From contig NZ_NFHH01000021.1 in assembly GCF_002161285.1 (NCBI RefSeq), positions 1 to 64,000 on the forward strand: a stretch of 64,000 bases of DNA. Reading direction: 5' to 3'. The translations under genes were made by a program, and so were the position numbers. The notes below the pieces were generated by a model. The model searched no databases. It was not told the DNA's origin and was given only the letters and a program-made list of their open reading frames with translations. Of this stretch, positions 1 through 64,000 are shown piece by piece. The DNA is from Blautia sp. An81. Its GTDB lineage: Bacteria; Bacillota; Clostridia; Lachnospirales; Lachnospiraceae. Within the stretch, counting starts at the first letter, position 1. Each line of letters opens with the position of its first letter.

Positions 1-24
1 GATTTGGTCTTTTGCTACTGCCAT
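1..24 (-). CDS. 5' end of an unidentified gene leaving the window
   Basis: Reading the minus strand from 24, ATG opens a frame MAVAKDQI that runs off the window edge. A clear ribosome site, AAGGAG, sits 8 bases upstream, which is what supports a real start. Eight residues are too few to name the product. Confidence 0.5.
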
Positions 25-42
25 AAATAAACTCCTTTTCGA

Positions 43-69
43 TAAGAATTGTCATATCTGTAATTCTTA
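43..69. promoter_or_regulatory. Inverted repeat upstream of the edge gene
   Basis: TAAGAATT at 43-50 and AATTCTTA at 62-69 form a perfect 8-bp inverted repeat with an 11-base spacer. It lies directly upstream of the ribosome site of the edge gene, so it may be an operator or a 5' UTR hairpin of that gene. The rest of 70-168 is AT-rich and shows no gene. Confidence 0.35.
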
Positions 70-168
70 CCAAAAAGGAGCCATTTTTTACCAAAGCCAC
101 AAAGTTTTTTACACTACCACGACAGCGTCCTTTATTCCATTATTCTTCCCCTTTGTTGTCTATAGTTT

Positions 169-828
169 TCACGCCAGTTCCTCCGGATCTTTATCCGGAT
201 TTTCCAGCTCTTTTATGGCAAGCTTAAAACCGTTCTGGGCAGCCTTCATCCGCCAGAAATCTGACTTTTCCTCATCTTTTTCCACTCCTTCTCCGTAACG
301 GTAGAGTACAGAGAGGTTGTACTGGGCAGCAGGGATATTGGCATTTGCAGCTTTTTCAAATAGCTGGAAAGCTTTGACCGGGTCGTATGGAACAGGTTGT
401 CCGGAGAGATAGGAGACGCCCATACAGCACATAGCCCGGAAGTCTCCTTGTGCGCCAGCCTTTTTATACCAGTCGAAGGCCTTGGAGGGATCTGGTTTTG
501 TTCCCAGGCCTTCCTCATAGCACCGTCCCATATTAAACTGGGCGTTGACATTTCCGTCTTTGGCCGCCTGTTCCATATACCGGAGGCCTTTCCGCTCATC
601 TTTTTCCACGCCTTTTCCCTGGTAATACATAAGCGCCAGGTGCATGGCGGCTTCAGCTTGCCCCTTTTTTGCCGCTTTCTCATACCAGACGGCGGCCTGG
701 GCCAGATCTACAGAGGTGCGGATTCCGTTTTCATAGTAATAGCCTACTCCATAAATAAAATCTCTCTGGCCGTTTTCCGCCAGAATTTTTAGTTCTTCTA
801 CACTGAGATTCAGATTTTTAACGTTCAT
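169..828 (-). CDS. Sel1-like repeat (TPR-type) protein
   Basis: A 219-residue soluble protein built almost entirely from Sel1-like repeats of about 36 residues. Units such as 'WYEKAAKKGQAEAAMHLALM' and 'GKGVEKDE' recur about five times between residues 22 and 205, and there is no signal peptide or membrane segment. Sel1 repeats are helical-hairpin scaffolds for protein-protein contacts; the partner cannot be told from the sequence. AAGGAG lies just upstream of the ATG at 828. The gene is single, with a promoter and a palindrome behind it and no operon partner. Confidence 0.85.
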   Translation of the reverse strand: MNVKNLNLSVEELKILAENGQRDFIYGVGYYYENGIRTSVDLAQAAVWYEKAAKKGQAEAAMHLALMYYQGKGVEKDERKGLRYMEQAAKDGNVNAQFNMGRCYEEGLGTKPDPSKAFDWYKKAGAQGDFRAMCCMGVSYLSGQPVPYDPVKAFQLFEKAANANIPAAQYNLSVLYRYGEGVEKDEEKSDFWRMKAAQNGFKLAIKELENPDKDPEELA

Positions 829-853
829 AAGTAACTCCTTGAAATTTAGTAAA

Positions 854-893
854 GCCGATATATCGGCGGATTATTTTCTGATATCTTAGTATA
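854..893 (-). promoter_or_regulatory. Promoter -10 and palindromic operator of the Sel1 gene
   Basis: A perfect 14-bp palindrome, GCCGATATATCGGC, lies at 854-867, between the Sel1 start codon and a minus-strand TATACT (-10-like) at 893-888. A palindrome just downstream of a -10 is a usual repressor position. The regulator is unknown. Confidence 0.4.
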
Positions 894-1006
894 GCATAAG
901 ACAGGATATTTGTGTATAAATAAAGAGACAAGTATTTTGGAATACATGTTATAATACAGACAGAAAATAATTTAACAGTCTGCTCGCTGAGAAAGGGCGT
1001 GATTAC

Positions 1007-1204
1007 ATGAGTAATAAAGAGCGTATTATGGAGTTGATAGATGGGATACCTGACAGAAGACTGGTGTTTATAGTGGATATGCTGGAATCTCTAAAGGCTT
1101 ATGCGAGAGAGGAGATTCCACCAGATGAATGGGATCTTCAGATGATTCAGGAAGCGGAAAAAGAAAATGATGGAAAAACTATAAGTTTTGAAGAAATATT
1201 TTGA
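1007..1204 (+). CDS. Antitoxin-like small protein (RelB/ParD type context)
   Basis: A 65-residue acidic protein starting MSNKERIMELIDGIPDRR, with a helical N-terminus and an acidic C-terminal tail ending KTISFEEIF. This resembles antitoxins paired with RelE-type toxins in Firmicutes, whose tails usually run a few residues further. AAAGGGCG lies upstream of the ATG and a TATAAT at 950-955. The stop overlaps the toxin remnant that follows, consistent with a deletion that cut both genes. As antitoxin by context fairly sure; exact family not. Confidence 0.55.
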   Translation: MSNKERIMELIDGIPDRRLVFIVDMLESLKAYAREEIPPDEWDLQMIQEAEKENDGKTISFEEIF

Positions 1205-1374
1205 AGGCGATATCTGAATTGCCAGAAGGAACAGATATAAAACGCCTTCAGGGGTATGATCTGTTTAGACTCAGAGTAGGTACTATCAGGGTGATTTACT
1301 CCATTGATGAGGAAATGAAAATTATTAATATTGAAAATATCGGAAATAGAGGAGACATCTATAAAAGATATTAG
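1201..1374 (+). pseudogene. RelE/ParE-type toxin, 5'-truncated remnant
   Basis: From a TTG at 1201 the frame reads KAISELPEGTDIKRLQGYD, then LFRLRVGTIRVIYSID and ends NIGNRGDIYKRY. This is the C-terminal two-thirds of a RelE-fold mRNA-interferase/gyrase toxin: the strand with R-L-R-V-G, the strand R-V-I-Y, and the closing R-G-D-I-Y-K. The usual first 25-30 residues are absent, and the upstream bases are the end of the antitoxin in another frame. It was probably inactivated by an internal deletion. A translationally coupled short product from TTG cannot be excluded. Confidence 0.65.
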
Positions 1375-1382
1375 AAAATCTT

Positions 1383-1430
1383 AGAGGGCATAAAAAGATT
1401 AGAGAAGTAACAAAGCTTTTTATGCCCTCT
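1383..1430. terminator. Bidirectional hairpin terminator
   Basis: AGAGGGCATAAAAAG (1383-1397) pairs perfectly with CTTTTTATGCCCTCT (1416-1430): a 15-bp stem with A/T tracts inside both arms. It sits between the converging toxin remnant and the small membrane gene and can serve both. Confidence 0.75.
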
Positions 1431-1436
1431 TTATGT

Positions 1437-1766
1437 TCAGCCGCTGACTATGGACAAAGAAGCAAAGTCGTACCAAATCAGGGAAAGCAGCAATAGTCCC
1501 AGGGAAACAGAGGTAAAAATGATCTCAAGGATAAAAAAGGTACAGTGATGTTTTTTCTTGAGGATCAAAAGTACAAGGATAAAAAGGTTAAGGACAATCC
1601 ACAGTCCCCAAAGACCATAAAACCAGGTAAAGGGAGTGGTCAGAAGATAATTTCTGCTGTATCCCCGAAAAGTAAATAATCTCAAATAAAAGGCTGTGAA
1701 ATAAAAAACACCATGGAAAAGAAATAATGCGATATAAAAAGTATTTGATTTTTTCAATTTTATCAC
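1437..1766 (-). CDS. Small three-helix membrane protein, unknown
   Basis: A 109-residue hydrophobic protein with three likely membrane helices: about residues 10-30, 47-67 (FYGLWGLWIVLNLFILVLLI) and 76-97. Lys-rich ends and a KKK turn suggest a cytoplasmic loop between helices two and three. I do not recognise a family. The start is a GTG with AGAAG just ahead of it, so translation may be weak, and another start is possible. It stands alone between a terminator and the suf promoter region. Nothing else is seen in 1767-1920. Confidence 0.5.
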   Translation of the reverse strand: MIKLKKSNTFYIALFLFHGVFYFTAFYLRLFTFRGYSRNYLLTTPFTWFYGLWGLWIVLNLFILVLLILKKKHHCTFFILEIIFTSVSLGLLLLSLIWYDFASLSIVSG

Positions 1767-1924
1767 CTTCTGATTTCAATGGCGCCGGTTAAAGAATGGC
1801 TGTGTCAGCCCCATGCCAGGCGAATGATCCGAAACTGTCTTATATATATCATCTGACTGCGGGTCTGTCAATCTATATTCTAAGATAGCTCTGTTTTCTT
1901 ATGGAAAGAAAAGTAAAAATAGAG

Positions 1925-1953
1925 TTTACAAGAGCCGGACAGGCGTATATAAT
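1925..1953 (+). promoter_or_regulatory. Promoter of the suf operon
   Basis: TTTACA at 1925-1930 and TATAAT at 1948-1953 are separated by 17 bases, a near-consensus sigma-A promoter about 50 bases before the sufC start. No operator palindrome is obvious around it. Confidence 0.65.
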
Positions 1954-2003
1954 AGAAACCGGACAAAAAATATCTATATTCATATATAAACGGAGGAAAA
2001 ACA

Positions 2004-2756
2004 ATGCTTGAATTAAGAGATGTTTCTTTTCGTGTAGACGACGAAAAGGACAAGGAGAAGGATATCCTGGAGCATGTAAGCTTTACCCTGGAGGACAATA
2101 AGTTTGTTGCCATTACAGGACCGAACGGGGGCGGAAAGTCCACTATGGCCAAGATCATTGCCGGTATCCAGAAGCCCACGGAAGGAAAGATCTTCTTTGA
2201 CGGAGAAGACATTACAGACTGGAGCGTTACAGACAGAGCCAAAGCCGGTATCAGCTATGCTTTTCAGCAGCCGGTGCGGTTTAAAGGCGTGACGGTCTTT
2301 GACCTGATCAATCTGGCTGCAGGAAAAGAGATTTCCCTTTCAGGAGCCTGTCAGTACCTTTCTGAGGTAGGGCTTTGTGCGAAAGATTATATTAACAGAG
2401 AAGTAAATTCCAGTCTTTCCGGAGGCGAGATGAAACGTATTGAGATCGCCACCGTTATGGCCAGAAATACTAAATTATCTGTTTTTGACGAGCCGGAGGC
2501 AGGGATCGACCTTTGGAGCTTCCAGAATCTGATCCATGTGTTTGAAAATCTTCACAAAGAAAAACATGGTTCCATTCTGATCATCTCTCATCAGGAAAGG
2601 ATCCTGAATACAGCAGATGAAATCCTTGTGATCGCAGAAGGTAAGCTGGTGAAGAGAGGAACCAGAGACGAAGTGCTGCCGGGACTGTTAAATGCGGCAG
2701 ATGCTCCGGAAGATACAGCAAACTGCGCCATTTGGCAAAAAGGAGGACTGAACTGA
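2004..2756 (+). CDS. sufC: SufC-type Fe-S cluster assembly ATPase
   Basis: A 250-residue soluble ABC ATPase that energises Fe-S cluster assembly on a SufB/SufD scaffold in the cytoplasm. Walker A GPNGGGKST is at residues 39-47, the signature SLSGGEMKR near 145, Walker B ending FDEPEAGID near 170, and the H-loop IISHQ near 195. The D-E-P-E-A-G-I-D string, in place of DEPTSALD, is typical of SufC. CGGAGG precedes the ATG. Its stop overlaps the start of the SufB-like gene. No sufS, sufU or sufD follow, so this looks like a two-protein minimal Suf system. Confidence 0.85.
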   Translation: MLELRDVSFRVDDEKDKEKDILEHVSFTLEDNKFVAITGPNGGGKSTMAKIIAGIQKPTEGKIFFDGEDITDWSVTDRAKAGISYAFQQPVRFKGVTVFDLINLAAGKEISLSGACQYLSEVGLCAKDYINREVNSSLSGGEMKRIEIATVMARNTKLSVFDEPEAGIDLWSFQNLIHVFENLHKEKHGSILIISHQERILNTADEILVIAEGKLVKRGTRDEVLPGLLNAADAPEDTANCAIWQKGGLN

Positions 2757-3673
2757 TGGATACAATACAGAAAGAACTTTTAGAGGCGGTTTCCGGACTC
2801 CATGAGATTCCGGTGGGAGCCTATAATATCCGCACAAACGGCAAGACGGAGGCCAGAAACAGCACAGAACATATTGAGATTCTGCCAAGAGAAAGCGGAG
2901 ACGGCATCATCATCAAGATTAAACCGGGAACAAAAAATGAAAGTGTGCATATTCCCGTAGTGCTGTCCCAGGCAGGCCTGAAAGAGACCGTTTACAATGA
3001 TTTTTATATTGGTGACGACTGTGACGTGACCATTATTGCAGGATGCGGTATCCACTGCGGTACTGATGACGGAAGCCAGCATGATGGTATCCACAGCTTC
3101 TTTATCGGAAAAAATTCCAGAGTAAAATATGTGGAGAAGCATTATGGAACCGGCGACGGAAAAGGTCAGAGGATCATGAATCCGGAGACTATCATTGAAG
3201 TGGGCGAAAACAGCTATATGGAAATGGACACTGCTCAGATTAAAGGTGTGGACTCTACTATCCGTAAGACCACTGCAAAACTGGCGGACCACGCCAGCAT
3301 TAAGGTTATGGAAAGACTGATGACCCATGGTATCCAGAAGGCAGAGAGCCGTTTTATCGTAGATATGAACGGAGAGGATTCAGGGGCCAACATCATTTCC
3401 CGTTCTGTTGCAAGGGATGACTCCTACCAGTTATTCCAGTCTGTCTTAAACGGAAATGCCAAATGCAGCGGTCATACAGAATGCGATGCCATTATCGTAG
3501 GCAACGCCAAGATCAGTTCTATTCCGGAGATTACGGCCAACAATTCCGATGCAGCTCTGATCCATGAGGCAGCTATCGGAAAAATCGCCGGAGAACAGAT
3601 CATTAAACTGATGACTCTGGGACTGACCGAGGAAGAGGCAGAAGAGCAGATCATCAGCGGATTTTTGAAATAA
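2756..3673 (+). CDS. sufB: SufB/SufD-family Fe-S scaffold protein, short form
   Basis: A 305-residue scaffold partner of SufC, well short of the roughly 470 residues of classical SufB. The middle is beta-helix-like, with Cys/His-rich GCGIHCGTDDGSQHDG near residues 100-115. The C-terminus has the family signature HEAAIGKIAGEQ, then the LGLTEEEAEEQIISGFL end. The start is ATG 2756, which overlaps the sufC stop as ATGA with AGGAGG nine bases upstream; an in-frame start farther upstream lacks a site. Such short SufB-SufC pairs are described as a minimal, ancestral Suf-like system. That assignment is my inference from length and context. Confidence 0.8.
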   Translation: MDTIQKELLEAVSGLHEIPVGAYNIRTNGKTEARNSTEHIEILPRESGDGIIIKIKPGTKNESVHIPVVLSQAGLKETVYNDFYIGDDCDVTIIAGCGIHCGTDDGSQHDGIHSFFIGKNSRVKYVEKHYGTGDGKGQRIMNPETIIEVGENSYMEMDTAQIKGVDSTIRKTTAKLADHASIKVMERLMTHGIQKAESRFIVDMNGEDSGANIISRSVARDDSYQLFQSVLNGNAKCSGHTECDAIIVGNAKISSIPEITANNSDAALIHEAAIGKIAGEQIIKLMTLGLTEEEAEEQIISGFLK

Positions 3674-3739
3674 TCAGACGTATTTTAGACTCTTTCTCTG
3701 ATAAAATAGAAGCAACTATAAAACGATAGGGACTGTGAT

Positions 3740-4756
3740 ATGAAACAGATCAATATTCTTGATTTGGCTTCGTGCCACAGTCCCATGGATATTGGGAATG
3801 AGGGTGTTTCTATGGTTTATAACAATGTAAGACATGAGTGCAATCTGTACAATTTCTTCTTTGCTCCCAGAGGGAACAAAAGAATGATGGAACTGGGGAG
3901 AAAGATTACCCAGATGTATCTGAATCCCTTTGACCGTATCATCGGAATCATTGGGGCAAAGGACTCAGGAAAGAGCTGGCTGATCAAGGGGATGTTTCCT
4001 GGAATCCAGACAGTAGAGGAAGACGATGAATTTGATATTCTGAACATGCCTCTTTTAAATTCTGAGGAAGTGGGATTTTACACGCCAAAGACCTTTCATG
4101 TAGATGTGCGGACAGCAAAAAAATATGTGTCTTTGGAGGAGATCGCAGAGGCTGTTCGCCATGTGACCTCCCAGCATAAGCGGGTAATTGTGGAGCATTT
4201 TGAGATTTTATATCCGGCTTTAAAGAGAAATGCAGACCTGCTGATCGGAATTGGAGAAGAGGTTATCGTTACCAGACCTTCTCTTTTCGGACCGCCGCCG
4301 GACAATATTGCCCAGATTGCTTTCAGTTCTCTTATATATCGGAAGATGGCTCACAGTGCTGAAGATCTTTTTGGATACTGTGTGAAGGACATTCCCAGGC
4401 CAGACTATCACCGCTCGGATATCCGCCATGGATTTGCCATAAATTATCAGAGCAGGCCGGAGTTTGATCTGGAGGAAATAGAAGCAAAGATACTGGATAT
4501 AATCCGGCAGGACCTTCCTATAGTCCCCTATGATGAAGAACATGTGAAAATCGGGGATTATCTCATGCACTGTACAGGTCCTTTGATGCATGTGGAGAGT
4601 ACAGGGAAGATAGAGAACTTTTCTCTGATGAAGGAATTCTATTATGAACCCAGGTTCAACTATTATGTGGTGGCTGGAACAGTGGGAGTAAAACACACGG
4701 AGAATGAGACTGACGAAGAGGTCAATAAGATAGAGATAGCTGATGAACCTTTGTAA
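3740..4756 (+). CDS. P-loop protein with aminoacyl-tRNA-synthetase-type accessory domain
   Basis: A 338-residue soluble protein. A P-loop GIIGAKDSGKSWLIKG lies near residues 70-85, with an acidic stretch behind it. The C-terminal half has conserved-looking strings YDEEHVKIGDYLMHCTGPLM and EPRFNYYVVAG. I associate these with proteins annotated as carrying an alanyl-tRNA-synthetase 'second additional domain'; this is from memory and not verified. It might be a tRNA-linked NTPase or an assembly factor. It follows sufB by 66 bases on the same strand, so it may be co-transcribed with the Fe-S genes. Function unknown. Confidence 0.5.
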   Translation: MKQINILDLASCHSPMDIGNEGVSMVYNNVRHECNLYNFFFAPRGNKRMMELGRKITQMYLNPFDRIIGIIGAKDSGKSWLIKGMFPGIQTVEEDDEFDILNMPLLNSEEVGFYTPKTFHVDVRTAKKYVSLEEIAEAVRHVTSQHKRVIVEHFEILYPALKRNADLLIGIGEEVIVTRPSLFGPPPDNIAQIAFSSLIYRKMAHSAEDLFGYCVKDIPRPDYHRSDIRHGFAINYQSRPEFDLEEIEAKILDIIRQDLPIVPYDEEHVKIGDYLMHCTGPLMHVESTGKIENFSLMKEFYYEPRFNYYVVAGTVGVKHTENETDEEVNKIEIADEPL

Positions 4757-4842
4757 ATCAGGTGTTGACAAGTTCCTGAAAAAAGAGTATTTGTATTAAT
4801 AGAGTTAGTGATAACTAAAAAGACTCTCAGGAGATGGATAAG

Positions 4843-5022
4843 ATGATCGCAGATATATTGGTACTTACAGTAATTGGGATCTGCTGCGGATTTGTGATCC
4901 GCAGGCAGATTAAAATCAGGAAAAATCCCCAGGCTGGGTGCAGAGGCTGTTCCGGCTGCGGCGGAAACTGTCCTGGGAGCAGAGAAAAGGATTATTGTGA
5001 TATGAAAAATCCAGGAAAGTAG
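4843..5022 (+). CDS. FeoB-associated Cys-rich membrane protein
   Basis: A 59-residue protein with one N-terminal membrane helix (ADILVLTVIGICCGFVIRRQ) and a cytoplasmic tail holding the Cys cluster CRGCSGCGGNC. This is the layout of the small Cys-rich proteins that accompany FeoB in Firmicutes, probably holding or passing ferrous iron at the membrane. ATG 4843 is chosen because AGGAG at 4829-4833 is nine bases away; the in-frame ATG at 4834 abuts that site. The feoAB operon lies only 2 kb downstream. Confidence 0.7.
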   Translation: MIADILVLTVIGICCGFVIRRQIKIRKNPQAGCRGCSGCGGNCPGSREKDYCDMKNPGK

Positions 5023-5031
5023 GGACTTGTT

Positions 5032-5391
5032 ATGACAGATGCAATTATATTGATAATTGTGCTGATTGTACTGATTTTTGCAGTAAAAGGCACGGTAAAG
5101 CATTTTAAGGGAGAAGGAGCCTGCTGCGGAGGCGGAAGCAGTACGGTGAAAGCCAAGAGAAAGATGCTGAAGAATCCTAAAATAGGAGAAAAGATCATCC
5201 AGATTGAAGGGATGCACTGTGAACATTGCAGGCAGAGCGTGGCCTCAGAGCTGAATAAGATTGACGGTGTGGCTGCGAAAGTGGATTTGAAGAAAAACAG
5301 AGCAATCGTCTCTTTCGACAGACCGGTAGAAGATGAAACCTTGCGGCTGGCAGTGGAAAAAGCCGGTTTTAAGGTGGTTTCTATCGGCTGA
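5032..5391 (+). CDS. Membrane-anchored heavy-metal-associated (HMA) domain protein
   Basis: A 119-residue protein: an N-terminal membrane helix (AIILIIVLIVLIFAVKG), a short basic/Cys linker with ACCGGG, then a complete HMA domain (about residues 55-119). The metal motif is GMHCEHC, followed by the usual LNKIDGVAAKVDLKKNRAIV pattern. HMA domains bind soft metal ions such as Cu(I) or Zn(II) through the two Cys. It starts 10 bases after the Cys-rich protein and is surely in the same operon. The architecture matches that of the gene at 9479. Confidence 0.75.
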   Translation: MTDAIILIIVLIVLIFAVKGTVKHFKGEGACCGGGSSTVKAKRKMLKNPKIGEKIIQIEGMHCEHCRQSVASELNKIDGVAAKVDLKKNRAIVSFDRPVEDETLRLAVEKAGFKVVSIG

Positions 5392-5417
5392 GAGAAGCAG
5401 AAAGGATTGAAGCAGAT

Positions 5418-5500
5418 GGGACTGGAACTGAGGTATGAAACCTATGTCAGGAAGCGCTATTCTTGATTTGGTTTTATGGGCAGTTCCAGTCCCTTTTTCT
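5418..5500 (+). terminator. Long-loop terminator-like hairpin
   Basis: GGGACTGGAACTG (5418-5430) pairs perfectly with CAGTTCCAGTCCC (5481-5493), followed by TTTTTCT. The loop is 50 bases and holds a smaller AGGT/ACCT hairpin. It probably ends the 4843-5391 transcript, but the loop is much longer than usual. Confidence 0.6.
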
Positions 5501-5624
5501 AAATTTTATTCTATATTCCCTAAAGAGGGAACTTTGACAGTGCAATACACGGATAGTACAATGGAGATATACAAAAGCTGATAAAAAGGAGAGGTTTCTG
5601 CCAGAGAAGAAAGGAAGGATGAAT

Positions 5625-6857
5625 ATGGCAATACATGTACTAGATGAGGCTAAAAGATGTTTGAACTGTAAAGTCCCCCAGTGCCAAAAAGGGTGCCCGA
5701 TCCATACTCCCATTCCCCAGGTGATCCAGCTTATGCTCAACGGAGAGCTGGACAAGGCGGGATGGATGCTTTTTGAGAACAATCCTCTGACTACGGTATG
5801 CAGTCTGGTCTGTAATCACGAAAATCAATGTGAGGGACATTGTGTCCTTGGTAAAAAGGGAGCTCCGGTACACTTTTCCACCATTGAAAATTATATTTCC
5901 AGTACCTACAGTTCAAAAATGGTAAAAGGACCGGCAGAGCCAAATGGAATGCGGGTGGCGATCATCGGCTCCGGTCCAGCCGGATTGACCATTGCAGTCC
6001 TTCTGGCCAGGAAGGGATATCAGGTAACTATTTTTGAAGGAAAGGATAAAATCGGAGGTGTGCTGCGGTATGGTATTCCGGAATTCCGTCTGCCAAAGAG
6101 CGTGCTGGATGACTTTGAATACAGACATCTGCTTCTGAAAGACATCAAAGTGCGGCCAAATACGACCATTGGCGGGGCGATCACCATAGACGACCTTCTG
6201 AGAGACGGCTATAAGGCAATTTTTGTGGGAACCGGAGTGTGGCGTCCAAATACTCTCCACATTAAGGGAGAAACTCTGGGACATGTACATTTCGGCATAA
6301 ATTATCTGAATAATCCGGACAGCTTCCACCTGGGAGAACGGGTCATTGTTATAGGAGCAGGAAATTCCGCCATGGATGTGGCCAGAACAGCCTTACGTAA
6401 AGGTGTACGCTGGCTTCAGTGCTTTTCCAGAACGTCTACAGTAGCGGCCAGCCAGCATGAATATAATTATGCACTGCTGGAAGGGGTAGAATTTGTCTAT
6501 TGTAAGATACCGGTAGAGATTACCGATGAAGGGGTCATCTTTGCTGATGCAGAGGAAAAAGAAGACGGCTCCATTGAGCAGATTCCGGGAACAGAAAAGC
6601 TTTACCCTGCGGACAGCGTGATCATCTCCATTAGCCAGGGCCCCAGAAATCAGCTTGTAAACACTACAAAAGGGTTGGATGCCAACCAGAGAGGACTGCT
6701 GGTGGCAGATGAGGAGGGGCATACCTCACGTCCGGAAATCTTTGCCAGCGGTGATGTAGTAAATGGCGCAAGAACTGTAGTGGAGGCAGTCGCCCATTCC
6801 AAAAAAGTGGCAGAGGCCATGGATAAATATATGCAGGGCTTAAAAGAAGAAGAATAG
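5625..6857 (+). CDS. NAD(P)-dependent oxidoreductase, glutamate synthase small-subunit family
   Basis: A 410-residue flavoprotein of the GltD/NfnB group, which transfers electrons between NAD(P)H, FAD and Fe-S partners. The N-terminus has the two Cys clusters of this family, CLNCKVPQCQKGCP and CSLVCNHENQCEGHC. Then come the FAD fold GSGPAGLT near 108, the RYGIPEFRLPK motif, the NAD(P) fold GAGNSAMDVAR near 245, and the C-terminal FASGDVVNGARTVVEA. ATG 5625 is chosen, six bases after AAGGAAGG; ATG 5619 abuts it. No gltB-like large subunit is adjacent, so the electron partner is unknown. Confidence 0.8.
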   Translation: MAIHVLDEAKRCLNCKVPQCQKGCPIHTPIPQVIQLMLNGELDKAGWMLFENNPLTTVCSLVCNHENQCEGHCVLGKKGAPVHFSTIENYISSTYSSKMVKGPAEPNGMRVAIIGSGPAGLTIAVLLARKGYQVTIFEGKDKIGGVLRYGIPEFRLPKSVLDDFEYRHLLLKDIKVRPNTTIGGAITIDDLLRDGYKAIFVGTGVWRPNTLHIKGETLGHVHFGINYLNNPDSFHLGERVIVIGAGNSAMDVARTALRKGVRWLQCFSRTSTVAASQHEYNYALLEGVEFVYCKIPVEITDEGVIFADAEEKEDGSIEQIPGTEKLYPADSVIISISQGPRNQLVNTTKGLDANQRGLLVADEEGHTSRPEIFASGDVVNGARTVVEAVAHSKKVAEAMDKYMQGLKEEE

Positions 6858-6866
6858 GAAATCGCT

Positions 6867-6910
6867 AAAACTCCAGGCGGAAATTATAGTCATGAAAGCC
6901 TGGAGTTTTT
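6867..6910 (+). terminator. Rho-independent terminator
   Basis: AAAACTCCAGGC (6867-6878) pairs with GCCTGGAGTTTT (6898-6909), and the second arm runs into a T tract. It ends the oxidoreductase gene. Confidence 0.85.
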
Positions 6911-6960
6911 GCTGTCTACAGTATTTTTTTGTTAAAAATAAAAAAAATATAAAGTATTTC

Positions 6961-6991
6961 TTGACAGAATCAATTAGTTAGAATATACTAA
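6961..6991 (+). promoter_or_regulatory. feo promoter with overlapping iron-regulator-like operator
   Basis: TTGACA (6961-6966) and TATACT (6984-6989) with a 17-base spacer make a near-perfect sigma-A promoter. Across the -10 lies a dyad, TTAGT at 6974 and ACTAA ending 6991. The half-sites resemble the DtxR/IdeR TTAGG-type pattern more than a Fur box. Repressor binding here would block the polymerase, which suits metal repression of iron uptake. The identity of the regulator is inference. Confidence 0.65.
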
Positions 6992-7073
6992 TCATTGTGA
7001 AAGGTAGCGATACCTAACTTAACAAAAAGGATTTAAAGAGACTTTTTGTATTTAGTTAGAAAGGACAAAGAAT

Positions 7074-7286
7074 ATGACTTTATTGGATGCCAAAGAAGGC
7101 GAAGAATATATTATAAAAGACATTGCCACAGACGATGAGGAACTGGAGGCCTTCCTGTTTTCTCTGGGATGTTATACAGGGGAGCCTATTACGGTAGTTT
7201 CCCATTTAAAAGGCGGATGTGTGGTTTCCATTAAAGATGGCAGATATAATATTGATACTGATTTAGCCAAGGCTATTTCAATATAA
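7074..7286 (+). CDS. feoA: FeoA family protein
   Basis: A 70-residue SH3-like beta-barrel protein, the small cytosolic partner of the FeoB ferrous iron transporter. The family order is visible: an acidic N-terminal strand, FLFSLGCYTGEPITVVSHLK in the middle, and the end CVVSIKDGRYNIDTDLAKAI. AAAGGA precedes the ATG. feoB follows after a 107-base gap that carries a second operator-like dyad. Confidence 0.85.
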   Translation: MTLLDAKEGEEYIIKDIATDDEELEAFLFSLGCYTGEPITVVSHLKGGCVVSIKDGRYNIDTDLAKAISI

Positions 7287-7335
7287 AATAAGCAGTGATC
7301 CTGTTCACTGAAAAAATTTAATAATTGGCCATAGG

Positions 7336-7349
7336 TTAGTAAAAACTAA
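7336..7349. promoter_or_regulatory. Second TTAGT/ACTAA dyad, before feoB
   Basis: TTAGT-AAAA-ACTAA repeats the half-sites seen at the feoA promoter, 45 bases before the feoB start. A second hairpin-forming pair CAGTGA/TCACTG lies at about 7294-7311. Either an additional regulator site or an internal control point between feoA and feoB. Confidence 0.4.
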
Positions 7350-7393
7350 TTTTTGTTTGCGCCAACTAATTGGATGAAGGAGGAACCTTGTAT

Positions 7394-9391
7394 ATGAGAA
7401 TTGCTTTTGCAGGAAATCCTAACAGCGGAAAAACCACCATGTACAATGCGTTAACAGGAAGAAATGAACGTGTTGGAAACTGGGCCGGTGTTACGGTAGA
7501 GCGAAAGGAAAGCCCGATCAAAAAGGCTTACTATGATGGAGGGGAAGAATTGATCGCAGTGGACTTGCCTGGCGCCTATTCTATGTCTCCCTTTACTTCA
7601 GAAGAGAGCATCACCAGCAGTTATGTGAAAAATGAACATCCAGATGCGATCATTAACATTGTGGATGCCACAAACTTAAGCCGAAGCCTGTTTTTTACCA
7701 CACAGCTTCTGGAACTGGGCGTTCCTGTAGTAGTAGCTTTAAATAAAAGTGATATTACAGAAAAGAAACAGACAAAAATCGATATAAAGCGTCTGTCTGA
7801 GAAGCTGGGCTGTCCGGTGGTGAAGACCGTCTCTACTTCCTCGGGACATGAAGGGTTGAAAGAGGCTGTAAGCCAGGCTGCCGCCTTATATGGAAAAGGG
7901 CAGAAGGCGCCTTATGTCCAGGCAGATATCGACCTTCATGACAAAAGCGCAGTAGAAGCTGCGGACAGAAAACGTTTTGATTTTGTAAACAATATTGTAA
8001 AGGAAGTAGAAAAGAGAAAAGTCTTTACAAAAGATAAGACTATTCAGGATAAGATTGACGCGGTGATCACCCATAAGATCATTGGTATTCCCATTTTTGC
8101 CGTGATTATTTTCCTGGTTTTCTACATATCTCAGACTACACTGGGAACCTGGATCGCAGACTGGCTGGTTGCCTGGATTGAAACCTTCCAGGGATGGGTA
8201 GGCGGAATGATGGAAAATGCCAATCCTCTGCTGTATGCAATCCTGGTTGACGGTATTATTGGCGGCGTTGGCGCAGTAGTAGGTTTCCTGCCGCTGGTAA
8301 TGGTTATGTATTTCCTCATTGCTCTTCTTGAGGACTGCGGTTATATGGCCCGTGCCACTGTTGTACTGGACCCGATTTTTAAAAGAGTAGGTCTTTCCGG
8401 TAAATCTGTAATTCCTATGGTGATCGGTACCGGATGTGCGATCCCAGGCGTTATGGCCTCCCGTACTATCCGCAATGAGAGAGAGCGGAGAACAACCGCT
8501 ATGCTGACGCCATTTATGCCCTGTGGAGCTAAAATTCCTGTAATCGCATTATTTGCCGGAGCTTTCTTCGCAGACGCATGGTGGGTATCTGCAACTATGT
8601 ATCTGGTAGGTATTGTACTGGTCCTTCTGGGAGCACTCCTTGTAAAGAGGATCACTGGACAGAAATATCGTAAATCTTTCTTCATCATTGAGCTTCCGGA
8701 ATATAAAGTTCCTAGCTTAAAGAGAGCCTGCGTATCCATGCTGGAGCGTGGTAAAGCATATATCATCAAAGCCGGAACCATTATCCTGGTCTGCAACACA
8801 GTGGTTCAGATCATGCAGAGCTTTAACTGGCAGTTCCAGCTTGTGGCAGAAGGTGCAGAGAGCACTTCTATCCTGGCAAGTATTGCCCATCCGATCTCCA
8901 TTTTATTTATTCCTCTGGGATTCGGCGTATGGCAGCTTGCAGCAGCAGCAGTTACCGGTTTTATCGCCAAAGAGAACGTAGTAGGTACTCTGGCTGTTGT
9001 TTATGGTGTGACAAACCTGATTGATACGGAAGAACTGGCGCTGGTGGGAAGCGGCAGCGATGTAGCAACTGTTATGGGACTTACAAAGGTTGCTGCCCTG
9101 GCATACCTGATGTTTAACCTGTATACGCCTCCTTGTTTTGCGGCTCTGGGAGCTATGAACTCGGAAATGAAGAGCGGAAAATGGCTCTTCGGCGGTATCT
9201 GCCTCCAGCTTGCTACCGGCTATACAGTAGCGTTCCTTGTATATCAGATTGGTACCCTGGCTGCTACTGGCGCTCTGGGAACAGCCTTTGTTCCAGGACT
9301 GATTGCTATTTTAGTATTTGCAGCTATTATCATCTGGAGAATACGCAAATCCGATCAGGAATTCGCAGCAGAATACAGTCTGCATGCATAA
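7394..9391 (+). CDS. feoB: Ferrous iron transport protein B
   Basis: A 665-residue inner-membrane Fe(II) transporter with an N-terminal G-protein domain. G1 is GNPNSGKT (residues 7-14), G3 DLPGAYSM, and G4 NKSD near 125. Two Gate-type membrane regions follow (VVGFLPLVMVMYFLIALLED, then GTGCAIPGVMASR with the conserved Cys) and further C-terminal helices. ATG 7394 is preceded by AAGGAGG at a spacing of ten; the TTG at 7370 lies upstream of that site and is rejected. Operon with feoA. Confidence 0.95.
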   Translation: MRIAFAGNPNSGKTTMYNALTGRNERVGNWAGVTVERKESPIKKAYYDGGEELIAVDLPGAYSMSPFTSEESITSSYVKNEHPDAIINIVDATNLSRSLFFTTQLLELGVPVVVALNKSDITEKKQTKIDIKRLSEKLGCPVVKTVSTSSGHEGLKEAVSQAAALYGKGQKAPYVQADIDLHDKSAVEAADRKRFDFVNNIVKEVEKRKVFTKDKTIQDKIDAVITHKIIGIPIFAVIIFLVFYISQTTLGTWIADWLVAWIETFQGWVGGMMENANPLLYAILVDGIIGGVGAVVGFLPLVMVMYFLIALLEDCGYMARATVVLDPIFKRVGLSGKSVIPMVIGTGCAIPGVMASRTIRNERERRTTAMLTPFMPCGAKIPVIALFAGAFFADAWWVSATMYLVGIVLVLLGALLVKRITGQKYRKSFFIIELPEYKVPSLKRACVSMLERGKAYIIKAGTIILVCNTVVQIMQSFNWQFQLVAEGAESTSILASIAHPISILFIPLGFGVWQLAAAAVTGFIAKENVVGTLAVVYGVTNLIDTEELALVGSGSDVATVMGLTKVAALAYLMFNLYTPPCFAALGAMNSEMKSGKWLFGGICLQLATGYTVAFLVYQIGTLAATGALGTAFVPGLIAILVFAAIIIWRIRKSDQEFAAEYSLHA

Positions 9392-9404
9392 GAAAATAAT
9401 TTTT

Positions 9405-9433
9405 CAGCCGGCAGGAAATTCTCCCGCCGGCTG
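9405..9433 (+). terminator. GC-rich hairpin after feoB
   Basis: CAGCCGGC (9405-9412) pairs with GCCGGCTG (9426-9433). The following CTTCTTCTT is a weak U tract, so read-through into the Cys-rich gene downstream is likely. Confidence 0.6.
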
Positions 9434-9478
9434 CTTCTTCTTAGTACAGAGAGTTTTGAATGGAGGAGAGGACAGTAT

Positions 9479-9859
9479 ATGGAAAATGTGATTGCACTTC
9501 TTGTTCTGGTCATTATCTTAGGTCTGGCAGTTTCTTATATTGTGAAAGCCAAGAAAAAGGGCGTGAAATGTATCGGCTGTCCAGCTGGCGCAAGCTGTCC
9601 CAGTGCTGGGAAAATGAAGAAAAAGAAACTGGAGGGTCCGGTACTGGGCAAAAAGATCATGGAGATTTCCGGCATGAGCTGTGACCACTGCGTGATGAAT
9701 GTGACTGCAATGTTGAACAGGATCGACGGTGTCAGCGCCGAGGTGAATCTTTCTAAAGGAAGAGCCGTAGTTTCCTATGACCGGGAAATCGGAGATGATA
9801 TTTTGAAGGATGCTGTGGAAATGATCGGGTATCAGGTTACCGGGATCAGACAGAAGTAG
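9479..9859 (+). CDS. FeoB-associated Cys-rich region fused to HMA domain
   Basis: A 126-residue protein: a membrane helix (IALLVLVIILGLAVSYIV), then CIGCPAGASC in the style of FeoB-associated proteins, a KKKK linker, and a full HMA domain (about residues 58-124) with GMSCDHC. It combines in one chain the features of the 4843 and 5032 proteins. GGAGGAG lies ten bases before ATG 9479. It probably receives metal near FeoB; whether iron or a contaminating soft metal cannot be told. Confidence 0.75.
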   Translation: MENVIALLVLVIILGLAVSYIVKAKKKGVKCIGCPAGASCPSAGKMKKKKLEGPVLGKKIMEISGMSCDHCVMNVTAMLNRIDGVSAEVNLSKGRAVVSYDREIGDDILKDAVEMIGYQVTGIRQK

Positions 9860-9882
9860 AAGTCAATAAAGAGAAGTAGTTT

Positions 9883-9946
9883 AAAAGGCTGCAGTACAAA
9901 CAAGGTTTGAAAGAAATTTTGCCTTGTTTATACTGCGGCCTTTTTA
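9883..9946. terminator. Bidirectional terminator
   Basis: AAAAGGCTGCAGTA...AACAAGG (9883-9905) pairs with CCTTGTTT...TACTGCGGCCTTTTT (9922-9945), a long imperfect stem with A and T tracts on its outer sides. It serves the Cys-rich gene and the converging ABC permease. Confidence 0.8.
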
Positions 9947-9952
9947 AATATT

Positions 9953-10759
9953 TCATAGGCGCTTTTGGTAAATCCACTGGAGAAGATTGATCAATGCATA
10001 GAGCAGTATTGCCATGACGCAGAGTATCACAATGGACATGATCATGGTGGTAAGCTGGAAGACCTGGCTGGAATAGATGATCAGATATCCCAGGCCTCGC
10101 TTGCTGCCGATCATTTCCCCGATCACGATACCAATGAGAGAAAGGCCGATATTTACTTTCATAACGCTTAAGATCAAAGGGACCGACCCGGGAAGGATCA
10201 CTTTCAGCAGTTCATCTTTCTTGTTTCCTCCCAATGTTCGGATAAGCTTTAGTTTATCCGGGTCTGTCTCGCAGAATCCCGTATAAAGATTCATAATGGC
10301 TCCGAAGACAGCCACAGAGATTCCTGCCAGGATAATGGTTTTCATATTGCTGCCCAGCCACACAATGAGAAGAGGGGCCAGAGCAGATTTTGGAAGACTG
10401 TTCAGCACTACCAGATAAGGCTCCAGAATGAGAGACAGCCGGGGAAAGGCCCAGAGGAGCACACCGCAGCCGATTCCCAGTATGGTTACCAGTGCAAAGC
10501 TTATGAGAGTTTCCAGAAGGGTAATGGAAACGTGGTCGATCAAGGTGTGGTCCAGAAGCATTTCCCACATCTTTTCCAGGATCTGCCCCGGGCTTGAAAA
10601 GATAAAAGAGTCAATGAGCCCGGTTCTTGCAGATATCTCCCACAGTCCTACTAAAAATACAAATAGAAGAACTCTGGAGACCTGTATAAGAATGGAATTC
10701 CGTCTGATGGACAGAAGATATTTTTTCTGCCGCAGGGAAACCGGCTCAGAGTTCTTCAT
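9953..10759 (-). CDS. ABC transporter permease, NitT/TauT (SsuC) family
   Basis: A 268-residue membrane permease of the nitrate/sulfonate/taurine type. There are six likely helices, starting at VLLFVFLVGLWEISA, and the family EAA loop (GGNKKDELLKVILPGSVP) near residues 175-192, where the ATPase docks. The ATG lies inside the end of the ATPase gene (14-base overlap), so the two were translated as a pair. The ATPase is now interrupted by the integrative element, so this permease is probably not powered and may not be transcribed from its native promoter. No substrate-binding protein is adjacent, so the substrate is unknown. Confidence 0.8.
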   Translation of the reverse strand: MKNSEPVSLRQKKYLLSIRRNSILIQVSRVLLFVFLVGLWEISARTGLIDSFIFSSPGQILEKMWEMLLDHTLIDHVSITLLETLISFALVTILGIGCGVLLWAFPRLSLILEPYLVVLNSLPKSALAPLLIVWLGSNMKTIILAGISVAVFGAIMNLYTGFCETDPDKLKLIRTLGGNKKDELLKVILPGSVPLILSVMKVNIGLSLIGIVIGEMIGSKRGLGYLIIYSSQVFQLTTMIMSIVILCVMAILLYALINLLQWIYQKRL

Positions 10760-11384
10760 GGCGGTTCAGCTCCTTCCAGATTTCATTAAAATAATTTTTA
10801 AATTCCGGAGCGCTTCGGGAGGCCATGGGAGTCCGGTCTTCCAGATCAAACTCTATAGAGATGATTTTCTGTACGGTGGCTGGCCGCCTGCTGAAAACAA
10901 TGACCCGGTCTGCCATGCTCACGGCTTCTGAAATATCATGGGTTACCAGTATAGCGGTTTTTTCTTCCTTCCTGATGATCTTTCCAATATCGTCGCCTAC
11001 AGAAAGCCTGGTCTGATAATCCAGGGCGGAGAAGGGCTCGTCAAGGAGGAGAAGCTCCGGGTCAAGGGCCAGGGTGCGGATCAGAGCCGCTCTTTGGCGC
11101 ATGCCTCCGGAAAGCTGGGATGGCCGTGAATCCTTAAACTTATCCAGCCCGTAATCGGTAAGGAGATGTTCTGCTCTTTCAATATTTTCTTCGGATTTTT
11201 TCTTCTGTATCTCAAGACCCAGCAGAACATTGCTGTATATGGTGCGCCATTCAAAAAGATGGTCCTTTTGAAGCATATAGCCGATATTGGTGGCGGTCTC
11301 TTCCATAGGCTTTCCCTTTAAGAGGATTTCTCCTTTTTCAGGCTTCAGAAGTCCGCAGAGCATATCCAGAAGGGTAGATTTACC
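10746..11384 (-). pseudogene. C-terminal part of ABC ATPase, separated from its start by the element
   Basis: From GKSTLLDMLCGLLKPEKGE onward this is residues 48-258 of a NitT/TauT ATPase: Q-loop GYMLQKDHLFEW, signature SQLSGGMRQR, Walker B LLLLDEPFSALD, H-loop ILVTHD. Upstream of the GK the frame runs into element DNA (about 35 unrelated residues, FCFPWSSVGK) and the glycine that opens Walker A is missing. The lost N-terminus is found intact at 17859-18001. The reading frame is clean, so the split is recent or reversible. Confidence 0.9.
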
Positions 11385-11410
11385 TACAGAAGACCAGGGG
11401 AAACAAAAAG
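11380..11410. other. Left attachment junction with attP arm
   Basis: The core TTACC (11380-11384) is followed after ten bases by the arm CAGGGGAAACAAAAAG (11395-11410). Its reverse complement matches the right arm at 17830-17845 in 15 of 16 positions. Host ATPase sequence lies to the left of the core. Confidence 0.8.
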
Positions 11411-11457
11411 AGCCGGAAGGCATAGTATAGCAGAGAGAAGGAAAAGGCGGGAGAAGA

Positions 11458-11643
11458 ATGAGAGACCGGGAAATCCCAATGGAGATCATAGAGCAGGGAG
11501 AACTGCGCCGAAAAGAAATCCTGGACTTCTGGGCTGTACAGATTGGAGAAAAGTTGAGGGAAGAAGTGCCGTCAAAAGAAGAGAGAATAGAAATCCTGGA
11601 CCGGATTTTGAAAAATCTCAGCTACCCTTCTGAATGCCCTTGA
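11458..11643 (+). CDS. Small charged protein at the left end of the element
   Basis: A 61-residue, highly charged, probably helical protein (MRDREIPMEIIEQGELRRKE...) with no membrane segment or recognised motif. GGGAG lies seven bases before the ATG, and the gene begins about 50 bases inside the left junction. Its size, charge and position next to an att site fit a recombination directionality factor, but those proteins share little sequence, so this is only a candidate. Confidence 0.45.
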   Translation: MRDREIPMEIIEQGELRRKEILDFWAVQIGEKLREEVPSKEERIEILDRILKNLSYPSECP

Positions 11644-11783
11644 TTTTGCAGAAAAAGAGGTTGGATTTGCGGAATAGAGATTGTTTTTCGACTATTATGC
11701 GGTACAATATAATTAGAAACTACATACGGATAATATCATTTCCTTACAGAGAAAGGCGGCAGGCCGCCAAAGGAGGCGTTCCT

Positions 11784-12494
11784 ATGAAGAAAAATCGGTG
11801 GCAGCAGTTAAAATACGATAATGAAAACAAACAGTGGAAACTGGAGCCGGAGAACCAGGAAACACTGGAGGAAATTATTCGTTTTCTTTATCACGAAAAG
11901 GTAGGGGTGATGGAAAGTGAGCTGATCCGCAGGGATTTGATCAGTATGGCCCAGGAAGCAGAAAAAAACGGAGAAAAATTAAAAACCCGGCTGGGTGATA
12001 TGGAAGCCTTTGCCCGGGAACTTGTTTCAGAGAGAAAGAAATCCTGCAAAGAAGAAAGGCTTTATTATAGCCTTTGGAAAACAGGAAAATATCTTTATAT
12101 TCTTTGGATTTCTCTTGCTGGAATAATATTTGTAAATGCCCTGTCAATGATACGGGCCGGCTTAGATCCCGGTATTGCGGAAGGAGTAAATTTTCTTTTT
12201 ATTCCCTATTGCATTTTATTAGCTTTTTTAATCTATTCTTATGACATATATGTCCAAAACCTGTTTCCTCTTAAAGGAACAGGAGGGAAAGTTCTGAGGG
12301 GGATTCTGGTTGTGGGATTCTTATTCCTCCTGAATGTGCTGCCCCGTTTTACTGCTGATCTCTGGAGCTCAGAGACTCTGGAGATACTAAGGGTGCCAAA
12401 CCTGATCTACCTGCCGCTGATCCTGGCAGCCTGGCTGGTTTCCAGGTGGGGGTATCTGCGGTTCAGCCAGTATGTGGAGAGAATAAACCTATAA
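11784..12494 (+). CDS. Membrane protein of unknown function, DUF1129/DUF1048-like layout
   Basis: A 236-residue protein: a soluble helical N-terminal half (residues 1-95, KYDNENKQWKLEPENQETLE...) and four likely membrane helices, at about 103-125, 142-160, 172-192 and 205-222. A cytosolic helical domain followed by a four-helix block is common in Firmicute DUF1129/DUF1048 proteins; I cannot confirm the family. AAAGGAGG lies before ATG 11784, which is preferred over the upstream in-frame start at 11634 that lacks a site. It is cargo of the integrative element. Confidence 0.55.
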   Translation: MKKNRWQQLKYDNENKQWKLEPENQETLEEIIRFLYHEKVGVMESELIRRDLISMAQEAEKNGEKLKTRLGDMEAFARELVSERKKSCKEERLYYSLWKTGKYLYILWISLAGIIFVNALSMIRAGLDPGIAEGVNFLFIPYCILLAFLIYSYDIYVQNLFPLKGTGGKVLRGILVVGFLFLLNVLPRFTADLWSSETLEILRVPNLIYLPLILAAWLVSRWGYLRFSQYVERINL

Positions 12495-12575
12495 ACAATA
12501 TACATTACGGAATGCCAGCTTTGGGTGTACAAGGAGATCTTTGTCCCTGGTGCACCCAGGGCAGAGCCGCGAAAA

Positions 12576-12622
12576 AAGAAAGAAGCAGGAACAGTTCAGA
12601 TAGAACTTCCTGCTTCTTTCTT
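12576..12622. terminator. Bidirectional terminator inside the element
   Basis: AAGAAAGAAGCAGGAA (12576-12591) pairs perfectly with TTCCTGCTTCTTTCTT (12607-12622). It separates the converging membrane-protein and LysE genes. A weaker GGGTG/CACCC hairpin precedes it at about 12523-12558. Confidence 0.8.
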
Positions 12623-12654
12623 CTACGACAGATATATTCAGAAATTCTCTGGTC

Positions 12655-13236
12655 TTACAGAAAAAGGGATACTGCACAATATACCAGCAGTAAAGCCATG
12701 ACCAAATTTACGGCCTTTGTATGCCGGGCAAAGAATCTGCAGAAAGCAGAACCGAACAGGGCCCATACATAGGAACTGGAAGCACCGATGAGGGTCAGGA
12801 CCAGGACAAAGCCGAAAAGGATCAGAGGAGAGGAATATAAGGGCAGGATATAAAGGGACATGGCGGTAATGGCGTAGATGTAGATTTTGGGATTCATAAA
12901 CTGCAGGAGCATTCCGGCAGTGAAGCTGGCTTCTTTGCCCCCTTCTGCCTTCAGGTCTCCGGAGCTTTTCCATACCTTCCATGCCAGATAGAGCATATAC
13001 CCGGCCCCCAGTATCTGCATGAGGAACTTTACTTTGGGAAGAAGGGTATATAAAGTGGCGCTGAACAGGGTACAGATACTCATAACAAAGAAAAATCCAG
13101 CAGTGATTCCAAAGTTAAAGGAGACACTGCGGCGAAAGCCCAGCCGGGCTGCATTGCTCATAGAGAGCAGATTATTGGGGCCTGGGGTATAGGCGGTAAT
13201 AAAGCAGTAGATTAAAAAATCATACAATGGGAACAA
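12655..13236 (-). CDS. LysE/RhtB-family amino acid exporter
   Basis: A 193-residue inner-membrane exporter with six likely helices. The family signature TPGPNNLLSM is near residue 18 and is followed by AARLGFRRS. The group exports amino acids or homoserine/threonine/cysteine-like compounds by proton antiport. The start is taken as TTG 13236, eight bases after AAGGAG; the GTG at 13245 overlaps that site. It is divergent from the XRE-cupin regulator, a common arrangement for a regulated exporter, and it shares an element with a cysteine-degrading enzyme, so cysteine or a related amino acid is a plausible substrate (inference). Confidence 0.8.
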   Translation of the reverse strand: MFPLYDFLIYCFITAYTPGPNNLLSMSNAARLGFRRSVSFNFGITAGFFFVMSICTLFSATLYTLLPKVKFLMQILGAGYMLYLAWKVWKSSGDLKAEGGKEASFTAGMLLQFMNPKIYIYAITAMSLYILPLYSSPLILFGFVLVLTLIGASSSYVWALFGSAFCRFFARHTKAVNLVMALLLVYCAVSLFL

Positions 13237-13245
13237 AGAAACCAC

Positions 13246-13383
13246 TCCTTCTTTCTTGTAATATTTTCATCTTTACAAACAGCGAGTATAATTTTATAAT
13301 GTAATAAAATGTATACTATACTGTTGAAATTACAATATAATAATATATCTATATCAATATAATGTCAATAGGGAAGTGATATT
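13246..13383. promoter_or_regulatory. Divergent AT-rich promoter region of exporter and regulator
   Basis: 138 very AT-rich bases between the diverging starts, with several TATAAT-like hexamers (for example 13301-13306) and TATA runs but no unique -35/-10 pair that I can choose. It is the likely binding site of the XRE-cupin regulator. Confidence 0.45.
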
Positions 13384-13935
13384 TTGGACTCAATGAATAA
13401 GATTGTTGCAAGAAACGTGAAAGACCTCCGGGAAAAGAACAATCTGAGCATGGATGAGCTGGTCAGGCTCAGCGGAGTCAGCAAGAGTATGCTGGCCCAG
13501 ATCGAGAGGGGGGACGCCAATCCTACGATTTCTACTTTATGGAAAATTTCCAATGGATTGAAGGTGCCTTTCGACGCCCTTACCCTGCGGCCAAAATCCG
13601 ATTATGAAATTGTAAAAACAGAGGAGGTCCAGCCTCTTTTGGAAGATGAGGGAAAAGTCAGAAATTATTCTCTCTTTCCTGATGATGAGAACCGGAGATT
13701 TGCAGTCTATTATCTGGAACTGGATCCGGGCAGCTTCTGGGAATCAGAACCTCATCTGAAAGGAACTGCGGAATTTATTACAGTTTTTGCCGGGAGCCTG
13801 GAGGTACGGACCGGGGACCGGGTGTTTACTGTAGCGAAAGGAGAAAGTATCCGGTTTCCGGGAGACAGGATCCATTCTTACAGAAATACAGGGCAGGAGA
13901 TGACGGTCCTGCATATGATCTTATACAATCCATGA
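13384..13935 (+). CDS. XRE-family regulator with C-terminal cupin
   Basis: A 183-residue transcription factor. An N-terminal helix-turn-helix (residues 7-62, LSMDELVRLSGVSKSMLAQI) is joined to a cupin barrel (about residues 105-180, ending ESIRFPGDRIHSYRNTG). In this class the cupin binds a small effector and the HTH controls a neighbouring transporter or catabolic operon. TTG 13384 has GGGAAGTG at the right distance, while the in-frame ATG at 13393 is 15 bases from it; either is possible. It heads a tight operon: kinase, cysteine-desulfidase-type enzyme, recombinase. Confidence 0.85.
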   Translation: MDSMNKIVARNVKDLREKNNLSMDELVRLSGVSKSMLAQIERGDANPTISTLWKISNGLKVPFDALTLRPKSDYEIVKTEEVQPLLEDEGKVRNYSLFPDDENRRFAVYYLELDPGSFWESEPHLKGTAEFITVFAGSLEVRTGDRVFTVAKGESIRFPGDRIHSYRNTGQEMTVLHMILYNP

Positions 13936-13952
13936 GAAATGAGAGAAAAGCT

Positions 13953-14900
13953 ATGAAAAATATTATGATCATAGGAGCGGCTGTGGGAGATGTGCTGGTT
14001 TATCCGGCGTCTCCTGAGGTTTTTGCCGCAGGTTCCTGGCCGGCCAGGGAAATCCTCTTGTCTACAGGGGGAGACGGACTGAATGAAGCCACGGTTCTGG
14101 CAGATCTGGGAAAAAGTCCCTACCTGTGTACTTTACTTGGAAAGGACAAGATGGGAGAAATGGTGAGGGCTCACTGTGAAGCAAGAGGAATCCGCAAGGA
14201 TTTCCTTCAGTATGACCAGGATATTCCTACGGGATTAAATGTAGTATTAGTCCAGGAGAACGGAGAGAGAAGCTTTCTGACCAATCCGGCCAGCTCTCTG
14301 CGAAAGTTGAAAAGGGAACACATTCCCAGGAAGTTTCCCGAGGACGTGGGTATCCTCTGCCTGGCCAGTATTTTTGTCTCTCCCTGTCTGGAAAACCAGG
14401 AACTTTCAGAGATTTTTGCCAGAGCAAAAGAGCAGGGGCTCACAGTCTGCGCGGACATGACCAAGAGGAAAAAAGGAGAGACAGCCTGGGATATGAAGGA
14501 GACTTTCTCCCAGGTGGATTACCTTTTTGCCAACCAGGAGGAGGGCCAGCTGCTGACTGGAAAATCTGCACCGGAAGAGATTGCCCATGCACTATTAGAA
14601 TGTGGGGCAGGCTGTGCAGTGATCAAGACGGGAGGGAAAGGCTGCTATATAAAAAACAAAAAAGAAGCTTTTGCCATTCCCGGATTTTCTGTAGAATGTG
14701 TGGATACCACCGGAGCAGGAGACAGCTTCTGCGCCGGGTTCCTTTACGGACTGTCTGAGAAGAAAGATCTGTATACCTGCGGACTGTACGGAAATGCCTG
14801 CGGTGCTCTGGCCGTCCGGCAGGTGGGAGCCTGCAGGGAAAAGATTTTATGGAAAGATGTGGATAAAATAATCAAAGAACAGGGGAAGAAAAATGGATAA
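13953..14900 (+). CDS. PfkB-family carbohydrate/nucleoside kinase
   Basis: A 315-residue ribokinase-fold kinase. The N-terminal GG motif is STGGDGLNEATVLADLG, and the C-terminal signature DTTGAGDSFCAGF (near residue 255) holds the catalytic Asp. The substrate is not evident; sugars, nucleosides and some amino-acid-like alcohols are all known for the fold. ATG 13953 is chosen because the frame MKNIMIIGAAVGDVL matches the family start; an ATGA overlap at 13932 is the alternative. Its end overlaps the next gene by eight bases, so the two products are probably made together. Confidence 0.8.
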   Translation: MKNIMIIGAAVGDVLVYPASPEVFAAGSWPAREILLSTGGDGLNEATVLADLGKSPYLCTLLGKDKMGEMVRAHCEARGIRKDFLQYDQDIPTGLNVVLVQENGERSFLTNPASSLRKLKREHIPRKFPEDVGILCLASIFVSPCLENQELSEIFARAKEQGLTVCADMTKRKKGETAWDMKETFSQVDYLFANQEEGQLLTGKSAPEEIAHALLECGAGCAVIKTGGKGCYIKNKKEAFAIPGFSVECVDTTGAGDSFCAGFLYGLSEKKDLYTCGLYGNACGALAVRQVGACREKILWKDVDKIIKEQGKKNG

Positions 14901-16206
14901 GAAACTCTATGAGGCGTATATAAAGATTCTGGAGGAAGAGCTGGTACCTGCCATGGGCTGTACAGAACCTATTGCCATTGCCTATGGAGCAGCTCTGGCC
15001 AGAGAGACTCTGGGGAGCCTGCCTAAGAAAGTGATCATCAGCGCCAGCGGAAATATCATTAAAAACGTAAAAAGCGTAGTAGTGCCAAATACCGGCGGCC
15101 TTCGGGGAATTCCTGCCGCAGCAGCAGCGGGAGTTGTGGCCGGAAAGGCAGAGAAAAAGCTGGAAGTACTGGCAGATATTACTTCAAAGGAAGTAGAAGA
15201 GATCAGCGCCTATCTGAAGGCGGCAGCTTTTGAGGTGAAAACTGTGGAATCCGGCTGTGTTTTTGACATTATCGTAGAGCTTCAGGGAGAGGGACATCAG
15301 TGCTCTGTGCGGATCCAGGGACATCATACAAATGTAGTCTATGTGGAGAAAGACGGAGAAGTCCTGCTGGATAAGGATTATGCAGAAGGACAGGAAGGAG
15401 AGCGGACAGACAGAAGCCTGCTCAGTGTGGAAGAGATCATCCGGTTTGCAGACCAGGTGGAGATTTCCCATGTAGAAAAGGTGATCCAGAGGCAGATTGA
15501 TTATAACACGGCCATTGCCCAGGAAGGTCTCAGTGGAAAATGGGGCGCCGGAATCGGAAAGATCTTACTGCTGTCTTACGGAAACAGTGTCCATAACCGG
15601 GCCAAGGCCATGGCTGCTGCAGGCTCTGATGCCAGAATGAACGGCTGCGATATGCCGGTAGTGATCAATTCCGGCAGCGGAAACCAGGGAATGACCGCCT
15701 CTCTTCCGGTTATTGTTTACGGAGAAGATATGAAGGTATCCAGAGAAACACTGATAAGGGCCCTTGTGGTTTCCAATCTGGTGACCATACACTTAAAATC
15801 CGGCATCGGTACGCTGTCCGCTTACTGCGGCGCTATCAGTGCAGGCTGCGGAGCCGGAGCGGGGATTACTTATCTCTATGGAGGCAGATTTAAGGAAATC
15901 GCTCATACTATTGTAAATGCTCTGGCCATTAATTCCGGAGTTGTCTGCGACGGAGCCAAAGCAAGCTGTGCGGCAAAGATCGCCTCTGCAGTGGAGGCCG
16001 GTACTCTGGGAATGAAAATGTATCAGTTCGGCAGTGAATTTTATGGGGGAGACGGCATTGTGGCCTCTGGAATCGAGGAGACCATCGAAAACGTATCCCA
16101 GCTTGCCAGAGACGGCATGAGAGAAACCGATAAAAAGATCATCGACATTATGATCCGCAATCAGGGAAAGGAGAAACAGAAGGAAGATCCTCTGCATATA
16201 CTATAA
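14893..16206 (+). CDS. L-cysteine desulfidase / serine dehydratase-alpha-like Fe-S enzyme (CyuA/YhaM family)
   Basis: A 437-residue cytoplasmic lyase of the UPF0597/CyuA family, whose members split cysteine to pyruvate, ammonia and sulfide, or act on serine, with a 4Fe-4S cluster. The early Cys sits in VPAMGCTEPIA (Cys23), and further cluster candidates are in CGAISAGCGAGAG and VVCDGAKASC near 310-360. The C-terminal Gly/Ala-rich loops fit the serine dehydratase alpha fold. The overlap with the kinase gene and the presence of a LysE exporter point to amino acid detoxification or use. Cysteine versus serine cannot be settled here. Confidence 0.75.
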   Translation: MDKKLYEAYIKILEEELVPAMGCTEPIAIAYGAALARETLGSLPKKVIISASGNIIKNVKSVVVPNTGGLRGIPAAAAAGVVAGKAEKKLEVLADITSKEVEEISAYLKAAAFEVKTVESGCVFDIIVELQGEGHQCSVRIQGHHTNVVYVEKDGEVLLDKDYAEGQEGERTDRSLLSVEEIIRFADQVEISHVEKVIQRQIDYNTAIAQEGLSGKWGAGIGKILLLSYGNSVHNRAKAMAAAGSDARMNGCDMPVVINSGSGNQGMTASLPVIVYGEDMKVSRETLIRALVVSNLVTIHLKSGIGTLSAYCGAISAGCGAGAGITYLYGGRFKEIAHTIVNALAINSGVVCDGAKASCAAKIASAVEAGTLGMKMYQFGSEFYGGDGIVASGIEETIENVSQLARDGMRETDKKIIDIMIRNQGKEKQKEDPLHIL

Positions 16207-16233
16207 GGAACCCAAGGAAAAGAAGGGATTCCT

Positions 16234-17856
16234 GTGCGGATCGCTGTTTATGTGAGAAAGTCAAAATGGACAGGCAGAGGAGAGAGCATTGAAAATCAGA
16301 TCTTCCTGTGCCGGGAATACATAGAAAAATATATAGAAAATTCCCGGGAAGCCCAGATCCTGGTCTACAGGGACGAAGGGTTTTCCGGGAAGGACACCAA
16401 CAGGCCTCAGTTTCAGAAAATGTTAGCAGACATGAAACTAAGGCCTTTTCAGTATCTGGTCTGCTACCGGCTGGACCGTCTGGGAAGGAATCTGGCAGAT
16501 CTGGCTCTGCTCATTGAAAAGCTGAACCGGGAGCATACAGAATTTGTCAGTATCAGGGAACGTTTTGATACCTCCACCCCTATGGGAAAGGCCATGGTGT
16601 ATTTTTCCGGGGTTCTTGCCCAGATGGAGCGTGAGCAGATCGGAGAGCGGGTCCGGGACAATATGTATCTTCTTGCTAAGAGCGGGAGATGGCTGGGAGG
16701 AAATACACCTCTGGGCTTTCAGGTCCGGGAAAAGCTTTACGGAGAGGGGAAGCTTAAAAAGGCCTTTTATCTGGAAGTAAAGGAAAAAGAGGCAGAGATT
16801 CCCCGGCTCATCTTCCGGGAGTTTTTAGATTCCCATTCTCTGACTAAAACGGCAGAACTGCTGGTAGAAAGGCAGATTTTTACAAGAAGAGACAGAATTT
16901 ATACTCCTGAAGCCATAGGGGAAATCCTGGAAAATCCTGTATACTGTCAAAGCGGAGAGAAGGCTTATGAATATTTTGCTTCTCTGGGCTGCCAGATGGG
17001 GTTTTCCAGAGAGGAGATCAGAGAGGAAAAGGGGCTCATAAGCTATGGAAGAACGGTATCTTCCAGGTACCGGGGCCAGGAGGCGTCTCCACAGGAATGG
17101 ATCATCGCCCAGGGAGAACATGAAGGAATGATCTCACAGGAAGACTTTTTAAGAGTACAGAAGCTTCTGAAAAGACATCGCCTGGGAAAACCAGGGGAGG
17201 GCCGGGTCCAGAATGAAGCCTGTCTGCTGTCGGGATTTTTATTCTGTTCCTGCGGCTGCAGGATGCGTCCTAAATATTACAGAAGGGAGCAGATTACCAC
17301 AGAAGGACAGCGGAAATTTTCCTATCGGTGCCCCTGCCGGGATAAAACCAGAGGACGGGATTGTCAGGAGATCCCCCTTTTGGGGAATCTTGGAGACTGC
17401 CTGGTGTGGAAATTTCTCATGAAAAAGACAGGCGAAGAGTTTTCTCTGGAAGAAATCTTCCTGGAAATCAGAAGGCGAACGGAGAAGGAAAAATCCCGGG
17501 AAGGAGAATGGGAAAAGATACGGAAGGAAGCTCAGGGACTGGAGAGAGAAGCCCGGCGACTGACCCAGAGACTGGCAGAAACAGAAGATGGGGACCTGGC
17601 AGAATTTCTAAAAAAAGAGATTCAAAGCCGGCTGGCCCAGAGAGAATATTTGAGAGAAAAGGCGAATGGGGAAAAGAATTCTTTCAACAAGAAAGAGAGA
17701 GAAAACATTGCTCGCCGGTATTCGGACCCGAAATTTTTATCCTCATGTTTGTCTGTTCCAAATAAGCGGGCTTATCTGGGACTTTGGGCGGAGAAGCTCA
17801 TCTGGGAGGGAGGAGTGCTGAAACTTTACCTTTTTGTTTCTCCTGAACTGCCGTAG
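16234..17856 (+). CDS. Large serine recombinase (integrase of the element)
   Basis: A 540-residue site-specific recombinase. The resolvase catalytic domain is residues 1-150, with the nucleophile in YVRKS (Ser10) and the arginines of YRLDRLGR. The recombinase domain starts near 155 (RWLGGNTPLGF). A zinc ribbon near 330-380 has CSCGC and YRCPC...DC. A charged coiled coil follows (about 405-490). The start is GTG 16234 with AAGGGA upstream. It begins 27 bases after the desulfidase gene, so it is the last gene of the cargo operon. Its final codons form the right attP arm. Confidence 0.93.
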   Translation: MRIAVYVRKSKWTGRGESIENQIFLCREYIEKYIENSREAQILVYRDEGFSGKDTNRPQFQKMLADMKLRPFQYLVCYRLDRLGRNLADLALLIEKLNREHTEFVSIRERFDTSTPMGKAMVYFSGVLAQMEREQIGERVRDNMYLLAKSGRWLGGNTPLGFQVREKLYGEGKLKKAFYLEVKEKEAEIPRLIFREFLDSHSLTKTAELLVERQIFTRRDRIYTPEAIGEILENPVYCQSGEKAYEYFASLGCQMGFSREEIREEKGLISYGRTVSSRYRGQEASPQEWIIAQGEHEGMISQEDFLRVQKLLKRHRLGKPGEGRVQNEACLLSGFLFCSCGCRMRPKYYRREQITTEGQRKFSYRCPCRDKTRGRDCQEIPLLGNLGDCLVWKFLMKKTGEEFSLEEIFLEIRRRTEKEKSREGEWEKIRKEAQGLEREARRLTQRLAETEDGDLAEFLKKEIQSRLAQREYLREKANGEKNSFNKKERENIARRYSDPKFLSSCLSVPNKRAYLGLWAEKLIWEGGVLKLYLFVSPELP

Positions 17857-17863
17857 CATTACC
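17830..17863. other. Right attachment junction with attP arm
   Basis: The arm CTTTTTGTTTCTCCTG (17830-17845), 13 bases, then the core TTACC (17859-17863). With the left junction it rebuilds an attP of two near-perfect inverted arms around the core. The centre of symmetry falls on the TT of TTACC, a plausible crossover dinucleotide (AA on the gene strand). Confidence 0.8.
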
Positions 17864-18001
17864 GCAGCCTGAGGGACCTACCACGGCTACGAATTCTCCG
17901 GGATAAACCTGAAAAGATATATGAGAAAGGGCGGGAGTTTCCCCGGATTTTGTGTGATAAGCATAACTGATATCTTTAATTTCTAAAAGAGGTGCAGCCA
18001 T
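17859..18001 (-). pseudogene. N-terminal part of the interrupted ABC ATPase
   Basis: ATG at 18001 with AAGGAAG upstream opens MAAPLLEIKDISYAYHTK... and runs to FVAVVGPSGCG, the first 47 residues of a NitT/TauT ATPase including the first half of Walker A. The frame then enters element DNA (NATAVQEKQ...) and stops at 17798. With the fragment at 10746-11384 it makes a 258-residue ATPase of normal length. Confidence 0.9.
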
Positions 18002-18076
18002 AAGGCACTTCCTTTCCTGTGGGAACCAGAGTTCCTTTTTTGTCATATACCATATGATATGTGGATTTTCCGGTAC

Positions 18077-18105
18077 TTGACAAATATAGTACAAATTATT
18101 ATAGT
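18077..18105 (+). promoter_or_regulatory. Promoter of the lactate dehydrogenase gene
   Basis: TTGACA (18077-18082), 17 bases, TATAGT (18100-18105): a strong sigma-A promoter 55 bases before the start. The intergenic region must also hold the opposite-strand promoter of the broken ABC operon. Confidence 0.8.
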
Positions 18106-18159
18106 ATAGAAATAGAAAATGAGGAAATCCTTTTGATGACAATATAGGAGGTGCAGAAG

Positions 18160-19155
18160 ATGAAAATCTTATTTTTTGATACAAAAAGTTATGACAAGGA
18201 ATCTTTTGAAAAACAGGCACTTAATTATCCAGGTATTGAAATTGAATATCTGAAGACGGATCTGGCTCCGAAGACCGCTCCTCTGGCAAAAGGCTATGAT
18301 GCGGTATGCGCTTTTGTAAGTTCTGATGTTGGAACACAGACTATGGAAGTCCTTCATCAGGCAGGAGTAAAGCTGATTCTTATGCGCTGTGCCGGATTTA
18401 ACAATATAGACCTGGAAAAAGCAAAGGAATACGGCATTAAGGTCATGCGTGTGCCGGGGTACTCTCCGGAAGCTGTAGCAGAACATGCCATGACACTGGC
18501 TCTGTCGGTAAACCGCCGTATTCATAAGGCCTATGTGAAAGTTCGGGAAAATGACTTCAGCCTGGGGGGACTTATGGGCTTTAACTTCTACCAGAAAACC
18601 GCTGGTATCGTGGGAACAGGTAAGATCGGCGCTGCCATGGCAAGGATCTGCAGAGGCTTCGGTATGAAGGTTATTGCCTATGACGTATATGAAAATCCTT
18701 CTTTAAAGGATTTTGTGACTTATGTGTCCTTAGATGAACTGCTGGCACAGAGCGACCTGATCTCTCTTCACTGCCCGCTGATGGACAGCACCTATCATCT
18801 GATCAATAAAGATACTATTGCCAAGATGAAAGACGGTGTGATCCTGGTCAATACCTCCAGAGGCGGTCTGGTAAAGACCAACGATCTTATCGATGGAATC
18901 CGGGCCAGAAAATTTTCCGGCGTAGGACTGGATGTATATGAGGAAGAGACCAAGAATGTTTTCGAGGACCGTTCTGATGAGATTTTGGAACACTCCACCA
19001 CAGCCAGACTTCTTTCTTTCCCGAATGTTATGATCACTTCCCACCAGGGATTCTTTACCCAGGAAGCTCTGGAGGCTATTTCCAGAACTACTCTGGACAA
19101 TGCCGTGGCCTTTGAAAAAGGGGAGACTACAGGAAACGAAGTGGAGGCACAGTAG
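18160..19155 (+). CDS. ldhA: D-lactate dehydrogenase-type 2-hydroxyacid dehydrogenase
   Basis: A 331-residue NAD-dependent enzyme reducing pyruvate to D-lactate (or a close 2-keto acid). The nucleotide-binding GIVGTGKIGAAMARI is near residue 147, the substrate Arg is in VNTSRGGLV, the Glu in GVGLDVYEEE, and the catalytic His in VMITSHQGFFT. The CAGFNNIDL block near 76 is typical of D-LDH rather than of phosphoglycerate dehydrogenase. ATG 18160 is eight bases after AGGAGG; the GTG at 18151 overlaps that site. Confidence 0.85.
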   Translation: MKILFFDTKSYDKESFEKQALNYPGIEIEYLKTDLAPKTAPLAKGYDAVCAFVSSDVGTQTMEVLHQAGVKLILMRCAGFNNIDLEKAKEYGIKVMRVPGYSPEAVAEHAMTLALSVNRRIHKAYVKVRENDFSLGGLMGFNFYQKTAGIVGTGKIGAAMARICRGFGMKVIAYDVYENPSLKDFVTYVSLDELLAQSDLISLHCPLMDSTYHLINKDTIAKMKDGVILVNTSRGGLVKTNDLIDGIRARKFSGVGLDVYEEETKNVFEDRSDEILEHSTTARLLSFPNVMITSHQGFFTQEALEAISRTTLDNAVAFEKGETTGNEVEAQ

Positions 19156-19175
19156 AAAAAATATATTAATCATAG

Positions 19176-19228
19176 GGAGCTGCCGCATTAAATACTTAGG
19201 ATTCTGATTAATGCGTCAGCTCCTTTTT
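19176..19228 (+). terminator. Rho-independent terminator after ldhA
   Basis: GGAGCTGCCGCATTAA (19176-19191) pairs with TTAATGCGTCAGCTCC (19208-19223) with one bulge, followed by TTTTT. The queH start follows closely. Confidence 0.85.
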
Positions 19229-19240
19229 ACAGGAGAAGAT

Positions 19241-19885
19241 ATGAATAAAAGAAATTATCAGAAAGAACTGGAAAAGATCATAGAGGAAAATCAAAAAGAA
19301 GGCAGAGTTCCCCGGCTGTTCCTTCATAGCTGCTGCGCTCCCTGCAGCAGCTATGTGCTGGAATATTTAAGTCCGTATTTTGAAATTACAGATTTTTTCT
19401 ACAATCCCAATATTTCCCCCAGAGAAGAATATGACAAAAGGACCAGAGAGCTTCAGCGGCTCATTGAGGAAATGCCTTTTCTCCATAAGCCCAGGTTTGT
19501 AGAAGGGAAATACGACCCTCAGGAGTTCTTTCAGATGGCAAAAGGTCTGGAAGAAGCGCCGGAGGGAGGGGAGAGATGCTTTAAGTGTTACCGGCTCCGG
19601 CTGGAAGAGGCGGCCAAAATGGCTTCCAGGGGAGGCTACGATTATTTCACCACCACCCTTACCATCAGTCCCTTAAAAAATGCCCAGAAGCTCAATGAAA
19701 TCGGAGAAGAACTGGAGCAGATTTATCATGTGAAGCATCTTCCTTCGGACTTTAAGAAGAAAAACGGCTACAAGCGTTCCACAGAGCTTTCCAGGGAATA
19801 TGGTTTATACCGTCAGGACTACTGCGGCTGTGTCTTTTCTAAAATGGAACGGGAGAGACAAAAAGCGGACAGTCAGCAGCAGTAA
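19241..19885 (+). CDS. queH: Epoxyqueuosine reductase QueH
   Basis: A 214-residue enzyme for the last step of queuosine tRNA modification, replacing QueG in many anaerobes. Family Cys motifs are present: HSCCAPCSSYV near residue 29, RCFKCYRLRL near 107, and the C-terminal YCGCVFS; these bind metal and a 4Fe-4S cluster. ATG 19241 follows AGGAGA closely; the frame start at 19211 lies inside the preceding terminator and is rejected. Confidence 0.9.
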   Translation: MNKRNYQKELEKIIEENQKEGRVPRLFLHSCCAPCSSYVLEYLSPYFEITDFFYNPNISPREEYDKRTRELQRLIEEMPFLHKPRFVEGKYDPQEFFQMAKGLEEAPEGGERCFKCYRLRLEEAAKMASRGGYDYFTTTLTISPLKNAQKLNEIGEELEQIYHVKHLPSDFKKKNGYKRSTELSREYGLYRQDYCGCVFSKMERERQKADSQQQ

Positions 19886-19997
19886 AGGGCGAAGCATTCC
19901 GGAAATGGAGGAGCTGCCAGAGGAAAAGTCTTGCGGTTAATACTATAAAGTGATAAAATTTTACAGAAGTTAAAAACAAAAGAAATGAGGATAGAAT

Positions 19998-21380
19998 ATG
20001 GCACAGTTATGGGGAGGCCGTTTCACCAAGGAGACGGATCAGTTAGTATATAATTTTAACGCTTCACTTGGTTTCGATCAGAAGCTTTATAAACAGGATA
20101 TTACCGGAAGTATGGCCCATGCTTCTATGCTGGCAAAGCAGGGAATTCTTACGGACGAGGAAAAAGAGGAGATCCTGGACGGACTGAAAGGGATCTTAAA
20201 GGATATTGAAGAGGGAAAACTTTTATTTTCCCCGGAGTATGAGGACATTCACAGCTTTGTGGAAGCAAATCTCATTGACCGGAAAGGGGATGTGGGAAAG
20301 AAGCTCCATACAGGAAGAAGCCGGAATGACCAGGTGGCCCTGGATATGAAAATGTATGTCCGGGACGAGATAAAAGAAATGGATCTGCTGTTAAAGGAAC
20401 TGCTGGAATCTCTTCTGAAGATCATGGAGGAAAACCTTCACACTTATATGCCGGGCTTTACCCATCTTCAGAAGGCCCAGCCGGTAACTCTGGCCCATCA
20501 TTTCGGGGCGTATTTTGAAATGTTTAAGAGGGACAGAAGCCGCCTGGCCGATACAGGAAAAAGGCTGAATCTCTGCCCTCTGGGAAGCGGCGCCCTGGCA
20601 GGGACCACTTATCCTCTGGACCGGGAGTATACGGCCAAAGCTCTGGGCTTTGACGGCCCTACCCTGAACAGCATGGACTCTGTATCGGACAGAGATTACC
20701 TTATTGAAGTTCTTTCCGATATGTCTCTGATCATGATGCATTTAAGCCGATTCTGCGAGGAAATCATTCTGTGGAATTCTAACGAGTACCAGTTTGTAGA
20801 GATTGATGACGGTTACAGCACCGGAAGCAGTATCATGCCCCAGAAGAAAAATCCGGATATTGCAGAGCTGGTAAGAGGAAAGACCGGAAGAGTTTACGGA
20901 GCCCTGATGTCCATGCTCACTACCATGAAAGGCATTCCTCTGGCATATAATAAGGATATGCAGGAGGATAAAGAGTTTACTTTTGACGCCATTGACACGG
21001 TAAAAGGCTGCATCGCTCTGTTTAACGGCATGGTTTCTACCATGGAATTTAAGAAAGAAAATATGGAGAGAAGCGCCAAAAACGGATTTACCAACGCTAC
21101 AGATGCGGCAGATTATCTGGTAAATCACGGGGTGCCTTTCCGTGATGCTCACGGGATTGTGGGTCAGCTTGTCCTTCACTGCATTGAGAAAAACATTTCA
21201 CTGGATGAGATGTCCCTGGAGGAATATAAAGCCATCAGTCCGGTGTTTGAGGAAGATATTTATGAGGCCATCAGCATGAAGAACTGTGTGGAGAAACGAA
21301 ATACTATCGGGGCCCCGGGTACAGAAGCCATGAAACAGGTAATCGAGCTTCATAAAAAATATTTGAAAGAAAATTCTTGA
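19998..21380 (+). CDS. argH: Argininosuccinate lyase
   Basis: A 460-residue enzyme that splits argininosuccinate to arginine and fumarate, the last step of arginine synthesis. The N-terminus LWGGRFTKETD is typical, HTGRSRNDQVA is near residue 100, and the fumarase-superfamily signature GSSIMPQKKNP is near 276. Full length and intact. AATGAGGA lies before the ATG. No argG is adjacent; the next gene is asd, with its own promoter inside the end of argH. Confidence 0.95.
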   Translation: MAQLWGGRFTKETDQLVYNFNASLGFDQKLYKQDITGSMAHASMLAKQGILTDEEKEEILDGLKGILKDIEEGKLLFSPEYEDIHSFVEANLIDRKGDVGKKLHTGRSRNDQVALDMKMYVRDEIKEMDLLLKELLESLLKIMEENLHTYMPGFTHLQKAQPVTLAHHFGAYFEMFKRDRSRLADTGKRLNLCPLGSGALAGTTYPLDREYTAKALGFDGPTLNSMDSVSDRDYLIEVLSDMSLIMMHLSRFCEEIILWNSNEYQFVEIDDGYSTGSSIMPQKKNPDIAELVRGKTGRVYGALMSMLTTMKGIPLAYNKDMQEDKEFTFDAIDTVKGCIALFNGMVSTMEFKKENMERSAKNGFTNATDAADYLVNHGVPFRDAHGIVGQLVLHCIEKNISLDEMSLEEYKAISPVFEEDIYEAISMKNCVEKRNTIGAPGTEAMKQVIELHKKYLKENS

Positions 21381-21404
21381 CTTTTCTGAAAAGTTTGATA
21401 TATT
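21377..21404 (+). promoter_or_regulatory. asd promoter
   Basis: TTGACT (21377-21382) overlaps the argH stop codon; 16 bases later TATATT (21399-21404) serves as -10. About 70 bases of leader follow before asd, with no clear terminator for argH. Confidence 0.6.
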
Positions 21405-21472
21405 AGAATCTATGAAAAATGTATGCGGAAAGAAGACATATGTCTTTCTGGGAAAGGATAGAGGGCTAAAAT

Positions 21473-22558
21473 ATGAGTGAGAAATTAAGAGTTGGAATTT
21501 TAGGTGCTACAGGAATGGTTGGACAGAGATTTATTTCTCTTCTGGAAAATCACCCCTGGTTTGAGGTTGTAACTGTGGCAGCCAGTGCAAGAAGTGCAGG
21601 AAAAACCTATGAGGAAGCAGTAGGCGGACGCTGGAAAATGGATACACCTATGCCGGAAGCAGTAAAAAAGCTGGTTGTGATGAATGTATCCGAGGTAGAG
21701 AAGGTAGCTTCTACTGTAGACTTTGTATTCTCTGCAGTGGATATGTCCAAAGAGGAAATAAAAGCTATTGAAGAAGAGTATGCAAAGACAGAAACCCCAG
21801 TTGTTTCTAACAACAGTGCACACAGATGGACTCCCGACGTGCCAATGGTAGTGCCGGAGATCAATCCTCAGCATTTTGAAGTGATCAAATATCAGAAAGA
21901 GCGTCTGGGAACCACCAGAGGATTTGTTGCTGTTAAGCCAAACTGCTCGATCCAGAGCTACGCGCCGGTGCTTACTGCATGGAAAGAGTTTGAACCATAT
22001 GAAGTAGTGGCAACTACATATCAGGCAATCTCCGGAGCCGGAAAAACTTTTAAAGACTGGCCGGAGATGGTGGAAAACATTATCCCTTATATCGGAGGAG
22101 AGGAAGAAAAGAGCGAGATGGAGCCTCTTCGTCTCTGGGGCGAGATCAAAGATGGTCAGATCGTTCCAGCCAAAGAGCCGGTGATCACCTGTCAGTGTGT
22201 TCGTGTTCCTGTCTTAAATGGACATACTGCAGCAGTTTTTGTGAAGTTCCGGAAGAAACCTACCAAAGAGCAGCTTATCGAGAAGCTGGTAAACTTTAAA
22301 GGAGTTCCTCAGGAACTGGAGCTGCCAAGTGCGCCTAAGCAGTTCATCCAGTATATGGAAGAGGAGAACCGTCCTCAGGTAAAGGCAGATGTAGACTATG
22401 AGAGGGGAATGGGAATTTCTGTAGGCCGTCTGAGAGAGGACAAGGTTTACGATTTCAAATTTATCGGTTTATCCCACAATACAGTCCGCGGAGCAGCAGG
22501 CGGCGCTGTACTGTGTGCAGAGACTCTGAAAGCTCAGGGATACATTACCAAGAAGTAA
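21473..22558 (+). CDS. asd: Aspartate-semialdehyde dehydrogenase
   Basis: A 361-residue NADPH enzyme making aspartate semialdehyde for lysine, threonine and methionine synthesis and the cell wall. The NADP fold GATGMVGQRF lies at residues 10-19. The catalytic Cys is in KPNCSIQSYAP near 158, and a conserved His is in CVRVPVLNGHTAAV near 245. Length and motifs match the archaeal/fungal-like subtype found in Clostridia. GAAAGG precedes the start at a distance. Confidence 0.93.
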   Translation: MSEKLRVGILGATGMVGQRFISLLENHPWFEVVTVAASARSAGKTYEEAVGGRWKMDTPMPEAVKKLVVMNVSEVEKVASTVDFVFSAVDMSKEEIKAIEEEYAKTETPVVSNNSAHRWTPDVPMVVPEINPQHFEVIKYQKERLGTTRGFVAVKPNCSIQSYAPVLTAWKEFEPYEVVATTYQAISGAGKTFKDWPEMVENIIPYIGGEEEKSEMEPLRLWGEIKDGQIVPAKEPVITCQCVRVPVLNGHTAAVFVKFRKKPTKEQLIEKLVNFKGVPQELELPSAPKQFIQYMEEENRPQVKADVDYERGMGISVGRLREDKVYDFKFIGLSHNTVRGAAGGAVLCAETLKAQGYITKK

Positions 22559-22579
22559 GAGGACTACAGGGAAAATACT

Positions 22580-23368
22580 ATGAAAGCAATTATGCTGGTA
22601 GAAAATCAGTCCGTGGGTGAGTGTAAGGCCGCCCACGGGCTTTCTCTTTACATAGAGACCCCGGATCACAGGCTGCTCTTTGATCTGGGACCGGACCGTA
22701 CCTTTTTGGAAAATGCCGGGAAACTGGGAATCAATCTGGAAAAAGTAGATACTGTGATCATTTCCCATGGCCATTATGACCATGGAGGCGGTCTGGAAGA
22801 ATTTTTGAAGCTCAATTCCAAAGCCAGAGTCTATATACAGAAAAAGGCCTTTGAGCCCCATTATTCCACAGCTCAGGGAAAAGCAAGGAATATCGGACTG
22901 AAGCCGGAGTTGGCCAGTCATCCCCAGGTCCTACTGCTGGAAGGAGATTTTCAGATTGACCAGGAGCTGGAACTATTTACCGTCACAGGTCAGGAAAAAT
23001 GCCATTCCCAGGCCAATGACGTCCTACTGGATGAGAAGGGGAGAGACGCCTTTGCCCATGAGCAGAATCTCCTCATCCACGGTGAGAATCCTGTACTTAT
23101 TATGGGCTGCGGACATAAGGGAGTAGTAAATATCATGGAAAAAGCTTCCAAGTGGAATCCCAAGGTGTGTATCGGCGGATTTCATCTGAATATCCCCGCC
23201 ACAGGAAAGGCAGTTCCCCCAAATGTTCTGGAGGAGATCGCAGGCCAACTGAAAAAATACGATACAAAGTTCTATACCTGCCACTGCACCGGCCAGGAAG
23301 CCTATGATTATCTGGCCCAGAGAATGAAAATCCAGTATCTGCGCTGCGGAGAAGGGCTGGAAATATAA
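22580..23368 (+). CDS. MBL-fold metallohydrolase
   Basis: A 262-residue metallo-beta-lactamase-fold protein. The metal motif SHGHYDHGG is near residue 63, a GCGHKG block near 177, a late His in IGGFHLN, and CHCTG near 237. This layout resembles the group annotated as 7,8-dihydropterin-6-methyl-4-(beta-D-ribofuranosyl)aminobenzene-5'-phosphate synthase-like; in bacteria the substrate is mostly unknown. It starts 21 bases after asd, likely in the same transcript. Confidence 0.75.
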   Translation: MKAIMLVENQSVGECKAAHGLSLYIETPDHRLLFDLGPDRTFLENAGKLGINLEKVDTVIISHGHYDHGGGLEEFLKLNSKARVYIQKKAFEPHYSTAQGKARNIGLKPELASHPQVLLLEGDFQIDQELELFTVTGQEKCHSQANDVLLDEKGRDAFAHEQNLLIHGENPVLIMGCGHKGVVNIMEKASKWNPKVCIGGFHLNIPATGKAVPPNVLEEIAGQLKKYDTKFYTCHCTGQEAYDYLAQRMKIQYLRCGEGLEI

Positions 23369-23653
23369 TCGGGTATCGGGATTTTAAAAGCTTTGCAGTA
23401 TATAGGAATTATAGGGGGCCGAGCATACAGGGGCGTACCGGTGGAAATTGGATTTTATCACGAAATTTTATTGGGGTTCTTCCTGGAGTTCTGACTGTGG
23501 CAGCATGGGTGGCAGCCTTTATCGTAAGTGTTGGACTGGCACAATTTACAGTTCATAAGATAGAGGAGACAGACTTCTAGAAGAATAACGTCATAAGAAA
23601 AATAATTCTGGCAGAAGTCTGTTTTGTGCCGATTTCATTTTAAGGAGATGAAC
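23369..23653 (+). other. Gap with a transporter-like gene remnant and a hairpin
   Basis: A stop-free frame from about 23384 to the stop at 23578-23580 ends SRNFIGVLPGVLT, then a membrane-like stretch TVAAWVAAFIVSVGLA and HKIEETDF. It has no plausible start codon or ribosome site, so it looks like the C-terminal end of a lost membrane protein. ACAGACTTCT (23569-23578) pairs with AGAAGTCTGT (23613-23622), then TTTTG: a possible terminator over the remnant's end. Confidence 0.35.
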
Positions 23654-24403
23654 ATGAGAAAAAACAAATACATTCCAATCGTTACCCTGCTCCTTATATT
23701 TCTTCTTGCAGCACCTGTCTGGGGAAGAGCAGGAGGAGGGGGAAGCTCCGGAGGCGGCGGCTCCTCAGGAGGGGGCAGTTACAGCAGCCACAGCAGTTAT
23801 CGTAGTGGAAGCAGCAGAGGTTCCAGCCTTGCAGGGTTTATCATGCAGGCTGGCATTATGGTCTTTGCAGCCAGCGGCGGCACCATTATCCTGATCCGAA
23901 AAGCAAGGGCAGCCAGAGCAAAGAGCTGGAAAGCTATGGAAATTTTCTCCCAGCTGGGAGATAACTGGGATTATCGGGAGGTCCAGAAGCAGGTAGAAGA
24001 GACCTATTTCCAGGTGCAGGAATGCTGGCGGCGGATGGATGCGGCTTACGGCGCACCCTATCTCAGTGAAGACATGCTGGAAGAATTTAACAGTAAGCTC
24101 CAGTGGATGCAGGTCCGGGGAGAGGCGGTGATCCAGAAAAACGTAAAACTTTTAAGCGCCATGCCCGTGTATGTAGAAGACAATCCAGGAGAAGAATATG
24201 ATATGATCTGGTATCTGATCCATGGGAAAATGATCGGTTATTACATAGATACAAAAACCAGAAAGGTAATCCGGGGAAATACCAGGCCGGAAGCTTTCTT
24301 TGAATATTGGAAGTTTGTTTACCGGGGAGAACGGTGGGTGCTTCAGGAGATCAGACAGAAAGAAGAGATGGATATAGATGCCCTGTCTCAGGGAATACTA
24401 TGA
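23654..24403 (+). CDS. Tim44-like domain membrane protein
   Basis: A 249-residue protein. A signal-type N-terminus (IPIVTLLLIFLLAAPVWG) is followed by a Gly/Ser-rich low-complexity stretch (GGGGSSGGGG...), a second membrane helix near 60-80, and a Tim44-like domain (about residues 100-245, WDYREVQKQVEETYFQVQE). Such proteins are poorly understood; the Tim44 fold may sit on the inner membrane face. ATG 23654 is six bases after AAGGAG; ATG 23648 abuts it. Confidence 0.7.
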   Translation: MRKNKYIPIVTLLLIFLLAAPVWGRAGGGGSSGGGGSSGGGSYSSHSSYRSGSSRGSSLAGFIMQAGIMVFAASGGTIILIRKARAARAKSWKAMEIFSQLGDNWDYREVQKQVEETYFQVQECWRRMDAAYGAPYLSEDMLEEFNSKLQWMQVRGEAVIQKNVKLLSAMPVYVEDNPGEEYDMIWYLIHGKMIGYYIDTKTRKVIRGNTRPEAFFEYWKFVYRGERWVLQEIRQKEEMDIDALSQGIL

Positions 24404-24521
24404 AATATTGGCAGCAGGTGGGTCTGAGAAATTTATCCGTAAATCTTAAGGAAAAAAAGATAGACCTGACCTGCTGTATAGTCTATAATCAACTAGAAAT
24501 CTTACATGAAAGGAAACGACT

Positions 24522-25715
24522 ATGAAAAAAATATGGAAAAGCCTTCCCTTTCGGCTGATTCTGGGAGTGATCATCGGTATTATATTAGGACAGGCAGCAA
24601 ATGAGACCTTTATGAATGTCATTGTGTCCCTGCGGTATATTCTCAGCCAGGTGATCAATTTCTGTGTTCCGCTGATCATTATCGGTTTTATCGCACCGTC
24701 TATAACAAAGCTGGGAAGCAGCGCCTCCCGGATGCTGGGTGTAGCCCTTGTCTGCGCCTATGCTTCCTCGGTGCTGGCAGCATTGTTTTCCATGGGGGCC
24801 GGATATGGACTGATCCCACATCTGTCTATTGCTTCACAGGCAGGGAACCTGAAAGAACTGCCGGAAATGGTATTTCAGCTTGATATTCCTCCCGTGATGG
24901 AAGTAATGAGTGCTCTGGTGCTCTCGGTGCTTATCGGTCTGGCCGCTGCCTGGACCAAAGCGAAAAATACGATCCGGCTTCTGGAGGAGTTTCAGAAGAT
25001 GATCCTTCTGATCGTGACAAAAGTGGTGATACCCATCCTTCCCTTCTTTATTGCGGCAACCTTCTGTACCTTATCCTATGAGGGGACCATCACAAAACAG
25101 CTTCCGGTATTTATCCAGGTGATCATAATCGTGCTGATAGGCCACTATATCTGGCTGGCCCTTTTATACGGAGTTGCCGGTGTTTACTGCAGGACCAATC
25201 CTCTGAAGGTATTGAAAAATTATGGCCCGGCCTATATTACGGCTATAGGAACCATGTCTTCTGCGGCTACCATGGCAGTGGCTCTGAAATGTGCAAAGAA
25301 GTCTGAACCTGCTCTTCGGGATGATATGGTGGATTTCGGGATTCCTCTTTTCGCAAATATCCATCTCTGTGGTTCTGTGCTGACGGAAGTGTTCTTTGTA
25401 ATGACGGTATCCAAAATCCTTTATGGAAGTCTTCCGGATCTGGGGACTATGGTGCTGTTCTGCTTCCTGCTGGGTGTTTTTGCCATCGGAGCCCCTGGGG
25501 TTCCGGGAGGTACGGTTATGGCTTCCCTGGGCCTGATCACAGGAGTAGTTGGATTTGATGAGACGGGGACAGCTCTGATCCTTACGATTTTTGCACTTCA
25601 GGACAGTTTTGGAACTGCCTGCAACATTACCGGAGACGGAGCTTTGACCATGATCCTTACCGGATATGCCAGAAAACATGATATTAAGGAACAGAAGATA
25701 GAGTTGGAATTATAA
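24522..25715 (+). CDS. Dicarboxylate/amino acid:cation symporter (DAACS family)
   Basis: A 397-residue inner-membrane transporter that moves glutamate, serine/threonine or dicarboxylates with Na+ or H+. There are eight or so helices; the family re-entrant loop region is visible as AIGTMSSAATMAVALKCA near 240 and the C-terminal GAPGVPGGTVMASLGLI, DSFGTACNITGDGA. A TATAAT at 24484-24489 with a poor -35 is a possible promoter. A LysR-type regulator follows 13 bases after the stop and probably controls it. Confidence 0.85.
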   Translation: MKKIWKSLPFRLILGVIIGIILGQAANETFMNVIVSLRYILSQVINFCVPLIIIGFIAPSITKLGSSASRMLGVALVCAYASSVLAALFSMGAGYGLIPHLSIASQAGNLKELPEMVFQLDIPPVMEVMSALVLSVLIGLAAAWTKAKNTIRLLEEFQKMILLIVTKVVIPILPFFIAATFCTLSYEGTITKQLPVFIQVIIIVLIGHYIWLALLYGVAGVYCRTNPLKVLKNYGPAYITAIGTMSSAATMAVALKCAKKSEPALRDDMVDFGIPLFANIHLCGSVLTEVFFVMTVSKILYGSLPDLGTMVLFCFLLGVFAIGAPGVPGGTVMASLGLITGVVGFDETGTALILTIFALQDSFGTACNITGDGALTMILTGYARKHDIKEQKIELEL

Positions 25716-25728
25716 AGGAAGATAAAAA

Positions 25729-26637
25729 ATGGATCTGAAGGAACTGGAATATTTTAAAATCGTGTGCGAGCAGAAGAGCATTACCAAAGCGGCTCATGCT
25801 CTGTATATGACCCCTCAGGGACTGAGCAGGATCATAAAGAATGTAGAAAATGAAATGGGAGCCACTTTGCTGAACAGAACAGCCTCAGGAATCAGCCTGA
25901 CCAGGTCAGGAGAATATCTTTATGAGCATCTGAAAGATTTTATAGGGCCTTACCGGATGGTGTGCAGTGAAATCCGCTGTATGGAGCAGCAGGAGAAACA
26001 TGAGATCGACCTTCTTTCTGCCTATGGGATCCTGCGTCTGGTGACGCCAGAATGCATTGCAGACTTCAAAGAAAAGTATCCCCAGATCAGTCTTCACTAC
26101 CGGGAATATCCGGATCATCAGGTGGAGAGCCGTTTTTTGTCCGGGGAGGGAAACGTGGCCTTTACTGTGGGGAACCACAGCTTAAAATATATGGAAGCCA
26201 CTTTTATGGAAAAGTTTGAGATCAAGCTTCTGGTGAACCAGGCCCATCCTTTAAGCAAAAAGGAAACGGTTTCTATCCAGGATCTTGAAGGCGAGAGACT
26301 GTATATTGAAAGTCCGGAATTCCACATTCACAGTCTGATCGTGGAAAAATGCCGCAAAGCCGGTTTTGAGCCAAATATTGTTTTTGAAACCAGCGGCTTC
26401 AGCCTCTGCCACAAAATGGTCCAGCAGAACAAAGGGATTTCTGTAACCGTAGATTTTATTTTTGACGATATGAAACAGGAAGATCTGGTCATGATCCCCT
26501 TTGAGGACGGCCCTTACGAGTGGGAAACCTATATGCTCACCAGAAAAGGAAGCACACCCAACCCGGATATCCGACTCTTCCACAGCCATGTAATGAAATG
26601 GCTGAAGGATATCAAAGAGAAAAATATTTCCAGATAG
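25729..26637 (+). CDS. LysR-family transcriptional regulator
   Basis: A 302-residue LysR regulator: an N-terminal winged HTH (residues 1-60, KSITKAAHALYMTPQGLSRI) and a periplasmic-binding-protein-like effector domain (90-295). It is transcribed with the DAACS symporter, unlike the usual divergent layout, and may sense the transported acid. No domain is missing. Confidence 0.85.
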   Translation: MDLKELEYFKIVCEQKSITKAAHALYMTPQGLSRIIKNVENEMGATLLNRTASGISLTRSGEYLYEHLKDFIGPYRMVCSEIRCMEQQEKHEIDLLSAYGILRLVTPECIADFKEKYPQISLHYREYPDHQVESRFLSGEGNVAFTVGNHSLKYMEATFMEKFEIKLLVNQAHPLSKKETVSIQDLEGERLYIESPEFHIHSLIVEKCRKAGFEPNIVFETSGFSLCHKMVQQNKGISVTVDFIFDDMKQEDLVMIPFEDGPYEWETYMLTRKGSTPNPDIRLFHSHVMKWLKDIKEKNISR

Positions 26638-26706
26638 TATCACAGATTTGTTGAAAGGAATCAAATCATTGTTGATTTTCCCATTGAAGAAACCGTGATA
26701 TGATAC

Positions 26707-26720
26707 AAGTGAATTCACTT
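26707..26720. promoter_or_regulatory. 14-bp palindrome after the LysR gene
   Basis: AAGTGAATTCACTT is a perfect palindrome, just downstream of a TATGAT (26699-26704) and upstream of the terminator. Promoter-like hexamer, palindrome and terminator within 90 bases could make a very short transcript, but no good -35 is seen. Confidence 0.25.
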
Positions 26721-26740
26721 ATATTATATCTTCTTAAAGA

Positions 26741-26782
26741 AAGAAACACATCCGATTGGCGTGGGATGTGTTTCTTTTTTTG
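26741..26782 (+). terminator. Rho-independent terminator
   Basis: AAGAAACACATCC (26741-26753) pairs with GGATGTGTTTCTT (26764-26776), then TTTTT. It ends the symporter-LysR unit. Confidence 0.85.
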
Positions 26783-26792
26783 TGTAACTATT

Positions 26793-26871
26793 CAGCCATG
26801 CGGCTTCGGATAGAGAAAAACTGGCGCAAGCTGGCTTGCAGAAGTTTTTCTCTATCTGAAGACATATGGCT
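26793..26871. repeat. Imperfect 79-bp inverted repeat
   Basis: CAGCCAT...GATAGAGAAAAACT on the left (26793-26822) mirrors AGTTTTTCTCTATC...ATGGCTG on the right (26843-26871), around a short CTGGCGCAAGCTGGCTTGCAG centre. It could be a remnant palindromic element or part of the cooS upstream region; it is too far from the terminator's T tract to be part of it. Confidence 0.55.
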
Positions 26872-26878
26872 GGCCCTA

Positions 26879-26962
26879 TCAATAAAACGTTGCAGGTACT
26901 CAATAAAACGTTGATGGGAAGAACGGAAAAGGATTGTTATAATATAGACAAACAATGATTGT
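26879..26962 (+). promoter_or_regulatory. cooS promoter with paired direct repeats
   Basis: TCAATAAAACGTTG occurs at 26879-26892 and again at 26900-26913, exactly 21 bp apart (two helical turns). TATAAT lies at 26938-26943 with no good -35 hexamer 17 bases upstream. Repeats just above a -35-less promoter suggest an activator that binds as a dimer on one face of the helix. ACAATGATTGT (26952-26962), a small palindrome after the -10, may be a second site. Confidence 0.55.
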
Positions 26963-26984
26963 CAAGCAAACATAGGAGGTTAAT

Positions 26985-28877
26985 ATGAGTACATTCAGAC
27001 TTACGACTATCGAAGAATTCGAAGCCGCAACAGAAAGACTTCTGGAAACAGGAGCAAAAGTAGGTGCAGATTCCTGGCAGGCACGTGTTAAGAATCAGAC
27101 TCCACACTGTAAATTCGGAGAGGAAGGTATCTGCTGCCGTATCTGTACCATGGGTCCCTGCCGTATTACAAAAAAGGCTCCAAGAGGAATCTGTGGATGT
27201 GACGCTCACGGAATCGCAGGAAGAAACTTCCTTCGTTTCACTGCCGGCGGAGCTGCTACCCATTCTGACCACGGAAGAGAGATCTGTCATACTCTTCACA
27301 CCGTTTCTCCAGATGGAAACTACAAGGTAAAAGATCCGGAGAAACTGATCCGTATCGCAAAAGAGTGGGGCGTTGAGACAGAGGGGAAGGATATCTATGA
27401 TCTGGCCCATGAAATGTCCGAGCTGGCATTGTTAGAGTACGGAAAACCTTTCGGCGTTCAGAGATGGCTGACCAGAGCGCCGGAACATACAAGAGAACTG
27501 TGGAAAAAGGCAGAAATTGAACCAAGAGCCATTGACCGTGAGGTTTCCACAGCTATGCATATGACCCATATGGGATGTTCTTCCAAACCGGAAGCTCTGG
27601 TAAGACAGGCCCTTCGCGCAGGTATGTCTGATGGATGGGGCGGTTCCATGTGCGGTACAGAATTTTCTGACGTAATGTTCGGAACTCCAAAGCCTGTAGA
27701 TACAGAAGCGAATCTGGGCGTAATGAAAGAAGACGAGGTAAATATCATTGTTCACGGACATGATCCAAGCCTTTCTGAGATGATCTGTGAATATGCAGAA
27801 GATCCGGAAATGATCGCTCTGGCAAAATCTTTAGGCGCAAAAGGAATCAACGTAGCCGGCGTATGCTGTACTTCCAACGAGGTTGCCATGAGAAGAGGAG
27901 TGCCTATGGCAGGTAACTTCTTACAGCAGGAAAACGTAGTTCTTACCGGCGCATGCGAAGCTATTATCGTAGATGTTCAGTGTATTTTCCCGGCACTTGG
28001 ACCTCTGTCCAAATGCTTCCACACTAAATTTATCACAACTTCGCCAATTGCTCAGATGCCGGATTCTGATTTTATCCGCTTTAATGCAGAGACAGCAGGA
28101 GAAAATGCAAAACAGATCGTAAAGATGGCTGTGGAAAACTTTGTAAACAGAAAACAGGAACTGGTACATATTCCTCAGTTAAAACAGAAAGCTACCGTTG
28201 GATATTCTGTAGAAGCCATCATCAAACAGCTGGATAAAGTGGCAAGCTCTCAGGGAGATGAGCTGGGAACTACAAAACCGCTGATCAACTGTATTACCTC
28301 CGGTGTATTAAGAGGAGCAGTTGCCATGGTTGGCTGCAACAACCCAAGAGTACGTCCTGATTCTGCACATATCGAACTGATGAAGAAACTGATCAAAAAT
28401 GATATCATCGTTGTCCTTTCCGGATGTTCCGCTCAGGCTGCTGCAAGAGCAGGACTGATGGACAAGAGAGCCAAAGACCTCTGCGGCGACGGCCTGAAGA
28501 GAGTCTGTGAACTGGCAGATATCCCTCCGGTGCTTCACATGGGCTCCTGTGTAGATATCAGCCGTATGATGGTGCTGGCTTCTACACTGGCTAAGGACTC
28601 CGGATTAAATATTTCCCAGCTTCCTTTAGTAGGATGTGCGCCTGAGTGGATGTCTGAGAAGGCTGTATCTATTGGAAACTATGTAGTGGCAACAGGTATC
28701 GATACTTTCCTAGGTGTAGATCCACAGGTAAGCGGTTCCTCTGAGATGACTTACTGGCTCACAGAAGGCGTCAGAGACTGGGTAGAGGCTGCTTACACTG
28801 TTGAGAAAGACATCGATAAACTGGGAGACGCTATTATTGCAAGGATCGAAGAGAAGAGAGCAGCTCTGGGAATCTAA
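26985..28877 (+). CDS. cooS: Anaerobic carbon monoxide dehydrogenase catalytic subunit
   Basis: A 630-residue Ni-Fe-S enzyme interconverting CO and CO2, passing electrons to ferredoxin. The N-terminal Cys set CKFGEEGICCRICTMGPC (near residue 41) carries the D and B clusters. Downstream His/Cys motifs for the Ni-containing C-cluster include VHGHDPSL, GVCCTSNE and GSCVDISR. It is full length and intact. No cooC (Ni chaperone), cooF or acetyl-CoA synthase genes are adjacent, so this is a stand-alone CODH. AGGAGG precedes the ATG. Confidence 0.93.
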   Translation: MSTFRLTTIEEFEAATERLLETGAKVGADSWQARVKNQTPHCKFGEEGICCRICTMGPCRITKKAPRGICGCDAHGIAGRNFLRFTAGGAATHSDHGREICHTLHTVSPDGNYKVKDPEKLIRIAKEWGVETEGKDIYDLAHEMSELALLEYGKPFGVQRWLTRAPEHTRELWKKAEIEPRAIDREVSTAMHMTHMGCSSKPEALVRQALRAGMSDGWGGSMCGTEFSDVMFGTPKPVDTEANLGVMKEDEVNIIVHGHDPSLSEMICEYAEDPEMIALAKSLGAKGINVAGVCCTSNEVAMRRGVPMAGNFLQQENVVLTGACEAIIVDVQCIFPALGPLSKCFHTKFITTSPIAQMPDSDFIRFNAETAGENAKQIVKMAVENFVNRKQELVHIPQLKQKATVGYSVEAIIKQLDKVASSQGDELGTTKPLINCITSGVLRGAVAMVGCNNPRVRPDSAHIELMKKLIKNDIIVVLSGCSAQAAARAGLMDKRAKDLCGDGLKRVCELADIPPVLHMGSCVDISRMMVLASTLAKDSGLNISQLPLVGCAPEWMSEKAVSIGNYVVATGIDTFLGVDPQVSGSSEMTYWLTEGVRDWVEAAYTVEKDIDKLGDAIIARIEEKRAALGI

Positions 28878-28914
28878 GAAAGAATTGGATAACTTATTAT
28901 AAATCATAGCTTAG

Positions 28915-28957
28915 AAAAGAGCGGGTATGGTCTGCACAGAACATACCTGCTCTTTTC
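28915..28957 (+). terminator. Terminator after cooS
   Basis: AAAAGAGCGGGTATG (28915-28929) pairs with CATACCTGCTCTTTTC (28942-28957) with one mismatch, then TTG. The A- and T-rich arm ends give the U tract. Confidence 0.75.
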
Positions 28958-29102
28958 TTGTTTCCAGATTTTTCTGACCAGAAGATAAATACGGAGTATA
29001 CTCCAGGAAAAAGGAAAATCGAGTAAATAAAGTGGTTGACCTGAAGTATGCTGAAGGCTTTATGATATAACAAAATATAACACAGAAAAATGGAGGGGAA
29101 CC

Positions 29103-30575
29103 ATGAGTGGAAATACTTTAAAAAGAACTTTTGGAATGAGGGAAGCGGTGACTATCACAGTGGGCACCGTAGTGGGCGTTGGACTTTTTACAACGGGAGC
29201 GAACGTTGTTGGTGATATGGGACCGGCGGTTATACTGGCTACCTTTGTGGCCATGCTGATCAGTATATATCCGGCATTGCTTTATGCAGAGATGGGAGCA
29301 GCCCTGCCTTATGCAGGGGGAACCTATAAATATGCTTCTTTAGGGATTGGAAAACCCTTTGGAATGCTTGCAGGATGGAATTTTATTATTTCTCTGGTTG
29401 CAGTTACCAGCGGGGAGGCGCTGGCCTTTAGTTTTTACTTTAAAACGCTATTTTCTGCACTAGGTGTGGAACTGCCAATCAGCGACAGGACTTTGGCAAC
29501 TATTGTTGTTGTTATTTTTATTATTACAAATGTCTTAGGCGTAGAAATGACAGGAAAGCTTCAGAACGGGTTCATGTTTTTCTTCTGGGGAGTAGCTATT
29601 ATCTGGTTTATAACAATGATTCCCAATGTACAGCTGCCATATTTTCTGGAAATGCCGGAATTTATACAAGGGGAGACTCCTTTAGGATTTGTGGCGGCAG
29701 TTAGCATGATCTGGTGGTGTTTTGCGGGATTTGAGACCTGCTGTGCCATGGGAGAAGAAATTAAATATCCTCAGATTAATATCCCCAGGGCTTTATTTTT
29801 AGCGCCATTTATTGTATTTGCTGTCAATGCAGCCTTTCAGTGGTTTTTAGTGGGAATTGTTCCTACAGAAGAAATTTCTGCGTTATCTACAGCTTCAGCA
29901 CCTTTTGCAGAGGCCATGACAAAAGCAGGTATTCTTGGTTTTCCGTTGATTCTTTTGGCTGCCGGAATTGCTTTTGGGGGCGATTTTTCTACATTGAATG
30001 CAAGTATAGCAGTACCGCCCAGATATTTATTTACTATGGCAAGGGATGGGGCAATGCCTAAAATTTTCGCCAGAATCCACAAAAAATATCAGACACCGTA
30101 TATTGCAATCCTGACACTTGGCATATTATCCGCGTTTTTGATTGCGTCAAATTCTATGGTATATATTGCTTCCGTCAGCTTATTTGCAGATTTGTTTTAT
30201 TACGTGATTGGAATCGGCGCGTCTTTTGGTCTTAGGAAAAAACATCCTGAATTAAACCGTCCTTATAAAGCACCGGGGATTATGATTGGAGCGCCAGTCA
30301 GCGTGATCATTTATATTGTTATGATAACACAGTTAGAGCGAGAAGCTCTGATAACAGGAGTAGTCTGGTGTGCGCTTGGGCTGGTTGTCTACGGTGTATG
30401 CCGCAGAATGTACAAAGATGAGGAAAATGAGGAGGAAGCCGGTGTTCTTCAGCCGGAAATTCCTTCTCCGGAAGAAAAGAAGAAAATGGACAGAGAATTT
30501 AATATCTGGAAGACAGTTGTGGCAGCAGCAGTTATTATAGTGTTGCTCGCCTATGTAGTTCCTTTTCTTATCTAG
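29103..30575 (+). CDS. APC-family amino acid permease
   Basis: A 490-residue transporter with about twelve helices. It starts at GMREAVTITVGTVVGVGLFTTG, which holds the conserved GVGLF substrate loop of helix 1; the GGTYKYASLGIGKPFG block follows. A charged C-terminal loop (EENEEEAGVLQPE...) precedes a last helix. The substrate is not predictable. A TTGACC at 29036 with TATGAT 19 bases later may be its promoter. It stands alone between two terminators. Confidence 0.8.
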   Translation: MSGNTLKRTFGMREAVTITVGTVVGVGLFTTGANVVGDMGPAVILATFVAMLISIYPALLYAEMGAALPYAGGTYKYASLGIGKPFGMLAGWNFIISLVAVTSGEALAFSFYFKTLFSALGVELPISDRTLATIVVVIFIITNVLGVEMTGKLQNGFMFFFWGVAIIWFITMIPNVQLPYFLEMPEFIQGETPLGFVAAVSMIWWCFAGFETCCAMGEEIKYPQINIPRALFLAPFIVFAVNAAFQWFLVGIVPTEEISALSTASAPFAEAMTKAGILGFPLILLAAGIAFGGDFSTLNASIAVPPRYLFTMARDGAMPKIFARIHKKYQTPYIAILTLGILSAFLIASNSMVYIASVSLFADLFYYVIGIGASFGLRKKHPELNRPYKAPGIMIGAPVSVIIYIVMITQLEREALITGVVWCALGLVVYGVCRRMYKDEENEEEAGVLQPEIPSPEEKKKMDREFNIWKTVVAAAVIIVLLAYVVPFLI

Positions 30576-30586
30576 TCTGGCGGCGG

Positions 30587-30637
30587 CAGCTGTCGTATTA
30601 ATGCAATATTTTTGCTTAATGCGGCAGTTGTTTTTTT
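30587..30637 (+). terminator. Terminator after the permease
   Basis: CAGCTGTCGTATTAATGC (30587-30604) pairs, with G-U pairs, with GCTTAATGCGGCAGTTG (30614-30630), then seven T. The stem sequence resembles that of the ldhA terminator. Confidence 0.75.
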
Positions 30638-30648
30638 ATCTTCTTGTA

Positions 30649-30677
30649 TTGGAACTCTTTCTGAAAGGTGCTACAAT
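30649..30677 (+). promoter_or_regulatory. Promoter of the aminopeptidase operon
   Basis: TTGGAA (30649-30654), 17 bases, TACAAT (30672-30677), about 30 bases before the start codon. Confidence 0.6.
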
Positions 30678-30708
30678 AGTACCACAACAGAAAAAGGAGC
30701 GCAAAAAT

Positions 30709-31956
30709 ATGAACAGAGAATTTTTTATGGAAAATCGGAAAGCCCTTTACAGCAAGACAGAAGAGAAAGGGCTCCTTCTTTTATTCAGCGGCCATGCACC
30801 CAAGAAAACCAATGATGAAAATTATCCTTTTTTTGCAGACCGCAGTTATATGTATTTTACCGGCGTACACCAGGAAGATACCATACTGATGACAGAGATT
30901 TACACCAAGGAAGAGTGGAAAGAAGCTCTTTATATCCTTCCTCCTGACATGTTGGCAGAGCGGTGGACAGGAAGGCGGATCAAGCCGGAGGAGGCAGAAG
31001 CACAGTCCGGTATCCAGGAATACAGAAATACAGAGAATTTCCAAAAAGATCTGGAAAACTGTCTGATGAACAAAGGATTTACCACGGTTTATATGGATTT
31101 TGGAAAGCTGGAGGCTTCTGAGGCAGATACAGAAAGCTACCGTCTGGCAGCCTGGCTCAGGAAAGAATATCCCTATGTGCAGATTAAAAACCTGAATCCC
31201 TGGATCCGTCAGCTCCGCACCATCAAAAAGCCCTGTGAACTGGAGGCTCTCAGGAAGGCGGAATGGGTGACAAAAGAGGGAATTGAGGCTATGATGAGGG
31301 CTTCTAGACCGGGAATGTTCGAATATCAGTATAAGGCAGAGTTTGACTATGCCCTTGCCCAGCATGGGATCCTTGCACCGGGATTTCCTTCGATTATATC
31401 TGCAGGACAAAATAATTTCTGCATTCACTATTATTCCTACCGGGGACAGGCTCAGGACGGAGATATGATCTTAAACGATGTTGGTTCCGGCTGGGACCTG
31501 GAAGTCAATGATATTTCCAGGGCTTTCCCCTGCAACGGGAAATTTACAGAGAAACAGCGGCTTCTCTATGACTGCGCCTACCGGACATCTGAGCATATGT
31601 TTGAAATCCTGAAACCGGGAATCCCTATGAAGGACGTGGATTTAATTGCCAGAAAATATAACTATGAGCAGTTAAAGGATATCGGTCTTTGCAAGAGCTA
31701 TGAAGATATCGGGACTTATATGTGGCATGGGGGAGCCCATCACGTTGGCTTTGATGTCCATGATGCAGTAGCTCCGGACCTGATCACGGCTCCGGGCATG
31801 GTGTTCTGCGTGGATATCGGCATTTACTGTGAAGAATGGGGAATCGGCTTCCGTATAGAGGATAACTGTCTGATCACCGAGGATGGCTGCGAAGAGCTTT
31901 CTTATATGATTCCGAAAAAGGCAGAGGATATTGAGGCATTTATGGGGAGAAGGTAG
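30709..31956 (+). CDS. Aminopeptidase P family (Xaa-Pro peptidase, M24B)
   Basis: A 415-residue cytosolic metallopeptidase that removes an N-terminal residue before proline. A creatinase-like N-terminal domain (1-165) is followed by the pita-bread catalytic domain. Metal ligands are visible: the first Asp in ILNDVGSGWDLEVNDISR, a His in WHGGAHHVGFDVHD, and Glu in FRIEDNCLI. ATG 30709 is nine bases after AAGGAG; earlier in-frame starts lie in the terminator upstream. A DegV gene follows after three bases. Confidence 0.88.
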   Translation: MNREFFMENRKALYSKTEEKGLLLLFSGHAPKKTNDENYPFFADRSYMYFTGVHQEDTILMTEIYTKEEWKEALYILPPDMLAERWTGRRIKPEEAEAQSGIQEYRNTENFQKDLENCLMNKGFTTVYMDFGKLEASEADTESYRLAAWLRKEYPYVQIKNLNPWIRQLRTIKKPCELEALRKAEWVTKEGIEAMMRASRPGMFEYQYKAEFDYALAQHGILAPGFPSIISAGQNNFCIHYYSYRGQAQDGDMILNDVGSGWDLEVNDISRAFPCNGKFTEKQRLLYDCAYRTSEHMFEILKPGIPMKDVDLIARKYNYEQLKDIGLCKSYEDIGTYMWHGGAHHVGFDVHDAVAPDLITAPGMVFCVDIGIYCEEWGIGFRIEDNCLITEDGCEELSYMIPKKAEDIEAFMGRR

Positions 31957-31959
31957 AAG

Positions 31960-32814
31960 ATGAGAAAGATTATTTTAAGTGCGGACAGCACCTGCGACCT
32001 GGGAGATGAGCTGAAGGAAAAATATCAGGTTCATTATTATCCTTTCCATATTATCCTGGAAGGAAAAGATTACCAGGATAATGTAGATATCACGCCGGGA
32101 GATATTTTCCAGAGATACTATGAGAAAAAGGTACTGCCCAAGACAGCAGCTATCAATGTGGAAGAATATGTGAACTATTTCCGTCCCTTTGTAGAGCAGG
32201 GATATGAAGTGGTACATCTGAATCTGGGAAGCGCCCTGTCAAGCGCCCATCAGAACTGTATGCTGGCGGCCAGGGAACTGAAAGGAGTCTATCCTGTGGA
32301 CTCTGGAAATCTTTCTACCGGGATCGGCCATCTGGTCCTGGACGCCGGAGAAATGATAAAAGAAGGACTGGGGGCAGAAGAAATCGCCGGGAAACTGAAC
32401 CAGAGAAAGAATCTGGTCCACTCCAGCTTTATCCTGGATACTTTAAAATTTATGAGCGCTGGGGGACGGTGCAGCAACGTTATGGCTTTAGGCGCCAATC
32501 TGTTGAATATAAAGCCCTGTATAGAGGTAAATAATAAGGATGGTTCTATGGATGTAGGGAAGAAATACCGCGGTCCCCTGAAAAAAGTCCTGCCTCTTTA
32601 TGTAAAAGACAAACTTCAGGAATACCAAGGAATCTGTACAGATAAAATTTTTATCACCCATTCCGGCATTGACCAGGAATATATTGAGCTGGTAAAGGAA
32701 GCTATCCAGGAGGAAAAAGAGTTCCAGAATATCTATGTGACCAGGGCAAGCTGTACCATTTCCTGTCACTGCGGGCCTAATACCCTTGGAATATTATTTG
32801 AGACAAAGGAGTGA
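31960..32814 (+). CDS. DegV family fatty-acid-binding protein
   Basis: A 284-residue two-domain DegV protein. It begins IILSADSTCDL, the family's first ligand-contact strand, then YPFHIILEGKDY, and SSFILDTLKFMSAGGRCSN near 150. Members (FakB group) present bound fatty acids to the FakA kinase; many Firmicutes carry several copies whose lipid is unknown. No fakA is adjacent. It is co-transcribed with the aminopeptidase and followed by the response regulator. Confidence 0.85.
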   Translation: MRKIILSADSTCDLGDELKEKYQVHYYPFHIILEGKDYQDNVDITPGDIFQRYYEKKVLPKTAAINVEEYVNYFRPFVEQGYEVVHLNLGSALSSAHQNCMLAARELKGVYPVDSGNLSTGIGHLVLDAGEMIKEGLGAEEIAGKLNQRKNLVHSSFILDTLKFMSAGGRCSNVMALGANLLNIKPCIEVNNKDGSMDVGKKYRGPLKKVLPLYVKDKLQEYQGICTDKIFITHSGIDQEYIELVKEAIQEEKEFQNIYVTRASCTISCHCGPNTLGILFETKE

Positions 32815-32818
32815 GGGA

Positions 32819-33493
32819 ATGAGGATTTTAATCGCAGAGGATGAGAGAGACCTGAATCACATTCTCACAGAACGTCTCCGAAAAGAGCATTACAGTGTGG
32901 ATGCCTGTTTTGACGGACAGGAGGCTCTGGATTATCTGGAGGGGGCAGAGTACGACGCCCTGATCCTGGACATCATGATGCCGGTCATGGATGGACTGAC
33001 GGTATTAAAAAAGCTCCGCAGCAGAGGAAACTCTGTCCCTGTGCTCCTGCTTACAGCCAAGGACAGTATAGAAGACCGGGTGAATGGACTGGACGCAGGA
33101 GCCAATGATTATCTGGTAAAGCCCTTCGCCTTTGAGGAGCTGCTGGCCAGAATACGGGTTATGCTCAGAAAACCGGCAGATGCCCCCAAGACCTGCTACA
33201 GCGTGGGAGATCTGGAGGTACACCTGGATACTCATGAAGTATACAGAGGAGGAAAGCAGATCACCCTTTCCGGAAAGGAATTTTCTCTGCTGAGATACAT
33301 GGTGCAGAATCCGGGTATTGTCCTTTCCAGAGATAAGCTGGAGCAGCATATCTGGAATTATGATTTTACAGGAGGCTCTAATGTGATCGACGTGTATATC
33401 CGGTATCTGAGAAAGAAGATTGATGAGGGACACGATAAGAAATTGATCCACACTGTCCGGGGAGCCGGCTATGTATTAAAGGAGCAGGAATGA
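32819..33493 (+). CDS. OmpR-family response regulator
   Basis: A 224-residue regulator: a receiver domain with the phosphorylated Asp51 in LILDIMMP, the acidic pair EDE at 7-9 and Lys in DYLVKPFAF near 101; then a winged-helix DNA-binding domain (about 128-222, ending HTVRGAGYVL). ATG 32819 is close to AAAGGAG; the longer in-frame start at 32786 is inside degV. Its stop overlaps the kinase start by four bases. Confidence 0.92.
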   Translation: MRILIAEDERDLNHILTERLRKEHYSVDACFDGQEALDYLEGAEYDALILDIMMPVMDGLTVLKKLRSRGNSVPVLLLTAKDSIEDRVNGLDAGANDYLVKPFAFEELLARIRVMLRKPADAPKTCYSVGDLEVHLDTHEVYRGGKQITLSGKEFSLLRYMVQNPGIVLSRDKLEQHIWNYDFTGGSNVIDVYIRYLRKKIDEGHDKKLIHTVRGAGYVLKEQE

Positions 33494-34842
33494 AAAGATG
33501 GTCCTTAAAAGTTAAACTTACCGTTTTATATACCTTTTTCATGACACTGGTCACCTGTTTTGCCTTGGGGGTCCTTTTTTCTCTCAGCAGCCAGGAGCTG
33601 CTGTCCTCAGTCCAGTCTGACCTGCGGCAGCAGGTAGAAGAAAGCCTGGAGGATGTGGAGGCAGAAGAGGGCTGGCTGAATGTGGACAATGATTTCTATG
33701 ATCTGGAAGACAGTGTCTATCTTTCCCTTTACAGTGAACAGGGAGAGTTTCTCTACGGCAGGCTTCCCTATGGATACAATGCTGGGGCGGAGTTTATGAA
33801 CGGTCAGATCCAGACGATCCGGGATGATCAGGAGGAATGGTACATTTATGATGTGAGCTACAGGATAGAAGGTTACGGAACCGTATATTTCCGGGGGATT
33901 ACTTCTGTTACCAGGGCAGAAAACAGTATTGCTATTACTATTCGGCTCGCAGTGATCATTCTTCCCCTGCTGGTAATTTTGACGGGTATTATAGGATACC
34001 GTTTCACCAGAAGGACTCTTCTGCCCGTTCAGAAGATAACGGAAACCGTCAAGAAGATCCGGAAGGACGAGGATCTGTCTCAGAGAGTGGGCTTAGGAAA
34101 TGGAAAGGATGAAATCTATCAGCTTTCCGAGACCTTTGATCAGATGCTGGAAGAGCTGGAGGAAACTTTTAAAAGGGAGCAGCAGTTTACTTCTGATGTA
34201 TCCCATGAACTGAGAACTCCGGTGACAGTAATCCTGGCCCAGTGCGAGGCCATGCTTCAGGACCCGGTATTTACGTCAGGGCAGAAGGAACAGGTGAAAG
34301 TCATTGAACAGAAAGCCCGGTCTATGGCCAGGATGATCTCTCAGCTTCTCCTGCTTTCCAGGGCAGACCAGGGAAGGCAGCAGGTACAGAAGGAACGTCT
34401 GAACCTTAGCGAACTGACTCAGATGATCGCTGAAGAACAGGAAATCCTTGCCAGAGAAAAAGAGATTCAGGTCCTTGCTGAGATTCAGCCAGATATTTAC
34501 GCCCAGGCAGATGAAAGCCTTTATATCCGTATGCTGGATAATCTGATCTCCAATGCTGTGAATTATGGAAAAAAGGGCGGATATGTAAAAGTCCTTCTTT
34601 TAGAAAAGGAAAATATGGTAAAGGGCGTTGTAGAGGACAATGGGAAGGGAATTCCCCAGGAAAGTCTGCCCAGGATCTGGGAACGCTTTTACAGAGTGGA
34701 TACTTCCAGAACAGACCAGGAACATTCTGGCCTGGGCCTATCTATGGTAAAATGGATTGTCCAGGCCCATGGGGGAGAAATTACCGTGGAGAGCCAGGAA
34801 GGTCAGGGAAGCAGGTTTATTTTTCAGATTCCGGAAGATTAA
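33490..34842 (+). CDS. Sensor histidine kinase
   Basis: A 450-residue membrane kinase: helix 1 at about 9-32, an extracytoplasmic sensor of 120 residues, helix 2 at about 148-172, a HAMP linker, the H-box SDVSHELRTPV (His near 238), the N-box LISNAVNYG, and G-boxes DNGKGIP and GLGLSMVK. The sensed signal is not evident. It is paired with the OmpR regulator by ATGA overlap. Confidence 0.92.
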   Translation: MKRWSLKVKLTVLYTFFMTLVTCFALGVLFSLSSQELLSSVQSDLRQQVEESLEDVEAEEGWLNVDNDFYDLEDSVYLSLYSEQGEFLYGRLPYGYNAGAEFMNGQIQTIRDDQEEWYIYDVSYRIEGYGTVYFRGITSVTRAENSIAITIRLAVIILPLLVILTGIIGYRFTRRTLLPVQKITETVKKIRKDEDLSQRVGLGNGKDEIYQLSETFDQMLEELEETFKREQQFTSDVSHELRTPVTVILAQCEAMLQDPVFTSGQKEQVKVIEQKARSMARMISQLLLLSRADQGRQQVQKERLNLSELTQMIAEEQEILAREKEIQVLAEIQPDIYAQADESLYIRMLDNLISNAVNYGKKGGYVKVLLLEKENMVKGVVEDNGKGIPQESLPRIWERFYRVDTSRTDQEHSGLGLSMVKWIVQAHGGEITVESQEGQGSRFIFQIPED

Positions 34843-34858
34843 AAAAATAAATTTATTT

Positions 34859-34891
34859 TTTAATCTGGTTTTAATCTTTCTGTTTTATAGT
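34859..34891 (+). promoter_or_regulatory. Response-regulator-type promoter of the PepSY lipoprotein
   Basis: TTTAATC at 34859-34865 and 34870-34876 are direct repeats 11 bp apart, the spacing used by OmpR-family dimers. TATAGT (34886-34891) follows ten bases later and no -35 hexamer is present. This suggests direct activation by the adjacent response regulator. Confidence 0.5.
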
Positions 34892-34929
34892 AATACTAAC
34901 AAAAGAAAAACAGAAAGGGGAAATGAAAA

Positions 34930-35610
34930 ATGATGAAAAAATATATAGTATTAACAGCACTCACACTTACACTTACAGGAGGACTTCTGGCAGGATGCGG
35001 CAGCGGCAATGATATCGGACAGGATGCGGCAAAGGAAGCGGCTTTCGCCGATGCCCAGGTCTCTGAGGATGATACCAGCAGACTGAGAGTAAGCAAGGAC
35101 AGAGACGACGGAAGAAGTATTTACGAGGTAGAATTTACTGTAGGAAATACAGAATACAATTATGATATCGATGCTTCTGACGGATCTATCCTTACCACAG
35201 AAACAGAGGAAGTCCAGGGAAGTGCTAGTACTGCCCAGAGCGGAACACAGAACAGTACTACCCAGACACAGGATGACAGTCAGGACGCAGCCGCTCAGCA
35301 GGGACAGGAGACTGCCCAGAGTACTGACACACAGACAGATCAGACCCAGGCTGGGCAGAGCGCACAAAATACTCAGAATGGACAGAACAGCGGAGGTGCT
35401 GCTAATGTAGCAGTCAGTGAGGCAGATGCCAGAGCCGCAGCCCTTGAGAGAGTGTCTGGAGCCACAGACAGCGACATTAGAATGGAACTGGATTATGATG
35501 ACGGCCAGTATATCTACGAAGGCGACATTATCTACAATGGTAAAGAGTACGAGTTTGAAATTGACGCCAATACAGGAAACTTCTTAAAGTGGAGCGAAGA
35601 GAGAGATTAA
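34930..35610 (+). CDS. PepSY-domain lipoprotein
   Basis: A 226-residue secreted lipoprotein. The signal peptide ends in the lipobox LLAGC (Cys at about 24). Two PepSY-type domains (about 30-95 and 160-224, each with YEVEFTVGNTEYNYDIDA-like strands) flank a Thr/Gln/Ser/Asp-rich linker with many Q-T-Q-D repeats. PepSY domains are thought to modulate peptidases or sense cell-wall stress. Its place after a two-component system with a matching promoter suggests it is a target or an auxiliary sensor. Confidence 0.8.
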   Translation: MMKKYIVLTALTLTLTGGLLAGCGSGNDIGQDAAKEAAFADAQVSEDDTSRLRVSKDRDDGRSIYEVEFTVGNTEYNYDIDASDGSILTTETEEVQGSASTAQSGTQNSTTQTQDDSQDAAAQQGQETAQSTDTQTDQTQAGQSAQNTQNGQNSGGAANVAVSEADARAAALERVSGATDSDIRMELDYDDGQYIYEGDIIYNGKEYEFEIDANTGNFLKWSEERD

Positions 35611-35628
35611 AAATTCGATTTCAAGTGG

Positions 35629-35687
35629 AAAGACCCTGAGGAACTTCCAGCTGTGCAGGATACGGCGAGAAGACCTCAGGGTCTTTT
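35629..35687 (+). terminator. Terminator after the PepSY gene
   Basis: AAAGACCCTGAGG (35629-35641) pairs perfectly with CCTCAGGGTCTTT (35674-35686), followed by T and ATT. The loop is 32 bases. Confidence 0.8.
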
Positions 35688-35775
35688 ATTATATAGTACA
35701 TGGCTACACTGAGGGAAACTTCACTTTCTAAGTAATGAGCTGTTTTATGGACCCATTTTTAATAAATAAAGTGTG

Positions 35776-36090
35776 GGAACGGTTACAGAGAAGAAATCAG
35801 GTTATGAACCGTACTTTGCGGCCTACCGGAACGGTTATAGAAAAGAAAATCGGCTATGGACCGTACTTTACAGCCTACTGGAACGGTTACAGAGAAGAAA
35901 ATCGGCTATGAACCGTACCTTACGGCTTTCCGGAACGGTTATAGAACGAAAAACAGGTTTTAGACCGTAATAACAGGGCTAAAGGGACGGTTAAAAAGAA
36001 GAAAATTGGGTTAAGAACCGTAACTGTATGATTCCAAGGACGGTTTATATGACCTGAAGTGTATTTTGAACCGTTTCTTTCATTCAAAAA
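35776..36090. repeat. Six-copy tandem array of 52-bp hairpin units
   Basis: Units begin GGAACGGTTA at 35776, 35828, 35880 and 35932, with degenerate copies at 35984 and 36037. Each carries ACGGTT and, 28 bp on, RACCGT, so each unit can fold as a hairpin, and neighbours can also pair across units. The three first units are nearly identical inside; the last three diverge but keep the stem bases. The arm spacing alternates (about 28 and 24 bp), like an array of inverted protein sites. A nominal reading frame through it only reflects repeat length. The stretch 35690-35775 before it shows no feature. Confidence 0.85.
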
Positions 36091-36116
36091 TATGATTGAA
36101 TAAAGACGGTAGGAAG

Positions 36117-36173
36117 TTGACAATAGGCCAGAGATGGTTGATTGTAAACCATTTTAAAGTCAATGGTTGACAA
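36117..36173 (+). promoter_or_regulatory. bioY promoter and BirA operator
   Basis: TTGTAAACC (36142-36150), 14 bases, GGTTGACAA (36165-36173) is a near-perfect inverted repeat that matches the BirA biotin-repressor pattern known in Firmicutes. TTGACA at 36117-36122 supplies a -35, and a poor -10 lies at the left half-site. Biotin-bound BirA would therefore shut off bioY. Confidence 0.75.
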
Positions 36174-36222
36174 TACAAAAGAAAAAGTGATACACTATCA
36201 GACAGAAAGTGAGGAAAAGTGT

Positions 36223-36777
36223 ATGGCTGAAATGGTAAGACAAAAAACGAAAACCTATGACCTGGTCTATATAAGTATCTTTGTTGTGCTCATAGCAATC
36301 TGCTCCTGGATCTCCATACCGCTGACTGTACCGGTGACCCTTCAGACCTTTGGAGTATTTATGGCGGTGGGACTTCTTGGCGGAAAAAGAGGAACCCTGG
36401 CGGTACTGGTCTATATTCTCATGGGAACCCTGGGCATTCCGGTCTTTTCCGGATTTACAGGCGGTATCGGCATAATAGCCGGAACCACAGGAGGATACAT
36501 AGTGGGATTCCTTTTTTCAGCTCTGCTGATGTGGGGAATGGAAAAAGCTTTTGGAAGAAGCACAGCTGTATTGGCCCTGTCCATGGTCCTGGGTCTGGTT
36601 CTCTGCTATGCAGTAGGGACGCTGTGGTTTATGGCAGTATACGGAGCTTCTTCAGGAGCCATAGGTATCCTTACCGTTCTGGGATGGTGTGTATTTCCTT
36701 TTATTATTCCTGATGTGGCCAAAATTGTTTTGGCTCTTATATTGACCAGAAGACTGTCAGGAGTGATACAGAGATGA
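36223..36777 (+). CDS. bioY: Biotin transporter BioY (ECF S component)
   Basis: A 184-residue membrane protein with six helices, the substrate-binding component of the biotin ECF transporter. The family pattern IPLTVPVTLQTFGVFMAVGL is near residue 30, and GTLGIPVFSGFTGGIG near 70. ATG 36223 has GAGGAAAAG upstream; the longer frame from 36163 would start inside the BirA site. No ecfA/ecfT genes are adjacent, so a shared energising module is likely elsewhere. Confidence 0.9.
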   Translation: MAEMVRQKTKTYDLVYISIFVVLIAICSWISIPLTVPVTLQTFGVFMAVGLLGGKRGTLAVLVYILMGTLGIPVFSGFTGGIGIIAGTTGGYIVGFLFSALLMWGMEKAFGRSTAVLALSMVLGLVLCYAVGTLWFMAVYGASSGAIGILTVLGWCVFPFIIPDVAKIVLALILTRRLSGVIQR

Positions 36778-37187
36778 AGGAGCCTTTAAAACTTCGGGCC
36801 CATCACGGTATGTGCCTGGCTTTTTTTGAAGGAAAAGGCTACAGCAGTGCTTTTACAGAAAATATGGAAAAAGTTCTGGAAGAGATGGAAGAGGACACGC
36901 CTCTGGAGCTGTGCAGGGAGAAAGATATCATATGCAGAGCCTGCCCAAATCTGGAAAAGGGAGTCTGTATTACCGGAGAAAAGGTAAAAGCATATGACGA
37001 GAAAGTGCTGAAAGCCTGCGGACTTCAGCCAGGCAGCAGACTTACCTGGCAGGAATTTTCAAATGCAGTGAAGCACAATATAATAGAAGCAGGAAAAAGA
37101 AAAGACATCTGCGGCGACTGCAGCTGGACAGAAATCTGTTCCCGAAGGGAACAGGCTGAAAATGGCTGTGCCAGTACACCAGAATAG
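36774..37187 (+). CDS. DUF1284 domain protein, Cys-rich
   Basis: A 137-residue soluble protein starting KLRAHHGMCLAFFEGKGYS, the mark of DUF1284, with conserved His-His and Cys. Two further Cys pairs (CRACPNLEKGVC and CGDCSWTEIC) look like a metal or Fe-S site. The function is not established for the family. It overlaps bioY by four bases, so it belongs to the BirA-controlled transcript. Confidence 0.75.
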   Translation: MKEPLKLRAHHGMCLAFFEGKGYSSAFTENMEKVLEEMEEDTPLELCREKDIICRACPNLEKGVCITGEKVKAYDEKVLKACGLQPGSRLTWQEFSNAVKHNIIEAGKRKDICGDCSWTEICSRREQAENGCASTPE

Positions 37188-37194
37188 AACAGTG

Positions 37195-37229
37195 AAAACG
37201 ATGCGTTCAATTTGAGCGCATCGTTTTTT
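37195..37229 (+). terminator. Terminator after the bioY operon
   Basis: AAAACGATGCG (37195-37205) pairs with CGCATCGTTTT (37217-37227), followed by further T. Confidence 0.85.
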
Positions 37230-37236
37230 GAGGTTT

Positions 37237-37388
37237 CACAAATTGGCAAGCAATGCTTGTGGCTATCCATAGCCACTAACTGCTTGTTGGGGCAGTTGCC
37301 CCAACAAGCAATTTTTGAAAATTGAGCCGGCGGCGAAATTGAAAAAATGAGTGAACCTGTACAGGTTTACACTGCTTGCCAATTTGTG
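37237..37388. repeat. Palindrome-rich 152-bp module
   Basis: The outer arms CACAAATTGGCAAGCA (37237-37252) and TGCTTGCCAATTTGTG (37373-37388) are perfect inverted copies. Inside are GTGGCTAT/ATAGCCAC (37259-37276), TGCTTGTTGGGGCA/TGCCCCAACAAGCA (37281-37310, 2-base loop), and the palindrome AACCTGTACAGGTT (37354-37367). No gene lies in 37230-37594 apart from the 3' XRE start. It sits at the left edge of the defence operon and may be a small mobile or structural element. Confidence 0.8.
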
Positions 37389-37468
37389 TACACAAGAAAT
37401 GTGACCCGTAAATTCAGAAACATTGATAAATATATAAAATAACAAGGTTATATTTGTTGTAAGAGGTA

Positions 37469-37523
37469 AAAATATAGTTATAACTATATTTTATGTTGAA
37501 TTTGTAAGAAGGCATGCTATAAT
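37469..37523 (+). promoter_or_regulatory. Promoter of the defence operon with 24-bp palindrome
   Basis: A perfect 24-bp palindrome spans 37469-37492, centre TATAGTTATAACTATA. Next to it are TTGAAT (37496-37501), 16 bases, and TGCTATAAT, an extended -10 (37515-37523). The palindrome abuts the -35, which suggests control by the XRE protein encoded right after. Confidence 0.65.
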
Positions 37524-37594
37524 TTATAGTGTGATGATTTAGATTGGAGATATTTAAAAAAATACAAAGTTTGTATGAAAGGATTGGTGAAGCG

Positions 37595-37807
37595 ATGGCT
37601 GTCAGCTATAAAAGACTTTGGAAACTGTTAATTGATCGTGATATGAAAAAAAAGGATTTAGCTGAAAAGGCTAATCTGAGCAATTACACAATCAATAAGA
37701 TGACTCGAGGAGATAATGTGACAACGGATACGCTCGTAAAAATATGTACCGTTCTCAACTGCTCATTTGATGATATTATGGAAATGGTTCCTGACGAAAA
37801 ATCATAA
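37595..37807 (+). CDS. Small XRE-family regulator
   Basis: A 70-residue single-domain helix-turn-helix protein of Cro/CI type (YKRLWKLLIDRDMKKKDLAE...SNYTINKMTRGDN). Such one-domain XRE proteins often control restriction-modification genes (C-protein-like) or mobile DNA. ATG 37595 is preferred over the longer frame at 37544. Its own promoter holds a 24-bp palindrome, which suggests autoregulation. The helicase gene follows after 66 bases. Confidence 0.8.
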   Translation: MAVSYKRLWKLLIDRDMKKKDLAEKANLSNYTINKMTRGDNVTTDTLVKICTVLNCSFDDIMEMVPDEKS

Positions 37808-37873
37808 TGCCTGTTTTGCTTGGACAGCACCTTTGACACATTACTGATTAAAGGATTATAGGGAGATTAGCAA

Positions 37874-40800
37874 ATGGAACTAATTAACAATACAACAAAA
37901 ACATTGAGAGATGATTTGGCTGTTGAAATCAAGAAAGGGAGTAAACTTTCTATTGCAGCATCCTGCTTCTCTATCTATGCGTTTCAGGAATTAAAAAAGG
38001 AACTGCAAGGTATTGATGAGTTGAGATTTATTTTTACATCGCCTACATTTACAACAGAAAGAGCGAAAAAGGAAAAAAGAGAATTCTATATTCCCCGTTT
38101 GAATAGAGAGCGCAGTTTGTATGGAACAGAATTTGAAATAAAGCTTAGAAATGAACTAACACAAAAAGCTATTGCCAAAGAGTGTGCGGAATGGATTCGT
38201 CAGAAGGTGACGTTCAAATCCAATGTAAGTAACGAAAATATGATGGGATTCATCAATCTGGATGACAAGAATTATATGCCGATCAATGGGTTTACTACTG
38301 TAGATTTGGGCTGTGAGCGTGGTAATAATGCTTATAATATGGTTCAGAAAACAGAAGCTCCGTTTTCAACAGCCTATATAGATTTGTTTGAGAGCATATG
38401 GAATGATAATGTGAAATTGCAGGAGGTTACAGATGAGGTAATTGATAACATTACAGCTGCCTACAATGAAAACTCTCCTGATTTCATCTATTTTGTAACA
38501 TTGTATAATATCTTTAATGAGTTTTTGGAAGATGTATCGGAGGACAATCTCCCGAACGAAGCTACCGGATTCAAGGAAAGTAAAATCTGGTCGATGCTTT
38601 ATAATTTCCAGAAGGATGCGGTCCTTGCAATCATCAGTAAGCTTGAACAGTACAATGGGTGTATTTTGGCAGATAGTGTTGGTCTGGGCAAAACCTTCAC
38701 AGCCCTGGCGGTAATTAAGTATTACGAAAACAGAAATAAATCTGTACTCGTGCTATGCCCGAAAAAATTGACCAATAACTGGAATACTTACAAAGATAAC
38801 TATGTGAACAATCCTATCGCTGCGGATCGTCTGCGATATGATGTTCTTTATCATACAGACCTGAACCGTACACACGGAAAGTCCAATGGCTTGGATTTGG
38901 ATAGATTGAACTGGAGCAATTACGATTTGGTTGTAATTGATGAATCCCACAACTTTCGTAACGGAGGAAAATTGTCGGGTGCGGATAATGAAAAGGAAAA
39001 CCGCTATCTGAAATTGTTAAATAAGGTAATTCGCAAAGGAGTCAAAACGAAAGTTTTGATGTTGTCGGCGACTCCGGTAAATAATCGTTTCAATGATTTA
39101 AAAAATCAGCTGGCACTTGCCTATGAAGGCAATACCGAACTGATTGATGATAAACTGAACACTACTCGCAGCATTGATGATATTTTTAAGAGTGCACAGA
39201 GAGCGTTCAACACCTGGAGCAAATGGGAGCCTGCCGATAGAACAACTGAAAATCTACTTCGGATGTTGGATTTTGACTTCTTTGAGGTTTTGGACTCCGT
39301 AACGATTGCCCGTTCCCGTAAGCATATTCAGAAGTATTATGATACTACAGACATCGGAACATTCCCAACCAGATTGAAGCCAATTTCATTAAGACCTCCG
39401 CTCACCAGTCTGAAAAGAGCTATCAACTATAACGAGATTTATGAACAGTTGACACTGTTGTCCCTGTCGATTTATACACCTACTCATTTTATTCTTCCCA
39501 GTAAAATGGAGAAGTATGCCGAGTTGTATGAGGACAATAAAGTTAATATTGGTTTTACTCAGGCGAACCGTGAACAAGGTATCCGGCGTTTGACTGCAAT
39601 CAATTTGATGAAACGTATGGAAAGCTCTGTGTATTCTTTTAATTTGACATTGAAGCGAATCCTTGAGCTGATTGACTCAACGATACATAGCATCGACACT
39701 TACGATAAGACGTCTTCTGTCAAACTTGATTTGACAGACATTACCAATATTGACGATTACGACAGCGAAGATCAGAATGGTGACGAGCTGTTCACTTTTG
39801 GCAAAAAAGTCAGGATTGAAATCGGGGACATGGACTATAAGTCCTGGAGAGACAGTCTTGTAAAAGACCGTGAAGTTCTTGAGTTGCTGACACTGATGGT
39901 TGGGGATATTACGCCTGAGTATGATTCCAAGCTTCAGGAGCTGTTCCGAGTTATCAGAAATAAATTGGAGCATCCGATCAATGAAGGAAACAAGAAGATT
40001 ATTATCTTTACAGCCTTTGCAGACACAGCTGGCTATCTTTACGACAATGTAAGTAAATTCGTGATGGATAATTTCGGGCTGAATACAGCAATGGTATCCG
40101 GTTCTGTAGAAGGGTGTACAACTGTTCCGAATCTCCGCAGCGATCTGAATACTGTGCTTACTTGCTTCTCTCCGATTTCCAAGGACAAGCATCTTTTGAT
40201 GCCAGGAGATAAAACGGAAATAGACTTCCTGATTGCGACTGACTGTATTTCTGAAGGTCAGAACTTACAGGACTGTGATTATCTGATCAACTATGATATT
40301 CACTGGAATCCGGTTCGTATCATTCAGCGTTTCGGTCGTATCGACCGTATCGGAAGTAAAAACACTTACATCCAGCTGGTGAACTTCTGGCCGGATGTAA
40401 CGCTTGATGAGTATATCGACCTGAAGGTAAAAGTCGAGACTCGTATGAAAATCGTGGATATGACCGCAACTGGCGATGATAATCTTCTGAGCGAAGAAGA
40501 AAAGACTGACCTTGAATATCGTAAGGCACAGTTGAAGCGTTTGCAGGAAGAAGTTGTGGACATTGAAGATATGTCATCGGGTATTTCTATTATGGATTTG
40601 GGGTTGAATGAATTCCGTCTGGATTTGCTTGAATATATCAAACATCATCCGGATATTGATAAAACTCCATTCGGGCTTCATTCTGTAGCAGCTGCATCGG
40701 AAGATACACCGGCAGGAGTAATCTATGTTCTGAAGAACCGTCCCAATAGTGTGAATATTGATAATCAGAACAGATTGCATCCGTTTTACATGGTTTACAT

Positions 40801-41110
40801 CAGCAATGATGGTGAAGTGATTTGCGATCATCTTTCTCCAAAGCAGATGCTTGATAAGATGCGATTTCTTTGTAAAGGGAAGACGGAGCCTATTCCCGAA
40901 TTGTATCGTCAGTTTAATAAAGAGACTCGTGATGGGCGAAATATGTCGGCACTCTCTAAGTTGTTGGGCGATGCCATTTCTTCTATCATTGAGGTTAAGG
41001 AAGAAAGCGATATTGACAGTTTCTTAGGCGGCGGTCAGATCAGTTTTCTCACAAATGAAATCAAAGGGCTGGACGACTTTGAATTGATCTGTTTCCTGGT
41101 TGTCCGATAA
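37874..41110 (+). CDS. SNF2-like helicase with degenerate PLD-type N-terminal domain
   Basis: A 1078-residue ATP-dependent helicase/translocase. The N-terminal 170 residues (IAASCFSIYAFQELKKEL; later PINGFTTVDLG) resemble the phospholipase-D-like domain of such helicases but without a clear H-x-K-x4-D. Motif I ADSVGLGKT is near 265, motif II VIDESHNFRN near 354, motif III MLSATPVNN near 397, and motif VI IIQRFGRIDRIGS near 817. Proteins of this build occur with DUF4391 and type III restriction genes in defence islands. It is not itself a nuclease by visible motif. Confidence 0.8.
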   Translation: MELINNTTKTLRDDLAVEIKKGSKLSIAASCFSIYAFQELKKELQGIDELRFIFTSPTFTTERAKKEKREFYIPRLNRERSLYGTEFEIKLRNELTQKAIAKECAEWIRQKVTFKSNVSNENMMGFINLDDKNYMPINGFTTVDLGCERGNNAYNMVQKTEAPFSTAYIDLFESIWNDNVKLQEVTDEVIDNITAAYNENSPDFIYFVTLYNIFNEFLEDVSEDNLPNEATGFKESKIWSMLYNFQKDAVLAIISKLEQYNGCILADSVGLGKTFTALAVIKYYENRNKSVLVLCPKKLTNNWNTYKDNYVNNPIAADRLRYDVLYHTDLNRTHGKSNGLDLDRLNWSNYDLVVIDESHNFRNGGKLSGADNEKENRYLKLLNKVIRKGVKTKVLMLSATPVNNRFNDLKNQLALAYEGNTELIDDKLNTTRSIDDIFKSAQRAFNTWSKWEPADRTTENLLRMLDFDFFEVLDSVTIARSRKHIQKYYDTTDIGTFPTRLKPISLRPPLTSLKRAINYNEIYEQLTLLSLSIYTPTHFILPSKMEKYAELYEDNKVNIGFTQANREQGIRRLTAINLMKRMESSVYSFNLTLKRILELIDSTIHSIDTYDKTSSVKLDLTDITNIDDYDSEDQNGDELFTFGKKVRIEIGDMDYKSWRDSLVKDREVLELLTLMVGDITPEYDSKLQELFRVIRNKLEHPINEGNKKIIIFTAFADTAGYLYDNVSKFVMDNFGLNTAMVSGSVEGCTTVPNLRSDLNTVLTCFSPISKDKHLLMPGDKTEIDFLIATDCISEGQNLQDCDYLINYDIHWNPVRIIQRFGRIDRIGSKNTYIQLVNFWPDVTLDEYIDLKVKVETRMKIVDMTATGDDNLLSEEEKTDLEYRKAQLKRLQEEVVDIEDMSSGISIMDLGLNEFRLDLLEYIKHHPDIDKTPFGLHSVAAASEDTPAGVIYVLKNRPNSVNIDNQNRLHPFYMVYISNDGEVICDHLSPKQMLDKMRFLCKGKTEPIPELYRQFNKETRDGRNMSALSKLLGDAISSIIEVKEESDIDSFLGGGQISFLTNEIKGLDDFELICFLVVR

Positions 41111-41131
41111 CATAGAAAGCGAGGTGGGAGA

Positions 41132-41734
41132 ATGCTTGGTTTGCCAAAGGCTACCGAACTGAGTAAGCAGCTTCCCAAGAATGCGATTTATGCAAAGTTT
41201 CAAATGAACACCGCAGAGAGAGCAAAAATTGATGCCGATATTTCAAGGATTACCATTGTCAACGAGGTGTCCCCAGCAAAAATAAATATTGCAGAGGGTG
41301 AGCAGGTTAAATCGTTCTTTGTCCTTCAGGTTGCTCTGAAAAGGAAAGATTTTGAGGACAAAACCATTATCACCATTTCAAAATTGATCCCGCAGAATAT
41401 GCTGCTGATTCTCGAATGTGGCAGTGAAGCGAAGCTTGTCACCTATCACACGAAGCTGATGCAGACGGATTGGGAACCCAAAGATGACCTTTCCATTGAA
41501 CTGAAGGGATTGAATATGGATGCCGTTTGGGAGAACATTATTGTCCAAATTGGCGGTATCACGATAGATCAGGGCAATACCCTGGATGAGCAGATAGCGG
41601 TTGACGAGAAGCGAATGAAGATTCAAAAGGAAATCGACCGTTTGACAAAATTGGCTAAGAATGAAAAGCAGCCGAAGAAAAAGTTTGAGCTGGTGCAAAA
41701 ACTGAACGAAATTAAAAAGGAGATAATACCTTGA
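41132..41734 (+). CDS. DUF4391 domain protein
   Basis: A 200-residue soluble protein (LGLPKATELSKQLPKNAIYAKF...) with a mixed N-terminal domain and a long charged C-terminal coiled coil (QKEIDRLTKLAKNEKQPKKK). I identify DUF4391 from its start and its place between a SNF2-like helicase and a type III Mod gene, a setting in which this family is commonly found. It probably bridges subunits; the activity is unknown. AGGTGGGAG precedes the ATG. Its stop overlaps the start of the next gene. Confidence 0.7.
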   Translation: MLGLPKATELSKQLPKNAIYAKFQMNTAERAKIDADISRITIVNEVSPAKINIAEGEQVKSFFVLQVALKRKDFEDKTIITISKLIPQNMLLILECGSEAKLVTYHTKLMQTDWEPKDDLSIELKGLNMDAVWENIIVQIGGITIDQGNTLDEQIAVDEKRMKIQKEIDRLTKLAKNEKQPKKKFELVQKLNEIKKEIIP

Positions 41735-42594
41735 TAAAGTTATTGAATTTTATGAGAAAGCATAAAGTTTGCGTGTTTACACTTTCGATGCTTATATTTG
41801 CAGTTCCGCTTGTCATCGTCCATGTGTTATATAAGATAGATTGTGAAATTGTATGGTTACAATCTAAATTGACTGCCGGTGATGTTTTAACATATATCGC
41901 CGGGTTTGAGGCTTTCATAGGTACGGTATCCTTGGGGTTTTTAGCATTGTGGCAAAACCACCAAATACAGGAACAGCATATAGAAAGTCAAGAACCGCTT
42001 TTGAGCATGAACCTGATTGACGAAGCCTCAACGTTGTATTTGACCATAGAAAACACCGGCGGTGTAGAAGCAAAAGATATAAGTATTAAGGTTTTGGACA
42101 TTTATAACAACGGTAAAAATAAAGAGCTTTGTCTTGATGGACTATTTAATACGGTATTTGAGCTTTATCCAAAAGAAAAAGTCAAAGGAAGAATAGCATT
42201 TAGCGGAGAAAATATTGCTACGGAAATCTTCCCTCAGATTAAATTAAAAGTATCTTATACTCGACCTGACCTTAAAAGAAAAAAAGAATATGAAAGAACG
42301 GTTATTTACAATAATGATTTTTCGCAAAACACAAATGCAAATACGAATACGGAAAATGAGAAAATTGCATCTGATGTAGATAAAATTGCAAGAGCAAATG
42401 TAAGAATTGCAAACTATCTTGATGGTCGTCAGGTTACAAAATTTGATGAGTTAAATATTTTAGCAAACCGGTCACTAAAAAATGACATTGTTGAAGCAAT
42501 AAAAACAAAAGAAGAAACGCCAATATGCGATAGAACACAAACAATAGATGAGTGCCATAAAAATAAATTACGGGAGGAAAAAGAAAATGGATAA
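41731..42594 (+). CDS. Two-helix membrane protein embedded in the defence operon
   Basis: A 287-residue protein: N-terminal helices at about 15-35 (VFTLSMLIFAVPLVIVHVLY) and 51-71, then a long cytoplasmic part with a beta-rich domain (75-190) and a charged helical tail. I do not recognise a family. The start is TTG 41731, which overlaps the DUF4391 stop as TTGA with AAAAAGGAG nine bases upstream; ATG 41752 has no such site. Tight coupling suggests one complex or a membrane effector of the defence system. Lower GC than its neighbours and not part of the usual set, so possibly a later insertion. Confidence 0.65.
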   Translation: MIKLLNFMRKHKVCVFTLSMLIFAVPLVIVHVLYKIDCEIVWLQSKLTAGDVLTYIAGFEAFIGTVSLGFLALWQNHQIQEQHIESQEPLLSMNLIDEASTLYLTIENTGGVEAKDISIKVLDIYNNGKNKELCLDGLFNTVFELYPKEKVKGRIAFSGENIATEIFPQIKLKVSYTRPDLKRKKEYERTVIYNNDFSQNTNANTNTENEKIASDVDKIARANVRIANYLDGRQVTKFDELNILANRSLKNDIVEAIKTKEETPICDRTQTIDECHKNKLREEKENG

Positions 42595-44479
42595 ATTGAA
42601 AATGCACACGCCGAATAAGGCGGATGAAAATTTCAAAAAGCTCGCAGCATTGTTCCCGAATGCTGTTACGGAGACAATCAACGAGAACGGCGAAGTAGTC
42701 CGTGCCATTGATAAGGACGTTCTGATGCAGGAGATTTCCTGCACAGTGGTTGAGGGCAAAGAGGAACGATACCAGTTCACTTGGCCTGATAAAAAGAAAT
42801 CTGTTCTTCTGGCAAATGCGCCTATTGCCAAAACCCTGCGTCCTTGCCGTGAAGAAAGTGTGGGTAAGGATGGTACTCCTGGTGGCTTTGATTCCGAAAA
42901 CCTCTATATCGAGGGCGACAACCTGGAAGTACTCAAGCTGCTACAAGAAACTTATCTTGGCAAAATTAAAATGATTTACATTGACCCGCCTTATAACACG
43001 GGAAATGACTTTGTGTACGAAGATGATTTTGCACAGAGTACGCAAGAATATATGGAAAACAGCGGACAGTTTGACGAGGAAGGCAACCGACTTGTGCCAA
43101 ACACAGAAAGCAACGGTCGTTTTCACACTGACTGGTTGAATATGATTTATCCTCGTTTAAAGCTGGCAAAGGATTTACTGACGGATGATGGAGTTATTTT
43201 TATTAGTATTGATGACAATGAACAAGAAAATCTTAAGAAGTGCTGTGATGAAGTGTTTGGCTCGCAAAATTTTGTAGCACAGCTGGTATGGGAACGAGCT
43301 TATGCACCCAAGAATGATGCAAGATTTATTTCAAACAGTCACGATTATGTTTTCATGTATGCTAAAAGCTTGGACTGTTTTGTAATCGGTAGATTACCAC
43401 GAACTGATGCGGCTAATGCTCGTTACCAGAATCCGGATAATGATCCTCGAGGAATTTGGAAACCAAGCGATATGTCTGTAAAAACATACAATGCAGCCTG
43501 TGATTATCCTATTACAACGCCATCTGGGCGTGTAATAGAGCCTCCAGCAGGTCGCTGCTGGAGTCTCTCCAAAAAAGCATTTTTGGAGAGACTCCAAGAT
43601 AATAGAATTTATTTTGGGGTAGATGGAAACAGTGTACCCTGTATTAAAAGATTTTTATCAGAACTCAAACACGATGGAATGGCACCTACTTCTATTATGT
43701 TCTATAAAGATGTTGGACATAGTCAAGAAGGAGCAAAAGAGGTTACGAAACTTCTTGAGGCTGGTGTTTTCGACGGACCTAAACCTGTGCGCCTTCTAAC
43801 AAGATTGATTACATTAGCGAACTTAAAGGATGATTCGATTGTTCTTGATTTTTTCTCAGGTTCATCTACAACTGCTCATGCACTCATGCAGATTAATGCA
43901 GATAGAGAGAGTCACAGAAAATTCATCATGGCGCAAGTGCCAGAGCTATGTTCTGAAACAGGGAAGGCATATAAAGCTGGCTACAAAAATATTTGTGAAA
44001 TCGGAAAAGAGCGTATCCGCCGTGCCGGTAAGAAAATTAAAGAGGATAGTCCTTTGACAACACAAGGTCTCGACATCGGTTTTCGTGTCTTAAAATGCGA
44101 TACCTCCAACATGAAAGATGTCTACTACAGCCTTGCTGATTATGGAGCAGACCTGTTTGACTTTATGACTGACAATATTAAAGAGGATAGAACCCCAGAG
44201 GATTTGCTGTTCCAAGTGATGCTTGATTTGGGAATTGAGCTTTCTAGTAAGATTGAGGAAACTGTAATTGCCGGCAAGAAAGTATTTGATGTTGCCGATG
44301 GATTCCTGATTGCCTGCTTTGATGCCGATGTGAACGATGAGACGATCAAGGCGATCGCTCAGAAGGAACCTTATTACTTCGTGATGCGTGACAGCTCTCT
44401 GGCAAACGATAGTGTCGCTACGAACTTTGAGCAGATTTTTGCTACATACAGTCCTGACACAGTAAGGAAGGTGCTGTAA
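42587..44479 (+). CDS. mod: Type III restriction-modification DNA methyltransferase (Mod), N6-adenine type
   Basis: A 630-residue beta-class adenine methyltransferase that sets the sequence specificity of a type III system. The catalytic DPPYNTGND is near residue 131, and the SAM-binding LDFFSGSSTTAHA near 420, in beta-class order. The variable target-recognition region lies between, about residues 190-400, and by eye is more AT-rich than the ends. ATG 42587 follows GGGAGG at nine bases; the gene overlaps the membrane protein by eight bases. Full length. Confidence 0.9.
   Translation: MDKLKMHTPNKADENFKKLAALFPNAVTETINENGEVVRAIDKDVLMQEISCTVVEGKEERYQFTWPDKKKSVLLANAPIAKTLRPCREESVGKDGTPGGFDSENLYIEGDNLEVLKLLQETYLGKIKMIYIDPPYNTGNDFVYEDDFAQSTQEYMENSGQFDEEGNRLVPNTESNGRFHTDWLNMIYPRLKLAKDLLTDDGVIFISIDDNEQENLKKCCDEVFGSQNFVAQLVWERAYAPKNDARFISNSHDYVFMYAKSLDCFVIGRLPRTDAANARYQNPDNDPRGIWKPSDMSVKTYNAACDYPITTPSGRVIEPPAGRCWSLSKKAFLERLQDNRIYFGVDGNSVPCIKRFLSELKHDGMAPTSIMFYKDVGHSQEGAKEVTKLLEAGVFDGPKPVRLLTRLITLANLKDDSIVLDFFSGSSTTAHALMQINADRESHRKFIMAQVPELCSETGKAYKAGYKNICEIGKERIRRAGKKIKEDSPLTTQGLDIGFRVLKCDTSNMKDVYYSLADYGADLFDFMTDNIKEDRTPEDLLFQVMLDLGIELSSKIEETVIAGKKVFDVADGFLIACFDADVNDETIKAIAQKEPYYFVMRDSSLANDSVATNFEQIFATYSPDTVRKVL
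43560..43595. repeat. Perfect 16-bp hairpin inside mod
   Basis: GGAGTCTCTCCAAAAA (43560-43575) and TTTTTGGAGAGACTCC (43580-43595) are exact inverted copies around the loop AGCA, within the target-recognition region of mod. It codes for WSLSKKAFLERL. A stem this perfect in coding DNA is unusual and could affect transcription or translation or mark recombination. Confidence 0.7.
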
Positions 44480-44480
44480 T

Positions 44481-45536
44481 ATGGCGGATAAAAAGAAAAA
44501 AGAATTGGCGATCCGCAGCTCGGCGGCAGAATATCTGACTTTTGTAGCTTCCACCGGGGAGAGCGATACCAGCTTTGAAATGCGCTATGAGGACGAAAAT
44601 ATCTGGCTGACACAGAAAATGATGGCGGCGCTGTATGATGTAACCAAGCAGACGATTTCTCAGCATATAAATCGAATTTATGCGGATGGCGAGCTTACAC
44701 CGGAGGCAACTGTCAAGAAATACTTGACAGTTCAAACCGAGGGAAATCGTCAAGTCAGTCGCAGCCAGGATCATTATAATCTTCAGATGATTATTGCCGT
44801 TGGCTTCAAGGTGAATAACCAGCGGGCGGTACAGTTCCGCAAGTGGGCAGGGCAAATCGTGAAAGACCACACCATTCAAGGCTGGACAATGGATGCGGAA
44901 CGCCTGAAAAAAGGTCATATGTTCACGGATGAATATTTTGAACGCCAGTTACAGCAGATTCGTGAAATCCGCTTGTCGGAGCGCAAATTTTATCAGAAAG
45001 TAACGGATTTGTACGCTACGGCGTTTGATTATGACAAAAACGCAAAAACCACCCGCCTGTTTTTCCAGACGGTTCAGAACAAGATGCACTTTGCCGTCCA
45101 CCGCCACACAGCGGCTGAATTGATCGTGGAGCGTGCTGACGCCAATAAGGAACACATGGGTCTGACCACATGGGAGAACGCCCCGGATGGTAAAATTCTG
45201 AAAGCCGATGTGACGATTGCAAAAAACTACCTGAGCAAAGAAGAAATGAACTATTTGGAGCGCATTGTGTCGATTTATCTGGATTATGCAGAGTTGCAGG
45301 CAGAGCGTAAAATTCCCATGAGTATGGAAGACTGGGCGAAACGGCTGGATGGTTTCCTGGAATTCAACGGAAATGAATTGCTGACCGGTCCGGGCAAAAT
45401 CAGTGCAGAACAGGCGAAACTCCATGCGGAAACGGAATACGAAAAGTACCGTATTATTCAGGATCGCTTGTATGAGAGTGATTTTGACCGTTTCCTTATG
45501 CTGGAACAGGAGGTGAACCGCAAGGATGAAGTTTAA
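44481..45536 (+). CDS. RhuM family protein
   Basis: A 351-residue soluble protein of the RhuM ('virulence protein') family. NIWLTQKMMAALYDVTKQTISQHI near residue 45 looks like a helix-turn-helix. YNLQMIIAVGFKVNNQRAVQFRKWA follows near 100 and is the family's hallmark. The C-terminal half is helical. RhuM proteins are frequent passengers of restriction loci; the function is unknown, with DNA binding or toxin-like roles proposed. It begins one base after the mod stop and overlaps res by 11 bases. Confidence 0.8.
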   Translation: MADKKKKELAIRSSAAEYLTFVASTGESDTSFEMRYEDENIWLTQKMMAALYDVTKQTISQHINRIYADGELTPEATVKKYLTVQTEGNRQVSRSQDHYNLQMIIAVGFKVNNQRAVQFRKWAGQIVKDHTIQGWTMDAERLKKGHMFTDEYFERQLQQIREIRLSERKFYQKVTDLYATAFDYDKNAKTTRLFFQTVQNKMHFAVHRHTAAELIVERADANKEHMGLTTWENAPDGKILKADVTIAKNYLSKEEMNYLERIVSIYLDYAELQAERKIPMSMEDWAKRLDGFLEFNGNELLTGPGKISAEQAKLHAETEYEKYRIIQDRLYESDFDRFLMLEQEVNRKDEV

Positions 45537-48500
45537 TTTTAAGATACAGCAATACCAAACGGATGCTGTCGATGCTGTTGTTAAGGTGTTCCAGGGACAG
45601 GGATACTACGATAAGATCAGCTATATTCGAGATGTGGGGAAAAGACAAGCCGTTCAGCAGATGCGGTTAAATATTGAGATGGATCAGCAGTATTCGATGG
45701 ATACAGGTGAGGATCGTCAGCTGAATATCTATGATTTAGATGATGACGATACGGGCTACAAGAACGAAGTGGTAGAACTGACGGACGATCAGTTGCTGAT
45801 GAATATTCAGAAGATACAGAGCCAGAACAACATCAAACAGTCCCCAAATCTTGTGAAAGACTTGGGCAGGTGCAGCCTTGATATTGAAATGGAGACTGGC
45901 ACTGGTAAGACCTATGTCTATATCAAGACCATGTTTGAGCTGAATAAAAAATATGGCTGGAGTAAGTTCATTGTTGTCGTTCCGTCTATTGCCATCCGTG
46001 AGGGCGTGAAAAAGACCTTTGAAATTACCGTAGACCACTTCATGGAGTATTATGGGAAAAAAGCTCGTTTCTTCATCTACAATAGCTCAAATCTGAACCA
46101 GCTGGATAACTTTTCATCCAGCTCCGGTATCAATGTAATGATTATCAATACGCAGGCTTTTGCTTCTTCTCTGAAAGAGGACGGCAGGAGTAAGGAAGCC
46201 CGTATTATTTATTCTAAGCGTGATGAGTTTGGTTCCCGCCGTCCGATCGATGTGATTAAGGCGAACAGACCGATTATCATTTTGGACGAACCGCAGAAGA
46301 TGGGTGGCGCTGTTACCCAGAAGGCGTTGAAGAATTTCAATCCTCTATTTACGTTGAATTATTCTGCAACTCATGCCGTTAAGCATAATACGGTTTATGT
46401 TCTGGATGCACTGGATGCGTTTAATAAGCGTTTGGTTAAGAAGATTGAGGTTAAGGGCTTTGAAGTGAAGAACTTCCGGGGCACGGATAGTTATATGTTT
46501 CTGGAGCAGATTGTTCTCTCTTCCAAGAAACCGCCTATGGCTCGTATCGAGCTGGAAATCGGTTATAATAAGTCCATTAATCGGGAAACTCGTGTTTTGG
46601 GCGTTGGAGATGACCTGTATTATGTATCTCAGGAGATGGAACAGTATAAGGGATATACGATTTCTGATATTGATCCTTTTCGTGGTACAGTGACCTTTAC
46701 CAATGGTGAAGTGATCAAAACCGGTGAAGTTTCCGGCGATGTGTCAGAGTCTGATATGCGTAGGATTCAGATTCGTGAAACCATCCTTTCTCACTTCGAG
46801 AAGGAAGAAAAGCTGTTTAATATGGGAATTAAGTCCCTTTCTCTTTTCTTCATTGACGAAGTTTCCAAGTATCGTCAATATGATGCGGATGGCAACGAAG
46901 TTCTGGGTGAATATGGGAAGATATTTGAAGAGGAATACCTGAATGTACTCAACGACTACATTACTGTTTTCGATACTCCTTACCAGAAATATTTGAAATC
47001 TATGTGCAGTGATGTAAGTGCGGTTCACAAAGGATATTTTAGTATTGATAAAAAGACCGGCAGAAGTATCGACAGCCAGCTGAAGCGTGGAAGCGAGTTT
47101 TCTGACGATATTTCCGCTTACGATCTGATTTTGAAGAACAAAGAACGTCTGCTGTCTTTTGACGAGCCGACACGCTTTATCTTCTCCCACTCTGCTTTGC
47201 GAGAGGGGTGGGATAACCCGAATGTATTTCAGATTTGTACGCTGAAGCACTCTGACAGCCAGACAGCAAAACGCCAGGAAGTTGGTCGAGGTCTGCGCCT
47301 GTGCGTCAACCAACATGGTAATCGTATGGATGCCGAAAGTTGCGGTGATAACGTTCACGACATCAATATGCTTACGGTTATCGCAAGCGAAAGTTATAAA
47401 GGCTTTGTGGCTGATCTTCAGAGCGACATTAAGACCGTTCTGTATGACAGACCGACGACTGCCACCAGCGAATACTTCAAGGGCAAATATATTAAAGTGG
47501 ATGGAACACCTACTCTTATTGACAGCAATACTGCCGATGCCATTGAGTTCTATCTTATCAGCAATGGCTATGTCGATATGAAGCGGAAGGTTACGGATAA
47601 GTACCGTGCAGATGTGAAGATGGGAACGGTTGCTCCGCTTCCTGAAGAAATTCAGCCTATGGCAGATGGAATCCATACACTGATCCAGTCTGTTTACGAT
47701 GATAGTGTTCTTAAGGATATGTTCTCTGATGGTCATGAGACGAAGGTTAAAGAGAATCCTCTGAATGAAAACTTTGCGAAGGCGGAATTTCAGGCACTAT
47801 GGAAGCAGATCAATCACAGATATGCTTATACCGTTGAGTTTGACAGTAATGAACTTATTCATAAGTCTATAGCTCATATCAATGAGAAGTTATTTGTTTC
47901 AGAACTTCAATATACAACAACTATTGGCAGACAAAAGTCTCAAATGGATGAATATGAGATAGGTCGTGGCGATTCGTTTGTAAGGGAAAGTTCCGGAACT
48001 TACACATTGAAACACGCTCAGACCAGCCAGATTAAATATGACCTTATCGGAAAAATTGCTGAAGGTACTGTTCTGACTCGTAAAACGGTGGCTGCTATCT
48101 TGAAAGGATTAAGAGTAGATAAACTCTATATGTTCAAGAACAATCCGGAGGAGTTTATCTCTAAGGTTATTAAGCTCATCAGAGAACAAAAAGCAACCAT
48201 GATTGTTGAGCACATTTCTTACAATCAGCTTGAAGTTGGTTATGACAGTACCATTTTTACCGCAGAAAAGAGTGCACAGACCTTTGACAAAGCGTTTCGG
48301 GCGAATAAAGCAATTCAGGATTATGTATTTACAGATGGTTCGGCTGAAAAGAGCATTGAACGTCGCTTTGTGGAAGACTTAGATGCAGCACAGGAAGTCT
48401 GTGTATATGCAAAACTGCCGAAGGGCTTCCATATCCCTACTCCCGTGGGGAACTATTCACCTGACTGGGCGATAGCTTTTTATGAAGGAACGGTAAAACA

Positions 48501-48675
48501 TATTTTCTTTGTGGCGGAAACCAAGGGTACTATGGAAAGTTTGAATCTTAGACCGATTGAACAAGCAAAGATTTCCTGCGCTAAGAAGCTGTTTAATGAA
48601 ATGTCTACAAGCAATGTAAAATATCATGATGTGGATAGCTATCAGAACCTACTGAATGTGATGAAGTCACTATAA
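45526..48675 (+). CDS. res: Type III restriction endonuclease (Res)
   Basis: A 1049-residue ATP-dependent endonuclease subunit of the type III system. Walker A METGTGKTY is near residue 122, the DEAD-like motif II ILDEPQKM near 253, the helicase C motifs REGWDNPNVFQI and QEVGRGLRL near 560-590, and a C-terminal PD-(D/E)xK nuclease with SPDW near 978 and AETKG near 998. It works with Mod to cut unmodified DNA. AGGAGGTG lies before the ATG. Intact, last gene of the operon. Confidence 0.9.
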   Translation: MKFNFKIQQYQTDAVDAVVKVFQGQGYYDKISYIRDVGKRQAVQQMRLNIEMDQQYSMDTGEDRQLNIYDLDDDDTGYKNEVVELTDDQLLMNIQKIQSQNNIKQSPNLVKDLGRCSLDIEMETGTGKTYVYIKTMFELNKKYGWSKFIVVVPSIAIREGVKKTFEITVDHFMEYYGKKARFFIYNSSNLNQLDNFSSSSGINVMIINTQAFASSLKEDGRSKEARIIYSKRDEFGSRRPIDVIKANRPIIILDEPQKMGGAVTQKALKNFNPLFTLNYSATHAVKHNTVYVLDALDAFNKRLVKKIEVKGFEVKNFRGTDSYMFLEQIVLSSKKPPMARIELEIGYNKSINRETRVLGVGDDLYYVSQEMEQYKGYTISDIDPFRGTVTFTNGEVIKTGEVSGDVSESDMRRIQIRETILSHFEKEEKLFNMGIKSLSLFFIDEVSKYRQYDADGNEVLGEYGKIFEEEYLNVLNDYITVFDTPYQKYLKSMCSDVSAVHKGYFSIDKKTGRSIDSQLKRGSEFSDDISAYDLILKNKERLLSFDEPTRFIFSHSALREGWDNPNVFQICTLKHSDSQTAKRQEVGRGLRLCVNQHGNRMDAESCGDNVHDINMLTVIASESYKGFVADLQSDIKTVLYDRPTTATSEYFKGKYIKVDGTPTLIDSNTADAIEFYLISNGYVDMKRKVTDKYRADVKMGTVAPLPEEIQPMADGIHTLIQSVYDDSVLKDMFSDGHETKVKENPLNENFAKAEFQALWKQINHRYAYTVEFDSNELIHKSIAHINEKLFVSELQYTTTIGRQKSQMDEYEIGRGDSFVRESSGTYTLKHAQTSQIKYDLIGKIAEGTVLTRKTVAAILKGLRVDKLYMFKNNPEEFISKVIKLIREQKATMIVEHISYNQLEVGYDSTIFTAEKSAQTFDKAFRANKAIQDYVFTDGSAEKSIERRFVEDLDAAQEVCVYAKLPKGFHIPTPVGNYSPDWAIAFYEGTVKHIFFVAETKGTMESLNLRPIEQAKISCAKKLFNEMSTSNVKYHDVDSYQNLLNVMKSL

Positions 48676-48829
48676 CATTGCAATAACCTACTATGTGCTG
48701 AGTACATTTTGAGTACACTTTTTATGAGAGACAGAAACAATCAGGCGAATGTGGAGAAAAATGCGTCGAATTGTAGTGTAAACGCTACATAAGATGTGTA
48801 TATTTCAAAGCCCTACCTTGAGTAAAAAT
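48676..48829. other. Right edge of the defence region: short repeats, no gene
   Basis: GAGTACATTTTGAGTACA (48699-48716) holds two direct copies of GAGTACA 11 bp apart. A small hairpin TGTAGTG/CGCTACA lies at 48773-48790. The direct repeats look like the sites found near tyrosine-recombinase insertions, but no recombinase gene is present and no matching copy was seen on the left side. Confidence 0.35.
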
Positions 48830-48896
48830 AAAGGCAGGAGATATTCTGTAATAGCCGGATAGGGAATCTCTATTTACAGAATATCTCCTGCCTTTT
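48830..48896. terminator. Long bidirectional terminator
   Basis: The arms at 48830-48851 and 48874-48895 form a perfect 22-bp stem (core GGCAGGAGATATTCTG), with A and T tracts at the outer ends. It ends the converging CDF exporter gene and could end the res transcript. Confidence 0.85.
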
Positions 48897-48908
48897 CGCT
48901 TTTCAATT

Positions 48909-50081
48909 CTATCTGGTGCCGTAATCCTGGTCGATACAGATCACTCCATAGAAATTTCCAGGCAGATTGTGAATTTTGGATAAAAGGGCCTTTTCCACTT
49001 CACTGGGAGTCATAGGGCAGTTATAAGGAACCACCACATCGAAAATAAGGTTGGTATGGGAAGGGCCAGTTACCATGCGGAAGTCATGCATTTTCAGCTC
49101 CGGATCCAGCTCATTGAGAAGCTGGTTCATTTTATTCCGCATTTGATTGGAAAAATCATCATCTGTCACCACTGGGTCCATATGTATGGTGGCGGTACAG
49201 TTCAGGCGCTGCTTCAGCTCCCGCTCAATGTTGTCGATCTCATCATGGATCTTCAGTATATCCCCTTTAGCAGACACTTCTGCATGAAGGGAAATGATCA
49301 GATTTCCTGGACCGTAGTCATGGACCAGCAGGTCATGAATCCCCAGCACAGAGGGATGAGCGTTTACAATGTCCATAATCTGCTGCACCAGCTCTTTAGT
49401 AGGAGGCTGGCCCAGAAGGGGATCCACAGTTTCCTTCATGGCAGTAATGCCTGTATAGAAAATAAAAAGTCCTACCAGGATCCCGCACCAGCCGTCCAGG
49501 TTAAAGTCTGTAAACAGGCTGGCAATAGTTACCAGAAAAACAAAAAAGGTAGAGATCATGTCGCTGAAGCTGTCGGCAGCAGTGGCGGCCATGGCTGCAC
49601 TGTTCAGTTTCTTTCCCAGTTTTTTATTGTAATAAGACATATAAAATTTTACCAGGATAGAGGCTGCCAGGATCACCAGGATCATAGGAGTGCATTCTAT
49701 GGCTTCTGGATGAAGGATTTTTTCTATAGAAGTCTTTACCAGCTCAAAAGCCATGATCAGTACAGCAGCGGCTACAAAAAGCCCTGAGAGATACTCAATC
49801 CTGCCGTGACCGAAGGGATGCTGAGAATCCGGCCTCTGCCCCGCTATTTTAAATCCGATGAGAGTGATAAAAGAAGAACCTGCATCAGACAGATTGTTTA
49901 CTGCATCAGCAGTTATGGCAATGGAGCCGCTTAAGATTCCGGCAAAAAATTTTCCTATGAAGAGAAGTATGTTCAGCCCGATCCCCACAGAGCCGCAGAG
50001 CATGCCATAGGCCTGACGGACCTGGGGAGAGGATGTATTTTTGTAGTCTTTAATGAACATTCTGGCAAGGAATGATATCAT
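48909..50081 (-). CDS. Cation diffusion facilitator (CDF) metal exporter
   Basis: A 390-residue inner-membrane divalent-metal/proton antiporter. Metal site residues are in ADAVNNLSDAGSS (helix 2) and ADSFSDMIST (helix 5), with the HPFGHGRIEYLS loop between. The C-terminal half is a cytoplasmic ferredoxin-like domain, longer than in ordinary CDFs. The N-D / S-D combination differs from the HxxxD of classical zinc exporters and suggests Mn or Fe (inference). ATG 50081 has GGAGGTG upstream; an in-frame start at 50141 does not. Confidence 0.88.
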   Translation of the reverse strand: MISFLARMFIKDYKNTSSPQVRQAYGMLCGSVGIGLNILLFIGKFFAGILSGSIAITADAVNNLSDAGSSFITLIGFKIAGQRPDSQHPFGHGRIEYLSGLFVAAAVLIMAFELVKTSIEKILHPEAIECTPMILVILAASILVKFYMSYYNKKLGKKLNSAAMAATAADSFSDMISTFFVFLVTIASLFTDFNLDGWCGILVGLFIFYTGITAMKETVDPLLGQPPTKELVQQIMDIVNAHPSVLGIHDLLVHDYGPGNLIISLHAEVSAKGDILKIHDEIDNIERELKQRLNCTATIHMDPVVTDDDFSNQMRNKMNQLLNELDPELKMHDFRMVTGPSHTNLIFDVVVPYNCPMTPSEVEKALLSKIHNLPGNFYGVICIDQDYGTR

Positions 50082-50222
50082 AAAAACACCTCCGTTTTGG
50101 TCATTGGATATTATTCTATAATAAAAGAGAATTTGGTGCAAGAGAAAGATGGCAATATATTGGAAATCGGAGAAAAATGTGGTACACTAATAAGAAAGTA
50201 TGATAAATGGAGGAACAAGATT

Positions 50223-50645
50223 ATGAGAGCTGAATTTGATGAAACACTGGTTACAGGAAATGATATGATTGATTCTCAGCATAAAGAACTTATTGACAGA
50301 ATTAATCAGCTTCTGGAAAGCTGTGAGGACGGTCAGGGCAAGGTAAAAGCAGTAAAAATGCTGGATTACCTGCTGGACTATACAGTCTTCCACTTTGAGG
50401 CAGAAGAGAAGCTTCAGGAAGAGATCCAGTATCCGGGCATTAAAGAACATAAAGAAAAACATCAGGAGTTTAAACAGGCAGTAAAAGAGCTGCAGGAAAT
50501 GCTGGAAGAGGAAGAAGGTCCTACAGAGGCATTTGTATCTCAGGTACAGAAAAATGTAGTGGACTGGCTTTACGACCATATCAAAGGCTTTGACCGTTCT
50601 GTAGCAGAATACAAATTCATGGCTTCCAACACAGACAGACTGTAA
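50223..50645 (+). CDS. Bacteriohemerythrin
   Basis: A 140-residue four-helix protein with a non-heme di-iron O2-binding site. Ligands are visible in order: His20 (DSQHKEL), His and Glu in VFHFEAEEKL near 56-60, His residues in EHKEKHQEF near 75-79, and the late HIKGFDR near 119-124. It likely senses or scavenges oxygen. ATG 50223 follows GGAGGA at eight bases. Next gene after 11 bases. Confidence 0.9.
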   Translation: MRAEFDETLVTGNDMIDSQHKELIDRINQLLESCEDGQGKVKAVKMLDYLLDYTVFHFEAEEKLQEEIQYPGIKEHKEKHQEFKQAVKELQEMLEEEEGPTEAFVSQVQKNVVDWLYDHIKGFDRSVAEYKFMASNTDRL

Positions 50646-50656
50646 GGAGAGAGGCT

Positions 50657-51022
50657 ATGCTGCTATTTGTTGAATATCCTAAATGCAGTACCTGTCAGAA
50701 AGCAAAAAAATGGCTGACAGAGCAGGGACTGGAGTTTCAGGACAGACATATCGTAGAGGAGAATCCCACAAGAGAAGAGCTGGAGAACTGGTATAAGCGA
50801 AGCGGCCTTCCTCTGAAAAGGTTTTTTAATACCAGCGGAAATAAATACAAAGAACTTCACTTAAAGGATAAGCTGCCTACTATGACTGAGGAGGAACAGC
50901 TGGAGCTTTTGGCTACAGACGGAATGTTGGTGAAACGTCCAGTTTTGGCAGGCGAGGACTTTGTTGTCACAGGCTTTAAGGAGAAAGAGTGGAGAGAAAA
51001 GCTGGGAATGCCTTCAGAATAG
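50657..51022 (+). CDS. ArsC/Spx-family thioredoxin-fold protein
   Basis: A 121-residue protein with the redox motif C-S-T-C at residues 10-13 in YPKCSTCQKAKKWL. The later conserved stretch GLPLKRFFNTSG and MLVKRPVLAGED are shared by arsenate reductase and Spx/MgsR. The CxxC pair favours the Spx-like group, but Spx needs RNA polymerase contacts I cannot judge. Co-transcribed with hemerythrin, which suits an oxidative-stress role. Confidence 0.8.
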   Translation: MLLFVEYPKCSTCQKAKKWLTEQGLEFQDRHIVEENPTREELENWYKRSGLPLKRFFNTSGNKYKELHLKDKLPTMTEEEQLELLATDGMLVKRPVLAGEDFVVTGFKEKEWREKLGMPSE

Positions 51023-51055
51023 AAAATTCAATATTATAACCAGGGAGTCTGAAAA

Positions 51056-51161
51056 CAGGCTGCTGCACTATCTGGAGTTTACACATTTTGTGCGGCATCC
51101 TGTTTCTTGCTTTCTGTGTAATACATACCCTCAGTGCATAAGGAGGTTTTGCTCCTTGCAC
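51056..51161 (+). promoter_or_regulatory. Structured leader of thiM (possible attenuator, not a classical TPP riboswitch)
   Basis: CAGGCTGCTGCAC (51056-51068) pairs with GTGCGGCATCCTG (51090-51102), followed by TTTC. A second hairpin, GTGCATAAGGAG (51134-51145) with CTCCTTGCAC (51152-51161), hides an AAGGAG. The first may be a terminator for the Spx-like gene. The CTGAGA core of the TPP riboswitch is absent. A new or degenerate leader is possible. Confidence 0.4.
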
Positions 51162-51188
51162 AGGGAGAAAACAGGGCGGAAGAGATAT

Positions 51189-52043
51189 ATGCTGAGAGAA
51201 TTATTAGACAATGTAAGAGAGAAAGCTCCTCTGATACAGAATATTACCAATTATGTCACAGCAAATGACTGTGCCAATATAACGCTGGCCTGCGGGGCAT
51301 CTCCTATTATGTCTGACTGTAAGGAGGAGGCCGAGGATATGTCCCGGATCTGCTGGGGTCTGAATATCAATATGGGAACTTTAAATCCCCGGAAGGCTGA
51401 GACCATGGTCCTGGCAGGCCGCTGCTACAATGAAAAAAACAAACCAGTGATCCTGGACCCTGTAGGCGTGGGAGCTTCCGGATACAGAAAAGCTCTTGCG
51501 GCAGAACTTATGAAGAATATAAAGTTCCAGGCCATTAAAGGAAATATTTCGGAAATCCGGAGTCTTATCACAGGAGGAACAGGAAGCCGGGGTGTAGATG
51601 CGGACCAGGGAGAGGCTGTGACGGAAGTAAATCTGAAAAGCTATATAGAAATGGCTCAGGATTTCGCAAAAGAGACTGGTGCAGTGATCCTGATCACCGG
51701 GGCCATAGACATTGCGGCAGACTCTTCTCGGGCCTTTGCAGTCCGCGGGGGACATGAGACCATGTCCCGGATCACAGGCTGCGGCTGTATGCTGGGATCT
51801 CTCCTTGCCGCCTTTGAGGGGGCAAATCCGAAAAAACCTTTGGAGGCCGCAGCAGCCGCTGCTGCAGCTATGAGTCTGTGCGGAGAGAGGGCCTGCAGGC
51901 GTATGGTGAAAGAACAGGCAGGAAATGCCTCCTGCCGTACCTGGCTTATTGATGAGATGTACAAGCTTTCAGGAGAGGAACTTGAGAAAGGAGCAGACTA
52001 TGAATTGTACGAAAAAGGACATGTTGTTATATGCCGTCACTGA
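51189..52043 (+). CDS. thiM: Hydroxyethylthiazole kinase
   Basis: A 284-residue ribokinase-fold enzyme that phosphorylates the thiazole moiety in thiamine salvage. LIQNITNYVTANDCANITLACG, near residue 14, is a family mark; PVILDPVGVGASGYR lies near 80, and the glycine loop GCGCMLGSLLAAFEG near 200 has the catalytic Cys in place of Ser. The start ATG 51189 is reached from a structured leader. Its end overlaps thiE by 44 bases. Confidence 0.9.
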   Translation: MLRELLDNVREKAPLIQNITNYVTANDCANITLACGASPIMSDCKEEAEDMSRICWGLNINMGTLNPRKAETMVLAGRCYNEKNKPVILDPVGVGASGYRKALAAELMKNIKFQAIKGNISEIRSLITGGTGSRGVDADQGEAVTEVNLKSYIEMAQDFAKETGAVILITGAIDIAADSSRAFAVRGGHETMSRITGCGCMLGSLLAAFEGANPKKPLEAAAAAAAAMSLCGERACRRMVKEQAGNASCRTWLIDEMYKLSGEELEKGADYELYEKGHVVICRH

Positions 52044-52641
52044 CCGTTCCTGGACAGGAGAGAAGACTTTGATGGAACAGGTGAAGGAAGCTCTGGATGG
52101 AGGGATTACCTTCCTTCAGCTGCGGGAGAAGCATCTGGGAGAAGAGGAACTTTTAAGGGAAGCCAAAGACATGAAGGCCCTGGCTGCAGCTTATCATGTG
52201 CCCTTTATTATCAATGATAATGTAGAACTGGCTCTGGCCATAGATGCTGACGGCGTCCATGTGGGACAGGAAGATATGGAAGCGGGAAAGGTCCGGGAAA
52301 AGCTGGGACCAGATAAGATTATTGGTGTCTCCGCCCATTCTGTGGAAGAAGCTATAGAAGCAGAGAAAAATGGAGCCGATTATCTGGGAGCAGGAGCAGT
52401 CTTTTCCACCTCTACCAAGGAAGACGCAGGGGCTCTTTCCAGAGAAACCCTGGAGGCCATCTGCCGCAGCGTGTCCATACCGGTTGTGGCTATCGGCGGA
52501 GTTAAAGAGGAGAATATTTCCACTTTGAAAGGGACAGGGATTTCCGGGGCTGCCATTGTTTCCGGAATCTTTGCTCAGGAAAATATCAGAGAGGCCTGTG
52601 TCCGGCTGAGAAGCCTGCTCAGGGAAGTGGTGGAAGAATGA
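52000..52641 (+). CDS. thiE: Thiamine phosphate synthase
   Basis: A 213-residue TIM-barrel enzyme joining HMP-pyrophosphate and thiazole phosphate to thiamine phosphate. Motifs: LYAVTDRSW near residue 10, GGITFLQLREK near 33, FIINDNVELAL near 68, HVGQEDM, and the GADYLGAGAVFSTSTK phosphate loop near 125. ATG 52000 has AAAGGAG at the right spacing; the true start could also be ATG 52021. Its stop overlaps the HAD gene as ATGA. Confidence 0.92.
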   Translation: MNCTKKDMLLYAVTDRSWTGEKTLMEQVKEALDGGITFLQLREKHLGEEELLREAKDMKALAAAYHVPFIINDNVELALAIDADGVHVGQEDMEAGKVREKLGPDKIIGVSAHSVEEAIEAEKNGADYLGAGAVFSTSTKEDAGALSRETLEAICRSVSIPVVAIGGVKEENISTLKGTGISGAAIVSGIFAQENIREACVRLRSLLREVVEE

Positions 52642-53282
52642 AAAATACAGAGATACAGGGAGCTATTTTTGACGTGGACGGAACCCTGCTGGATTCTATG
52701 GGGTACTGGGAACATTTAGGAGATGAGTACCTTATGTCCCGGCAGCTTCAGCCCCCGGAAAATCTGGCAAATCTCCTGGCTTCCATGACCCTTTTGGAGG
52801 CGGCAGAGTATTTCAGAGAACGGTATGGACTTCAGGAAGAAGGGGAAGAAATGATAAGAGACTTTGACAGACTTATGGCAGTGCACTACCAGCAGGATAT
52901 TCCGGAGAAAGAAGGGGTGCGGCAGGTGCTGGAGGAGTTAAAGGAAAGGGGGATTCCCATGTACATTGCCACAGCCACTCAGCGGCCATTGGTTGAAGCA
53001 GCCCTTGTCAGGACCGGATTAAATGGATATTTTCAGGGTATGATCACCTGCCAGGAAGCGGGAAAAAGCAAAAGAGAGCCTCTGATCTATCAGATTGCCA
53101 GAGAAAAGCTGGGCACAGAAACAGAAAAAACAGCGGTGTTTGAAGACGCAGTGTTTGCGGCCAGGACTGCAAAAAAAGAGGGATTTTTTCTGGTAGGCAT
53201 CTATGATGTCTGGGAGCCGGAACAGGAACTGCTGAAGAAAACAGCAGATATTTATTTAAAGACGTGGAGTGAATGGAAATGA
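52638..53282 (+). CDS. HAD-superfamily phosphatase in the thiamine operon
   Basis: A 214-residue HAD hydrolase (beta-phosphoglucomutase-like subgroup): motif I FDVDGTLLDSMG with nucleophile Asp near 11-13, motif II IATATQRP near 116, motif IV VFEDAVFAA near 171. Overlap with thiE and thiD on both sides implies a thiamine role, such as a phosphatase on HMP-P, thiamine phosphate or a toxic analogue. The exact substrate is inference. Confidence 0.8.
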   Translation: MKNTEIQGAIFDVDGTLLDSMGYWEHLGDEYLMSRQLQPPENLANLLASMTLLEAAEYFRERYGLQEEGEEMIRDFDRLMAVHYQQDIPEKEGVRQVLEELKERGIPMYIATATQRPLVEAALVRTGLNGYFQGMITCQEAGKSKREPLIYQIAREKLGTETEKTAVFEDAVFAARTAKKEGFFLVGIYDVWEPEQELLKKTADIYLKTWSEWK

Positions 53283-54064
53283 AAAAAGTATTAAGTATTG
53301 CAGGTTCGGATTCCAGCGGAGGGGCAGGGATCCAGGCAGATATTAAGACCATAACTGCCCATAAAATGTATGCCATGACGGCAATCACTGCCCTTACGGC
53401 TCAGAATACTACAGGAGTATACGGAGTGGAGGAAGCTTCTCCGGAGTTTGTGGGAAAACAGCTGGACTGTATTTTTCAGGATATTTTTCCCGATGCAGTA
53501 AAGATCGGCATGGTATCCAATCAGGAAATTATAAAGGTAATCGGAGCCAAGCTGAGAGAGTATAAAGCAGAAAATATTGTGATCGACCCGGTGATGGTAG
53601 CCACCAGCGGCAGCGCCCTTATGGTGGAAGGAGCAGGAAAAACTCTGGTGGAAGAACTCTTTCCTTTAGGAAGTATATTGACCCCGAATATTCCGGAAGC
53701 GGAAGCCCTTTCGGGAACAGAAATTAAAAGCAGACAGGATATGGAAGAAGCGGCCAGAATCATCAGTTCTTTTACTGGCGGAGCAGTCCTTGTAAAGGGA
53801 GGCCATCTTACAGACCGGGCAGATGACCTTCTCTATGAACAGGGAAAATCTACCTGGCTGTCAGGGGAGAGAGTAGAGAATCCAAATACCCACGGCACCG
53901 GCTGCACTCTTTCCTCTGCCATTGCCTGCGGTCTGGCAGCAGGAAAAAGTCTGGAAGACAGCGTAAGAGAGGCCAAAGCTTATATTACAGGCGCGCTGAA
54001 AGCCGGGTTAAATCTGGGTCAGGGAAGCGGGCCGCTGGATCATATGTGGGAGATGGATTTCTGA
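53279..54064 (+). CDS. thiD: Hydroxymethylpyrimidine (phosphate) kinase
   Basis: A 261-residue PfkB-fold kinase making HMP-pyrophosphate. The N-terminus IAGSDSSGGAGIQADIKT is diagnostic, and the C-terminal NPNTHGTGCTLSSAIACGLA holds the catalytic region. ATG 53279 overlaps the HAD stop and has GTGGAG nine bases upstream; ATG 53273 is too close. With thiM and thiE it completes thiazole and HMP salvage to thiamine phosphate; no thiC or thiG is seen. Confidence 0.93.
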   Translation: MKKVLSIAGSDSSGGAGIQADIKTITAHKMYAMTAITALTAQNTTGVYGVEEASPEFVGKQLDCIFQDIFPDAVKIGMVSNQEIIKVIGAKLREYKAENIVIDPVMVATSGSALMVEGAGKTLVEELFPLGSILTPNIPEAEALSGTEIKSRQDMEEAARIISSFTGGAVLVKGGHLTDRADDLLYEQGKSTWLSGERVENPNTHGTGCTLSSAIACGLAAGKSLEDSVREAKAYITGALKAGLNLGQGSGPLDHMWEMDF

Positions 54065-54129
54065 TGGAAGAAAGTAAGATTTATGTTAGAACATAGCGAT
54101 ATATAATAACAGAGAAAAGAGGAAATATA

Positions 54130-55536
54130 ATGAACAAAGAAGAAAAAGATCCGCCGATAAGTGTGGATAACATTTACCGGCTGAACGGGAGGGTACCTCT
54201 TCAAAAGGCTATCCCTTTCGGCCTTCAGCATGTGCTGGCCATGTTTGTATCTAATCTGGCCCCTGTGCTGATCGTCTGCAGCGCAGCAATCGTGCGAAGT
54301 ACCGGGGAATATTTAACATCAGCGGAAATCACTCAGCTTTTGCAGTGCGCCATGTTTGCGGCGGGTATCGGTACCTGTATGCAGCTTTATCCTATCTGGA
54401 AGATCGGTTCCAGGCTGCCTATTGTCATGGGCGTCAGCTTTACCTTTCTGGGAAGCCTGCTGGTAATTTGTACAAACCCTGATCTTGGCTATGAAGGAAT
54501 GGTAGGCGCCGTGATCCTGGGAGGTATTTTTGAGGGGATTGTAGGACTGAGTGCAAAGTATTGGAAGCGTTTTTTAACACCGGTGGTTTCTGCCTGTGTG
54601 GTAATCGCCATTGGACTTTCCCTGCTGTCTGTAGGCATGGATTCCTGGGGCGGCGGAAGCGGTGTGGAAGATTTCGGCGCCTGGTATCATCTCCTGGTCG
54701 GAGCTTTTACCTTAGTGGTATGCCTGGTTTCCCGCTATCTTTTAAAAGGCGTATATAAAAATCTGAATATTTTGGTTGGTCTGGTTTTCGGATATCTTCT
54801 GGCTGTGCTCTTTACAGCAGCGGGAGTTGCACCAATGGTAGACTTTTCCGGAATTTCCCAGACAATCCAGGAAGTGGGAGTTTTCAGTATTCCCAAGCTG
54901 ATTTTCTTTACCAGCCACAAGCCGGTATTTGACCTGGGAGCCTTTTTTACCATTGCCATAGTCTTTCTGGTATCAGCAGCAGAGACTACGGGAGCCACTA
55001 CAGCGGTATGTACCGGAGCTCTGGGAAGGGATATTAAAATGGAAGAGCTTCAGGGCTCTCTGGCAGTAGACGGATTTTCCAGCGCTATTTCCGGCTGCTT
55101 TGGCTGCCCTCCTCTGACTTCATTCAGCCAGAATGTGGGACTTGTGACTATGACTGGCGTGATCAACCGTTTTACCATCTTTACCGGAGCATTGATCCTG
55201 ATCCTGGCGTCACTCTTTCCGCCCCTGGGAGCTTTCTTCAACTCTCTGCCCCAGGCTGTGTTGGGCGGCTGTACGGTTATGATGTTTGGTTCCATTATGT
55301 ACGAAGGGATCAAAATGCTGAAAGAATGTGAATTTGACGACAGGACCATGATCATTGTATCCCTGGCTTTCTGCATCGGTGTGGGACTGACCCAGACCTC
55401 CGGAAACTTCTTTGCAGCCTTTCCTCAGGTGGTAGGAGATGTGTTTAACGGAAATGCAGTAGCAGGGGTATTTGTGGTATCCCTTCTGCTGAGTCTTCTT
55501 CTGCCGAAGAGTAAAAAAGAGAAGAAAGAGGCATAG
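54130..55536 (+). CDS. NCS2-family nucleobase permease (uracil/xanthine type)
   Basis: A 468-residue inner-membrane symporter with about 14 helices. Family strings include FGLQHVLAMFVSNLAPVLIV, the SAAETTGATTAVC region near 300, and FSQNVGLVTMTGV near 340, where the Q-N-V-G is the NCS2 signature. Xanthine or uric acid is more likely than uracil by the first helix, but this is not certain. It is 65 bases after thiD and may be co-transcribed or independent. Confidence 0.85.
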   Translation: MNKEEKDPPISVDNIYRLNGRVPLQKAIPFGLQHVLAMFVSNLAPVLIVCSAAIVRSTGEYLTSAEITQLLQCAMFAAGIGTCMQLYPIWKIGSRLPIVMGVSFTFLGSLLVICTNPDLGYEGMVGAVILGGIFEGIVGLSAKYWKRFLTPVVSACVVIAIGLSLLSVGMDSWGGGSGVEDFGAWYHLLVGAFTLVVCLVSRYLLKGVYKNLNILVGLVFGYLLAVLFTAAGVAPMVDFSGISQTIQEVGVFSIPKLIFFTSHKPVFDLGAFFTIAIVFLVSAAETTGATTAVCTGALGRDIKMEELQGSLAVDGFSSAISGCFGCPPLTSFSQNVGLVTMTGVINRFTIFTGALILILASLFPPLGAFFNSLPQAVLGGCTVMMFGSIMYEGIKMLKECEFDDRTMIIVSLAFCIGVGLTQTSGNFFAAFPQVVGDVFNGNAVAGVFVVSLLLSLLLPKSKKEKKEA

Positions 55537-55567
55537 AACATCTTATTGTGCTGCATATTTGATATTG

Positions 55568-55604
55568 TACGGTTAAAAAATCGATTTTTTGTATTTTAAC
55601 CGTA
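55568..55604 (+). terminator. AT-rich hairpin after the NCS2 gene
   Basis: TACGGTTAAAA (55568-55578) pairs with TTTTAACCGTA (55594-55604) and is followed by TTATTTAATTTT. It is a plausible terminator for the NCS2 gene. Confidence 0.6.
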
Positions 55605-55635
55605 TTATTTAATTTTGCATAGGTGAATATGATAA

Positions 55636-55673
55636 GAAAAAGCCGGGTGTGGATTTCCACACCCGGTAAAAAT
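55636..55673 (-). terminator. Terminator of pckA
   Basis: CCGGGTGTGG (55643-55652) pairs perfectly with CCACACCCGG (55657-55666). On the minus strand the U tract comes from AAAAA at 55637-55641. Confidence 0.85.
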
Positions 55674-55686
55674 TTGCTCTTTTGAA

Positions 55687-57291
55687 TTATAACTGAGGAC
55701 CAGCAGATACCAGAGCTTTTCCAGCTTCGTTTCCTTCGTATTTTGCGAAGTTCTTGATGAATCTCTGTGCCAGGTCTTTTGCTTTTGTTTCCCATTCGGA
55801 AGCGTCAGCATAAGTGTCACGAGGATCAAGGATATTTGTATCAACACCTGGAAGTTCTGTAGGTACTTCAATGTTGAAGTATGGGATCTTCTTTGTAGGT
55901 GCTTTTAAGATGTCGCCGTTTAAGATAGCGTCGATGATTCCACGGGTATCTTTGATGGAGATACGTTTTCCGCTTCCGTTCCATCCTGTATTTACCAGGT
56001 ATGCTTTAGCACCGCTCTTTTCCATTCTCTTAACCAGCTCTTCTGCATATTTTGTAGGATGCAGTTCCAGGAATGCCTGGCCGAAGCAAGCGGAGAATGT
56101 AGGTGTAGGCTCTGTGATACCACGCTCTGTACCAGCCAGTTTTGCTGTAAATCCAGACAGGAAGTAGTACTGTGTCTGCTCTGGTGTCAGAATAGATACT
56201 GGAGGCAGTACGCCGAATGCGTCTGCAGACAGGAAGATAACTTCCTTAGCAGCAGGAGCTGTGGATACAGGACGAACAATGTTCTGGATATGATCGATAG
56301 GATAAGACACACGAGTATTCTCTGTAACGCTCTTATCGTCGAAATCAATCTTTCCATTTTCATCTACTGTAACGTTCTCAAGAAGAGCGTCACGTTTGAT
56401 AGCATTGTAGATATCTGGCTCAGACTCTTTGTCCAGGTTGATAACCTTTGCATAGCAGCCGCCTTCGAAGTTGAATACGCCGTTGTCATCCCAGCCGTGC
56501 TCGTCATCACCGATCAGAAGACGTTTCGGGTCAGTGGAAAGAGTTGTCTTACCTGTTCCGGAAAGTCCGAAGAAGATAGCTGTGTTCTCGCCGTTCATAT
56601 CTGTGTTTGCAGAGCAGTGCATGGAAGCGATGCCCTTCAGAGGCAGATAGTAGTTCATCATGGAGAACATACCTTTCTTCATTTCTCCACCGTACCATGT
56701 GTTTAAGATAACCTGCTCACGGCTTGTGATATTGAATACAACTGCTGTTTCAGAATTCAGGCCTAATTCTTTGTAGTTTTCAACTTTTGCCTTGGAAGCG
56801 TTGTAAACAACGAAGTCTGGTTCGAAGTCTTTCAGCTCTTCCTCTGTAGGCTGGATAAACATGTTTTTAACAAAGTGTGCCTGCCAAGCTACTTCCATGA
56901 TGAAACGGATAGCCATACGTGTGTCTTTATTAGCGCCGCAGAAAGCGTCAACTACGAACAGTCTCTTGTTGGACAGCTCTTTGATAGCGATATCTTTTAC
57001 AGTAGCCCATGCTTCTTCTGTTGCAGGATGGTTGTCATTTTTGTACTCATCAGATGTCCACCATACAGTGTCTTTTGAGTTCTCGTCCATAACGATGAAC
57101 TTATCTTTAGGGGAACGTCCAGTATATACGCCAGTCATAACGTTTACTGCGCCCAGTTCAGTTACCTGACCTTTTTCGAAACCTTCCAGTTCTGGTTTGG
57201 TCTCCTCTTCAAATAACTGCTCATAAGAAGGATTGTAAACAATTTCTGTAGTTCCGGTAATGCCATACTTACTTAAATTGATCTCTGCCAT
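55687..57291 (-). CDS. pckA: Phosphoenolpyruvate carboxykinase (ATP)
   Basis: A 534-residue cytoplasmic enzyme interconverting oxaloacetate plus ATP with PEP, CO2 and ADP; in anaerobes it often runs toward oxaloacetate for succinate formation. The P-loop [11 protein letters not shown] is near residue 245, Mn/ligand residues are in [21 protein letters not shown], and the C-terminal [17 protein letters not shown] is typical of the ATP form. GAGAGG precedes the start. The 178-base upstream gap holds AT-rich promoter DNA and a GGGCACTGCCCC hairpin on the minus strand. Confidence 0.97.
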
Positions 57292-57469
57292 CTTACACTA
57301 ACCTCTCTTTTCTTATAATATAAGGTAAAACTTACAGGAATCTTACCTGGGGACCCCTGCAGTATTTCCGAAGAAAGGGGCAGTGCCCACTTCCCATACC
57401 CTTAATTATACATATTTAGTGAATTAAATCAATAAAAATCCTTTAAAAATTTTAAAAACTGACAATATT

Positions 57470-58354
57470 TTAACGAGTTTCCATGGGAAATTCCTTACAG
57501 AGATGTATAAAAGCCTCCATATTAGGGGTCAGATACTTGCTTTTGTGGTAAATGATATTCAAGTCCCGATGGAGGGGCTGGCGGAAAGGAACAGTTTTCA
57601 CCTGCCCTTCCAGGATGTCTTTTTCTACCAGCATATAGGGGAGGACTGCCACGCCCAGTCCCTGAGCTACGGCGCTGACAATGGCCTGGGTGCTGGAACT
57701 TTCCCATATGGGGTGTACAGAAAGATGGAGAAGAGCGAAACTGGCATCCAGGATTTCTCTTCCAGCGCTTCCTTTTTCACGCATGAGGAAAGGGTACCGG
57801 GCAAGCTGGGAAAGGGTGAGCCATCTCTGACTGGAAAGAGGGTGGTCTGTGGGAAGGATGGTACAGAGATGATCTTTCATAAAAGGAATCGCCTGGATTT
57901 CCGGATGTTCAGGCTGGGTTTCGATAAGACCCAGGTCTATAGTATTGTCCAGTACGTGCTGCTCAATGATCCCAGAGTTATTCACCATTGCTTCTACCCG
58001 GAGAGAAGGGTAGGCCTCCTGATATTTTTTGATAAGCCCCGGCAGGATATGGGTGCCGATAGTAATGCTGGTCCCAATTCGTATGGTTCCCAGAGTATCC
58101 CAGTTTTTAATCTTTTTTTCTATATCTTCAAAGAGAGAAACAATGTGCAGGGCATAACTGTAAAATTCATTACCTGCTTCTGTGGGGCAAATGCGTCTGC
58201 CGATCCTTTCAAAAAGACGTATCCCATAATATTCTTCCAGTTCTTTCACAGCCAGACTTACAGAAGGCTGAGCCAGATGAAGTTCTTCGGCAGCTCTTGT
58301 AATATTACTGTGGCGATAGACCGTTACAAATATTTTCATATGTCGAAGGGTCAT
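57470..58354 (-). CDS. LysR-family regulator
   Basis: A 294-residue LysR protein: an N-terminal HTH (TLRHMKIFVTVYRHSNITRA...LHLAQPSVSLAVKELE) and an effector domain (90-290). It is divergent from the chromate-type transporter pair 104 bases away, with a dyad in between, so it probably controls that pair. GGAGGAG lies before the start. Confidence 0.88.
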   Translation of the reverse strand: MTLRHMKIFVTVYRHSNITRAAEELHLAQPSVSLAVKELEEYYGIRLFERIGRRICPTEAGNEFYSYALHIVSLFEDIEKKIKNWDTLGTIRIGTSITIGTHILPGLIKKYQEAYPSLRVEAMVNNSGIIEQHVLDNTIDLGLIETQPEHPEIQAIPFMKDHLCTILPTDHPLSSQRWLTLSQLARYPFLMREKGSAGREILDASFALLHLSVHPIWESSSTQAIVSAVAQGLGVAVLPYMLVEKDILEGQVKTVPFRQPLHRDLNIIYHKSKYLTPNMEAFIHLCKEFPMETR

Positions 58355-58390
58355 AGAGTGCTCCTCCTTTATAATAAAAACATTATGATA

Positions 58391-58411
58391 AAAATAGAAT
58401 AATACTATTTT
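58391..58411. promoter_or_regulatory. LysR-type dyad between regulator and chromate transporter
   Basis: AAAATAG (58391-58397) and CTATTTT (58405-58411) are a perfect inverted repeat with a 7-base spacer, in the shape of a T-N11-A LysR box. It lies mid-way between the divergent starts. Confidence 0.55.
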
Positions 58412-58458
58412 ACCTATAAGTCAAGAAAGGATATACTGACAGAGAGGAGGAAAAAGAT

Positions 58459-59025
58459 ATGAGAAGTAAGAAAGAAGTTTTGATAAAGTTATTTATTTCT
58501 ACATTATATTTAAGTGCCTTTACCTTTGGCGGAGGCTATGTCATCGTAACTTTAATGAAGAAAAAATTCGTAGACCAGTATCACTGGATAGAGGAGAATG
58601 AAATGCTGGACCTGGTAGCCATTGCCCAGTCTTCTCCAGGAGCCATAGCGGTCAATGGAGCAATTGTAGTGGGATATAAGCTGGCAGGCATGGTGGGAGC
58701 AGTTACGGCAATCATAGCCACCATTATCCCTCCGTTTCTGATTATTTCTCTGATCTCCGTATTTTATAACGCTTTTCGCAACAGTTTTCTGATCAGTCAG
58801 CTGCTGGAGGGAATGCAGGCGGGCGTGGGGGCAGTAATCGCATCTGTGGTTTATGAAATGGCAGCAGGGGTAGTCTGCGGAAAGAACCCGGTTTCAATTC
58901 TTATTATGGCGGGAGCTTTTGCTGCCACATGTTTCTTTGGCGTAAATGTAGTCTATGTAGTCCTTGCATGCGGACTTATCGGAGTAGTCCGCACGATCAT
59001 AGAGAGAAAGGGGGAAAAGAAATGA
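58459..59025 (+). CDS. Chromate transporter family, first half
   Basis: A 188-residue membrane protein with about six helices, the N-terminal half of the CHR family split over two genes. The signature LSAFTFGGGYVIVTLMKKKF is near residue 15, and IAQSSPGAIAVNGA near 58 matches the family. In gut anaerobes the natural substrate is unlikely to be chromate. Its stop overlaps the second half by four bases, so the two probably form a heterodimer. Confidence 0.85.
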   Translation: MRSKKEVLIKLFISTLYLSAFTFGGGYVIVTLMKKKFVDQYHWIEENEMLDLVAIAQSSPGAIAVNGAIVVGYKLAGMVGAVTAIIATIIPPFLIISLISVFYNAFRNSFLISQLLEGMQAGVGAVIASVVYEMAAGVVCGKNPVSILIMAGAFAATCFFGVNVVYVVLACGLIGVVRTIIERKGEKK

Positions 59026-59591
59026 TCTATCTTCAGCTGCTGCTCAGTTTTCTGCAGATCGGACTTTTCAGTTTTGGAGGAGGCTATGCGGCAATGCCTC
59101 TGATACAAGAGCAGATTGTGGATATCCACGGCTGGCTGGATATGGAACAATTTACAGATTTGATCACAATTTCTCAGATGACCCCAGGGCCCATTGCCAT
59201 TAATTCTGCCACTTTTGTGGGAATCCGTATTGCAGGCATATCGGGAGCACTGGTGGCCTCAGCAGGGTGCATCCTTCCATCCTGCGTAATTGTTGTCCTG
59301 CTGGCAAAATTATATCTGAAATATGAGAATATGGATGTACTCCAGAGTGTGCTGAATTCCCTTCGTCCGGCAGTGGTTGCCATGATCGCATCGGCGGGGA
59401 TTTCCATTTTGGTCACAGCCTTCTGGGGAAATAGTGCTGTCATAGACCTGACAAAGACAAACTGGAGCCTGGTGGTAATTTTTCTGGTTTCTTTAGTATT
59501 TCTGCAAAAGCTGAAATGGAATCCGGTGCTGGTCATGGTGCTGGCGGGAGTCATGAAGCTGGCAGTGGCAGTAATACAGGGACAGGGATAA
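59022..59591 (+). CDS. Chromate transporter family, second half
   Basis: A 189-residue partner of the preceding gene, with the matching signature SFGGGYAAMPLIQEQ near residue 18 and ISQMTPGPIAINSATFVG near 50. The start is ATG 59022, which overlaps the stop; an earlier frame start at 58929 lies inside the first half. It is homologous to the first half, as expected of a short-CHR pair. Confidence 0.85.
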   Translation: MIYLQLLLSFLQIGLFSFGGGYAAMPLIQEQIVDIHGWLDMEQFTDLITISQMTPGPIAINSATFVGIRIAGISGALVASAGCILPSCVIVVLLAKLYLKYENMDVLQSVLNSLRPAVVAMIASAGISILVTAFWGNSAVIDLTKTNWSLVVIFLVSLVFLQKLKWNPVLVMVLAGVMKLAVAVIQGQG

Positions 59592-59640
59592 TACCAGACA
59601 GCTGTTTATATTGAGAAGGGCCGGGGAAAATGCTATACTT

Positions 59641-59913
59641 AGCGTCGATGTACAAGGGGCCAAACGGTCAGAACGGCTAAATTTGCAGTTCTGCCGCGTT
59701 ACTTTCAATCGGCGTACGTCCAGTACGCCTCATTCAAGTGCCTTGCAGAATTGCAAATTTAGCTCCTTCTGACTCTTCGACCTCTGCCATCGGAATTTTG
59801 CCCATTTTCAAGGCAGACGAAAGAGGCGTACTGGACGTACGCCGACTGAGGATAACGCCGAAAATGGGCAAAATCACATGGCAGAGGCGTTTGGCCCCTT
59901 GTACACCGACGCT
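59641..59913. repeat. 273-bp nested palindromic element
   Basis: The outer arms (59641-59666 and 59888-59913) are inverted copies with one mismatch in 26 bases, core TACAAGGGGCCAAACG. Inside: GCTAAATTTGCAGTTCTGC (59676-59694) with its near-inverse at 59745-59763, a perfect 23-bp pair at 59709-59731 and 59823-59845, ATTTTGCCCATTTTC (59795-59809) with its inverse at 59860-59874, and CCTCTGCCAT/ATGGCAGAGG. It codes for no protein and occupies most of the 376-base gap; it resembles a small non-autonomous (MITE-like) element. Confidence 0.8.
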
Positions 59914-59967
59914 ATCCATAGAATAGTGATAATTTCTTCTGGATAAGAGAAGCAGAAAGGAAAAAAT

Positions 59968-60951
59968 ATGAAACGTGAGATCAGCATTAAAGAAATAAAA
60001 GGTATAAGAATCGGGCAGGCAGAAAATACAGAGGCAGGAACCGGGTGTACGGTTTTCCTCTCTGAAGAAGGAATGGCAGCAGGTCTGGATGTACGGGGCG
60101 GAGGCCCTGCCTCCCGGGAATCAGAGCTGATGGATCCCCTGGCAGCAGCTCAGGTAATCCATGGCATTGTGCTGGCAGGAGGCAGCGCCTTTGGACTGAA
60201 TGCGGCAGATGGCGTTATGGAATATCTGAGAGAACGGAAGATCGGATTTGAAGTGGGGCCTTCTCTGAAAGTGCCGCTGGTATGCCAGTCTGATCTTTTT
60301 GATCTCACTGTGGGGGACTCTCATGTATGGCCGGATAAGACTATGGGATATGAAGCCTGCGTCAATTCGGAAAGAGGAGGAAACTACAGAGATGGGAACT
60401 ACGGCGCTGGCTGCGGAGCCACAGTAGGAAAATTTGCAGGTATGGATTTCTGCATGAAATCTGGTATAGGCAGCTACGCCCTCCAGATCGGAGAATTGCA
60501 GGTGGGAGCCGTTGTAGCAGTAAATGCTCTGGGCGATATCTATGACTGGAAAACAGGGCAGAAGATTGCCGGTCTGCTGACAGAGGATAAAAAAGCTTTC
60601 CGAAGCACAGAAGACCTGATGTATGCAAGCACCAAGGTAGTGGAAAATAAGTTCACAGGAAATACTACTATTGGAGTAATCCTTACCAACGGAAAGTTTC
60701 ATAAGGCCTCCCTTTGCAAGATCGCCGGCATGGCCCATGATGGATATGCCCGTTCTATAAGGCCGGTCCACACCTCAGCAGACGGAGACAGCATTTATGC
60801 TGTTTCACTGGGCCAGATATCTGCAGACCAGGACCTGGTGGGAACTTTGGCAGCGGAAGTTATGAGCGAGGCTGTTATCCGGGCAGTGGAAAACGCGGAG
60901 AGTGCTTATGGGTTTCCAGGGTTAAGGACTGGAGAAAAGAAGAATTATTGA
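59968..60951 (+). CDS. P1-family peptidase (DmpA/aminopeptidase-like)
   Basis: A 327-residue N-terminal-nucleophile-like hydrolase. LAGGSAFGLNAADGVMEYLRE near 68 is a family mark. The self-cleavage/nucleophile region is GNYGAGCGATVGKFAG...KSGIGSYAL near 148-172, with Cys in the place where GTG is more common. The family includes D-aminopeptidase-like enzymes, but its substrates in Firmicutes are mostly unknown. It converges with the AraC gene, overlapping it by seven bases. Confidence 0.82.
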   Translation: MKREISIKEIKGIRIGQAENTEAGTGCTVFLSEEGMAAGLDVRGGGPASRESELMDPLAAAQVIHGIVLAGGSAFGLNAADGVMEYLRERKIGFEVGPSLKVPLVCQSDLFDLTVGDSHVWPDKTMGYEACVNSERGGNYRDGNYGAGCGATVGKFAGMDFCMKSGIGSYALQIGELQVGAVVAVNALGDIYDWKTGQKIAGLLTEDKKAFRSTEDLMYASTKVVENKFTGNTTIGVILTNGKFHKASLCKIAGMAHDGYARSIRPVHTSADGDSIYAVSLGQISADQDLVGTLAAEVMSEAVIRAVENAESAYGFPGLRTGEKKNY

Positions 60952-61706
60952 GAATGAAATTTTCCCTCTTTCCGGAATTCTGAAGGGGTCTTTCCTATCC
61001 ATTTCCGAAAGGTTTCTGTGTAGTAGCTGGCGCTGCCGAATCCTACGGAAAGAGCAATTTCAATAACCGGCAGATCAGTGTTCAGAAGCAGCTCCATGCT
61101 CTTAGTCAGCCGATGCTGGGTCAGATACATAGTAGGAGTCTGGAAAAAGAACCTGGCAAAGAGCTTGCAGCATTTGCTCTGGCCCACAGCTCCTGCTGCG
61201 GCGATATCTGCAAGGGAAAGCTTTCCCATATAATTGTTATTTATAAATTCAGCCATTTTTTTGACAATGTTCAAATCTTGATTTTCATAAATGGCTCTTT
61301 CCCAGGAGGTTTCCTCATGAAGAAACAGATAAGGGAAGTTCTGATTACGGATTACAGGCAGAATAAAATCCTGCTCAAAGGATGGAAGGGGAGATAACAG
61401 CATCGGATGCAAAAGGATACAGATAAAATCACATTCTGTTTTTTTCCTGGAAAACCCGAAATGCATCTGACCGGCATTTACCAGAAGTCCCTGTCCTTTT
61501 TTTAGTGCAAGGATTTCTCCGTTTACACTGTATTCCATTTCACCAGATAAGACCGCGATCAGCTCAATGTCATCATGCCAGTGATTGGGAGCACTGTAAT
61601 TGAGATAATGAGAGAGAAGCCCTCTGCGGATATAAACAGGATAATGGGGAATGTCATAGCATACCTTCTCTGAATTGTTTTCATTAAGTCCCATTAGGAT
61701 AGGCAT
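60945..61706 (-). CDS. AraC-family regulator with N-terminal cupin
   Basis: A 253-residue regulator: an N-terminal cupin (residues 30-110, HWHDDIELIAVLSGEMEYSV) and a double HTH at the C-terminus (about 150-250, LSLADIAAAGAVGQSKCCKL; then VIEIALSVGFGSASYYTETF and FRKWIGKTPSEFR). It is oriented away from the acetyltransferase-MATE pair, the likely target. The 184-base gap between (61707-61890) holds no clear operator. Confidence 0.87.
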   Translation of the reverse strand: MPILMGLNENNSEKVCYDIPHYPVYIRRGLLSHYLNYSAPNHWHDDIELIAVLSGEMEYSVNGEILALKKGQGLLVNAGQMHFGFSRKKTECDFICILLHPMLLSPLPSFEQDFILPVIRNQNFPYLFLHEETSWERAIYENQDLNIVKKMAEFINNNYMGKLSLADIAAAGAVGQSKCCKLFARFFFQTPTMYLTQHRLTKSMELLLNTDLPVIEIALSVGFGSASYYTETFRKWIGKTPSEFRKEGKFHSQ

Positions 61707-61890
61707 GAGCTCACCTCGCAGGATTGTTATAGTTTTTCGTAGATATACGATAGAAAAATTGCAAATCGGACCCTATAATTATAATCCAGATAGGGGAGAG
61801 GGTCAAGGCTGCTGATGCCGGAAGGATGAACTTTAGCATAACAGCAGACACTTTCCACAACATAAAAATCAGTATCTAAGGAGAATACAT

Positions 61891-62511
61891 ATGGATAACA
61901 GATATCGCAGAGACCATGGAATGGCTTATTTTTCAGATGAAAGCGTTGTAGCAGAACAGATGGTGACAAAAAAACTTATCAGAGAATACAATCAGGTCAT
62001 GCCTTTTGAACCGGAGAAGGGTATGGAGTGTTTGAATAAAACAGGAATGGTCCACGGCAAAAGTGTATATTTTGAACCACCTTTCCACTGTGAATATGGC
62101 AGTCATATTACACTGGGAGACAACTTCTATGCAAATGCAGGATGCGTTATGCTGGATGTGGGAAAGATTACCATTGGTAAAAATGTGCTTTTCGGACCTA
62201 ATGTAGCTATTTATACTGCCGGTCATCCTATTCACCCGGACAGCAGAAACTCCGGATACGAATATGGAATTCCCGTTACCATTGGAGATAATGTGTGGAT
62301 TGGCGGAAGCTGTGTGATACTGCCGGGAGTAAAGATTGGAAATAATGCAGTAATCGGCGCAGGAAGCGTAGTGACAAAGGATATTCCAGATAATGTCTGT
62401 GCTGCTGGAAATCCCTGTAAGGTAATCCGGGAGATTACAGAGGAAGACCGCCCTTACTACTATAAAAAACAACGGTTTGACGATGAAATATGGGAAAAGA
62501 TCAATGGATAG
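61891..62511 (+). CDS. Maltose/galactoside O-acetyltransferase family
   Basis: A 206-residue left-handed beta-helix acetyltransferase (LacA/Maa type), transferring acetyl from acetyl-CoA to sugars. The N-terminal cap is residues 1-55. Hexapeptide turns follow, with the catalytic His in YTAGHPIHPDSR near 113 and VTIGDNVWIGGSCVILPGV after it. AAGGAG is placed well before the ATG. The next gene starts within its last three codons. Confidence 0.9.
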   Translation: MDNRYRRDHGMAYFSDESVVAEQMVTKKLIREYNQVMPFEPEKGMECLNKTGMVHGKSVYFEPPFHCEYGSHITLGDNFYANAGCVMLDVGKITIGKNVLFGPNVAIYTAGHPIHPDSRNSGYEYGIPVTIGDNVWIGGSCVILPGVKIGNNAVIGAGSVVTKDIPDNVCAAGNPCKVIREITEEDRPYYYKKQRFDDEIWEKING

Positions 62512-63859
62512 GAGAGAATTCAGAAGAAAACTTACATCTCTGATACTTCCTATTACTTTTCAGCAGTTTATGCTGGCTGTGGTCAGCGCATCGGACGCTT
62601 TAATGGTTGGAGCCATTGGACAGGATCTGCTATCTGCCGTATCTCTGGCAAGCCAGATTACTTTTGTATACAACCTGTTCCTGATGGCAATGACCATTGG
62701 CACCAGCATGTTTGCAGCCCAGTACTGGGGCAAAGGGGACAAGGATGCAGTAGAACGGATTTTGGGGATTGTTCTGAGAAGTTCCATGTCCGTTTCCTTT
62801 GTCTTCTTTTTTGCGGCAACTTTTTTTCCAGGGCTTCTTATGAGGATTTTTACTACAGATCCCCAGCTGATCCACTACGGAGTCCAGTACCTGCAGATTG
62901 TAGGCCTTACCTATCTTTTATGCGGAATTTCACAGGTTTATCTGTGTATCATGAAAAACAGCGGTCTGGCTTCAATGAGCATGCTCATCAGTTCTGCAGC
63001 AGCTCTGCTGAATATTATTCTCAATGCAGTGCTGATCTATGGATTTTTCGGAGCACCCAGAATGGAAGCAGGGGGAGCAGCTGCGGCTACAGCCATTGCC
63101 AGAGGGGTAGAGCTTCTCTGGGTTTTAGCAGAGCTGACGAAGAAAGGAAGGATTAAAATCCGTTTCGCCTATATCCGAAGGCCGGACCAGGGGCTCAGAA
63201 AGGATTTCTGGCATTATACGCTTCCGGTTCAGGGAAATGAGCTGGTCTGGGGAGGAGGCTTTACTATGTATTCCGTAATTATGGGACACTTGGGAACCGA
63301 CGCAGTGGCAGCCAATTCTATTGCTAATATCGCGAAGAACCTTATTGCCAGTCTGGCTGGAGGAATCGGAAACGGCGGCAGCATTATGGTAGGAAATGAG
63401 CTGGGAGCAGGCCGGCTGGAAACGGCGAAAGCCTATGGAAGAAAATTATGTCACATTGCTGTGGTCAGCGGAATCCTCTCAGGAATATTTCTGATGCTTC
63501 TCAGCCCTCTGGTACTGGAAATTACGGATCTGTCTCCTCAGGCAGAAGAGTATCTGCGGTGGATGCTGGCAATGTGTGCAGTATACATGGTAGGAAAATA
63601 TGTGAATGGAACTACCATCGCCGGAATTTTCTGTGCAGGAGGAGACTCCAGATTCGGCTTCTTATGCGACGCAGTGACTCTCTGGTGTTTTACCGTTCCT
63701 GTAGGACTGCTGGCTGCCTTTGTCTTTAAGTGGCCGGTGCTGGCAGTGTATTTTATTGTAAATTCAGATGAAATCGTAAAACTTCCTGCTGTTTATCGGC
63801 ATTACAGAAAGTATAAATGGCTGAAGGACCTGACGGTCAGAGAGGAAGGCTTGGATTGA
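62504..63859 (+). CDS. MATE-family efflux transporter
   Basis: A 451-residue inner-membrane exporter with twelve helices, driven by Na+ or H+. Typical elements: LILPITFQQFMLAVVSASDALMVG at the start, the VSLASQITFVYNLFLMAMTIG region, the AQYWGKGD loop, and a second half repeating the fold from about residue 240. ATG 62504 overlaps the acetyltransferase end by eight bases. It may export drugs or a modified sugar; the operon partner hints at the latter but does not prove it. Confidence 0.9.
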   Translation: MDRREFRRKLTSLILPITFQQFMLAVVSASDALMVGAIGQDLLSAVSLASQITFVYNLFLMAMTIGTSMFAAQYWGKGDKDAVERILGIVLRSSMSVSFVFFFAATFFPGLLMRIFTTDPQLIHYGVQYLQIVGLTYLLCGISQVYLCIMKNSGLASMSMLISSAAALLNIILNAVLIYGFFGAPRMEAGGAAAATAIARGVELLWVLAELTKKGRIKIRFAYIRRPDQGLRKDFWHYTLPVQGNELVWGGGFTMYSVIMGHLGTDAVAANSIANIAKNLIASLAGGIGNGGSIMVGNELGAGRLETAKAYGRKLCHIAVVSGILSGIFLMLLSPLVLEITDLSPQAEEYLRWMLAMCAVYMVGKYVNGTTIAGIFCAGGDSRFGFLCDAVTLWCFTVPVGLLAAFVFKWPVLAVYFIVNSDEIVKLPAVYRHYRKYKWLKDLTVREEGLD

Positions 63860-63914
63860 GCCGCCCTTTTACTTTTGCTATGGAACCCACATTACTTTGG
63901 GAGAGGGCTGCTAT

Positions 63915-64000
63915 TTGAATATAAACTGTAACTATTACTACAAGGACCGGGAAATTGATGAAAAAGACCTTGAGGAAGAGAGAAGCCTGAGGGCGAAATA
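63915..64000 (+). CDS. Possible gene start leaving the window
   Basis: A TTG at 63915, seven bases after GGGAGAGGG, opens a stop-free frame NINCNYYYKDREIDEKDLEE... to the window end. The residue mix looks like coding sequence, but only 28 residues are visible and no family can be named. No terminator is evident after the MATE gene. Confidence 0.4.
   Translation, partial: MNINCNYYYKDREIDEKDLEEERSLRAK

Follow-up and report, generated by a model that had tools for sequence, protein, structure and literature searches.

The two ends of a 6,479-bp element (measured core to core) of Blautia sp. An81 very probably make up, one half-site each, the attP used by the large serine integrase that the element encodes, judging from the symmetry of the joined ends, their conservation and the junctions of related elements. 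The element lies in the window, the whole stretch of 64,000 nucleotides that was analyzed (contig NZ_NFHH01000021.1), and splits an ABC-transporter ATPase gene at its Walker A motif (Table 1). In the proposed mechanism, the excised circle would join the two ends into attP, and a dimer of the integrase would bind it through an outer zinc-domain motif (half-site positions 16–24, GTTTC) and an inner recombinase-domain region. Once this dimer had paired with another on attB, the strands would be cut at TT, rotated and rejoined. The putative attB is the stretch of one ABC ATPase gene that encodes the P-loop, in which the TT/AA overlap would form the first two bases of the invariant lysine codon. 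On excision, presumably assisted by a small directionality factor (the strongest candidate being a 61-aa ORF), the ABC gene would be regained exactly.

Table 1. Features of the element and of the interrupted gene in the window.
Feature	Position	Strand	Remarks
ABC permease, partner of the interrupted ATPase	9953..10759	-	
C-terminal part of interrupted ABC ATPase gene	10746..11381	-	From Walker A lysine
Core TTACC, left junction (attL)	11380..11384	.	Most likely crossover TT = 11380-11381
Inner arm CTAC	11384..11387	+	Half-site positions 4-7
Outer P' arm, left element end (CAGGGGAAACAAAAAG)	11395..11410	+	GAAAC at 11400-11404 = positions 20-24
61-aa ORF, just inside left end	11458..11643	+	Candidate recombination directionality factor
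286-aa ORF, cargo	11634..12494	+	No match in Pfam or NCBIfam
LysE-type exporter, cargo	12655..13245	-	Best NCBIfam match cysteine/O-acetylserine transporter, under its cut-off
HTH-cupin regulator, cargo	13384..13935	+	
PfkB-family kinase, cargo	13932..14900	+	
Serine dehydratase alpha-like (PF03313), cargo	14893..16206	+	
Large serine integrase, 540 aa	16234..17856	+	Stop 17854-17856; PF00239 resolvase and PF07508 recombinase domains; cysteine zinc-ribbon motif visible
Outer P arm, right element end (CTTTTTGTTTCTCCTG)	17830..17845	+	Within integrase 3' end; half-site positions 30-15
GTTTC in right arm	17836-17840		Half-site positions 24-20; kept in most distant relatives
Inner arm GTAG	17853..17856	+	Half-site positions 7-4
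Core TTACC, right junction (attR)	17859..17863	.	Most likely crossover TT = 17859-17860
N-terminal part of interrupted ABC ATPase gene	17859..18001	-	47 codons up to the Walker A glycine, followed by AA

Symmetry of the Joined Ends

The initial annotation had read an attP from two arms, and both the left arm CAGGGGAAACAAAAAG and the right arm CTTTTTGTTTCTCCTG are present where it placed them. Fifteen of the 16 positions of the left arm agree with the reverse-complemented right arm, and 28 bases separate the arms in the joined (circular) form, as the annotation had counted. The joined ends read CTTTTTGTTTCTCCTG-AACTGCCGTAGCA-TTACC-TACAGAAGAC-CAGGGGAAACAAAAAG, that is, CTTTTTGTTTCTCCTG-N13-TTACC-N10-CAGGGGAAACAAAAAG. 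Symmetry scoring also located the two-fold axis on TT, where the annotation had set it: 21 of the 28 pairs scored around TT are complementary in the window attP, a value not equalled when the same 66 bases were shuffled 20,000 times, and a slightly shorter join gave 20 pairs at TT versus 12 at the best alternative centre. The result is an imperfect inverted repeat of about 50 bp around a central dinucleotide, the structure of a large-serine-integrase attP; the type proposed holds, with the same spacing in relatives and the Walker A inserters as a single integrase clade. Two features had been missed by the annotation, namely the inner repeat GTAG/CTAC at half-site positions 4–7 and the part of the arms that is conserved across the family, GTTTC/GAAAC.

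Of the 20 genomes in the genus search, seven carry the integrase, including that of the window; the other six integrases are 74–89% identical to it. The comparison genomes were assemblies only, many of them MAGs. The right end lies at the identical Walker A site in all seven integrase-bearing genomes, and both ends are present in five elements of 4.2–6.5 kb (window, G201, G217, G028, and G205). When attP was rebuilt from these complete elements, the best symmetry fell on TT in 5/5, with 17–20 of 28 pairs versus 12–13 at the next centre.

Integrase

The domain assignment of the integrase was clear for the resolvase (PF00239, E 7e-36) and recombinase (PF07508, E 5e-19) domains, and the protein matched PHROG 95 integrase (E 6e-91); a zinc-ribbon model was not reported by the Pfam search. 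The right arm is indeed part of the 3' end of the integrase coding sequence, as had been claimed. This overlap is a trait of the genus clade of the window, and the integrase of G176 stops before the arm. In the attR of G208 (L024, 2285–2311), the integrase stop reads GAG, not TAG, and the frame crosses the core into host sequence, giving an open frame of 611 aa.

A fossil element with an attP out of use would agree with the assembly of the same genome, in which a search for a circular junction or an empty site found neither. Such a fossil is very improbable, since the integrase gene is intact with a dN/dS of about 0.10–0.17 within the genus clade, the arms are conserved on both sides, and one related genome, G216, has an empty site.

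Probable Crossover Dinucleotide

The five-base core TTACC of the initial annotation stands as the block common to both ends in this genome, whereas the exchange most likely involves TT alone, with ACC as conserved flank. Both attL and attR carry TT in 10/10 two-ended sites, and the base 5' of TT is mismatched in 10/10. From TT on, the block shared by attL and attR is TTACC in the window clade, TTGCC in G210, TTGCCG in G176, TTA in G220 and just TT in G104 and G222. Because the two TT-only cases agree with the symmetry axis, TT is the best, and most likely, estimate of the crossover dinucleotide. Alternatively, changes at the glycine wobble position after insertion may account for the mismatches on which this narrowing of the core is based.

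The dinucleotide TT is non-palindromic and the same in attP and attB. On the gene strand, the left-junction TT reads AA and supplies bases one and two of AAA, the Lys codon of Walker A. Since TT is not its own complement, a single orientation of the element is predicted, and this matches the junctions: in every one seen, the integrase side adjoins the N-terminal ABC part, so that all elements share one orientation.

Interrupted ABC ATPase Gene and Putative attB

The ABC ATPase is split at Walker A, with the N-terminal part ending in GPSGCG and the C-terminal part starting with KSTLLDML. When the two flanks were joined, a single open ABC ATPase frame was obtained, so that precise excision would repair the coding sequence, as with a gene-intervening element. 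The ATPase reached no cut-off of the curated NCBIfam models. Restoration of the P-loop within the C-terminal fragment was ruled out, as this fragment starts with SSVGKST and lacks the first glycine of GxxxxGK. A palindromic attB was also ruled out (5–12 of 30 pairs). The attB is not symmetric, and a zinc-domain motif shifted 5 bp toward its centre, looked for by eye, was not convincing, with partial resemblance only. Like the degenerate arms of G222, these features of attB count against the attP reading.

The interrupted gene remains under strong purifying selection: the dN/dS of its C-terminal half was 0.005–0.03 among inserted genomes versus 0.02–0.06 in close intact pairs, and no frame breaks were seen. 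Because of this selection, a reversible interruption like those of gin, skin or SPbeta is plausible.

Conservation of Site and Target in Distant Relatives

The same spot, the lysine codon of Walker A in one ABC-transporter gene, is occupied by a total of 14 related elements. Distant integrases, 42–49% identical to that of the window, lie at the same codon of the homologous ABC gene in G021, G104, G176, G280, G384, G220 and G222. The attP pattern GTTTC-N18-T|T-N18-GAAAC was also found in G210, G176, G104 and G220, all with two-ended sites, and the right-end arm alone in G384, G280 and G021. GTTTC/GAAAC occupies positions 20–24, inside the zinc-domain region (16–24), in nine of the 10 two-ended sites; the arms of G222 are largely degenerate (10/28 pairs, p 0.09). 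In G210, a member of the genus, the ABC gene is split at the same codon by ends resembling those of G176, located on different contigs (L079, 1–300; L092, 4700–4918).

These comparisons bear on whether the arm symmetry might be due to chance or to a low-complexity artefact of A/T-rich runs at the ends, as the runs of A and T in the arms could suggest. Such an origin is hardly credible: it is contradicted by the symmetry scoring, by the shuffles, none of which reached the window score, and by the attL/attR crossover comparison, and both centre and spacing are shared by elements with integrases as distant as those listed above.

Moreover, the Walker A inserters form one side of a branch of the integrase tree (SH-aLRT 99, in a quick tree with some long branches). 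Among the inspected integrases of the neighbouring branches, whose identity to the G176 query is about 42% at most, no Walker A junction was found.

Empty Sites, Divergence and Transfer

The ABC gene is intact in G216, at the same locus, and in 11 other members of the genus; these are the empty sites. In the flank tree, the empty G216 falls inside the inserted clade, grouping with the inserted G201 and G217 at 100/100, and no match to the integrase, the HTH-cupin regulator or the serine-dehydratase-like gene was found in it at the thresholds used. A single ancestral insertion followed by precise loss in G216 is suggested as the simplest reading of this placement; alternatively, G216 may never have carried the element.

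Two accounts of the biology of the element are compatible with the attP reading. One is a host-serving, reversible gene-interruption switch, in which excision in some cells or conditions would restore the transporter. The split ABC gene, with its unbroken frames and a dN/dS no higher than in close intact pairs, is consistent with this, and so are the empty G216 inside the inserted clade and the integrase dS values, which are near those of the flanks in G217, G028 and G205. Against it, the target is not among the known sporulation genes and the integrase and flank trees are partly discordant. Additionally, the element genes of G000 and G214 differ by a dS of 0.32–0.43 versus 0.78–0.96 for the right flanks; the element is less diverged than these flanks, and therefore transfer occurs. 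A switch serving the host is possible but rather unlikely.

The other account, which is probable, though with modest confidence, is that of an ordinary integrative element, selfish or carrying cargo, with repeated entry into and exit from attB. It would explain the constraint on the ABC gene by recent insertion or frequent loss in each lineage. The cargo differs by lineage and the element size varies between 2.4 kb (G222) and about 8.6 kb (G220), which agrees with this account, as do the other, G176-like ends of G210 at the same site and the transfer between G000 and G214. It is also favored by the left part of the element, in which the LysE gene and the 61-aa ORF show a dS of about 0.9 or saturated versus about 0.3–0.4 for the flanks (L022 and L025 versus L023 and L032); these modules conflict with the flanks, which indicates module exchange between elements. 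By contrast, no phage structural or conjugation genes for movement between cells were present among the ORFs of the window element, and the dS values of integrase and flank lie close together in several pairs, which suggests long residence.

A broader and more doubtful proposal than the attP reading itself is that an integrase clade in the bacterial family to which Blautia belongs has become adapted to the lysine codon in the P-loop of a single ABC transporter ATPase and acts as a reversible on/off switch of the transporter outside sporulation, with exchangeable metabolic cargo.

Comparison With Known Systems

The putative attP resembles those of characterized large serine integrases. The zinc domain of the A118/LI integrase contacts half-site positions 16–24 (Rutherford 2013, PMC3783163), and the A118/LI attP, like that of the window, is an imperfect inverted repeat about a central dinucleotide; GTTTC (20–24) falls within that zinc-domain region. 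It differs in that here the motif is GTTTC at 24–20, the overlap is TT, the target is the P-loop of an ABC ATPase and the arm overlaps the integrase coding sequence. In the 48-bp attP of Bxb1, which has an asymmetric central dinucleotide, the outer flanks at positions 19–23 are critical for binding (PMC3642061); these positions are comparable to those of GTTTC here, while sequence, overlap and target differ.

Elements that interrupt genes have also been described. In Bacillus cereus, gin is a non-phage, gene-intervening element in gerE, with a serine recombinase and precise restoration of the gene (Abe 2017, PMC5595907); its att is an inverted repeat, with a predicted AA exchange inside a 9-bp core (PMC5595907). 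It has a sporulation gene as target, three recombinases and the factor GirX, whereas the window element has an ABC transporter gene, metabolic cargo and one integrase. SPbeta in spsM (PMC4191935) and the skin of Clostridioides difficile in sigK (PMC5025042) are excised by a serine recombinase, which requires a directionality factor, and the split gene is restored; unlike the window element, they are prophages or prophage-like and controlled by sporulation. Diverse large serine recombinases (LSRs) are known to share one conserved site in one gene, such as a prolyl isomerase or a magnesium chelatase gene (Durrant 2022, PMC10083194), and the main text of that work mentions neither ABC transporter nor ATP-binding. 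No paper describing a serine recombinase whose attB is a Walker A sequence was found in a literature search conducted mostly outside subscription journals. What appears to be new is the integrase family, with the codon it targets and the sites defined here, while gene-intervening serine-recombinase elements and LSRs sharing one target gene were already known.

For what appears to be an uncharacterized family of gut-bacterial large serine integrases, the data specify an attP/attB pair in full, ready for testing, and natural variants locate the crossover. Pairs of this kind are useful genetic tools for gut anaerobes that are hard to engineer. A possible case outside sporulation is also added to the gene-interrupting elements, and the use of the interrupted gene becomes directly testable.

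Small ORF and Cargo

The 61-aa ORF is the best candidate for the directionality factor. Its start lies 77–88 nt from TT in 5/5 complete genus elements, and its length is 54–61 aa in the genus relatives. It had no match in Pfam, NCBIfam or PHROG, and it aligned weakly (13–26%) with the short ORFs of G176, G104 and G222. A minimal element of about 2.4 kb (L172, 1506–3965) contains, besides the integrase, just a short ORF and an HTH protein, and its attP arms are degenerate.

Homologs of the PfkB and/or serine dehydratase alpha-like genes were also observed in element-free members of the genus, beside the intact ABC gene and on the side of a dehydrogenase gene (L071, 6106–8386; L068, 11283–12395; L074, 7693–8946). 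The element may have captured genes native to the ABC locus. The closest copies of the serine dehydratase alpha-like gene outside the element are the ABC-adjacent ones of G204 and G200 (76%).

Follow-up and report, generated by a model that had tools for sequence, protein, structure and literature searches.

Among known bacterial repeats, those closest to the arrays reported here are REP sequences with their RAYT enzymes. In two accounts (PMC2817692, PMC3116915), REP/RAYT systems are described as dispersed, extragenic palindromic units in alternating orientation, which coevolve with an enzyme whose cognate repeats they are; the number of repeats correlates with the presence of the enzyme, and the distribution is patchy between relatives. 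A second system for comparison is the EDxHD homing endonuclease I-Bth0305I, which, according to its description, forms a dimer on a target just under 60 bp long (PMC3943268).

The stretch of DNA that we analysed, hereafter the window, spans 64,000 nucleotides of the Blautia sp. An81 genome. It contains an array of short inverted sequences that very probably belongs to a dispersed set of sites bound by a cognate nuclease-like protein, the gene for which lies elsewhere in the genome. The array lies in an intergenic gap, 3' of a PepSY lipoprotein gene and its terminator and 5' of a promoter-like site of bioY (BioY being a Pfam match). The features are as follows.

35629 to 35686, plus strand: strong terminator-like hairpin belonging to the PepSY lipoprotein gene upstream; it flanks the array and lies outside it
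35779 to 36074, no strand assigned: array of dyad units found by pattern scan, with 12 alternating half-sites (F, ACGGTT; R, AACCGT or GACCGT) and a period of 52/53 bp
35779 to 35812, no strand assigned: unit 1 (dyad)
35831 to 35864, no strand assigned: unit 2 (dyad, right half-site GACCGT)
35883 to 35916, no strand assigned: unit 3 (dyad)
35935 to 35968, no strand assigned: unit 4 (dyad, right half-site GACCGT)
35987 to 36021, no strand assigned: unit 5 (dyad)
36040 to 36074, no strand assigned: unit 6 (dyad)
36167 to 36196, plus strand: promoter-like site of bioY, flanking the array
55569 to 55603, no strand assigned: lone seventh unit, ACGGTT-N23-AACCGT, between two convergent genes

The original prediction of a non-coding, six-unit array between the lipoprotein gene and bioY is borne out, with a period of 52/53 bp where 52 bp had been noted, as is its claim that all copies keep ACGGTT...RACCGT. 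All six units have the form ACGGTT-N22/23-RACCGT; the left half-site is exactly ACGGTT in every one, and the right half-site is AACCGT in four and GACCGT in two. Measured from start to start, ACGGTT is followed by AACCGT after 28/29 bp, and AACCGT by the next ACGGTT after 24 bp. The pattern ACGGTT-N15-25-RACCGT has 12 matches in the window, counting both strands and the lone unit, compared to 0.03 on average, and never more than 2, in shuffled windows. The lone unit has a terminator-like hairpin after it; our reading is that it is a minimal or decayed member of the array family. The inverted sequence TTGTAAACC...GGTTGACAA, which lies over the bioY promoter-like site, presumably resembles a BirA operator.

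Similar arrays are distributed through the genome. A relaxed pattern matched the window's whole genome 42 times in the forward and 41 times in the reverse direction, at about 15 loci, compared to 6 and 11 matches for a reversed control pattern. Every array locus in this genome is intergenic, subject to an uncertain start codon at L020. The search of relatives for the unit that had been suggested with the original prediction was productive: a scan of the genus with a stricter pattern yielded 6-52 matches in 8 of 20 genomes, the window's included, and 0-4 in the other 12. A tandem pattern occurs in 7 of the 397 family genomes, representing 6 of 334 genera. Inspection by eye of genus arrays revealed no conserved terminal motif past the last half-site, except decayed half-sites.

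Among 52 array segments from eight genomes, the distance from a forward to a reverse half-site was 29 bp in 158 steps, 28 bp in 68, 30 bp in two and 26 bp in one, so that 226 of 229 steps measured 28 or 29 bp; the distance from a reverse to the next forward half-site was 24 bp in 176 of 200 steps, and otherwise 23 bp (20), 25 bp (3) or 26 bp (1). The only features that recur outside the half-sites are a short extension (approximately GTACGGTTAnA), a GC step at the centre of the spacer, and an A-tract at the centre of the dyad, the last in a profile for which units were first oriented by their A-rich strand, a step that somewhat favours an A-tract.

Array periods follow the DNA helical repeat. 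The mean periods of 67 loci (one value per locus, array score of at least 9) correspond to 4, 5, 6, 7 and 8 turns (1, 42, 15, 5 and 4 loci, respectively), and their residuals from multiples of 10.5 bp have a standard deviation of 0.84 bp, versus 3.03 bp if they were uniform. The 25 loci outside the five-turn class gave R = 0.805 at 10.5 bp, with a Rayleigh p of about 1e-7 that is a guide only, because the loci are related. No helical phase was detected in chance chains drawn from shuffles and controls (R = 0.08).

Clustering of the genes next to arrays in a number of genomes revealed one protein family that adjoins arrays in four genera. Its members are 264-278 amino acids long; the protein of the window's genome has 275, and its gene is located as follows.

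G000:C34:122917-123741 (equivalent to L027:5118-5942): linked gene in the window's genome, 13 bp from an array

Of the 397 family genomes, 127 have homologs, up to seven in a single genome; of 391 genomes in a class-wide sample, 39 do, the weaker matches there covering the nuclease domain only. The named genome collection contains at least 571 confirmed homolog stretches. Among the 80 matches listed from it are Mediterraneibacter, Blautia, Butyrivibrio, Oribacterium, Eisenbergiella and Faecalicatena, the remainder being other Lachnospiraceae or unclassified Clostridia/Eubacteriales assemblies; a contig of Candidatus Blautia pullistercoris carries a copy of the linked gene that is 98% identical (L266). 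Pfam gave no family near its cut-off in three proteins and none general among 59 homologs, NCBIfam gave no match, and searches found no strong match in PHROGs and no credible relative among PDB sequences. A search of viral contigs gave three pattern matches and no relatives. Ratios of dN/dS between close homologs were mostly 0.07-0.18, with one pair at 0.72 that differs by very few changes, indicating strong purifying selection. A second homolog in the window's genome has decayed into two pieces, which are 58% and 76% identical and have no clear array beside them (G000:C11:62312-62979; L149, L189). Homolog genes are often near contig ends, for example at L138, L140, L150, L161 and L174, as would be expected if repeats break assemblies.

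Most homologs have an array of their own. We scanned homolog loci for alternating inverted 6-mers at regular distances. In a first set of 70 loci, made up of 30 loci and 40 more from the family homolog list, the array score was at least 9 at 53, and the best of 70 shuffles scored 6.8 (0/70). A second set of 80 loci from the named genome collection, which partly overlaps the first in that some genomes are common to both, had arrays at 65 loci, versus 2 of 112 control windows. An array above threshold was absent at 17 of the 70 and 15 of the 80 loci, some of them at contig ends. Among the 65 arrays, 63 were upstream and two downstream of the gene, at a median of 85 bp from the start of the match. 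Outside the Lachnospiraceae, arrays at threshold were found at 3 of 3 loci drawn from the class-wide sample (L312, L313, L315) and at 9 of 13 more. As to the two control windows that exceeded the threshold, one (L069:1275-1657, G429) is an ordinary-looking 60-bp tandem repeat, and the other (L023:8780-8921; G000:C12, ~68.4 kb), from the window's own genome, is a CTGGGC/GCCCAG array with a 53-bp period and six half-sites, possibly a second array type.

The half-sites beside the homologs vary (AACCGT, GTCAAC, AGTCGG, ACGTAC, GGTCAC, TCAAAA, GGGTAC and others); 38 different best 6-mers, some of them shifts of one another, were found among the 65 arrays. Placed in a common register, half-sites lie at about equal distance from the dyad. 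For 57 arrays with periods of about 53 bp, half-site similarity was correlated with protein identity (Mantel r = 0.634; none of 2000 permutations as high), climbing from 0.21 at 40-55% protein identity to 0.83 at 80-95%. Joint inheritance of the gene and its upstream array could account for part of this relationship. One genome, G231, has two homologs with different arrays, AGTCAA at 53 bp and ACAGCG at 62 bp (L152, L168).

In all four cases tried, the array beside a gene predicted which half-site is dispersed in that genome. Half-site pairs predicted from gene-adjacent arrays were searched for in eight genomes at a time. GGTCAC had 16 matches in its own genome, G198, and 0-1 in each of the seven others; GTACGT had 76 in G339 and none in seven others; AGTCGG had 23 in G263 and none in seven others; and GGGTAC, with a 75-bp period, had 16 in G143 and 0-1 in seven others. 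For all four the matches fell on at least three contigs, and therefore also lie away from the gene. All eight array-bearing genomes of the genus have a homolog, and the other 12 have only a 46-aa remnant, in one genome (exact p = 8e-6 without and 7e-5 with the remnant; 20 genomes). Taken as comparisons of sequence, these results strongly support a pairing of protein and array, from which we infer that the linked protein would bind the array directly. The original prediction had offered a protein-binding array as one of three readings, and the paired protein family and the helical-repeat periods now favour it.

The predicted structure suggests what the protein may do. An AlphaFold model built on 59 aligned homologs (pLDDT 92.5, pTM 0.77) has a PD-(D/E)XK/EDxHD-like nuclease fold at residues 158-264. 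The best structural match of this region is the catalytic domain of I-Bth0305I (Z = 8.6, rmsd 2.7 Å, 89 aligned residues), followed by Bax1 (Z = 8.3), TnsA (7.5) and Vsr (6.6); these Z scores are moderate, and several nucleases are tied, I-Bth0305I being level with Bax1 and close to TnsA. A plain Foldseek search of the PDB gave no match with E < 0.001. Among viral models there were four such matches, three with an rmsd near 21 Å over long alignments and a fourth, 1.9 Å over 102 columns, that is consistent with the nuclease domain alone. E172, D203, E218 and H219 are invariant in all 67 homologs that cover the domain, a set gathered by overall similarity and not by catalytic motifs, and D224 is present in 63 of them. 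The N-terminal half is modelled as a helical hairpin tipped by a beta-hairpin; its fold matched only coiled-coil and helical-hairpin proteins (Z up to 8.6, a score that is uninformative for helical models). Column 44 (L216 numbering), a Q or R in the beta-hairpin, best tracks half-site class when columns are ranked by r alone (r = 0.438, next 0.316), which hints at where DNA is read.

Arrays can be gained, and they can be left behind by their genes. None of the 11 alignable relatives has an array at the window's site, while seven of them carry such arrays at other loci; in the empty site the bioY promoter region stands close behind the terminator. The comparison covered 15 relatives' loci, from which L203, L207, L208 and L209 were dropped because no upstream flank aligned; at about 75% identity the alignments are too diverged to define a target-site duplication or an exact insertion boundary. 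Absence from all relatives, which was to count against the original prediction, is seen at this one site, but arrays of this type are abundant in relatives and at other places in the genome; the array was therefore gained at the window's site and is not an artefact. Among copies of the linked gene that are at least 96% identical, those of G000 and G006 are intact, those of G002 and G012 are broken (residues ~149-182 lost), and that of G019 is reduced to a fragment. G001 and G015 carry nothing closer than a 64% relative, and G018 nothing closer than a part-length 69% one; the 64%-type homolog has a different array, where its array was visible. The presence of arrays where the gene is broken or fragmentary indicates that arrays can outlast their gene. 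In G371 an array occurs without a detected homolog. Near-identical copies in three Blautia-like genomes (L183, L186, L191, L266) are interrupted at about the same place, with the stretch after residue 148 missing or out of frame, a pattern that we interpret as a shared inactivating change.

Similarities between arrays vary between genomes. Among the matches listed, arrays at several places in G339 are roughly 74-92% identical in many alignments, and most of these alignments end within ~10 bp of the array, while some include further flank. The window's genome shows weaker similarity (for example, 74% over 178 bp between the window's array and L022), and its filler sequences mostly differ from array to array. 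The alignments thus point to array-to-array copying that is clear in G339 and weak in the window's genome. At L294, L296, L298 and L299 of G339, common sequence also extends outside the array, as if carried by a larger dispersed element.

A mechanism can be proposed for these patterns. The linked protein would bind each dyad as a dimer, with the half-site (in its extended form, ~GTACGGTTAnA) read by the N-terminal half, perhaps by the beta-hairpin at residues 33-48. Protein copies would align along the array on a single DNA face, and the central A-tract of the dyad, together with the GC step midway along the spacer, may help the DNA to bend. The C-terminal EDxHD/PD-(D/E)XK-like nuclease would nick or cut at or near the array, and repair of the break would amplify units and copy arrays into other intergenic places. 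An array upstream of the gene would permit self-regulation by the protein. In the window, the array would have landed in the space that separates the lipoprotein terminator from the bioY promoter, interrupting neither gene. RAYT enzymes are thought to spread REP/BIME repeats in a comparable way. Nuclease-driven amplification and dispersal, a REP/RAYT-like life led with unrelated parts, is in our judgement about an even proposition. We put at even odds, too, the broader view that these are a new class of element in the Clostridia, a nuclease with its own DNA-reading code that spreads helically phased arrays of its half-sites.

Alternatively, the pairs may serve the host: the protein would be a chromosome-organising or topology factor, with its nuclease fold acting as a DNA clamp or cleaving rarely, and there would be no selfish spread. 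BIMEs with gyrase and macrodomain sites are analogues of such a role. Helical phasing, the alternation of A-tracts with GC steps and the strong purifying selection are in keeping with it, as is the choice of gaps. Among the 35 array loci with ORFs of at least 100 aa on both sides, 12 are in convergent gaps (background 16/117, p = 0.011) and 3 in divergent gaps, which are under-used (background 33/117, p = 0.02). However, the system is patchy within the genus, where 12 of 20 species are without it, and the gene decays while arrays stay. The catalytic residues are conserved, and a genome can carry as many as seven homologs, with different half-sites where two were examined in one genome. We consider a host-serving role possible but doubtful.

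The nuclease might instead attack incoming DNA, while the chromosomal arrays hold, titrate or restrain it, a form of self-recognition. The C-terminal domain matches the PADLOC candidate defence profiles PDC-S68 (E = 1.6e-25), and several homologs with different half-sites can coexist in one genome. Yet only the nuclease domain is common to the protein and PDC-S68, which is itself labelled a "candidate", and a non-systematic look beside the arrays noticed no defence-type partner gene. We consider an anti-invader function improbable.

A further possibility is that some other, unlinked DNA-binding protein occupies the arrays, and that the nuclease gene is no more than a frequent regulatory target. 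A Myb-type or other unlinked DNA-binding protein was considered for AACCG and set aside in favour of the linked gene. The mostly promoter-proximal position of arrays relative to the nuclease gene and their persistence in genomes without an intact gene would fit such a protein. The half-site, however, changes with the linked protein, so an unlinked factor would need to change in step, and all four gene-adjacent half-sites searched were genome-specific; we regard an unlinked protein as very unlikely.

That the arrays are structured RNA elements or a terminator cluster is scarcely credible, for although the units are able to pair and the complete array of the window gives a better fold than shuffled sequence does (z = -5.6, as expected of any inverted-repeat array), array periods throughout the family match the helical repeat of DNA, and Rfam, covariation, single hairpins and the terminator count are all against it. 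The "hairpin units" of the original prediction are accurate as to the inverted half-sites, but the RNA folds of single units are weak, at -3.6 to -10 kcal/mol, compared to -36.4 kcal/mol for the neighbouring terminator. The window had no Rfam match at gathering score, and matches near the array were at chance level. The suggested covariation test on the stems, applied to the 52 array segments, detected a weak effect one base outside the half-site, where pairing was 0.70 in the spacer hairpin (0.58 shuffled, sd 0.06) and 0.75 around the unit (0.60 shuffled); the remaining tested positions were near or below chance. Of the proposed selection on a stem or on a protein site in alternating orientation, the protein site is thus what stands, as pairing stops at the half-site save for this adjacent base. 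Structured RNA, one of the readings first offered, was rejected on these grounds and on the whole-turn DNA periods. The insulating terminator cluster, also among them, was rejected as well; the array has one weak terminator-like site inside it, versus 0.5 expected by shuffling.

Searches of the open-access PMC literature, a scope that leaves bioRxiv outside, found no report of this protein family or its arrays among the results listed, and within that scope the nuclease-array system is apparently undescribed and a new kind of system. A protein family that lacks a Pfam or NCBIfam model, and that occurs in about one third of the sampled Lachnospiraceae genomes and in other Clostridia, brings its own dispersed arrays. 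Since each member's own array is beside its gene, DNA specificity could be read from sequence for hundreds of proteins. If this is true, dozens of natural protein-specificity pairs (38 best 6-mers among 65 arrays) have target sequences legible from the genome, the recognition code becomes testable, and new sequence-specific nucleases or DNA-binding heads could result.

Comparison with known systems delimits the novelty. CRISPR arrays, which the original prediction had correctly set aside, also consist of regular tandem units beside a nuclease gene, but the arrays described here have alternating inverted half-sites, with no constant repeat or unique spacers, and their filler is alike between units, homogenised within arrays. 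PDC-S68 and PDC-S69, candidate defence proteins of PADLOC, have the C-terminal nuclease domain in common with the linked protein, but any defence context is absent here; PDC-S68 models ~1200 residues, of which only the last 130-180 positions are matched and the rest is absent from the linked protein. The homing endonuclease I-Bth0305I has E...D...H...D residues and a catalytic domain that is the best, though closely rivalled, structural match, and its target of almost 60 bp corresponds to about one array unit. It differs in its N-terminal half and in having one homing site in place of many tandem sites; moreover, the linked protein was not found in viral contigs, and no intron or intein was noticed. 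REP/RAYT systems differ in three respects that were each tested. The enzyme here is a PD-(D/E)XK/EDxHD-like nuclease, whereas RAYT is a Y1 HUH transposase; the GT(A/G)G head is missing from the unit profiles; and the array stands upstream of the gene (63/65), whereas a RAYT gene has one REP on each side. This is therefore not a RAYT system. The repeats also differ in construction, with half-sites of 6-8 bp, whole-turn spacing and free filler in place of conserved palindromes of tens of bp. In their organisation the two systems are nonetheless alike: both have dispersed, alternating inverted units, a cognate enzyme, coevolution of the two and a patchy distribution between relatives, and in both the number of repeats follows the presence of the enzyme, as seen here in the genome-specificity of all four half-sites and in the comparison of 20 genomes. 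The nuclease and its arrays would then be a second, independent route to REP-like repeats in bacteria.
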